Shown here: positions 1 through 28,170 of the stretch, piece after piece | Numbering within the stretch: position 1 is the first letter of the stretch | Layout: each line of letters starts with the position of its first letter | From: a virus | Reading direction: 5' to 3' (one strand) | Virus record (IMG/VR): IMGVR_UViG_3300030107_002493 | Coordinates: 3,838 to 32,007 of that record | Length of the DNA: 28,170 nucleotides | Translations under genes and position numbers: made by a program | The notes under the pieces: generated by a model | What the model saw: only the letters and a program-made list of their open reading frames with translations | Told to the model about the DNA's origin: nothing | Database searches by the model: none

Positions 1-136
1 ATAAGCATATATTTCTAATAAACAACTGTTATCACATCAGTTGCAAGCAACTGTAGCTTCTTAAAATCTTCAATTCCCAGAGAATTGAGTAAAATTAGAG
101 TGCCGATGCACAGTTTAGTTGTACCAACTAACCTAC

Positions 137-150
137 CCCAACATTGGGAC
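137..150. promoter_or_regulatory. Palindrome copy 1 (CCCAACATTGGGAC)
   Basis: First of six copies of a near-perfect palindrome confined to the first 3.6 kb. It lies 71 bp before the likely start of the first gene, just upstream of an AT-rich TTATATAT stretch. The right flank (GACAACTTA) resembles the flank of copies 3 and 4. A protein-binding operator or an RNA hairpin are both possible. Confidence 0.6.
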
Positions 151-160
151 AACTTATATA

Positions 161-212
161 TCCTCATTTTTATTTACACCATGAAATGGGTAAATGTAAA
201 TAAAAATGAGGA
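161..212. repeat. Long inverted repeat covering the first gene's ribosome-binding site
   Basis: Arms 161-178 and 195-212 are perfect 18-bp reverse complements around a 16-nt loop that itself contains CCAT/ATGG. The right arm contains the GAGG ribosome-binding sequence (208-211) of the gene starting at 221, so in RNA the stem would hide it. It could be a translation switch, a processing site or an AT-rich terminator-like hairpin. No U-tract follows, which argues against a simple intrinsic terminator. Confidence 0.75.
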
Positions 213-220
213 TTAATATA

Positions 221-898
221 ATGCCAAATCAAACAGCAACAGCTTTCGAAACTTTCAATGGTACTCTTGAAGAGAGAGGTTCTAACCTAGCGAAGCTAGA
301 GAAGAAGAGAATAACTAGCCTTGAAAAGGCTCACCAAGATGACACTAAACCATCTGGTTTAGCTTATCAGATTGGACAGTTACTCCATGAACTCACTCAA
401 GAGAGTGAGAGTGGCAGAATCTCTTCTCAGAGATTGTCTGAAACCTCTATGAATAGAGTTGCTTCTCAGAGAAGAAGCGAAGCTTTACAGTATTACAGAA
501 AGTTTGCTGAAATCCAACTATGGTTGGCATCTAGAAAAGCTACCAAGAGAAAGCACAAGATTGCTTTCACTTCAATCACAGCAATGCTGAAAGCATTCAA
601 AGATGAAACTCAACCAAAGGTTGATACAACAGATGATAAATCATCTGCTACACCATCAACTAAGGTTGATGAGAAGCCCAACGTTGGGACTAAAGATCAA
701 CCAAAGGTTGATACACAAGATGCTAAAGCATCTGATACTCAACCTAAGGTTGAGAAAGTGAGAGTTCCACAGAACTCTAAAGAGTTTGCTGACTACGTTC
801 ACAAACTAGTTATCAAATTTGGATTTGATAAAGATGAAGTTCTTGAAGCTATCTTTGATAGCTTTGAGAATAAAACAGCTAAAAAGAGAGTAGCTTAA
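221..898 (+). CDS. Hypothetical phage protein with a lysine/valine-rich repeat linker
   Basis: A 225-residue protein I do not recognise. I chose the ATG at 221 because GAGG lies 9 nt upstream; an in-frame ATG at 206 would include that site and lacks one of its own. The N-terminal half is basic and charged, probably helical. Residues around 130-180 form a low-complexity linker in which PKVD/TKVD/PKVE units recur, and a short helical domain rich in Asp, Glu and Phe precedes a basic tail (KKRVA). The DNA is remarkable: at least a dozen perfect hairpins with 6-9 bp arms tile the coding sequence, and each linker KV unit is encoded by a palindrome such as CAACCAAAGGTTG. A palindrome copy (677-690) is read in frame as PNVGT. 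Function unknown. Confidence 0.8.
   Translation: MPNQTATAFETFNGTLEERGSNLAKLEKKRITSLEKAHQDDTKPSGLAYQIGQLLHELTQESESGRISSQRLSETSMNRVASQRRSEALQYYRKFAEIQLWLASRKATKRKHKIAFTSITAMLKAFKDETQPKVDTTDDKSSATPSTKVDEKPNVGTKDQPKVDTQDAKASDTQPKVEKVRVPQNSKEFADYVHKLVIKFGFDKDEVLEAIFDSFENKTAKKRVA
677..690. repeat. Palindrome copy 2, inside a coding sequence (CCCAACGTTGGGAC)
   Basis: This copy has G at the centre (AACGTT), making its 12-bp core perfectly symmetrical, and is translated as Pro-Asn-Val-Gly-Thr. The coding copy at 3059 has the same base change and reading frame, whereas all four intergenic copies have AACATT. Confidence 0.7.
810..831. repeat. Example coding hairpin with 9-bp arms
   Basis: TTATCAAAT and ATTTGATAA are perfect reverse complements separated by TTGG, within the first gene. 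It is among the strongest of the intragenic hairpins; the next, 846-864, has 8-bp arms around TTT. Listed because such structures recur every 30-60 bases here. Confidence 0.8.
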
Positions 899-909
899 TT
901 GCTACTCTC
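886..909. terminator. Stop-codon hairpin at the end of the first gene
   Basis: GAGAGTAGC (886-894) pairs with GCTACTCTC (901-909) across a 6-nt loop holding the TAA stop codon. No T-run follows, so it is a weak candidate terminator; it could equally stabilise or punctuate the mRNA before the next gene at 930. Confidence 0.4.
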
Positions 910-911
910 AC

Positions 912-928
912 TTTAATCGGAGATTAAA
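912..928. promoter_or_regulatory. Hairpin presenting the ribosome-binding site in its loop
   Basis: TTTAATC (912-918) and GATTAAA (922-928) pair around GGA, so the CGGAG ribosome-binding sequence sits at the loop, directly before ATG 930. The same design occurs before the genes at 1240, 1508 and 1762. Confidence 0.65.
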
Positions 929-929
929 C

Positions 930-1148
930 ATGAAAACTTTAATAAACTTTACTTGCATGATGGCTTTAGCCATCTTTTATTTCTACATAGGACATTGCTT
1001 TCTTCAAGCAATGGAGTCAACCAAGATTGCAGATCTTGGTAATAATGTATATGACGTGGTTTGTCTTATGATATCCATAGTCTTTTGGCTATTCGGTTGC
1101 TTTACAATTGCCTTGACTTCTTACTTGAACCGAAATAGTTTACTCTAA
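930..1148 (+). CDS. Small two-helix membrane protein
   Basis: A 72-residue protein with two likely membrane segments (about residues 5-27 and 42-66) joined by a short polar loop, and a small polar tail (LNRNSLL). It has the size and shape of a small phage inner-membrane protein such as a holin or superinfection-exclusion protein, but nothing in the sequence decides between these and the lysis hydrolase is 7 kb away. The start is set by CGGAG in a hairpin loop 7 nt upstream. The coding DNA contains perfect hairpins at 959-974, 993-1013 and 1020-1040. The stop codon lies inside the left arm of the inverted repeat 1145-1192. Confidence 0.7.
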   Translation: MKTLINFTCMMALAIFYFYIGHCFLQAMESTKIADLGNNVYDVVCLMISIVFWLFGCFTIALTSYLNRNSLL

Positions 1149-1192
1149 TATATTTATTCACTCAGTATGAGTGAAGTAAATAAATATATTAG
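1145..1192. repeat. Long intergenic inverted repeat 2
   Basis: CTAATATATTTATT and its exact reverse complement form 14-bp outer arms; inside, CACTC and GAGTG pair around AGTAT, with a five-base asymmetry. It starts at the stop codon of the membrane-protein gene and ends 12 bp before palindrome copy 3. The inverted repeat at 3523-3570 has the same arrangement, so these may mark transcript boundaries. No T-tract beyond the stem on the plus strand. Confidence 0.75.
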
Positions 1193-1204
1193 TTAACTGA
1201 AACA

Positions 1205-1239
1205 GTCCCAACATTGGGACACAACTTAACGGAGTTAAA
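1205..1239. promoter_or_regulatory. Palindrome copy 3 plus ribosome-binding hairpin leader cassette
   Basis: GTCCCAACATTGGGAC (1205-1220) is followed by ACAACTTAACGGAGTTAAA, in which TTAAC and GTTAA pair around GGA and expose the ribosome-binding site just before ATG 1240. Almost the same 34-bp block recurs at 1727-1760 before another gene, so it looks like a mobile or duplicated 5' leader. Confidence 0.75.
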
Positions 1240-1473
1240 ATGATACATCCATTTAATAAATACCTCAAGTCCAATATTGATTGGAACATTGTTCATGAGA
1301 AAGTATTGAAAGGCTTTTCAATTACACTTGAAAAAGATGGTTCTTGGCTTATCTGTCTGAAGAAAAAATCAGATAAAGGTTATGATGCACCTATGAGAAA
1401 CTGTCATTCTCTGAATGATGCCATTGACTATGCTATTTATTTTGATTGGGAATTTAATATAAGAACAGATTAA
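1240..1473 (+). CDS. Hypothetical small phage protein
   Basis: A 77-residue soluble protein with an aromatic-rich N-terminus, a short strand-rich middle (SWLICLKKKS) and a helix with NDAIDYAIYFDW near the C-terminus. I do not recognise it. Start fixed by CGGAG in the hairpin leader six bases upstream. It is preceded by palindrome copy 3 and followed by another TTAACGGAGTTAA leader. Hairpins occur in its coding DNA too, for example TTTTCAA/TTGAAAA and the stop-codon palindrome CAGATTAATCTG. Confidence 0.7.
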   Translation: MIHPFNKYLKSNIDWNIVHEKVLKGFSITLEKDGSWLICLKKKSDKGYDAPMRNCHSLNDAIDYAIYFDWEFNIRTD

Positions 1474-1492
1474 TCTGCTCACTAACATAAAC

Positions 1493-1505
1493 TTAACGGA
1501 GTTAA
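1493..1505. promoter_or_regulatory. Ribosome-binding hairpin leader before the gene at 1508
   Basis: TTAACGGAGTTAA: five-base arms with GGA in the loop, identical to the elements at 1226-1238 and 1747-1759. Here the upstream GTCCCAAC palindrome is missing, so this hairpin can occur alone. Confidence 0.6.
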
Positions 1506-1507
1506 AC

Positions 1508-1723
1508 ATGAAAACTATGCATTGTATTGAAATGAAATCACCATTCACTGGCAACATGAACAGTATGTTCATGCTGTTTGATGTGGCTGATCTCAGGAAG
1601 TGGAAAGAGGGGCGTGGTCTTATTCAAGACTGCTTGCCTTATCTGTCAGCAGATGAGCGTGAGTTCCTCATGACAGGCATTATGCCTGAAGAGTGGGAAC
1701 AAGCCTTCAGTGATGAAGGATAA
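1508..1723 (+). CDS. Hypothetical small acidic phage protein
   Basis: A 71-residue protein with an acidic C-terminus containing SADEREFLMTGIMPEEWEQA. The pattern of short helices and the PEEW element resembles small phage proteins I have seen without known function; I cannot name it. CGGAG in a hairpin loop sets the start. Its DNA has CATGAAC/GTTCATG (1555-1573) and CAGGCAT/ATGCCTG (1674-1688) hairpins. Confidence 0.7.
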   Translation: MKTMHCIEMKSPFTGNMNSMFMLFDVADLRKWKEGRGLIQDCLPYLSADEREFLMTGIMPEEWEQAFSDEG

Positions 1724-1726
1724 CAG

Positions 1727-1760
1727 CCCCAACATTGGGACACAACTTAACGGAGTTAAA
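1727..1760. promoter_or_regulatory. Palindrome copy 4 plus ribosome-binding hairpin leader cassette
   Basis: CCCCAACATTGGGAC (1727-1741) followed by the ACAACTTAACGGAGTTAAA leader, matching the block at 1205-1239 except in the first bases. It separates the genes ending at 1723 and starting at 1762. An ATG inside the palindrome region is in frame with the downstream gene, but the ribosome-binding site favours ATG 1762. Confidence 0.7.
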
Positions 1761-1761
1761 T

Positions 1762-1980
1762 ATGAACTTGACATTATTAGAATTGACCAGACTATCAGAT
1801 GCTTTAGCATCAAAGCTTGACTACATGGTGCAGAATGGTGATGGTACAGATGTACAGCAGAACCTTGACTATGCCAAATACAAAGCCTTGTTTGTTAAAG
1901 TGAATGACGAATACTCTGATAGAATAGGTGGTACAAGGTATACAGCCTGTGATTCGGCATTATATTGGGAAAAGGAGTAG
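1762..1980 (+). CDS. Hypothetical small phage protein
   Basis: A 72-residue, probably helical protein (N-terminus MNLTLLELTRLSDALASK) with an acidic, tyrosine-containing C-terminal half. No family recognised. I chose ATG 1762 over an in-frame ATG at 1735 because the latter lies in the duplicated leader and would translate the operator-like palindrome. The next gene begins two bases after the stop codon. Confidence 0.7.
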   Translation: MNLTLLELTRLSDALASKLDYMVQNGDGTDVQQNLDYAKYKALFVKVNDEYSDRIGGTRYTACDSALYWEKE

Positions 1981-1981
1981 C

Positions 1982-2110
1982 ATGATGGAAGAAGTAGTAG
2001 TAGAAAGAAAATGTGAAAGCTGTGGTGACATGGCTGATGTGGAAACTGGGTTCATCTTTAAAGATGAATTGTATTGCAATGATTGTTGCCCTGAAGGGTA
2101 TGGAGAATAG
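1982..2110 (+). CDS. Small zinc-ribbon protein
   Basis: A 42-residue protein with two cysteine knuckles, CESC near residues 11-14 and CNDCC near residues 31-35, spaced as in a one-domain zinc ribbon. It probably binds one zinc ion and may contact nucleic acid or a protein partner; the function is unknown. Start chosen at ATG 1982 (a second ATG follows directly) because AAGGAG lies just upstream. The coding sequence contains the 18-bp perfect palindrome 2051-2068. Overlap-free but tightly spaced (3 bp) with the next gene. Confidence 0.7.
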   Translation: MMEEVVVERKCESCGDMADVETGFIFKDELYCNDCCPEGYGE

Positions 2111-2113
2111 CCA

Positions 2114-2791
2114 ATGAAAGTTAGATTTACAAAAACATCTGCCAACCGAAAGGTTGGTAAGATGACAGTGACAACTACAGAGAGACAATCCTGTCCTGAT
2201 GCCTGTCCATTCAAAGGGAATGGATGCTATGCCGATGGCTTCCCATTGGCAGGTGTTTGGAACAGAGTTCCAGATGAAGGGCATGATTGGGACACTCTGT
2301 GTGACAGAGTGGAACATGAAGCCACAGAGACTTGGAGACATAATCAGGCAGGAGATTGTCCAAAGGACAATGACAATCCAGAGTTGATTGATGCTCCAAA
2401 AATGTCCAGACTTGTTCGTGCCAATAAACGTGGGAACAAGAAAGGCATGACCTATACTCATTATGATATGGCTTTCAGCCATAATAGAGCTGTGGTCAGA
2501 GATGCCAACAGTAATGGTTTTACCATTAACTTGTCTGGCAATAACCTAAGTCATGCAGATGACTTGTTTGATCTTGGAATAGCACCAGTTACTACTGTGC
2601 TACCTATTGATCAGATGACTAACACGACTACTCCCAAAGGGAGAAAGGTTGTAGTCTGTCCTGCTGTCATCAAAGATGACGTGTCTTGTATGACTTGCAA
2701 GCTGTGTTGGAAACAGCGTGAAGCAATCGTGGGTTTCCCTGCTCACGGAAACAGTAAACAAAAAGCAAATGGAGTTGCAAATGAAAGTTAA
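2114..2791 (+). CDS. Cysteine-rich conserved phage protein of unknown function
   Basis: A 225-residue protein with an N-terminal motif CPDACPFKGNGCYAD (near residues 27-41), a middle with conserved-looking His/Asp/Asn, and a C-terminal cysteine cluster (CPAVI...CMTCKLCW). The CPxxCPF....CYA pattern occurs in a family of phage and plasmid proteins of unknown function and recalls the metal-binding motifs of DUF5131-like proteins; I cannot assign an activity. A metal or iron-sulphur site is a fair inference. The DNA carries hairpins at 2142-2157, 2468-2482, 2512-2528 and 2666-2680. It overlaps the next gene by 11 bp. Confidence 0.75.
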   Translation: MKVRFTKTSANRKVGKMTVTTTERQSCPDACPFKGNGCYADGFPLAGVWNRVPDEGHDWDTLCDRVEHEATETWRHNQAGDCPKDNDNPELIDAPKMSRLVRANKRGNKKGMTYTHYDMAFSHNRAVVRDANSNGFTINLSGNNLSHADDLFDLGIAPVTTVLPIDQMTNTTTPKGRKVVVCPAVIKDDVSCMTCKLCWKQREAIVGFPAHGNSKQKANGVANES

Positions 2792-3020
2792 AGATATCTT
2801 AAAAATATTAGAGGTAGTTGAGAAACTACCTGTTGATATGTATGACATAGTTGAGGAGAGTAATTATGACGGAGCATATTATTCTGATTCACAGAATAGA
2901 TATATTCCTGTCAGAGATATGGACGTAGTCCATCTATTGAGATCATTCAAGAAATTGAATGAGGATGCTTATATTAATAAGCAAACACCTACAAAGATAG
3001 GAGAAAAATACTATGGCTAG
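2781..3020 (+). CDS. Hypothetical small acidic phage protein
   Basis: A 79-residue acidic protein, helical at the N-terminus (MKVKDILKILEVVEKL), with a tyrosine-rich middle. Not recognised. Start at ATG 2781 follows GGAG with 6-nt spacing; a longer in-frame version from 2718 would run deep into the preceding gene. Contains the perfect hairpin 2812-2831 (8-bp arms, GAGA loop, a stable-tetraloop-like sequence). Confidence 0.65.
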   Translation: MKVKDILKILEVVEKLPVDMYDIVEESNYDGAYYSDSQNRYIPVRDMDVVHLLRSFKKLNEDAYINKQTPTKIGEKYYG

Positions 3021-3156
3021 TAATAGTAATTTTGAAAAAATTAAAAAGAAACCAGATAGTCCCAACGTTGGGACAGATAGAAGAGATAAGCACTCTCTCT
3101 TGAGAGAGAGAAGGCTTGTCCGTAAACTTAGACTACGTCAGAAGGGAGTAGCTTAA
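3013..3156 (+). CDS. Small basic protein (47 residues)
   Basis: A short open frame, strongly basic in its second half (RERRLVRKLRLRQKG), with AGGAG about 10 nt upstream. It overlaps the preceding gene by 8 bp and shares TAATG with the next one, the translational-coupling pattern of its neighbours, so it is likely real. It contains palindrome copy 5, read in frame as PNVGT, exactly as in the first gene, and a CTCTCTC/GAGAGAG hairpin (3093-3108). A basic nucleic-acid-binding peptide is possible; function unknown. Confidence 0.6.
   Translation: MASNSNFEKIKKKPDSPNVGTDRRDKHSLLRERRLVRKLRLRQKGVA
3059..3074. repeat. Palindrome copy 5, inside a coding sequence (GTCCCAACGTTGGGAC)
   Basis: A fully perfect 16-bp palindrome, with the AACGTT centre seen only in the two coding copies. 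Confidence 0.75.
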
Positions 3157-3530
3157 TGGATATAAATGCAAGAGCATATTGGAACTTACACAAAGGTCAG
3201 TGGTCTATCCAAGATAGACAGACTGGCTTGGTTGTTGGCAGACAGCCAGAGTTGTTCCTATTGGTGGGCAGTTTCAATGTCCGTCAAGGTGGCAGACAAC
3301 GTGTGCTTCTCGAAGGGAAGAAGAACGTCCATGCATTTGCAGAGGGATGGTATCCAGAAGTCTGGATCAGTCCCAAGTTCTATCATGATGAGGGTAGGTC
3401 TGTGACCTACAATCCTTACAAGAACGATACCTTTGTCTATGTAGACAATGGTGAACCAGTTGGCGAGGTAGGTTCTATCTGGCTGACAACTACACCTGAA
3501 GGCAAACCTTCAGTTAAAGTATACAGTTAA
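3156..3530 (+). CDS. Hypothetical phage protein
   Basis: A 124-residue, probably strand-rich protein with many Gly, Val, Trp and Tyr residues (WNLHKGQWSI at the N-terminus, WYPEVWISP in the middle). Not recognised. The start overlaps the stop of the small basic gene (TAATG) with GAAGGGAG upstream. Coding hairpins at 3394-3410, 3433-3448 and 3496-3513. Its stop codon is inside the long inverted repeat 3523-3570. Confidence 0.7.
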   Translation: MDINARAYWNLHKGQWSIQDRQTGLVVGRQPELFLLVGSFNVRQGGRQRVLLEGKKNVHAFAEGWYPEVWISPKFYHDEGRSVTYNPYKNDTFVYVDNGEPVGEVGSIWLTTTPEGKPSVKVYS

Positions 3531-3570
3531 TATAATACTTGAAATGAATATGAAAGTATTATATAACTGT
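3523..3570. repeat. Long intergenic inverted repeat 3
   Basis: ACAGTT-A-ATATAATACTT pairs with AAGTATTATAT-AACTGT, a 17-bp stem with a single bulged A and a 13-nt loop. Like 1145-1192 it begins at a stop codon and is followed about 16 bp later by a GTCCCAACATTGGGAC palindrome. Possible transcript end or RNA processing signal; there is no T-tract. Confidence 0.75.
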
Positions 3571-3586
3571 AATACATAAACCAACA

Positions 3587-3602
3587 GTCCCAACATTGGG
3601 AC
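3587..3602. promoter_or_regulatory. Palindrome copy 6 (GTCCCAACATTGGGAC)
   Basis: Intergenic copy 24 bp before the start of the gene at 3626. After it the leader differs from copies 3 and 4: an AAAGGAG ribosome-binding site without the TTAAC hairpin. This is the last copy seen in the window. Confidence 0.65.
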
Positions 3603-3625
3603 ACTAACATGAAAGGAGCATTCAT

Positions 3626-3940
3626 ATGCTTACATTTAACTTTGACGATCTTCCAAAGGGAGAAAAAATCTCTGGTGGTTTTACTGCCGTAAAATTAATT
3701 GCTACAGCTATCAAGCTAAAGCTACAGGGATACAAGCCTGTAATCTACAGGAATGATAATGTCCAAGAAACTGGATGGTTTATCCGTAAGGGTAAAGGTG
3801 GCAAGTCTGGTGAACCTTTGGTTCGCTTGAACTTTGGTAGCACCTACTCTTCCTTCCATGCCTATGATAGGAAGGGCAAGCGAAGAGTGGCAAGCTATGT
3901 GCCTATCAAGTCCTTCTTGATACAGAAGAAGGTAGCCTAA
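3626..3940 (+). CDS. Hypothetical basic phage protein
   Basis: A 104-residue basic protein (many Lys, Arg and Gly; FIRKGKGGKSGEP in the middle), ending KKVA. The basic, glycine-containing surface suggests nucleic-acid binding, but this is inference. AAAGGAG lies 9 nt before ATG. The hairpin 3904-3922 has 7-bp arms. Followed closely by the next gene. Confidence 0.7.
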   Translation: MLTFNFDDLPKGEKISGGFTAVKLIATAIKLKLQGYKPVIYRNDNVQETGWFIRKGKGGKSGEPLVRLNFGSTYSSFHAYDRKGKRRVASYVPIKSFLIQKKVA

Positions 3941-3942
3941 CC

Positions 3943-4182
3943 ATGATGCACTATGAGATATTTATCTCAGTGGATGGGCAACGAGGTGTGGTGAGAGTTG
4001 GTAGCTCTCATCCCCTCGTGAAGGGTACACCTTCTGCTATTGAGTATGCCTTGCATCTTACAGAGATGTGCTATCCAGACGCAATAGTTGAGTTTGACTT
4101 CATCAAAGAGTACACTCTTGACGATGAACCAGACGTAGGCTATGTCTATGAAGCACCTACACCAGTACAAACATATCATTAG
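3943..4182 (+). CDS. Hypothetical small acidic phage protein
   Basis: A 79-residue acidic protein with N-terminal strand-like MHYEIFISVDGQRGVVRV and an Asp/Glu-rich C-terminal half. Two adjacent ATGs (3943 and 3946) are possible starts. Not recognised. The first codons contain a TGAGATA/TATCTCA hairpin (3954-3969). It lies in the same run of small early-type genes. Confidence 0.65.
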   Translation: MMHYEIFISVDGQRGVVRVGSSHPLVKGTPSAIEYALHLTEMCYPDAIVEFDFIKEYTLDDEPDVGYVYEAPTPVQTYH

Positions 4183-4192
4183 GAGGTAGCCA

Positions 4193-4381
4193 ATGGCTAA
4201 AACTATAAACAAAAAACCTTTACCACAAAGACCACGCAATCTGCTTCATGCAGAGATGGTGACGCAAGGTATCTTGAAATCTAAAGTTATAGGTGACAAG
4301 AGATCTAAGGTATTGGAGAACAGAGCCAAGAAAAGGGCAATAGAGTTTAAGAAAATGAACAAGGAAAATTATGATGATTAA
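4193..4381 (+). CDS. Small basic hypothetical protein
   Basis: A 62-residue, lysine- and arginine-rich protein, mostly helical by composition (RSKVLENRAKKRAIEFKKM), preceded by a strong AGGAGG site. Likely a small nucleic-acid- or protein-binding peptide; no family recognised. Its 3' end overlaps the next short gene by 11 bp. Confidence 0.65.
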   Translation: MAKTINKKPLPQRPRNLLHAEMVTQGILKSKVIGDKRSKVLENRAKKRAIEFKKMNKENYDD

Positions 4382-4541
4382 AAATTATGATGACTTTAAG
4401 GATAAAGTCTATGAACACAGAAACAAGCTACGCAGTATGCTCAAGTTACTCAAGGATATAAAGCCTTTGCAGTCAGAGGTAGCTAAAGCTTATAAAATAA
4501 TTGACCAGATTGAACAGGAGAATAAGAATGAAACTCGATGA
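4371..4541 (+). CDS. Short coiled-coil-like protein
   Basis: A 56-residue open frame (55 if the second ATG at 4374 is used), rich in Lys, Leu and Glu with heptad-like spacing (NKLRSMLKLLKDIKPLQSE). It overlaps the genes on both sides (11 and 14 bp), as is usual in this run, and AAGGAAAA lies just upstream. Function unknown. Confidence 0.6.
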   Translation: MMIKNYDDFKDKVYEHRNKLRSMLKLLKDIKPLQSEVAKAYKIIDQIEQENKNETR

Positions 4542-4716
4542 AATAAATAATGCTATCTTTAACTTGAATGATGTTAAGGAAACGATTAAAGCACATAAAC
4601 TTCGTGACATTAAACGTGTTCACGAGGGAACAGATAACCAAGATACTCTTGGTGATTTGTTAGATGACTTGGAGATATTTTTATTAAACACATACAACAA
4701 TTTGAATAGGAGTTGA
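4528..4716 (+). CDS. Small helical acidic protein
   Basis: A 62-residue protein (MKLDEINNAIFNLNDVKETI...), helical and acidic, starting 8 nt after AGGAG inside the end of the previous gene. A longer frame from 4501 has no ribosome-binding site. It ends 2 bp before the methyltransferase start. A hairpin with 7-bp arms lies at 4637-4653. Function unknown. Confidence 0.65.
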   Translation: MKLDEINNAIFNLNDVKETIKAHKLRDIKRVHEGTDNQDTLGDLLDDLEIFLLNTYNNLNRS

Positions 4717-4718
4717 AG

Positions 4719-5720
4719 ATGAACAAACCAATAGTAGCTAGTCTATGTGGTGGTACTGAAAGCCTTTGGCTATCATGTGGTGATGCAGGTATAGATGTAT
4801 TCTGTGAAGCAAGCACCTATGAGTACCACTCATTTGAAACAGACAAGTATGCCGAAGCAGTAGCTAAGTATAACATACCTCACATCAAACAACATGGTGA
4901 CGTTAGGAATTGGACTAAGCTAAAAGGCAGAGATGTATTCCTTTTAGTTGCAGGGTTTCCTTGTCAGCCTTATTCCGTTGCAGGTAGGATGAAAGGAACT
5001 TCAGATAGTCGTGATCTATCTGAGGTAATGTATGATGCATTGGAAGGGTTGAACCCTAAGTACTATCTCTTTGAGAATGTTGTGTCCAATGCTAGGCATA
5101 CTTGGTATGACTTCATTCGTGGTATCAGACCAGATGCTGAGATGTATATACATGACAGTGCCGACTTGTCTGCTCAATCTAGGAAGCGTGTCTACATAAC
5201 TAACATACCACATGACAAGCTTGTTGAACAAGGCATTGTCCTACAAGACGTACTAGAAGATGACAGTATGTCGGACAGGGACAAGTCCTACTGCATAGAT
5301 GCCAACTACTTCAAGGGTGGTAGCATGAAGATGTACTTCGAGAAGTCTAGGAGACAGTTAGTCTTTAACAAGAAAGGGTGTCATCAAGTAGGTGAAGCTG
5401 ACCTCAAGGGTTATGATATCATCAAACGTGTCTACTCTAGGCAAGGCAAGAGTCCTGCTCTCACTACCATGCAGGGTGGATGGAGACAACCGAAGGTAGA
5501 GACAGACGAGCTACATTGGAGAGCATTAACACCTCTTGAATGTGAACGTCTGCAAACCTACCCAGATGGGTGGACTAAGTATGGTATCTTTGATGATAAA
5601 CAAACCAGAGAAGATGTTCTTCTTGTAGAAGGAATATCAAACAGCCAACGCTATAAGATGATCGGCAATGGCTTCACTCGTGCAGTGATCTCGCACATAT
5701 TAGAAGGAGTATATTCATGA
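4719..5720 (+). CDS. DNA (cytosine-5)-methyltransferase
   Basis: A 333-residue enzyme that transfers a methyl group from S-adenosylmethionine to C5 of cytosine in DNA. Visible motifs: IV, GFPCQPYSVAG with catalytic Cys82; VI, ENV with Glu119; VIII, QSRKR (Gln153-Arg157); IX, LTPLECERLQTYPDGWT; X, GNGFTRAVISHIL. Motif I is atypical (ASLCGGTES instead of DLFSGxGG), yet the rest of the catalytic core is intact. ATG 4719 follows AGGAG with 6-nt spacing; TTG 4713 is an in-frame alternative. No restriction enzyme is recognisable nearby, so it is an orphan enzyme, probably protecting phage DNA from host restriction or marking it. It overlaps the next gene by 4 bp. Confidence 0.93.
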   Translation: MNKPIVASLCGGTESLWLSCGDAGIDVFCEASTYEYHSFETDKYAEAVAKYNIPHIKQHGDVRNWTKLKGRDVFLLVAGFPCQPYSVAGRMKGTSDSRDLSEVMYDALEGLNPKYYLFENVVSNARHTWYDFIRGIRPDAEMYIHDSADLSAQSRKRVYITNIPHDKLVEQGIVLQDVLEDDSMSDRDKSYCIDANYFKGGSMKMYFEKSRRQLVFNKKGCHQVGEADLKGYDIIKRVYSRQGKSPALTTMQGGWRQPKVETDELHWRALTPLECERLQTYPDGWTKYGIFDDKQTREDVLLVEGISNSQRYKMIGNGFTRAVISHILEGVYS

Positions 5721-6037
5721 GTACACAAATGAGTAAAATACTTGGGCATGAACCTACTAAATTATCGGAACATGTACCAACAAAAGTAACACTTGATAAA
5801 ATCACATGGCTGTCCCTGTATGACAGGCTGTATGATACAATCAGACATGCCAGTAGATTGAGAGATATACAGGATCTAAAGTTAAGAGATACATTCAAGG
5901 ATGATGATGATGTAAGGGACGAAGTCCTGAACATAATGAACTTTTATTTTGACAGAGGTTTTCCTGTCGGATTAACAAATGAAACAGAGATAACAATACA
6001 CGATCATAAGGAGATAAATAATGACACTATCAGATAA
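5717..6037 (+). CDS. Hypothetical phage protein
   Basis: A 106-residue, charged, probably helical protein with an Asp-rich stretch (FKDDDDVRDEV near residues 60-70) and no recognisable domain. Its ATG lies inside the stop region of the methyltransferase (ATGA overlap) after AGAAGGAG, suggesting coupled translation. Could be a partner of the methyltransferase, but only position hints at this. Confidence 0.65.
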   Translation: MSTQMSKILGHEPTKLSEHVPTKVTLDKITWLSLYDRLYDTIRHASRLRDIQDLKLRDTFKDDDDVRDEVLNIMNFYFDRGFPVGLTNETEITIHDHKEINNDTIR

Positions 6038-6242
6038 ACCATTACAATTTACAGGCAGTATAAGACGTATACAGTATGCAGTAGTCTTTGAGCCTTTTGA
6101 AACAGATGGCTTGGAGTATGTGAAGCAAGGGTGTGGTGCTATGTGGGATGACAAGAGTCCTATAAAAGTATTTGATACTTTTGAAGAAGCAAAGAAGGAA
6201 GCAGACAAGTGGAACACAGGACAGGTGGTGCAGTATGAATGA
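6021..6242 (+). CDS. Hypothetical small phage protein
   Basis: A 73-residue protein, start set by AAGGAG 8 nt upstream, overlapping the previous gene by 17 bp. The C-terminal half has an acidic helix (FDTFEEAKKEADKW) typical of small phage proteins with a strand-helix fold. A perfect AAAAGTAT/ATACTTTT hairpin is at 6164-6182. Not recognised. Confidence 0.65.
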   Translation: MTLSDKPLQFTGSIRRIQYAVVFEPFETDGLEYVKQGCGAMWDDKSPIKVFDTFEEAKKEADKWNTGQVVQYE

Positions 6243-6459
6243 TGATGATGTAAAACAGCAAGCCTTGGAACAGGCACAACAAGCCTATGGATTATTCATA
6301 TGGTTTGTGAAGTGGTTCAGCTACATTATGATAACATTGATTGTTATAATGTTTATGAACAACTGGTTTGATGATGGCACAGGCAGTATGTTTATGCCAG
6401 ATGAAATATACGAAGATCAATATGACCCACAAGGTCTTAACAAAAAGAAAGGAATATAA
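6235..6459 (+). CDS. Small single-pass membrane protein
   Basis: A 74-residue protein with a polar, Gln-rich N-terminus, one long hydrophobic segment (about residues 18-40, FIWFVKWFSYIMITLIVIMF) and an acidic C-terminal tail. Predicted inner-membrane topology; roles such as holin, anti-holin or superinfection exclusion are possible but not shown. The start is ATG 6235, overlapping the previous gene by 8 bp; a longer frame from 6172 lies inside that gene. Confidence 0.65.
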   Translation: MNDDDVKQQALEQAQQAYGLFIWFVKWFSYIMITLIVIMFMNNWFDDGTGSMFMPDEIYEDQYDPQGLNKKKGI

Positions 6460-6460
6460 C

Positions 6461-6604
6461 ATGAGTCAATATAAAGATTGGTTTGATGAGCATGTCATTG
6501 TAGATTTTGGAGACTTTAATAATAAAGAGGACAAAAAGAAAGCTGACGATCTAAAAGATAAACTAAAGCAGAAACTTGAAGAGGAGTTAAAAGATGAAGA
6601 CTAA
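6461..6604 (+). CDS. Short acidic/lysine-rich helical peptide
   Basis: A 47-residue protein, acidic at the N-terminus and ending in a charged helix (KLKQKLEEELKDED). AAAGGAATATAAC precedes the ATG. It overlaps the next gene by 11 bp. Unknown function; possibly a small inhibitor or scaffold peptide (inference only). Confidence 0.6.
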   Translation: MSQYKDWFDEHVIVDFGDFNNKEDKKKADDLKDKLKQKLEEELKDED

Positions 6605-6941
6605 TTTAGAAAAGCATAGGCACTACCAGAAGAGATCACGTTATCAATTCTGTGAGATTCCAAATGATGAAGAGGGCAAACAATTTGTAAAGTCATTGAG
6701 AAAATATCTCAATAGGCACGTCTATACTATCAAGGTTAAAGGGCAGTACTTAGATAAGATTAAGTACCCTGATACCTATTGGGATAAAGGTTCGCCAATT
6801 GATGCTTGCACTCATATGAGAGTTTACATTGATGAAAAACCTGAGATCAGAAGTCAACAATGGAGAGATCAAATGGTTTCTAGTTTAAATCACTCTATAC
6901 ATATCCTTGAAAATAATAAGAGGAGATTTGAAAATGATTGA
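6594..6941 (+). CDS. Hypothetical basic phage protein
   Basis: A 115-residue basic protein (EKHRHYQKRSRYQF at the N-terminus) with a strand-rich middle and helical C-terminus. The start follows GAGGAG within the previous gene. Not recognised. A hairpin ATTGAGA/TCTCAAT sits in the first third. It overlaps the next gene by 8 bp. Confidence 0.65.
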   Translation: MKTNLEKHRHYQKRSRYQFCEIPNDEEGKQFVKSLRKYLNRHVYTIKVKGQYLDKIKYPDTYWDKGSPIDACTHMRVYIDEKPEIRSQQWRDQMVSSLNHSIHILENNKRRFEND

Positions 6942-7122
6942 TAAAACAAAAAGAACCCTTAGGCGATTAACACAATGTGTTAAGGACAACCCTGACTTGT
7001 TACAAAGTTTTGTAACACTTGCAATAGAGTATGAGAAGCTAGGTCTAATTAAATTAGACTCAGTTGGAATGAATCGTAAGTTACTAACAGAACATTTTGA
7101 AAGGAGTGTAGCATATGAATGA
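6934..7122 (+). CDS. Hypothetical small phage protein
   Basis: A 62-residue helical protein starting at ATG 6934, after AGAGGAG. An in-frame ATG at 6907 lacks such a site. Three strong hairpins are packed into its first half: 6967-6983 (8-bp arms), 6998-7017 (9-bp arms) and 7043-7059 (8-bp arms), the densest cluster outside the first 4.2 kb. Function unknown. Confidence 0.65.
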   Translation: MIDKTKRTLRRLTQCVKDNPDLLQSFVTLAIEYEKLGLIKLDSVGMNRKLLTEHFERSVAYE

Positions 7123-7204
7123 AGGACAAAGTATATTGCTAATGATAGCACTAATAATAATTGGCACATTTATTCTCAACGCCTGTATGATACAGGTGAT
7201 GTGA
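7115..7204 (+). CDS. Tiny membrane peptide (29 residues)
   Basis: A 29-residue open frame with AAAGGAG 9 nt upstream, overlapping genes on both sides (8 bp and 1 bp). After a polar start (MNEGQS) it is almost wholly hydrophobic (ILLMIALIIIGTFILNAC), so it should form one membrane helix. LNAC resembles a lipoprotein box, but only five residues follow the Cys. A lysis helper or membrane modulator is possible. Being short, it could be chance, but its spacing and ribosome-binding site favour a real gene. Confidence 0.5.
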   Translation: MNEGQSILLMIALIIIGTFILNACMIQVM

Positions 7205-7704
7205 TGAATAGATTTATTATTGAAAAAAATGAAATTGATATTGCAAAGTCACTGTGTGATCAGCATGTAGTGAAGATGCCACTTGAAGAAGCACAGATGC
7301 TATGCACTGCATTATGGCATCATGCACCTGAGTATGCAGAGGAGAAGAACTTGTATAAGCCTGTTCACCAGAAGCATCCTTGTACACTGTGGGCTATGGA
7401 GTGTCGCTTAAACTATGCCTTTGCTTTCAGGTTGTATGATGCTATGCTTACGGAGTATACTCACAGATATGGTAAGTGGCATGGTGCTATGAAGCATTGG
7501 AACTCTTTATATTATGGTACAAATTATGTGCCTAATACAACCAACTTTAGAACACCTCACCCACAATGCTTCAGTGGTCTTGACCACTTGAAGACTGATG
7601 AGTTCTATCCTATCAAGGCATATCGTGAGTTCTACAAGGCAGACAAGCTCAAGTTTGCACGATACAACAGGGGCAGATACATGCCTGAGTGGATGGCTGC
7701 ATGA
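7204..7704 (+). CDS. Conserved phage/viral protein with CDQHVVKM motif
   Basis: A 166-residue protein with the N-terminal signature CDQHVVKMPLEEAQMLCTALW, then HPCTLWAMECRLNYAFAFRLYDAMLTEY and a C-terminal YREFYKADKLKFARYNRG. I recognise this pattern (CDxHxxKMxxExxQ, then NHPCxxW) from a family widespread in marine phages and large DNA viruses; it is sometimes linked with pyrimidine-dimer glycosylase-like proteins, but I cannot confirm that activity here. The His, Lys and Glu of the motif could form an active site. The ATG at 7204 shares a base with the preceding stop; GTG 7201 is an alternative. Confidence 0.7.
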   Translation: MNRFIIEKNEIDIAKSLCDQHVVKMPLEEAQMLCTALWHHAPEYAEEKNLYKPVHQKHPCTLWAMECRLNYAFAFRLYDAMLTEYTHRYGKWHGAMKHWNSLYYGTNYVPNTTNFRTPHPQCFSGLDHLKTDEFYPIKAYREFYKADKLKFARYNRGRYMPEWMAA

Positions 7705-7793
7705 GTGAGAACTTTAGAATTACACTGCTGATAATATGGGTAAATTTTATATTGGCAGTGGCAACACATGAGGTAGGCAAATGGCTATTTTAG
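7701..7793 (+). CDS. Tiny membrane peptide next to the lysis hydrolase (30 residues)
   Basis: A 30-residue frame (MSENFRITLLIIWVNFILAV...) with one hydrophobic segment and a polar, His/Glu/Lys-containing tail. It begins with an ATGA overlap of the previous gene and overlaps the following cell-wall hydrolase by 13 bp. Its place directly before the hydrolase makes a holin-like or spanin-like role attractive, but it is very short. No strong ribosome-binding site is visible; coupling would be needed. Confidence 0.45.
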   Translation: MSENFRITLLIIWVNFILAVATHEVGKWLF

Positions 7794-8212
7794 AAACAGC
7801 ATTTATGTGCATGGCACTTAACATATATCATGAAGCAAAGAATCAATCTATGCTTGGGCAGATTGCCGTAGGGCAAGTTGTCATGAACAGGGTAGAGGAC
7901 ACTAGGTTTCCTGATAATGTATGTGATGTAGTCACACAAGCTATTACATACAAAGGCACAGACAAACCTGTACTTCACAAGTGCCAGTTCAGTTGGTATT
8001 GCGATGGGCAGAAAGACGAGCCTTTGTATGACAGTAAAGAGTGGTGGAATGCACAAGAGTATGCATCCATTGTCCTGTCAGGCACAATCGTACTTGATGT
8101 AACAGAGGGTGCTACACATTACCATGCAACCTATGTGCGTCCTGCATGGGCAAAGACCAAGACACGCACAACCAGAATTGACCGACATATTTTTTATCGT
8201 TGGGAAAAATAG
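7781..8212 (+). CDS. SleB-type cell-wall hydrolase (endolysin)
   Basis: A 143-residue protein of the Hydrolase_2/SleB family, which cleaves peptidoglycan glycan strands and often serves as the phage lysin. Evidence: ALNIYHEAKNQ with the expected catalytic Glu18, then GQIAVGQVVMNRV, FPDNVCDVV, CQFSWYCDG and GATHYHA...PAWA, the usual order of the family. The length equals a bare catalytic domain, without wall-binding repeats and with no clear signal peptide, so release probably needs a separate membrane-permeabilising protein; the small membrane peptides upstream are candidates. AGGTAGGC is the likely ribosome-binding site. Confidence 0.9.
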   Translation: MAILETAFMCMALNIYHEAKNQSMLGQIAVGQVVMNRVEDTRFPDNVCDVVTQAITYKGTDKPVLHKCQFSWYCDGQKDEPLYDSKEWWNAQEYASIVLSGTIVLDVTEGATHYHATYVRPAWAKTKTRTTRIDRHIFYRWEK

Positions 8213-8276
8213 TACTTGATTAATTATTTATATAGTATATCTTTAATACATAACACATAACATAAGGAGAACTAAC
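8213..8276 (+). promoter_or_regulatory. AT-rich gap with possible promoter before the DUF932 gene
   Basis: One of the few gaps in the plus-strand gene run. TTGATT (8216-8221) and TATCTT (8238-8243) are 16 bp apart and resemble a weak sigma-70-type promoter; the region between is very AT-rich. AAGGAG before ATG 8277 is a strong ribosome-binding site. It may start transcription of the replication genes, but the match is weak. Confidence 0.3.
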
Positions 8277-9128
8277 ATGGCTTTAGATTTTACAAACAAC
8301 ACAATGGAATTACCAATTGACTTGGACTTCACTACACGTACTGAGAAGACTCGTATGCAAGGTAAGAAATACGTTATCAACAATAACACTGATGAGGTTA
8401 TCGGTATTGTTGGTAGTAAGTTTAACTCTGTTACACATAGAGAGTTCTATGATAAGGTGTGCAGAACTATGGCTGAACAGCTTGGTGAAGAAGCAATGGA
8501 AGGTGTTCAAGTTAGATGGAACACTGCACGTAATGGAGCATTCGCTATGCTTGATGCTACTATGCCTAGCACTAAGGCAGTGATCACAACCGACAAGCAA
8601 CAGACAGAAATATCACAAAGAGTGATAGCTCTGCATGGTGTAGATGGTCTGTGTTCTAACCAAGTATTCTTTGGTGCAATAGATTTCTTCTGCACAAACG
8701 GCATGATCAGAGGTGAGCATGACAAGGTGCGAAGAAAGAACACTACTAACTTTAGTATGTCTACCTTTATCAAGGAACTAGAGAATGCTAACAGTGACTT
8801 CTATTCACAGGCTGAACAGCTACAGGAGTGGGCAAGAACACCTCTTGTGTACACCTCAGTAAGAGATATGCTTTACTCTCTCATGGGTTCTGAGAAGAAA
8901 GGTGACAAGATGCTTGGCTTGTATAACCAAGAGATACAAACACGAGGACAAAATGCCTTTGCTTTGTACTCTGCGTTCACTAACTACGCATCATATGCAG
9001 ATGAGAGAAATGGTTTCAAGCTACGTAACACAGGCAATGATACCAATGCTATCAGCATGTGGGGACGTGAGCAGGAAGTTACCAAGTGGGTATCATCAAA
9101 GCAGTTCAAAGAACTGGTTGCTGCCTAA
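8277..9128 (+). CDS. DUF932 family phage/plasmid-like protein
   Basis: A 283-residue protein of the DUF932 (TIGR03299-like) family, common in phages and plasmids, function unknown, often near replication or recombination genes. Family-like features: the N-terminal YVINNNTDEVIGIVGSKF segment followed by HREFYDKV, the middle FGAIDFFCTNGMIRGEHD, and the C-terminal NAFALYSAFTNYASY plus W-rich tail. A strong AAGGAG precedes the ATG after a rare intergenic gap, so it may begin a new operon and be well expressed. It shares TAATG with the integrase gene downstream. Confidence 0.85.
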   Translation: MALDFTNNTMELPIDLDFTTRTEKTRMQGKKYVINNNTDEVIGIVGSKFNSVTHREFYDKVCRTMAEQLGEEAMEGVQVRWNTARNGAFAMLDATMPSTKAVITTDKQQTEISQRVIALHGVDGLCSNQVFFGAIDFFCTNGMIRGEHDKVRRKNTTNFSMSTFIKELENANSDFYSQAEQLQEWARTPLVYTSVRDMLYSLMGSEKKGDKMLGLYNQEIQTRGQNAFALYSAFTNYASYADERNGFKLRNTGNDTNAISMWGREQEVTKWVSSKQFKELVAA

Positions 9129-10213
9129 TGAAGCTACCTCGCTACATGTATAAGAGGTACACACCTAAGGGGGATCGGACATTCAGGTTCAGTCCCCCTC
9201 GTCAACTTATTGAAAATGGTGTTGTATGTCGCAGAGAACTTGGTAAAAATTTCAATGAAGCAAAAAAAGTTGCAGATGAATTAAACAAATTGATAGATGA
9301 ATATCGTGAGGAAATGCTGACAGAGTCTGTGGTTACACGATCTACTACCCTGTCAGAATTATGTGACATATATCTTTTGTCTAATGATTTCAATGCTTTA
9401 CGTGACTCAACTAAAGCTGATTACATCTACTTTATTAAGATACTTTGCCTAGATTTAGGTGATAAAAAGTGGCATACTATATCTAGTAGGTTGGCTAAAA
9501 GGACTTATGAACTTTGGGTCAGGCGTGGTGTGTCACTTGCAAATCATGTGTGCAGTATTGCATCACGCATCTACAACTATGCGACTGAGATGGAGTATGG
9601 GAATCACAATCCATTCTCTAACATAAGACGTAAGTCTACCAAACCTAGACGTGTAGTGTGGGCAAAGGAACATGTGCGTCAATTTCTTGACTATGCTTAT
9701 GCCAACTACGAATACAGAAGCATTGGCTTGATAGTGCAGATGGCATACGAATGGTGTCAGAGGATAGGTGACATGCGTTTGCTCACTTGGAATGACCTTG
9801 ACATGGACAAGGGTATGCTCACGCTAGAGCAGTCCAAGCGTAGATCAAGGGTGTTTCTGCCTATCAGTGACAGCCTGTATGATATGCTGTATGAACAACA
9901 GGGTGACTTTGGCTTTCAACAGTACGTAGCTCCCAATATAAGCCCCATACAGGGCGAGTACAAGCCCTATGGGTTGGAGAGTGTATCAAAGATTGCAAAG
10001 CGTGTCATGAAGCATTTAAACCTGCCTGATGAACTACGACTTATGGATCTCAGAAGGACAGGAGTTACAGAAATGATTGACAGTGGAGTCCCAATGGGGC
10101 AACTTATGTCAGTGACAGGTCATACAAATGTACAATCTGTCAAGCCGTACATGAAACATACTTACGAGAGTGCTAAGAATGCTCTCAACACAAGGAGTAA
10201 ATACAATGCATAA
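9128..10213 (+). CDS. int: Tyrosine recombinase / phage integrase
   Basis: A 361-residue site-specific recombinase that would join or excise DNA through a covalent phosphotyrosine. The N-terminal part is an arm- or core-binding region; the catalytic domain shows Arg212 (CQRIGDMRLLTW), box II MDLRRTG with Arg309, GH at 331-332 and nucleophile Tyr341 (VKPYMKHT). The box II His of HxxR is replaced by Met306, an unusual but tolerated change in some families. Start at ATG 9128 overlaps the DUF932 stop (TAATG); a longer in-frame ATG at 9086 lies inside that gene. It is embedded in the replication operon, not beside an obvious attachment site or tRNA. It overlaps the primase by 8 bp. Confidence 0.92.
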   Translation: MKLPRYMYKRYTPKGDRTFRFSPPRQLIENGVVCRRELGKNFNEAKKVADELNKLIDEYREEMLTESVVTRSTTLSELCDIYLLSNDFNALRDSTKADYIYFIKILCLDLGDKKWHTISSRLAKRTYELWVRRGVSLANHVCSIASRIYNYATEMEYGNHNPFSNIRRKSTKPRRVVWAKEHVRQFLDYAYANYEYRSIGLIVQMAYEWCQRIGDMRLLTWNDLDMDKGMLTLEQSKRRSRVFLPISDSLYDMLYEQQGDFGFQQYVAPNISPIQGEYKPYGLESVSKIAKRVMKHLNLPDELRLMDLRRTGVTEMIDSGVPMGQLMSVTGHTNVQSVKPYMKHTYESAKNALNTRSKYNA

Positions 10214-10997
10214 TATATATGACATTATAAGTGATATAGATATATTAAATAATGAAACAAAAAGAATGAATTGTCCTGAGTGTGGTGGGTACAAGACCTT
10301 TACTGTATCAAACAACATGGGCAGACTTTTGTGGAATTGTTACAAGGCTTCATGTAGTATTAGTGGGTCTAAGCCTGTACATTTATCTGTAGAGGATATC
10401 AAGAGAACTATCCAAAAAGAAGAAAAGAAAGCTGAAGACTTTGGTATGCCTGAGTTTGTTGTGCCTTACAGTGGACAGGGTGATCTATATAGATTTGCAG
10501 AGAGATATGGCATATCAGTAAATGACATGGAGTATGACGTAAAAGATAACAGAGCAGTGTTTCCTGTCATTCATGGTGGCTATGTAGTAGATGCTATTGG
10601 TAGAAGTTTAAAAAATAGTTTACCAAAATGGAAAAGATATGGGAATAGTGGGTTGCCATACACTTATGGTTATGGTAAGATCGCTGTAGTTGTTGAGGAC
10701 TGTGTCAGTGCCGTAGTTGTAGCTAAAGGCAGTGACGTGTATGTTGGGGTTGCTGTGTTAGGCACGTCCCTGTCAGACACACACAAGAGGTACTTGTCAC
10801 AGTTCTCTTCAGCAATAGTGGCTCTTGATCCTGATGCACTGCCCAAAGCGACACAGATGTGTAAAGATCTCAGGAGTGTGGTAGATACAGTAAAGGTACT
10901 TAAATTAACCGATGATTTGAAATACAAGCATCCTAACGACATTGAAAAACTAACAGCAATAGGAGAAGAATTAAATGGAACAAGCATTAATACGTAG
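10206..10997 (+). CDS. DNA primase (zinc-ribbon plus Toprim)
   Basis: A 263-residue primase that would lay down RNA primers for lagging-strand synthesis. N-terminal zinc ribbon: Cys23, Cys26 (CPECGG), Cys45 and Cys50. Toprim core: Glu164 in VVVEDCVSA and the DPD motif (Asp208/Asp210). It corresponds to the primase half of T7 gp4, here split from its helicase. ATG 10206 follows AGGAG and overlaps the integrase by 8 bp; an in-frame ATG at 10170 lies deep in the integrase. The 3' end overlaps the helicase gene by 23 bp. Confidence 0.92.
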   Translation: MHNIYDIISDIDILNNETKRMNCPECGGYKTFTVSNNMGRLLWNCYKASCSISGSKPVHLSVEDIKRTIQKEEKKAEDFGMPEFVVPYSGQGDLYRFAERYGISVNDMEYDVKDNRAVFPVIHGGYVVDAIGRSLKNSLPKWKRYGNSGLPYTYGYGKIAVVVEDCVSAVVVAKGSDVYVGVAVLGTSLSDTHKRYLSQFSSAIVALDPDALPKATQMCKDLRSVVDTVKVLKLTDDLKYKHPNDIEKLTAIGEELNGTSINT

Positions 10998-12198
10998 TCT
11001 TATGACTAAAGACTTCTATGATGATCATAGAGGTATTCGTTGTCCTGACAAATTATTTAGTAAGGATATGCGAAAGATAAAAAACTCTGTTGACTATGCT
11101 ATGAAGACGTACAACAGAACAGTAACACCTGATGAGGTAGAGGTATTGTTTATGTCAAACAATCCTACTCTTACAACAGCACAGAAGCAAGCCTATGGTG
11201 ATCTGTTCTCACGTATCAAGAAGGAGTCCCCTCTTGGTAATGACATAGCACAAGAAGTGTTATCCAAATTATTCCAACAGGTAGTTGGGGAAGAGATAGC
11301 AAATCTTGGATTTGATTATGTAAATGGTTCACAGACTAGCCTTGAGCCACTCCGTAATATGCTAGAGCAGTACGGTGATGACTTCATACCTACTATGAAT
11401 ATAGAGTGGGCTGACATCTCTATTGAGAACCTTCTTGCAAGGAATGACATGGAAGCACGTTGGGCATTCAACATACCTAGTCTCACACGCAAGATAGAAG
11501 GTGTAAATGAAGGACACTTGATCGAAGTTGGAGCTAGACCCAACACAGGTAAAACATCTTTTCATGCATCTATGATTGCAGGTGACAATGGCTTTGCCAG
11601 ACAAGGTGCTAAGTGTGTTGTTCTATGTAACGAAGAGTCAGTGCATAGAGTGGGCATGCGATACCTGACTGCCAGTTCTAACATGAATCAATACGAGATC
11701 AAAGATAATCCCAAGCTTGCCCATGAGAAGTATGGTGCAGTTAAGGAGAATATAAAATTGTATGACTCTACAGGACGTGATATGTCTTGGGTTGAGAGCA
11801 TTGCTAAATCTTTTAAGCCTGATGTCGTTGTGTTAGACATGGGTGATAAGTTTGCCAAGACGGCAGGATTTGCTAGGCAAGATGAAGCACTCAAAGCAAA
11901 TGCAGTCCATGCAAGAATGATTGCCAAGCAGTATGGTTGTGCTATATTCTATATGTCACAGCTATCTGCAGAAGCAGAGGGCAAGGTTATACTTAACCAA
12001 GCCATGATGGAAGGTAGTAGAACTGGTAAGGCAGCAGAAGCTGACCTTATGCTACTACTTGCCAAGAACCCTGACGTTGAAGGTGAAGAGGAGCAAAGTC
12101 CTCAGAGACATATCAACGTTGTAAAGAACAAACTATCTGGTTGGCATGGCAAGATTGTCTGTGAACTAGACTACAAGACAGCGAGGTACACAGCATGA
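10975..12198 (+). CDS. DnaB-type replicative DNA helicase (RecA fold)
   Basis: A 407-residue ring-type helicase of the DnaB/T7 gp4 group that unwinds DNA with NTP hydrolysis. Walker A is GARPNTGKT (186-194), Walker B VVVLDMGD ending near 291, and a C-terminal QSPQRHINVVKNKLSG segment fits the arginine-finger/H4 region. The N-terminal 170 residues are helical. AGGAG within the primase gene sets the start; translation is probably coupled. It overlaps the next gene by 4 bp. Primase and helicase are separate genes here, unlike T7. Confidence 0.92.
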   Translation: MEQALIRSLMTKDFYDDHRGIRCPDKLFSKDMRKIKNSVDYAMKTYNRTVTPDEVEVLFMSNNPTLTTAQKQAYGDLFSRIKKESPLGNDIAQEVLSKLFQQVVGEEIANLGFDYVNGSQTSLEPLRNMLEQYGDDFIPTMNIEWADISIENLLARNDMEARWAFNIPSLTRKIEGVNEGHLIEVGARPNTGKTSFHASMIAGDNGFARQGAKCVVLCNEESVHRVGMRYLTASSNMNQYEIKDNPKLAHEKYGAVKENIKLYDSTGRDMSWVESIAKSFKPDVVVLDMGDKFAKTAGFARQDEALKANAVHARMIAKQYGCAIFYMSQLSAEAEGKVILNQAMMEGSRTGKAAEADLMLLLAKNPDVEGEEEQSPQRHINVVKNKLSGWHGKIVCELDYKTARYTA

Positions 12199-12683
12199 AT
12201 ACATTTAAGCCTATTAAAGGTGCATACACTAGGAAGTTTAGACCCTATTCGTATGCCAAGAATGATGGTGTAGCTAAAGATGCAGTGTCAGGTTACTTAG
12301 TTAACAACGGACACACTATCTTATCTACTGAAGAAGATTATTCTTTTGATATCAAGAGTGAGAAGAATGGTAATACATACTACTCAGAGGTTGAGATGAA
12401 GAGACAATGGTTTGGGGATTGGCTACCATCTTGGAAAGAGATTAGGATTCCCTATCGTAAATTTAAATTATTAAATAAGTTTAAAGAGATGAATGAAAAA
12501 GGTGCATTCTTTAATTTTTATGTTATAAGAGGTGACATGGAGTATGCATGGAGAATAAAAGACTATCAGTTTACACCTGAAACTGTGCAAGAGATATACT
12601 TATCTAACGCAAGAAGATATGAATACTTCTTTCACATACCTTATCAGGAAGCTGAACTGGTTCAACTAAAGGAAGACAAATGA
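12195..12683 (+). CDS. Possible small PD-(D/E)XK nuclease
   Basis: A 162-residue protein between helicase and polymerase. The segment GYLVNNGHTILSTEEDYSFD followed by YSEVEMKRQW resembles the PD-(D/E)XK core (Asp52, Glu67-x-Lys69), which would make it a metal-dependent DNA endonuclease or resolvase. The match rests only on this pattern and on location among replication genes. The C-terminal half (YVIRGDMEYAWRIKDYQF) is strand-rich, as expected for the fold. Four-base overlaps on both sides show coupled expression with helicase and polymerase. Confidence 0.5.
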   Translation: MNTFKPIKGAYTRKFRPYSYAKNDGVAKDAVSGYLVNNGHTILSTEEDYSFDIKSEKNGNTYYSEVEMKRQWFGDWLPSWKEIRIPYRKFKLLNKFKEMNEKGAFFNFYVIRGDMEYAWRIKDYQFTPETVQEIYLSNARRYEYFFHIPYQEAELVQLKEDK

Positions 12684-14713
12684 GATTAATACTAGACGTA
12701 GAAAACACTGTAACAAAACGTAATGACAAGCTACACTTAGATCCTTTTGAGAGTGGCAACAGTCTTGTTATGGTTGGTATGAAGACAGACAACTGGGAGA
12801 GGACAGTGACATTTGATCATGCTCACGAGTTACCCACACAGAATGGTCATGCTGTTGTACAGGAACAGTTAGATAAAGCTACTGTGCTTGTATGTCACAA
12901 CGTATCACATGACCTGATATGGCTATGGGAGTCTGGATTCAAGTATGATGGTATTGTATTTGACACTATGCTTGGTGAGTATGTCTTGCAACGTGGACAG
13001 AAACAACCTCTGTCATTGGAGCAGTGTGCAGAACGATACATGTTATCCAACAAGAAGCAGGACACTATGAAAGATTATTTCAAGAGTGGTGTACCTGTAT
13101 CAGAGATACCACATGATGAGTTATCAGAGTATTTACTATATGACTTACGTGCCACATATGACTTGGCTGACAAGATACATCACAGACTTATGAATGGTGA
13201 CGCAGATCTTATGGACACAGTTACACACACCAACATGGTTGCTGTTTGTTTGTGTAAGATATATCAGCGTGGGTTTAGTGTAGATCTGAAGAAGCTTGAT
13301 GAAGTGCGTAAGGAGTTTGAGAAAGAGAAGGTGGGTATCTGGAATGATCTCAGCCAACAGGTTCGTGATCTTATGGGTGACAGACCTATCAATCTCAATA
13401 GTCCAGAGCAATTGTCATGGGTAATCTACAGCCGTAAACCAAAGGACAAATCTATGTGGGCTAATTACTTTGAGCCTTACATGAGAAAGGATGCATTTAC
13501 AGATGCTGTCAATGATCATACAGATATTGTCTACAAGGTTACAGCTAGTACCTGCCCTGTATGTAGAGGACGTGGTAAGATCACAAAGATCAAGAAGGAT
13601 GGCTCACCCTTCAAGAAACCAAACAAGTGTGTCAACTGCGAGGAATCAGGTTGGGTATACACACCACGACAACAGATAGCAGGTCTTAGATTTACTGCAC
13701 CCTCTGCTAAGTGGGTGAGTGCCAATGGCTTTAGCACAAACAAACTAAACCTTGAGATACTTGAACACTATGCCAAGCGTACAGGTAATACAAAGGCAGA
13801 GTTGTTCCTCAAGAATGTGCGTAGGCTATCTGCCCTAGATACATACCTATCTAGTTTTGTAGAGGGTATATCTACATACACTAAGCCTGATGGCAAATTA
13901 CATGTTAGATTACTACAGCATCGTACATCTACAGGACGGTTTAGTGGTGCAGATCCTAACATGCAGAACATGCCTAGAGGTGGTACGTTCCCTGTGAAGA
14001 AGATCTTTGTGTCACGTTGGGAAGGTGGCAAGATACTTGAAGCTGACTTTGCACAGCTAGAGTTTAGAACTGCAGCATATTTGTCACAGGACAAAGTTGC
14101 AATGCAGGAGATAAGCGAAGGCTTTGATGTGCATAGTTATACTGCAAAAGTTATCACAGATGCAGGACAGCCTACGTCTAGGCAAGAAGCTAAAGCACAT
14201 ACCTTTGCTCCTCTGTATGGAGCTACAGGGTTTGGCAGATCTGAAGCAGAAGCTATGTACTACGAGCAGTTTGGTGACAAGTATAAGGGTGTGTCTGCAT
14301 GGCACAAGAAGTTAGGTGATGAAGCTATCAACACAGGACGTGTAGGTATCCCTTCAGGACGTTCCTTCTCTTTCCCTGATGTAGTACGTAAAGGTAATGG
14401 CACAGTTACATACTTTACACAGATAAAGAATTATCCTGTGCAAGCGTTTGCTACTGCAGACATTGTGCCACTAATTCTTATTACGATTGATAATATGCTG
14501 ATGCCCTTACAGAGTTGTATTGTAAATACTGTGCATGATTCAATAGTGATTGACGTTCACCCTGACGAGGTGGACATGGTATTACAAGTAGTAGAGAGTA
14601 TAAATAGTAACATGAAATCTATCATTGATACACGTTGGAATATAGACTTTAATGTGCCTTTGAAATTAGATGCAAAAATAGGTGACAACTGGCTTGACAC
14701 TAAAGATGTATGA
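12680..14713 (+). CDS. polA: Family-A DNA polymerase with DnaJ-like zinc-finger insert
   Basis: A 677-residue replicative polymerase. The 3'-5' proofreading exonuclease starts with Asp6/Glu8 (LDVEN); later FDTMLGEYVL and YLLYDLRATYDLA fit its other motifs. Polymerase motif A is DFAQLEFR (Asp456), motif B Arg501, Lys505, Phe509, Tyr513 in RQEAKAHTFAPLYG, and motif C His619-Asp620 (HDS). Between them sits CPVCRGRGKI...CVNCEESG (Cys292, 295, 317, 320), a partial DnaJ-type zinc finger. I recall this insert from SAR116 phage HMO-2011 and relatives. Phe509 corresponds to E. coli Phe762, which has been linked with lytic phages. Overlaps the preceding gene by 4 bp. Confidence 0.96.
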   Translation: MRLILDVENTVTKRNDKLHLDPFESGNSLVMVGMKTDNWERTVTFDHAHELPTQNGHAVVQEQLDKATVLVCHNVSHDLIWLWESGFKYDGIVFDTMLGEYVLQRGQKQPLSLEQCAERYMLSNKKQDTMKDYFKSGVPVSEIPHDELSEYLLYDLRATYDLADKIHHRLMNGDADLMDTVTHTNMVAVCLCKIYQRGFSVDLKKLDEVRKEFEKEKVGIWNDLSQQVRDLMGDRPINLNSPEQLSWVIYSRKPKDKSMWANYFEPYMRKDAFTDAVNDHTDIVYKVTASTCPVCRGRGKITKIKKDGSPFKKPNKCVNCEESGWVYTPRQQIAGLRFTAPSAKWVSANGFSTNKLNLEILEHYAKRTGNTKAELFLKNVRRLSALDTYLSSFVEGISTYTKPDGKLHVRLLQHRTSTGRFSGADPNMQNMPRGGTFPVKKIFVSRWEGGKILEADFAQLEFRTAAYLSQDKVAMQEISEGFDVHSYTAKVITDAGQPTSRQEAKAHTFAPLYGATGFGRSEAEAMYYEQFGDKYKGVSAWHKKLGDEAINTGRVGIPSGRSFSFPDVVRKGNGTVTYFTQIKNYPVQAFATADIVPLILITIDNMLMPLQSCIVNTVHDSIVIDVHPDEVDMVLQVVESINSNMKSIIDTRWNIDFNVPLKLDAKIGDNWLDTKDV

Positions 14714-14754
14714 TGGTATAACTATAACACTTTTTTAAAATAAGGAGAAAATAT
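14714..14754 (+). promoter_or_regulatory. Short gap with strong ribosome-binding site
   Basis: A 41-bp AT-rich gap after the polymerase with a T-run (about 14731-14736) and AAGGAG (14742-14747) before the next ATG. The short TATA-AC-TATA repeat plus T-run might be a weak terminator, but the stem is too short to trust. The strong ribosome-binding site suggests the following protein is abundant. Confidence 0.3.
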
Positions 14755-15669
14755 ATGAATGAAATAGTATCTATAAATAATAACTTTGACGAGATGGCGA
14801 AAGCTATGGGTCTTTCAACTGTAACTGCATCCAACGATGTAGAGAAGAAGTCTGCTAATCAGTTAGCTAGGCTACGGTTGAACCACACACCTATCATGGG
14901 ATCGACAGAAATAAATGGTAAGTCAGTAAATGTTGAGCAAGTCCCTAGTGGTTCTTACAAGTTGGATGTGCCTGATGATGCCACTTACTACCAGTCTGAT
15001 ATTGAGATCAGACCTTTTATGCAACGCTTTATGTATAAGAGATTTATCAAGGGTAATGACGATACACCCAACAGATATGTCAAGACTATCATGGCTGATA
15101 ATCTTAACATTGATCTCAAGGACAACGATGGTGGTCACAACTGTGGTAAACCTGCAGGTTATGTCAAGGATTTTGATGCTTTGCCTGACAAGCAGAAAGA
15201 TCTAATTAGACAGATCAAGCGTGTGCGTGTAGTGTTTGGTTTGGCTAAGTTTGATCGTGCCATGAGAGTTGAGGGTGATGCAGTTACTGATGCTGATCTA
15301 GGTCATGTCCCTTTCATATGGGAGATTGACAACAAGGAAGCTTTCAAGACAGTGGGTACTGTGTTTGATAAGCTTGGCAAGATGAAACGGTATCCTTTAA
15401 ATCATCTCATGTTTGCTTCATCAGAGGAACGAAAGTTGCCAAATGGTAACAGCTACTATGTTCCTAGCACAAGGCTAGACTTGACCAGTAAGATTGAAAC
15501 ATCTGACAAGGATCAAGAGCTATTCGCCAACCTTCTAGCGTGGGTTACAAACTACAACCAGTACATAATCAACCTTTGGGATGAGAATGTACATACTCAC
15601 GAGGAAGTGGATGCTGCTGTTGTTGAAAACTTTATTGATATAACCAGTGACAGCGAGAAGGTGCAGTAG
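14755..15669 (+). CDS. Hypothetical replication protein, possibly ssDNA-binding
   Basis: A 304-residue protein directly downstream of the polymerase with a strong ribosome-binding site. Visible segments: IEIRPFMQRFMYKRFIKG, GGHNCGKPAGYVKDFDALP, and RQIKRVRVVFGLAKF, with an acidic C-terminus (FIDITSDSEKVQ). An acidic tail, expected high expression and a position between polymerase and recombination nucleases fit a T7 gp2.5-like single-stranded-DNA-binding protein, but no decisive motif is visible. Some phages put a recombination mediator here instead. One bp separates it from the Cas4-like gene. Confidence 0.45.
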   Translation: MNEIVSINNNFDEMAKAMGLSTVTASNDVEKKSANQLARLRLNHTPIMGSTEINGKSVNVEQVPSGSYKLDVPDDATYYQSDIEIRPFMQRFMYKRFIKGNDDTPNRYVKTIMADNLNIDLKDNDGGHNCGKPAGYVKDFDALPDKQKDLIRQIKRVRVVFGLAKFDRAMRVEGDAVTDADLGHVPFIWEIDNKEAFKTVGTVFDKLGKMKRYPLNHLMFASSEERKLPNGNSYYVPSTRLDLTSKIETSDKDQELFANLLAWVTNYNQYIINLWDENVHTHEEVDAAVVENFIDITSDSEKVQ

Positions 15670-15670
15670 C

Positions 15671-16534
15671 ATGAAGCATAGGGCAGAACTACAACTGCAC
15701 CGATTCTTGGAGAAAGCCACTGACGGTGAAGCGATTATGTCTAGCAAGAATATCAATAAGATATGCAAAGACATAAAGGAAGCCTTACACCGTCAGTTTG
15801 GCTCTAAGAATAACAGGAAAGAGTTCAGGATTAGAATGTCTAATGTAGGCAAACCTACCTGTCAGCTATGGTTTGAAAAGAACCAACCTGAAAAAGCTTT
15901 ACCTCTTCCCAATAACTTTGTCATGAACATGATGTTGGGTGATATAGTTGAAGCTGTATTCAAGGGGCTACTCAGACAGGCAGGTATAGCCTTTGAAGAT
16001 TCTAAGAAAGTCTCAGTTCCTTTAACCATAGATACCTCTATAGAAGGCACGTATGATATAATCATGGACGATGCTGTGGACGATATCAAGTCAGCATCAG
16101 ACTGGTCATACAGAAATAAGTTTGAGTCCTTTGATACTTTAGCTAAAGAGGATGCGTTTGGATATGTACCACAATTAGCAGGGTATGCACTTGCTCTGAA
16201 TAAAAAAGCAGGTGGTTGGTGGGTTGTAAATAAATCTAATGGTAGTTTTAAATACGTACCTGCAGAAGGTTTGGACTTGAAAGAAGAGTATGACAAACTA
16301 TATAATAACGTAGACGTAGTTGAGAGTAACAAGTTTGAGAGGTGTTTTGAACCAGTAGAAGAAACGTTCAGAGGAAAGCCAACAGGTAATAAGATCTTAG
16401 GAACTACATGTTCGTTCTGTAGATATAAACATTCTTGTTGGAAAGATTTGCAGGAGCTACCATCTATCATGTCTCAGGCAAAAGAGCCGAAGATCGTTTC
16501 ATATGTAGAAATAGCAAAGGAGAAACTAATATGA
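15671..16534 (+). CDS. Cas4/RecB-like PD-(D/E)XK exonuclease with iron-sulphur cysteines
   Basis: A 287-residue nuclease. The active-site pattern is GTYDII (Asp129), VDDIKSAS (Asp138-Ile-Lys140) and the RecB-type QLAGY motif (Gln168/Tyr172). One cysteine before the core (Cys64, PTCQLWF) and three after it (Cys247, Cys250, Cys256 in CSFCRYKHSCW) are placed as in Cas4 and AddB proteins that hold a 4Fe-4S cluster. It probably degrades or resects DNA ends during recombination, packaging or host-DNA breakdown. No cas genes are present, so a CRISPR role is not supported. Start at ATG 15671 has only a weak GAAGGTG site; ATG 15737 (Met23) is an alternative. ATGA overlap with the next gene. Confidence 0.85.
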   Translation: MKHRAELQLHRFLEKATDGEAIMSSKNINKICKDIKEALHRQFGSKNNRKEFRIRMSNVGKPTCQLWFEKNQPEKALPLPNNFVMNMMLGDIVEAVFKGLLRQAGIAFEDSKKVSVPLTIDTSIEGTYDIIMDDAVDDIKSASDWSYRNKFESFDTLAKEDAFGYVPQLAGYALALNKKAGGWWVVNKSNGSFKYVPAEGLDLKEEYDKLYNNVDVVESNKFERCFEPVEETFRGKPTGNKILGTTCSFCRYKHSCWKDLQELPSIMSQAKEPKIVSYVEIAKEKLI

Positions 16535-16731
16535 CAGAGAAAGAACCTACATTAGAAGAAATGGCTGAACAGATATCTATGACACAGAAGAAGTTAGCCG
16601 ACATGAAGAAAGCTTATCATGAGAAAAAGTATGCATCATATAATGCTGCTAGAGAAGCTTTTCTTGCAGAGCATAAAGCTCTCTATGGGGAGAAGCTAGA
16701 GAGTCCATTTGCTCTTTGGTACAAATGGTAA
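16531..16731 (+). CDS. Small coiled-coil protein
   Basis: A 66-residue, probably helical protein (EEMAEQISMTQKKLADMKKAYHEKK), lysine- and glutamate-rich, ending in an aromatic tail (FALWYKW). It starts with an ATGA overlap after AAAGGAG, so it is likely co-translated with the nuclease. A longer frame from 16435 overlaps that gene. Its position between two nucleases suggests a small accessory or regulatory partner; function unknown. Confidence 0.65.
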   Translation: MTEKEPTLEEMAEQISMTQKKLADMKKAYHEKKYASYNAAREAFLAEHKALYGEKLESPFALWYKW

Positions 16732-17202
16732 GTGTACGGTGGTAGAAAATATAATCTAGCACGAACACTAGGCTATCGTAGTGGTCTAGAGGTAGGTCTT
16801 TCTACTTTTCTTGATTCTCTTAATATAAAATATATTTACGAGGGCATCAAGATAGAGTGGGAAGACTTAGCCTATAGAACATACACTCCTGATTTCGTAC
16901 TACCCAATGGTATTATAATAGAAACGAAAGGATTATTTACACCTGCAGATAGATACAAACATGTGTGTATACAAAAGCAACATCCTAGTTTAGACATACG
17001 ATTTGTTTTTACGAGCAGTAGACGGAAGATACAGAAAGGATCGAAGACTTCATATGCTATGTGGTGCGACAAGAATAAATTTCTATTTAGTGACAGAATT
17101 ATTCCCGAAGCATGGTTAAAGGAGAAAGGAAAAAACAACCACCCAGAGTTAATAAAATTCTCTGGTACAAAATTTAAAAGGAGTTATAATAATGACAAAT
17201 GA
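16732..17202 (+). CDS. T7 endonuclease I-like Holliday-junction resolvase
   Basis: A 156-residue homologue of T7 gp3, which as a dimer cuts branched DNA such as Holliday junctions and helps degrade host DNA. The four active-site residues of T7 gp3 (Glu20, Asp55, Glu65, Lys67) match Glu20 (GYRSGLE), Asp54 (YTPDF), and Glu64/Lys66 (IIIETKG). The downstream KQHPSLDIRFVFTSSRRK and GSKTSYAMWC also fit the family. The start is GTG 16732 immediately after the preceding TAA with no clear ribosome-binding site, so translation probably depends on re-initiation. It overlaps the next gene by 11 bp. Confidence 0.95.
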   Translation: MYGGRKYNLARTLGYRSGLEVGLSTFLDSLNIKYIYEGIKIEWEDLAYRTYTPDFVLPNGIIIETKGLFTPADRYKHVCIQKQHPSLDIRFVFTSSRRKIQKGSKTSYAMWCDKNKFLFSDRIIPEAWLKEKGKNNHPELIKFSGTKFKRSYNNDK

Positions 17203-17569
17203 TTTTAAAAATTTACATATGAACATAAACGATCAAGATATAGTTATACGGATGCAACCAAGTCTTGATTCCAATGGCAACTGGACAGGAGATGTGCATT
17301 TATCTGTAATAGATTCTCCTGCTAATCCATTGTCCGATGATGATTACAATGAGCTAATGTTCTTTGCTCGTATGTGTCTCGTAGGTATTGATCTGGTTAG
17401 AAGTGACATAGATTTTTCCAAGCGTGTATTTAAAATAGTAGAGGATGAGATTTACGAAGAAAAAAGAAAGAGACAAAACTCTGTCCCTGTACCAATTATG
17501 TCTAGACATGACAACGTTATTAAGGTAGACTTTAGATCAATGAAGAATAAATTAAATGGGAGTGCATGA
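17192..17569 (+). CDS. Hypothetical phage protein
   Basis: A 125-residue acidic protein preceded by AAAAGGAG within the endonuclease gene. The middle (LSDDDYNELMFFARMCLVGIDLV) is a helix likely packed in a small alpha/beta fold; the C-terminal part is basic (KLNGSA end). Not recognised. One bp separates it from the DUF3310 gene, and it presumably belongs to the DNA-metabolism operon. Confidence 0.65.
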   Translation: MTNDFKNLHMNINDQDIVIRMQPSLDSNGNWTGDVHLSVIDSPANPLSDDDYNELMFFARMCLVGIDLVRSDIDFSKRVFKIVEDEIYEEKRKRQNSVPVPIMSRHDNVIKVDFRSMKNKLNGSA

Positions 17570-17570
17570 T

Positions 17571-17858
17571 ATGGCTAAGTGGGATATAGAGTGTAAAGAT
17601 ATGGTAAACAATCCACCACACTACAACAAGTATGGTGTTGAGTGTATTGAAGCCATATCTTCAGCTACAGGTGAGGGATACGAATATTATTTACAGGGGA
17701 ATATAATAAAGTATCTTTGGAGATACCGATACAAGAATGGTGTGCAGGACTTAGAGAAAGCACAATGGTATCTGTCTAGGCTGATTGAAGTAAAGAAAAA
17801 AGAAGAACCAAAAGTACAGGGTACAAGCTTTGGTATTGAGTTGGGTGATGGTTGTTAA
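17571..17858 (+). CDS. DUF3310 family protein (T7 gp1.7-related domain)
   Basis: A 95-residue protein with the full DUF3310 signature: VNNPPHYNKYGVECIEAI, then GNIIKYLWRYRYKNGVQDLEKAQWYLSRLI. The family includes part of T7 gp1.7, a nucleoside-monophosphate kinase, so a role in nucleotide metabolism is plausible, though this short version holds only the DUF3310 region. The GGGAG before ATG 17571 decides the start over an in-frame ATG at 17556. Close to the reductase gene, in keeping with that role. Confidence 0.9.
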   Translation: MAKWDIECKDMVNNPPHYNKYGVECIEAISSATGEGYEYYLQGNIIKYLWRYRYKNGVQDLEKAQWYLSRLIEVKKKEEPKVQGTSFGIELGDGC

Positions 17859-18009
17859 AGTATACCTCACCCTAGATCTTGATCAGGAAGAATACCCTGT
17901 ACCTGCTGATGGAGATGTAACTAAGGAACTACAACAAGCAATAGAAGAGTATATCTACGATATTGATGGGTTGAAAATAAAACACTGTAAAATAACTATG
18001 GAGAACTGA
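17848..18009 (+). CDS. Small acidic protein upstream of the reductase (53 residues)
   Basis: A 53-residue frame overlapping DUF3310 by 11 bp and ending 1 bp before the reductase start. Sequence pattern: strand (VVKVYLTLDLD), acidic middle, helix (TKELQQAIEEYIYDI) and strand (LKIKHCKIT), a plausible compact alpha/beta fold, which supports a real gene. Function unknown; the GGAG near its end serves as the reductase ribosome-binding site. Confidence 0.65.
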   Translation: MVVKVYLTLDLDQEEYPVPADGDVTKELQQAIEEYIYDIDGLKIKHCKITMEN

Positions 18010-18010
18010 C

Positions 18011-19897
18011 ATGAATGATTATCAAAAATTTATTGCAATATCTAGATACGCTAGATGGATTGACGAAGAAAATAGAAGAGAAACGTGGGAAGAGACTGTG
18101 CAGAGGTATGTGGATTATATCACTGAGAAAGTCAAGGGACATCTACCTAAACAGCAGATCTTCTCTGCTATAAAGAATCTAGATGTCATGCCATCCATGA
18201 GAGCTTTGATGACTGCAGGTCCTGCACTTGAGAGAGATAACACGGCAGGATATAACTGTAGCTATCTGCCTGTTGATGACCCAAAAGCTTTTGATGAAGC
18301 TATGTATATATTATTGTGTGGTACAGGTGTAGGGTTCTCTGTTGAAAGACAATATGTTTCACAGTTACCAGAGATTCCACAGGGCTTAGATCATGTTGAC
18401 ACTGTAATAAAAGTGCAAGACAGTAAAGAAGGATGGGCAAGAGCCTTACGCAAACTTATAGGACATTTATATATGGGCGAAGTTCCCATGTGGGACATGT
18501 CAAATGTAAGACCTGCAGGTGCTAGACTCAAAGTATTTGGTGGTAGAGCTAGTGGTCCTGCACCTCTAATTGATTTATTTAGCTTTACTGTTGCCTTGTT
18601 TCGACAGAATGAGGGTCGTAAGCTGTCTAGCTATGATTGTCACAATCTTATGTGTAAGGTTGGGGAAGTTGTAGTCTCTGGTGGTGTTAGACGTTCTGCT
18701 ATGATAAGTCTGTCTAACCTATCTGATGGACGCATGAGACATGCCAAGTCTGGCAAGTGGTGGGAGACAGCACCACAGATGGCTCTATCAAACAACTCTG
18801 TTGTCTACACGGATAAGCCTGATGGAGAAACATTCTTACGTGAGTGGACATCTCTTGTTGAGTCTAAGTCAGGTGAACGTGGTATATTTAATAGAATATC
18901 TGCAAAAGAACAGGCAAAGAAGTTTGGCAGAAGAGATGCCGATCATGAGTTTGGTTGTAATCCTTGTAGTGAGATCATACTCAGACCCTATCAGTTCTGC
19001 AATCTTACAGAGGTTGTAATACGAGAGAAAGATAAGTTTGATGATTTGAAGAAGAAGGTCATGCTTGCTACTATACTTGGCACAGCACAGGCTACACTAA
19101 CTAAGTTCCCATACTTGCGAAAGATATGGCAGAAGAATACTGAAGAGGAGAGACTTCTAGGGGTCAGCCTTACAGGTATTATGGATAATGAATTAACAAA
19201 TGGGAGGAAACATGGGCTTGAAAAAACCCTCACAGCACTCAGGGAAATTGCAGTCGAAACAAACAAAGAGTGGTCAGCAATCTTTGGAATACCCCAAAGC
19301 ACTGCTATCACATGTGTCAAACCAAGTGGGACAGTATCACAGCTTGTGGACTCAAGCAGTGGTATCCACCCTCGTCATAGCAGTTATTATATTAGGACTG
19401 TCAGGGGTGATAATAAAGATCCTCTTACTAACTTCATGAAGGACAGTGGTATACCAAGTGAAGCTGACTTTATGAAGCCTGATACACAAACTGTATTTAG
19501 TTTTCCTATGAAGTCACCTAAGAAGTCTGTAGTGAGAAACGACATGACAGCTATCGAACAGCTAGAGATGTGGCTTCTCTATCAGCGACATTGGTGTGAG
19601 CATAAGCCTTCTGTTACTATATCAGTGCGTGATGAAGAGTGGATGGAAGTAGGTGCGTTTGTATTCAAACATTTTGATGAGATGTCAGGTGTTTCTTTCT
19701 TACCCCACTCCGATCATACTTATCAGCAAGCACCCTATCAGGACTGCACAGAAGCTGTATACAATGATTTTAGCAGTAAGTTCACTCATATTGATTGGAA
19801 TAAGTTTACGGATTATGAAAAAGAAGATAACACTAACTCTTCTCAGACCTTTGCCTGTTCAGGTGACAGTTGTGAGATAGTGGACATAGGAGCTTAA
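18011..19897 (+). CDS. nrdJ: Class II (adenosylcobalamin-dependent) ribonucleotide reductase
   Basis: A 628-residue monomeric reductase that converts ribonucleotides to deoxyribonucleotides using a B12-derived radical, like the Lactobacillus leichmannii enzyme. Visible residues: Cys83 in YNCSYLPVDD (equivalent to Cys119), thiyl Cys319 and Glu321 in NPCSEI, partner Cys330 (QFC, spaced 11 as in the model enzyme), and the C-terminal redox pair Cys616/Cys621 in CSGDSCE. The SGGVRRSAMISL and KPSGTVSQL segments are typical. No small subunit is needed or present. B12-dependent enzymes are common in marine phages of alphaproteobacteria. Start follows GGAG; one bp after the previous gene. Confidence 0.95.
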   Translation: MNDYQKFIAISRYARWIDEENRRETWEETVQRYVDYITEKVKGHLPKQQIFSAIKNLDVMPSMRALMTAGPALERDNTAGYNCSYLPVDDPKAFDEAMYILLCGTGVGFSVERQYVSQLPEIPQGLDHVDTVIKVQDSKEGWARALRKLIGHLYMGEVPMWDMSNVRPAGARLKVFGGRASGPAPLIDLFSFTVALFRQNEGRKLSSYDCHNLMCKVGEVVVSGGVRRSAMISLSNLSDGRMRHAKSGKWWETAPQMALSNNSVVYTDKPDGETFLREWTSLVESKSGERGIFNRISAKEQAKKFGRRDADHEFGCNPCSEIILRPYQFCNLTEVVIREKDKFDDLKKKVMLATILGTAQATLTKFPYLRKIWQKNTEEERLLGVSLTGIMDNELTNGRKHGLEKTLTALREIAVETNKEWSAIFGIPQSTAITCVKPSGTVSQLVDSSSGIHPRHSSYYIRTVRGDNKDPLTNFMKDSGIPSEADFMKPDTQTVFSFPMKSPKKSVVRNDMTAIEQLEMWLLYQRHWCEHKPSVTISVRDEEWMEVGAFVFKHFDEMSGVSFLPHSDHTYQQAPYQDCTEAVYNDFSSKFTHIDWNKFTDYEKEDNTNSSQTFACSGDSCEIVDIGA

Positions 19898-19898
19898 T

Positions 19899-20153
19899 AT
19901 GAGACACTTATCTAGAAAAGAGAGAGGTTTGGGTAAACATGATGCACCACTGAAGATACAGTGGATGAAAGGTTACGATGCATTTGTTTACGGAAAGATT
20001 CGCAACCCCTATAGTTCCGACACTATGCTACATAGAGAGTGGGAACGTGGCTTTAACACAGCCTATTACGATAATATACATAGAGGTAGAGATGGAATTA
20101 GAAAAAGAAGCAAAAGCTTTCATGGACAGAAAAGAAATCAACAAAGACCATGA
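19899..20153 (+). CDS. Ribosome-modulation-factor-like protein
   Basis: An 84-residue basic protein whose middle, KGYDAFVYGKIRNPYSS (residues 24-40) followed by EWERGF (47-52), matches the pattern of bacterial ribosome modulation factor (RGYQAGxxGR...CPY...W..GW). RMF pairs 70S ribosomes into inactive dimers; short RMF-like proteins are also known on mobile elements. A phage version could dampen or redirect host translation late in infection, but that is inference. The tail is Arg/Lys/Gln-rich. It starts after AGGAG, 1 bp after the reductase, and overlaps the next gene by 62 bp in another frame. Confidence 0.6.
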   Translation: MRHLSRKERGLGKHDAPLKIQWMKGYDAFVYGKIRNPYSSDTMLHREWERGFNTAYYDNIHRGRDGIRKRSKSFHGQKRNQQRP

Positions 20154-20247
20154 TACTATTAAGGTTCTTACGCAGGTTTGCAACGAGCTAAAGAAGTTAC
20201 TGGCTCAAGTGCATGATCATATGGAGAAGATGAAGAAGCGTTACTGA
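20092..20247 (+). CDS. Small coiled-coil protein at the end of the plus-strand operon
   Basis: A 51-residue, highly charged helical protein (MELEKEAKAFMDRKE...LKKLLAQVHDHMEKMKKRY). AGAGGTAG precedes ATG 20092; the frame could be extended upstream but without a ribosome-binding site. It is the last plus-strand gene and overlaps the oppositely oriented 1323-residue gene by 7 bp at the 3' end. Unknown function. Confidence 0.55.
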   Translation: MELEKEAKAFMDRKEINKDHDTIKVLTQVCNELKKLLAQVHDHMEKMKKRY

Positions 20248-23200
20248 AGATCTCTACCTATCCTTGTTAGGTTTACTAGGTCTTGTTGTTTTTCTTTTTC
20301 TAGCACCTGCTCCTTTTGCTCGTCTGTAAAAGAATCATAGTCTCTATATCTAGATCTAAAATACTCTTTAGTAAAAGCCATTGGGAATCTGTTAAAGAGT
20401 CTCTTAAACTGATAGTATGCCTGTGTCTTTGTCTTTGTAGGCAATCTTCTGTAGTCTTTTTCTGCAGTAAGGGTCAATGCTTTTCGTGTGTCACCAAGAA
20501 CAGATAAGTTTGCAGGATCTCCTCTTAGGCTTTCTACTGCTTCCATTACCTTATCTTTTATTCGCATGTTCACATATTTCTTTTTACTAATACCCCCAAA
20601 GAATCCAGATGATAATGTATCTCTTTGACTTTCATATTCTTGTCCTGCAGTAGTAGCATATGCTTCTGCTACTGCCAGTACCTTATCTAAGTTTTCTCTT
20701 ATAATTTTGTTCTCATAATTTTTTATTGTAGGTATCTTTGATTTACTTTGTAGATCCCACTTAGTCAGACCCAAGGACATAAGTTTTTTACCTACCTCAC
20801 TATCCTCACTGTACATATTTATACCAGTAAGAACTTTATACAGAGATCCTTTTCTTTCCTTTTTCTCTTGGAATATATCTTCCTTTACAGGTAGCTCTTC
20901 TTCATCAACTAGTAAACCTGTTGGGTCTAGTCTTCTAAAGGGTTTTACAAGTGCTTCTAAAGCAGTGCTACCCAAGTTTAAAACTTCAGGATCTTTAGCA
21001 GTTTCTTTATAAACTGTACCTCTAGCTTCCAATGCTCTCTGTGCATCTATAACTTGATTCATTGGCACTGCCCAAGATGCAAAGTATTCTGATAAAGCAG
21101 ACACACCTGCATCAGTAAGTCTTTCATTCTGTGTTATATCTGCCTGTGTAAGTAGTTTTGAAAACTCATCTACAAAATTACCTGCTACACCAGTTCTAAA
21201 ATTAGAACCTGCAAATGTTTCAAGAGCTTCTCTTAGAGGGAATGTTTCAAAGAAAGCTTCTTTTGCTGCAGCTCCGGGACTTACATCATATGTAGCTCTG
21301 TAAAACTCCCTGCCTATCTTGCCCAAGAACATAAACTGCCGTAATGGAAACAGAGGGGTTGTGTCTATCATAGTGCCATCATCTAGCTTTAATTGTTTAT
21401 AGTCCTCTCCCTCTTCTTTCTGGCTCATTATATAGGATGCTCCCATTATAGCAGAGCCACCTGTTAAGTTACGAGATATCATTCTATAGTCACGTTGAGT
21501 AAGTTTACCCTTTTGTCCACCTAAAGACTCAGGTATCATTCTTCTGATAGGAACTATCAAAGCACCTGCAGAGTTCTCAGCCATGAGTTCCATACTCTTG
21601 AACATAAACCGTGGGAAAGGAACAAACACAGTAAGATTATTATTTACAATAAAAGATGCTATGGCTTTATTTAATGGCACTTCTGGTGCAGAGGAATAAG
21701 TTAAATCTAAAGCTCTCTCTGTTGCTTCTGCAAATAATTCTATAGCTGACACCCCACCATCTTCTTGATCTAGTGTCTTATTTAAATCCTTGGCATCACG
21801 CAATAGATCTTTTAATCTGCCATTCTCCAACTCCTCAATCAAGTCTATACCCATCTTCTGTCTAAATAATCTTTGAGCTTCTCCTAAGAATGTTGCTCTT
21901 CTTAACAAGAAGTCTTGCCATCTGTTAGGTGCATTCAAGGCTAGTGTAAAATCTTCCATCTTAGATAGAACTTTGTCTGTAGCAGTGCCTGATCCTCTAC
22001 CTGTTGCTACCTGTATCTCGTTAATAGTTTTAAACATCTGATCGTTAAACTTTTGTAACTCAGGTTGATTTAATATTATATCAGTGAAACCTTTTGCAAG
22101 CTCTCTGTCAGAGTATATATACCGTAGGTTAGCAAAGCTGTCTTGCCACGTTGTTCTTTGAAATACTCTATTGTTTGCAAAGAACTTGCCTTGTGCTATG
22201 TCTTGTAATCCAACTTCTATTATATTGTTCAGAGACTCCACAGGAGATCGTATTAGTCCTGACTCTAGGTTTCTTGCAGCGGTTGCTATCTGTGATACGA
22301 GAAGACCTCGTCTTATATTTTCTATTCGTCTAAAGTATGTGCCAAACCAACCCTGTCTCTTTATCATATTGTCCTGTCGTTGCTGTTTTGTTTTTGGTTT
22401 TAGTCTCTTTGACAGAGTAGAATATTTCTGCAGAGTTCTACCTGCTTCTGACGCAGATCCTAAATGTGCTGTTACAAAATCTTCAAAGGACATACCTGCC
22501 TTGTCTAGAGCTTGCCACAAAGGATGGTCTTTTGCTATAGTCAATTCATTCATCGTGGACAAACGGAATATGTTTTCCATAACGGACTGGTTATTTTTCC
22601 ATTTATTAGGATAGGCATTCTTTAACTCAACAGCTACAGTTGTAAGAGCTTCTATATTTTCTGTGTCTAATACCCTTGTAGACAGAGCATCTAGTTCGTC
22701 TGCTGTAATGTTACCTATCTGATCAGGGTCAAGTATGTAATCAATAGAACCCTCACCCATCTCATAACCTTCTATGGTAGATCTGGCTGCTATCTGTCCT
22801 GATAGTGAATACTTTTGTTTTTCTTCTTTAGCTGTGAGAATTTGTTTTCTTAGTCTAGTAATTTTGTCCTTGTCTATTACTAACTTATTGTTCTCCATGT
22901 TAGAGATTGTGAAGAATCCATCGTCCCCTCTTTTCAAACCATTATTTTTATTTATAGACAGATTCTCCTCAAACTCACGGACAAGATTATTGTAGTAGCC
23001 TACGTTCTTATTCACAACTTGCTCGTTGTTCATTCTTTGCATGTTAGTTCTGTTCGCTGTAGCTTGCTGTGCCATCTCTATTCTTTGTCTAGCTTCTGAC
23101 ACAGTATCATCTTTCAGCTTCCAAGTTTTTACTTCATCAACTCCTTTGTCAACGTCAATACCTGATAGCTCATCCATAGCTTCATCTATTTCTTGATTAG

Positions 23201-24212
23201 TCTCCTCTGATACTTTACCTGTTTTTACTTTTTCATTGATAGCTTTTTCTTTCCCCTTGAAGATTTTCATTGCACTGCCCATAGCCTTGTAGACTTGGCT
23301 GTCTAGTATCAAACCTGTAAACACACCCTCTATAGCACCTAGTCCTCTTCTTACCCAAACCTCGTCTGTCTTATCGTCCCATGCAGACTGTGTAAGATAG
23401 TCAGGTATACCAACTCCAAAAGCTTTTAACATGTCCCCAAGTCCCTCATCATCTTTACCAAAGATAATATATCCTGTTAAAGCTTCTCCTGCTAATAATC
23501 CTTTAATTCCCTTTTTTAATTTAAAAGTTTTCTCTACCCCTTTTAGTCCTGTAAGAAATCTAGATGCTTCAAACGTAAAGTTTCCTGTACCTGTTTCATA
23601 CTCTTCTGGAAATACTTCTTGTGCTTTATCAAAAGCATTAGCTAGTGCATAAAATGTGTGACCTCTTTTAGCTTCGTCTGTATAATATTTTTTTAACTCT
23701 TCTGTTCTCCAAGGGGGTATCCACTGGGGCAACACATCTGTAAGCTCCCATTTGTTGTCGTTATCACCACCCCAAGTTACTAATCCTAAATATTTATAAC
23801 TAGCCTGATCTAAATCTCCCAAGAACTCCATGATATTAGAAGCACCTTCGGTTACACCTTTAGGTATGGCAGACCACTCTCTAGGTGATACAGCAAAATT
23901 ACCTATATCAGGTGGTGCATACTTAGCTACATATTTTATACCGTCAACACCTGCCTGTAGAATGCCATTATTCTTCTCTACGTCAAGCTCCACGTTAGGA
24001 ACTTGATCGTTATCAGTTAAGTGTTCGTTTGTGCTATCGGGGGAAAGGTCTTTACTGAGAGTATCTTTATCTGGATTCTCAGGATTGCCAAGATTATCTA
24101 TGTTTTTTCTTATAACATTTCTTCTTGGGGTAGTGGGAGAGACTGAGGTGTTATTGTTATCTTCCTCTTGAGTTTCCTCTGTCACTATATTTTTTCTAAT
24201 TGTAGTTACCAT
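20241..24212 (-). CDS. Very large internal/ejected virion protein candidate
   Basis: A 1323-residue protein, last gene of the minus-strand virion cluster. The first 110 residues are Asn/Thr/Asp/Glu-rich and probably disordered; the rest is long helices with little hydrophobic membrane character except a segment near AIASFIVNNNLTVFVPFPRF. Its size and position match T7 gp16 (1318 residues), the ejected core protein that carries DNA across the cell wall. The N-terminal lytic transglycosylase of T7 gp16 is not evident. No enzyme motif seen. Start ATG 24212 is 1 bp from the preceding gene's stop. Convergent with the plus-strand operon. Confidence 0.7.
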   Translation of the reverse strand: MVTTIRKNIVTEETQEEDNNNTSVSPTTPRRNVIRKNIDNLGNPENPDKDTLSKDLSPDSTNEHLTDNDQVPNVELDVEKNNGILQAGVDGIKYVAKYAPPDIGNFAVSPREWSAIPKGVTEGASNIMEFLGDLDQASYKYLGLVTWGGDNDNKWELTDVLPQWIPPWRTEELKKYYTDEAKRGHTFYALANAFDKAQEVFPEEYETGTGNFTFEASRFLTGLKGVEKTFKLKKGIKGLLAGEALTGYIIFGKDDEGLGDMLKAFGVGIPDYLTQSAWDDKTDEVWVRRGLGAIEGVFTGLILDSQVYKAMGSAMKIFKGKEKAINEKVKTGKVSEETNQEIDEAMDELSGIDVDKGVDEVKTWKLKDDTVSEARQRIEMAQQATANRTNMQRMNNEQVVNKNVGYYNNLVREFEENLSINKNNGLKRGDDGFFTISNMENNKLVIDKDKITRLRKQILTAKEEKQKYSLSGQIAARSTIEGYEMGEGSIDYILDPDQIGNITADELDALSTRVLDTENIEALTTVAVELKNAYPNKWKNNQSVMENIFRLSTMNELTIAKDHPLWQALDKAGMSFEDFVTAHLGSASEAGRTLQKYSTLSKRLKPKTKQQRQDNMIKRQGWFGTYFRRIENIRRGLLVSQIATAARNLESGLIRSPVESLNNIIEVGLQDIAQGKFFANNRVFQRTTWQDSFANLRYIYSDRELAKGFTDIILNQPELQKFNDQMFKTINEIQVATGRGSGTATDKVLSKMEDFTLALNAPNRWQDFLLRRATFLGEAQRLFRQKMGIDLIEELENGRLKDLLRDAKDLNKTLDQEDGGVSAIELFAEATERALDLTYSSAPEVPLNKAIASFIVNNNLTVFVPFPRFMFKSMELMAENSAGALIVPIRRMIPESLGGQKGKLTQRDYRMISRNLTGGSAIMGASYIMSQKEEGEDYKQLKLDDGTMIDTTPLFPLRQFMFLGKIGREFYRATYDVSPGAAAKEAFFETFPLREALETFAGSNFRTGVAGNFVDEFSKLLTQADITQNERLTDAGVSALSEYFASWAVPMNQVIDAQRALEARGTVYKETAKDPEVLNLGSTALEALVKPFRRLDPTGLLVDEEELPVKEDIFQEKKERKGSLYKVLTGINMYSEDSEVGKKLMSLGLTKWDLQSKSKIPTIKNYENKIIRENLDKVLAVAEAYATTAGQEYESQRDTLSSGFFGGISKKKYVNMRIKDKVMEAVESLRGDPANLSVLGDTRKALTLTAEKDYRRLPTKTKTQAYYQFKRLFNRFPMAFTKEYFRSRYRDYDSFTDEQKEQVLEKEKQQDLVNLTRIGRDLQ

Positions 24213-24213
24213 T

Positions 24214-25536
24214 TTACTGACCTACAAGCTTGGATACGGAATCTTTCGTGAATGGTGTGCTTTTCGCATAAAAATCAAATCCATAGGGATTAAAATAATC
24301 TACCCATCTTTCTGGTTGACCTGCTTGTGTTGCTAGTTGTCTTGCTTTAGTTTCATCAACTACAAATTCATTACCAATTCCTTTTACTATGGCTACTGCA
24401 CCTGTCTCGTTCCCATGAGAATAAAGGACAGCTTTTCCTATTAATGAATTTTTATCAAAGTTTTGGGGAAATGGTTGAGTATTAATAATTTTTTGTTGTA
24501 GGTTAGGATCTAAGGCTAAAAGATCTGATGCCATTTGATCCATAAGACTATTCTTTCTAGAAACCATAGTGTTCATTTCTAATAGTGCAGACTCAAATAA
24601 TGTTATGCCTGACACTCCATCTTTTTGTTTCTTTTTGTACACTTCATACATAGGATTTAAATCTTCAAGAGTTTTTTCAAATGCATTTAAATACCTAAAC
24701 TGGTCTCCTCTCATAGTTAAAAACGTGCCAGTCTCAAACCCCTCTATCATATCTGCATTAGGAATGTTAGCAGTTAACACTCTATTGACACGCTGTGCTA
24801 TAAGTCTTTTAGCTGACGTACTATCTCCCTCTTTTACTTTTGCTTCGTGCATATCAGCTTCATTTTTTAGTATAGTCTCTCTCCACTTTTTAAGTTGGTC
24901 TAGTTCTTTGTTTAGTTCTACAGTAGGCACACCACCTGAACCTGCTTCTTCTATATTGTTTTGCACTCTAGCTATCTCTTGATTAACTTCATCGAATGAT
25001 AGGCTGTATATAGAATACTCCTGTTCATATGGCTTTATTATGCCACCTATTTGTGGCTTGACAAATGCTGCATCTGGATCATCACCAACTCTTCTCTTTA
25101 TCATTGTTTCTATGGTGTTGCCTAGGTCTATAGTGCCGTAGTTATCTTGAGTAAACAACTCCCCTGTCTCATCATTTATAGGATAGCTTAGATCTAAGTA
25201 AGATAGAAATGGCACTCTTTTTTCTTTAGCAAATTCTTTTAGCTCTTTTAACTGTTCTATACCTGCACTACCCATCTGCATCCATGCTTGCACATAAGGT
25301 AAGGAGTCAGGACCTGATCCAAATATAGCTTTTAGTCCTTGCTCTGTTTCTCTAAGGCTCTTTCTTTCATCATCCATAAGCCTACGAGTATATAGTTTAT
25401 CAGCGTGGGCAAATGATGCAGCTTGACGTAGCTGTGCTGCCTTTTCTCTTCTTGCTTCCATCTTTTCTTCTTGCTCTCTATCAAGAGCCTTCTGAAAAGC
25501 TGATGCCATACCACCTGCAAATCCACCTAAACTCAT
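24214..25536 (-). CDS. Internal virion protein candidate
   Basis: A 440-residue, mostly helical, charged protein with an N-terminal Gly/Ala/Met-rich start (MSLGGFAGGMASAFQKALD) followed by a long coiled-coil-like segment (REQEEKMEARREKAAQLRQA). Residues 190-230 have another helix-rich region. No recognised domain. By order and size it parallels T7 gp15, the middle ejected protein, but the sequences cannot be compared by eye. It shares TAATG with the upstream gene and nearly touches the downstream one, so all are translated together. Confidence 0.65.
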   Translation of the reverse strand: MSLGGFAGGMASAFQKALDREQEEKMEARREKAAQLRQAASFAHADKLYTRRLMDDERKSLRETEQGLKAIFGSGPDSLPYVQAWMQMGSAGIEQLKELKEFAKEKRVPFLSYLDLSYPINDETGELFTQDNYGTIDLGNTIETMIKRRVGDDPDAAFVKPQIGGIIKPYEQEYSIYSLSFDEVNQEIARVQNNIEEAGSGGVPTVELNKELDQLKKWRETILKNEADMHEAKVKEGDSTSAKRLIAQRVNRVLTANIPNADMIEGFETGTFLTMRGDQFRYLNAFEKTLEDLNPMYEVYKKKQKDGVSGITLFESALLEMNTMVSRKNSLMDQMASDLLALDPNLQQKIINTQPFPQNFDKNSLIGKAVLYSHGNETGAVAIVKGIGNEFVVDETKARQLATQAGQPERWVDYFNPYGFDFYAKSTPFTKDSVSKLVGQ

Positions 25537-26039
25537 TATGCGTCACTCCTTCTTGCCATCAATCCTTTTAATTCTTCTTCGGGTTCTACCTCTTCAACTT
25601 TTTCTACAGGTATATCAGCCACAGGTTTATCTGACAAATTTATGTCACCCTTTTTATTAGCCAAAGCTATGCTTGCTCTGTCTTTCATGTCATCCTGACC
25701 TGTACCTACTACATAACTTACCTCGTTTGCTTCACCTATGTTCTTCATTAACTCTACAAGTATAGGGGCAGCAAGAACTCCCACATCTATGCTGTGCTTG
25801 CCTTCCATGACAGAAGCAGTCTGTATTGAGTTAGCAATGGTAGTCAAAGGTATACCAAGCTCCATGATGGTCAACAGCTTCTTTACAAATCCTCTGTCTG
25901 TCATCTTTGGAACGTAATATTCTAATGCTTCCTCTACAGTATTGTATTGTGGTGGTTGTTGCCAAGGTCTACCACCCAGAGGTGCAGTTAAACTTTGTCC
26001 GGGAATCGGGGCATCAACTTGTGGTTCAGGTTTTCTCAT
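25536..26039 (-). CDS. Small virion-associated protein candidate
   Basis: A 167-residue protein: a Pro/Gln-rich start (KPEPQVDAPIPGQSLTAPLGG), a helical middle (GFVKKLLTIMELGIPLTTIANSIQ) and an acidic tail (EKVEEVEPEEELKGLM). I do not recognise it. The central hydrophobic helix could insert into a membrane or pack in the virion. Overlaps the upstream gene by 14 bp and the next by 1 bp (TAATG), placing it firmly in the virion operon. Confidence 0.65.
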   Translation of the reverse strand: MRKPEPQVDAPIPGQSLTAPLGGRPWQQPPQYNTVEEALEYYVPKMTDRGFVKKLLTIMELGIPLTTIANSIQTASVMEGKHSIDVGVLAAPILVELMKNIGEANEVSYVVGTGQDDMKDRASIALANKKGDINLSDKPVADIPVEKVEEVEPEEELKGLMARRSDA

Positions 26040-26247
26040 TATTTTTGTTCTCTTCTATTACATCTCTTATGGTTTGTACATACATGGCTATAGTTGCCTT
26101 GTCCTCGTCCATATTATTTTGCATAGATGGGGTTCTTTTAGAAAGCATACCTGTTCTTTTAGTTTCCATTTTTACAGGTTTTCTTTTTATCATTGCTTCG
26201 ACACCTTGTATAGCATCAGCAACAGGGTTTGTAGGGTTATAAGTCAT
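26026..26247 (-). CDS. Small basic virion-operon protein
   Basis: A 73-residue protein, lysine- and arginine-rich in the middle (MIKRKPVKMETKRTGMLSKR) and acidic near the end. AGGATA lies about 10 nt upstream on the minus strand. It separates the repeat-rich virion protein from the 167-residue protein and overlaps the latter by 14 bp. Function unknown; a head or internal protein is likely from context only. Confidence 0.6.
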   Translation of the reverse strand: MTYNPTNPVADAIQGVEAMIKRKPVKMETKRTGMLSKRTPSMQNNMDEDKATIAMYVQTIRDVIEENKNNEKT

Positions 26248-26253
26248 ATCATG

Positions 26254-28119
26254 TTATCCTAAATTTAAAAAAGATCCAAGGACACTGTCTTTACCTGCAG
26301 TTAAGAATGTGCCTATTAAACTACCAAAACCAAACGATGAGTCATAGTCATTCTTCATCTCACCTAGCTCTCTGTTTGTATCGGCATTTAGCTGTGCAAT
26401 AGCCATCTTTACAACACGTTCTCTTTCGTTCTCTGTACTTTCCCAAGCCATGTCCATGATATCACCATAGTACTGCCATAAATTATTATAGGCACTATTA
26501 GATATATTTAGCAGGGCAGTAGCATTTAGTTCGTTAGCTCTGTTTAAGGCTGCAGTATCGGCTGTGGCTATCTCTCTTCTCCACTGTGCATTGTTTTGAT
26601 CTATTATAAGTCTATTCTTTGCATTGAATTGATCACGTTGGTTCTGCATTTCTGAGTTAAACTTAGACAGTGCATTAGCTTCACCTGCATTGAACTGTGC
26701 ATGTGCATTAGCTTGTGACGCATTGAACTGTGATGTCTGTGTAGCTAGCTGTGCAAAGAACTGATCCACCTGATTCTGACTTGTAGCATTAAACTGTCTT
26801 GCTGCATTTTCTGCAGCCTGATCAGTAAACAAAGATTGTATTACCTGCTGTCCTCTAAACATTTCTACCTGTTGCTTATTAGACATATTAGCCATATCTC
26901 TTTGTAGGAATGACTGTGCATTCATTACTGCTGCCTGTTGTCTATTATTTAAGTTAGACATATCTAAGTTAGCCAAAGCACTTGCTTCTGCCATGACTAA
27001 TGCCTGTCTGTTTGTAAGATTGTTGAGGTTCATGGTGTTAGCCATACGACTATTCTCTAATGCTATCTGTTGATCTGCATTAAAGTTCATGTTAGCTATG
27101 TCAGCAATACGAGATGCATTCTGCACTCTTGCTTGGAATGCTTGGTCAAACTCCATGCCCATAAATGTAGCACGTTGTTGGGCAGCAAGCATTGCTCTTT
27201 GCTGTCTGTTAGATAAGTTTTGTGCTTCAAACGATGCTATAGTTTGAGCATCTGCCTGTGCTATTGGCAGGGCTGATTCCATTGCTGCCTGTACAAGAGC
27301 TTGTCCTGCTATGCTAGATGCACCCAACCCTCGCTGTGCCATTATAGCTTGCACACCTCTTAAAGCCCCTGCTGCCCAAGCAGGTGGTTTTGTAGCATCA
27401 AAGTTAGCTGTAAGATTAGCTAACTGTCCTTGTACGGTAGCTTGTGTTGATGGGGTGGCTTCTGCAGCTTGTATCTGTTCTGTAAACTTAGATGCTTTCT
27501 CTGCATTTGCTACCTCAGATATGATCTCTCCATCTTGTATCTGTCTTTGTACAGGATTCTCTAGCTTTATAGCTGTACCTTGGGCTGCATTTAAATCAGA
27601 TACGCTTGATTTAGTAGCTTCGGCTGCATTTACTTTTGCTCTGGGATCTGTAGGATCTACCTGTGATGCAGTTATAGCACTCGCTGTAGCCTGAACTTCA
27701 TCTGATTTTGTATCAGCTTCAAACTTAGTTATATCTTTTTGAGGTGCAGGTGTAGCTGTAGTAGTTGTAGCTCCTACTCCACCTGCCATAGGTGTAGTTC
27801 CTAACTGAGAACCTGTAGGATCTATAATCTGATCGGGTGACTGAGGTACACCAACAGGGGCAACAACAGCTTGTGCAGGAAGTTTAGGATCAGTAACTCT
27901 TTTAGCTGTTATATCTCCTATAGACCCACCTGTCTGCATCTTTTTAAGATAACCACCCTCTGCCATCTGTCTAGCAGCATCTTGATAACGCATCATCTCT
28001 GTTTGTCTATCAGGGTTATCCTCTAAAAACTTTTGAAAATCTTTTATGTTGCCTTGAAATCCCATAGCATTGGCTATCTTTTCCATGCCAGAGGGTTTAA
28101 ATCCTTGAAACTGAATCAT
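26254..28119 (-). CDS. Ala/Asn/Gln-rich repeat virion protein candidate
   Basis: A 621-residue protein. N-terminal residues 1-60 include MAEGGYLKKMQTGG, a Gly-rich element I have seen in marine phage virion proteins. Residues ~70-240 are Ala/Thr/Pro/Gln-rich; residues ~280-540 are built from imperfect repeats, with NRQQ/NKQQ elements followed by short helices and later QFNA (four near-copies). The C-terminus has a hydrophobic stretch (GFGSLIGTFLTAG). It looks like a long alpha-helical filament or ejected protein. Placed upstream of the 440- and 1323-residue proteins, it may correspond in role to T7 gp14 or to a fibrous tail component; I cannot decide. Confidence 0.7.
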   Translation of the reverse strand: MIQFQGFKPSGMEKIANAMGFQGNIKDFQKFLEDNPDRQTEMMRYQDAARQMAEGGYLKKMQTGGSIGDITAKRVTDPKLPAQAVVAPVGVPQSPDQIIDPTGSQLGTTPMAGGVGATTTTATPAPQKDITKFEADTKSDEVQATASAITASQVDPTDPRAKVNAAEATKSSVSDLNAAQGTAIKLENPVQRQIQDGEIISEVANAEKASKFTEQIQAAEATPSTQATVQGQLANLTANFDATKPPAWAAGALRGVQAIMAQRGLGASSIAGQALVQAAMESALPIAQADAQTIASFEAQNLSNRQQRAMLAAQQRATFMGMEFDQAFQARVQNASRIADIANMNFNADQQIALENSRMANTMNLNNLTNRQALVMAEASALANLDMSNLNNRQQAAVMNAQSFLQRDMANMSNKQQVEMFRGQQVIQSLFTDQAAENAARQFNATSQNQVDQFFAQLATQTSQFNASQANAHAQFNAGEANALSKFNSEMQNQRDQFNAKNRLIIDQNNAQWRREIATADTAALNRANELNATALLNISNSAYNNLWQYYGDIMDMAWESTENERERVVKMAIAQLNADTNRELGEMKNDYDSSFGFGSLIGTFLTAGKDSVLGSFLNLG

Positions 28120-28170
28120 CTGCTCTCTCTACTTAATACTCTATCTAGTTTATCTTCTAGTCTGTGTAGT
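28116..28170 (-). CDS. 3' end of another minus-strand gene (partial)
   Basis: On the minus strand, an open frame enters from the window's end and stops with TGA overlapping the next gene's ATG (ATGA). The visible end, LHRLEDKLDRVLSRESR, is a charged helix. The coupling pattern supports a real gene, cut by the window edge; the product cannot be named. Confidence 0.5.
   Translation of the reverse strand, partial: LHRLEDKLDRVLSRESR

Follow-up and report, generated by a model that had tools for sequence, protein, structure and literature searches.

A giant hairpin conserved in place and predicted fold before the first early gene of HMO-2011-type marine phages

We know of no account of how phages of the HMO-2011 type turn on their first genes. 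The locus described here raises that question directly: what is the role of a long stem that stands immediately before the first gene and contains its Shine-Dalgarno (SD) sequence? The stretch of DNA analysed (hereafter the window, 28,170 nucleotides) spans nt 3838-32007 of a virus record 32,007 bases long, its first base lying just past a 10-N gap. It encodes a DNA polymerase with 66% identity to the polymerase of Puniceispirillum phage HMO-2011 and, judged from its sequence, is part of a marine phage of that type; by eye, its ORFs agree with the annotated order integrase, primase, helicase, polymerase of HMO-2011 and CRP-345. No tRNA was found in the window, and a search of Rfam at gathering score gave 0 matches in the window and 0 in four other loci. 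PMC9038755 (in part) describes phages of the HMO-2011 type as dominant in the sea, where they are broadly distributed; its main text contains no words for hairpins, stem-loops, palindromes, promoters or terminators. Our literature search found no description of a giant leader hairpin, which does not prove that the element is unpublished.

The stem before gene 1 and its transcription

The following features were recognised at the beginning of the window:

24..43, + strand, leader motif AACTGTTATNNNATCAGTTG, which can form a 6-bp hairpin; one base longer, it matched at least 120 viral stretches
160..213, + strand, giant leader hairpin of gene 1, with perfect arms 160-178 and 195-213 (19 bp) and a 16-nt loop
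208..211, + strand, Shine-Dalgarno GAGG, paired with CCTC 162-165 (from sequence and fold)
221..898, + strand, gene 1 (225 aa, uncharacterised family), an ORF in whose predicted structure helical parts flank a low-confidence linker

The first-pass annotation had reported an 18-bp stem (161-178/195-212) enclosing the GAGG ahead of ATG 221. Both statements hold, the perfect stem being one pair longer than described; the GAGG is separated from ATG 221 by 9 nt. An imperfect extension of the stem (155-178 with 195-218) was 92% complementary, and the loop contained a short CCAT/ATGG hairpin. The upstream hairpins that had been proposed to take part in an alternative fold were also found, at 38-53, 70-88, 115-131 and 135-150. 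The predicted fold of nt 100-260 had an energy of -42.7 kcal/mol, compared with -22.8 ± 3.6 for shuffled sequences (z = -5.6; 0 out of 200 shuffles as good). Perfect stems of at least 10 bp (loop 3-20) numbered three in the window, versus 0-2 in whole-window dinucleotide shuffles (mean 1.0; n = 10).

Variant stem sequences were observed in three relatives (L005, L018 and L142). Another in-frame ATG, at position 206, sits within the window stem; because it is missing from these three relatives, whose stem sequence differs, ATG 221 is the likely start of gene 1.

Features of an intrinsic terminator were not found at the window stem, which is AT-rich, is followed by no T run past 213 and gave no terminator-like match. 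In the 58 leaders measured, a promoter-like block, GTGGTTAACA ... ATCTGTGT, preceded the leader motif by 187-207 nt, and a looser pattern, GTGGTTAAC...ATCTGTGT, occurred within 450 nt upstream of the motif in 73 out of 83 leaders. By our reading, the block resembles a -35/-10 pair (TTAACA, 18 nt, TGTATT). In the record to which the window belongs (L003), it is present as GTGGTTAACA...ATCTGTGTATTT at 3704-3738, i.e., 100-134 bases before the window start and beyond the N gap. If this block is the early promoter, the stem would be in the RNA. Since the + strand of the window gave no sigma-70-like site ahead of position 1125 and the promoter-like block lies upstream, the window stem is probably part of the transcript.

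The giant hairpin across relatives

Two stem-bearing relatives emerged from an initial protein scan, one identical to the window across the stem (L004) and one changed (L005). A scan of viral contigs with the leader motif AACTGTTATNNNATCAGTTGC matched at least 120 stretches; the motif matches listed, together with the loci from the earlier scan, made up 131 oriented loci. A near-duplicate and length filter left 93 non-redundant loci, 79 of which had an assigned gene-1 ORF, with a start, past the leader motif. We used 74 of these, L095, L099, L134, L138 and L154 being excluded as non-homologous or of uncertain start; L075 was further excluded from the codon-shuffle, strand-preference and loop-inversion analyses. 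Gene-1 starts were assigned from a score for SD and ATG, a rule that is wrong in some cases (HMO-2011, L020). For each locus we took the best single hairpin in the interval from -130 to +22 relative to the start of gene 1 and called it giant if its energy was -24 kcal/mol or lower.

A giant hairpin, often of 30-50 bp, was found at gene 1 in 61 out of the 74 loci (window included), versus 156 out of 740 random windows (21%), a comparison in which related loci are not independent and the control windows come from the same loci, structured regions included. The median energy of the best hairpin was -32.8 kcal/mol in the 74 loci and -17.1 kcal/mol in the random windows, with a shuffle mean of -12.9 kcal/mol. 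In the 61 loci, the last paired base of the hairpin lay between -13 and +19 nt from the gene-1 start codon. The folds had up to 50 pairs, with bulges and mismatches that recurred, by eye, at like places. Cultured phages CRP-1 and CRP-345 carry the giant hairpin. By the rule used, 13 of the 74 loci fell short of the -24 kcal/mol threshold. In L020, a stem is visible in the sequence though the rule did not detect it, and HMO-2011 has a long hairpin ahead of its annotated start, missed by the automatic start choice. As far as sequence can tell, the giant hairpin is conserved in place and folding, with differing sequence, before the first early gene, which suggests that it is a control or processing site of the phage's first message.

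Pairing of the SD varied among the 61 giant hairpins: it reached at least 75% in 28, 25-75% in 22 and less in 10, and in one the SD was unrecognised. In L016, for example, the main stem stops ahead of AAGGAGG, and 3 out of 7 of its bases are paired in the fold. The earlier proposal that the stem would hide the ribosome-binding site agrees with the predicted fold of the window, where the SD is fully paired, and in part with that of the relatives (28 out of 61 mostly paired); the giant hairpin before gene 1 is more constant across relatives than burial of the SD. Opening by temperature, which had been suggested as one way to release translation, is unlikely given predicted energies of -24 to -46 kcal/mol. 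Going by predicted energy alone (a median of -32.8 kcal/mol at 37 °C), the stems did not show the marginal stability of an RNA thermometer, and hairpins modelled to be this stable are unsuited to such a function.

To describe pairing within the stems, we aligned the arms of 38 non-duplicate stems with at least 18 Watson-Crick pairs, taken from the 79 loci, with no mismatch type favoured. Among the 1329 aligned positions, 1237 were Watson-Crick, 7 were G-U, 17 were A-C and 68 were other combinations. G-U accounted for 54 out of 2414 MFE pairs of the giant stems, versus 5 out of 45 and 5 out of 39 pairs in the whole folds of the T7 0.3 and lambda N leaders, respectively.

A stem alignment (MAFFT) was built from 36 hand-picked hairpin-bearing loci (41 before duplicate removal). 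From these 36 sequences, RNAalifold retained 7 apical pairs, each with two-sided changes and none with one-sided changes, and 11 cells were broken; it was limited to these pairs because bulges and lengths vary. Within the clade of the window (7 sequences, 5 distinct rows), two-sided changes were present at 5 of the 19 pairs and one-sided changes at none. The covariation score of this clade (0.253) exceeded that of 500 out of 500 shuffles, and its count of pairs with two-sided changes was matched by 63 out of 500. Pairing was kept in 80.6% of cells, probably an underestimate because a length difference of one base puts the alignment out of register; shuffles gave 73.7%.

We infer that the near-absence of G-U is best accounted for by template switching during DNA replication, which would keep the arms perfect, and not by G-U being harmful to function. 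Template switching has been proposed to create and maintain RNA hairpins, in rRNA and microRNA genes (PMC8794818, in part), and has been reported for coding inverted repeats of yeast (PMC8604942, in part).

Hairpins and palindromes of the early region

Beyond the leader, three further structured features were recognised:

1..4200, + strand, hairpin-dense early region (perfect stems of at least 6 bp, loop 3-8)
1145..1192, + strand, second long AT-rich hairpin, intergenic, whose loop ends in TGA
3530..3564, + strand, third long AT-rich hairpin, likewise intergenic, past the L5-gp82-like gene, with the TGA-ended loop GAAATGAATATGA

In the window, perfect stems of at least 6 bp (loop 3-8) numbered 22, 11, 16 and 19 in the successive kilobases of the first 4 kb and 0-6 per kb afterwards. 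In the complete genomes of CRP-1 and HMO-2011, too, hairpins were densest in the leader and early region: CRP-1 had 14, 5, 8 and 6 in its first four kb, HMO-2011 had 11 at kb 53, 12 at kb 54 and 9 at kb 0, and both had 0-6 per kb elsewhere. By eye, the early genes around the hairpins vary between relatives. Mycobacteriophage L5 gene 82 has a homologue in the window at 3156-3530 (Pfam PF25735, E 4.7e-28). Small GGA-loop hairpins at 912-928 and 1226-1238 (TTTAATCggaGATTAAA and TTAACggaGTTAA, respectively) hold the SDs of later early genes. In L004, the 1145-1192 hairpin of the window is present twice, at approximately 5779-5826 and 6228-6275, before different genes, the two copies differing solely in their outermost pair, which is swapped (C-G, G-C).

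Many loops of the long hairpins shared a terminal motif. Among gene-1 hairpin loops of 9-16 nt, TGA stood immediately before the 3' arm in 49 out of 106 loops (49 out of 74 loci), and long-stem loops in the 6 kb downstream were TGA-ended in 66 out of 81 cases (57 out of 74 loci). When the other strand was read, the commonest loop triplets were AGT/AGG at gene 1 and TTC/ATC downstream. GTGA was invariant in the aligned stems (36 out of 36); the gene-1 loop of the window itself has no TGA cap. The fixed strand of the motif suggests that it would be read as a single strand, most simply as RNA.

Hairpins were also abundant within coding sequence. In the window, gene 1 contained 16 coding hairpins versus 3.3 in synonymous-codon shuffles, and the gene at 2114-2791 contained 10 versus 1.3; no excess was found in the genes at 1508-1723 (z = 1.6) and 1762-1980 (z = -0.8). 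This per-gene test skipped four genes whose coordinates gave a length not divisible by three, and 3014-3154 was discarded because of a wrong frame. The gene at 2114-2791 is a DUF7227 gene, and its coding hairpins are many in the clade of the window and few in L019-L021, at 87-90% protein identity. Family-wide, gene 1 had 636 coding hairpins versus 113 expected, with z > 2 in 61 out of 72 loci; control ORFs had 58 versus 32 expected, with z > 2 in 7 out of 40. The use of hairpin-rich and hairpin-poor clades as a natural experiment was dropped, the poor loci (L019-L021, L058) retaining the long stem and the palindromes.

The linker of the gene-1 protein (residues 137-179) is coded largely by perfect palindromes, both arms of which change between relatives, replacing amino acids. 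Gene 1 was aligned for 56 out of 63 sequences (62 kept, plus the window). Over 68 ordered locus pairs (70-97% protein identity; each comparison counted both ways), its paired positions showed 342 double changes versus about 23 expected, of which 225 retained a Watson-Crick pair; the amino acid was altered by 292 out of the 450 positions in these pair-keeping changes. Single changes to G-U and to A-C were about equal (141 and 156, respectively). No strand preference was found for the coding hairpins of gene 1 (z+ -1.69, z- -1.76; 190 windows from 73 loci, at most 190 windows being drawn per class), and the difference in folding between its plus and minus strands was 0.07 ± 0.09, versus a plus bias of -0.37 ± 0.11 in the far coding control. 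Compared with codon shuffles, gene-1 stems with one G-U numbered 44 versus 38.4, those with one A-C 76 versus 42.5, and those with another mismatch 228 versus 128. Plus-strand RNA structure was rejected as the driver of the coding hairpins, with G-U stems hardly enriched and the two strands of gene 1 folding alike. In the window and its near relatives, a set of early genes wider than gene 1 displayed a G-U excess and stronger plus-strand folding, and for early genes other than gene 1 some room is left for a plus-strand effect. Gene 1 was also considered as a known regulator and gave no convincing match in Pfam, PHROG, PDB sequences or PDB folds; its weak Pfam matches were under the curated cut-off or scattered.

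A 16-bp palindrome (at most two mismatches) was present in six copies in the window, two of them within coding sequence (strand not applicable):

135..150, leader palindrome copy, type CCCAANNTTGGG, lineage-specific
675..690, palindrome copy within gene 1, coding PNVG
1205..1220, palindrome copy, followed by ACAACTTAACGGAGTTAAA and ATG 1240
1726..1741, palindrome copy ahead of ATG 1762
3059..3074, palindrome copy in a small basic ORF (about 3013-3156)
3587..3602, palindrome copy ahead of the gene at 3626

Relatives carry other palindromes at comparable places. At least three copies of one of seven palindrome types, which were defined after inspecting the loci, were found in the early 5.5 kb of 53 out of 53 testable loci and in 0 out of 50 late-side stretches. 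These 53 loci held 291 copies, with a leader copy in 47 and a gene-1 copy in 46; the latter codes PNVG, SNVG, SDVG or PDVG in the proteins inspected. The last copy lay at a median of 3.1 kb and a maximum of 4.8 kb from the leader motif, 5.5 kb being searched. The centres of the four free-centre types were TG (145), CG (52), CA (43), GG (9) and CC (3), in both orientations. The repeated palindrome looks like a set of operator- or stoperator-like DNA sites, or a set of small RNA hairpins.

Candidate roles of the hairpin and comparison with known systems

The leaders of lambda N and T7 0.3 are processed by RNase III, and the expression of N is controlled in this way; when folded, both leaders gave stable hairpins near the gene start. 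By analogy, the leader hairpin of the phages described here may gate expression of the first gene and be resolved by processing, a reading to which we assign a probability of about 0.42. The hairpin would act in the nascent early transcript: gene 1 would be translated weakly or not at all before the hairpin is resolved, for which a nuclease specific for double strands, such as host RNase III, is the likeliest agent. Cleavage in the hairpin would, in addition, determine the 5' end of the early message, and the TGA-capped long hairpins that separate later early genes would be processed in their turn. In favour of this reading are the place of the giant hairpin in 61 out of 74 loci, stems that stay paired as their sequence changes, the strand-fixed loop motif and the promoter-like block upstream. 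Against it, G-U pairs are rarer than RNA-level selection would lead one to expect, the gene-1 coding hairpins show neither strand preference nor G-U enrichment, 13 of the 74 loci miss an energy threshold that 21% of control windows reach, and the gene-1 loop of the window has no TGA cap.

Other explanations share part of this evidence. A pure SD-masking switch, in which the stem would keep gene 1 untranslated for as long as it is not opened by temperature, a small molecule, a protein or refolding with the upstream hairpins, and in which cleavage would be unnecessary, agrees with the fully paired SD of the window and the mostly paired SD of 28 out of 61 giant hairpins, as well as with L005, L018 and L142, whose SD is AGGAG, not GAGG, and whose partner strand has co-changed. 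We nevertheless consider it unlikely: the SD is free or merely partly paired in 32 out of 61 hairpins, and stems of 30-50 bp would far exceed the length that masking requires. It is also doubtful that the element acts as DNA, with single-stranded hairpins or cruciforms serving replication start, DNA entry or attC-like cassette exchange and adjacency to gene 1 being secondary. The foot of the hairpin lies no farther than about 20 nt from the start codon and the apical motif is strand-fixed, neither of which favours a DNA-level element; such an element would fit the almost strictly Watson-Crick pairing, coding hairpins without strand preference and the different early genes found, by eye, around the hairpins of relatives. 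Hairpins of CRP-1 and HMO-2011 cluster, moreover, near the cumulative GC-skew minimum, but this minimum coincides with a switch in gene direction and therefore locates no origin.

That the hairpins have no job at all, template switching having made and perfected palindromes in a region that is often single-stranded while it replicates, appears to us quite improbable. The mechanism is documented (PMC8794818 and PMC8604942, both in part), and the excess of double changes in gene 1, most of them pair-keeping and many amino-acid-altering, agrees with it. Among 229 loops differing at two or more sites, 14 were exact inversions, versus 9 reversed and 3 complemented controls, an excess that is weak. 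A blind process should also erase the like-placed bulges and mismatches (by eye), the GTGA present in 36 out of 36 stems and the place kept in 61 out of 74 loci. A wider reading, tentative and on balance not expected, is that of one system with immunity-like types of specificity, in which a dedicated phage factor, perhaps the gene-1 protein, would read the early DNA or its transcript in the form of hairpins. Its parts would be the giant, near-wobble-free hairpin, the TGA-capped long hairpins, the lineage palindrome and a gene-1 protein that bends to hairpins; if this is true, the whole early region of HMO-2011-type phages would be under palindrome-level selection. RNA-end mapping in cultured hosts could be aimed precisely at a hairpin conserved in place and fold, though not in sequence, and wobble-poor stems together with a hairpin-packed gene 1 offer a test of template switching versus DNA- or RNA-level selection in shaping coding sequence.

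Cluster A mycobacteriophage stoperators are asymmetric 13-bp sites, more than 20 in number, whose orientation is tied to transcription (PMC9283540, in part). Like them, the repeated palindrome is a short site in many copies, also present in short intergenic spaces; unlike them, the sites of this phage group are 11-17-bp palindromes of the early region, some of them coding, and stoperator-type asymmetry with a transcription-fixed orientation was not observed. The SD within the window stem recalls hairpins that sequester ribosome-binding sites, such as that of mobE of phage Aeh1 (listed among the references of PMC3014915), from which the group differs in that SD burial varies among relatives. 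Hairpins maintained by template switching (PMC8794818, in part) resemble those found here in their perfect stems and in compensatory changes attributable to a single event; however, they were described in rRNA and microRNA genes, whereas the hairpins of this phage group are densely packed in one region.

As for a leader hairpin that gates gene 1 and is resolved by processing, the lambda N leader likewise has a recognition element (annotated nutL in lambda) followed by a hairpin at the start of an early gene, whereas the stems of the phage group are longer, AU-rich, nearly wobble-free and of a sequence that differs between lineages; gene 1 gave no match to known N. The T7 folds examined contained 5-8 G-U pairs, in contrast to the nearly wobble-free stems found here, but the arrangement is alike: the early RNase III sites of T7 (R0.3 and others) are hairpins before and between early genes, with one just before 0.3.
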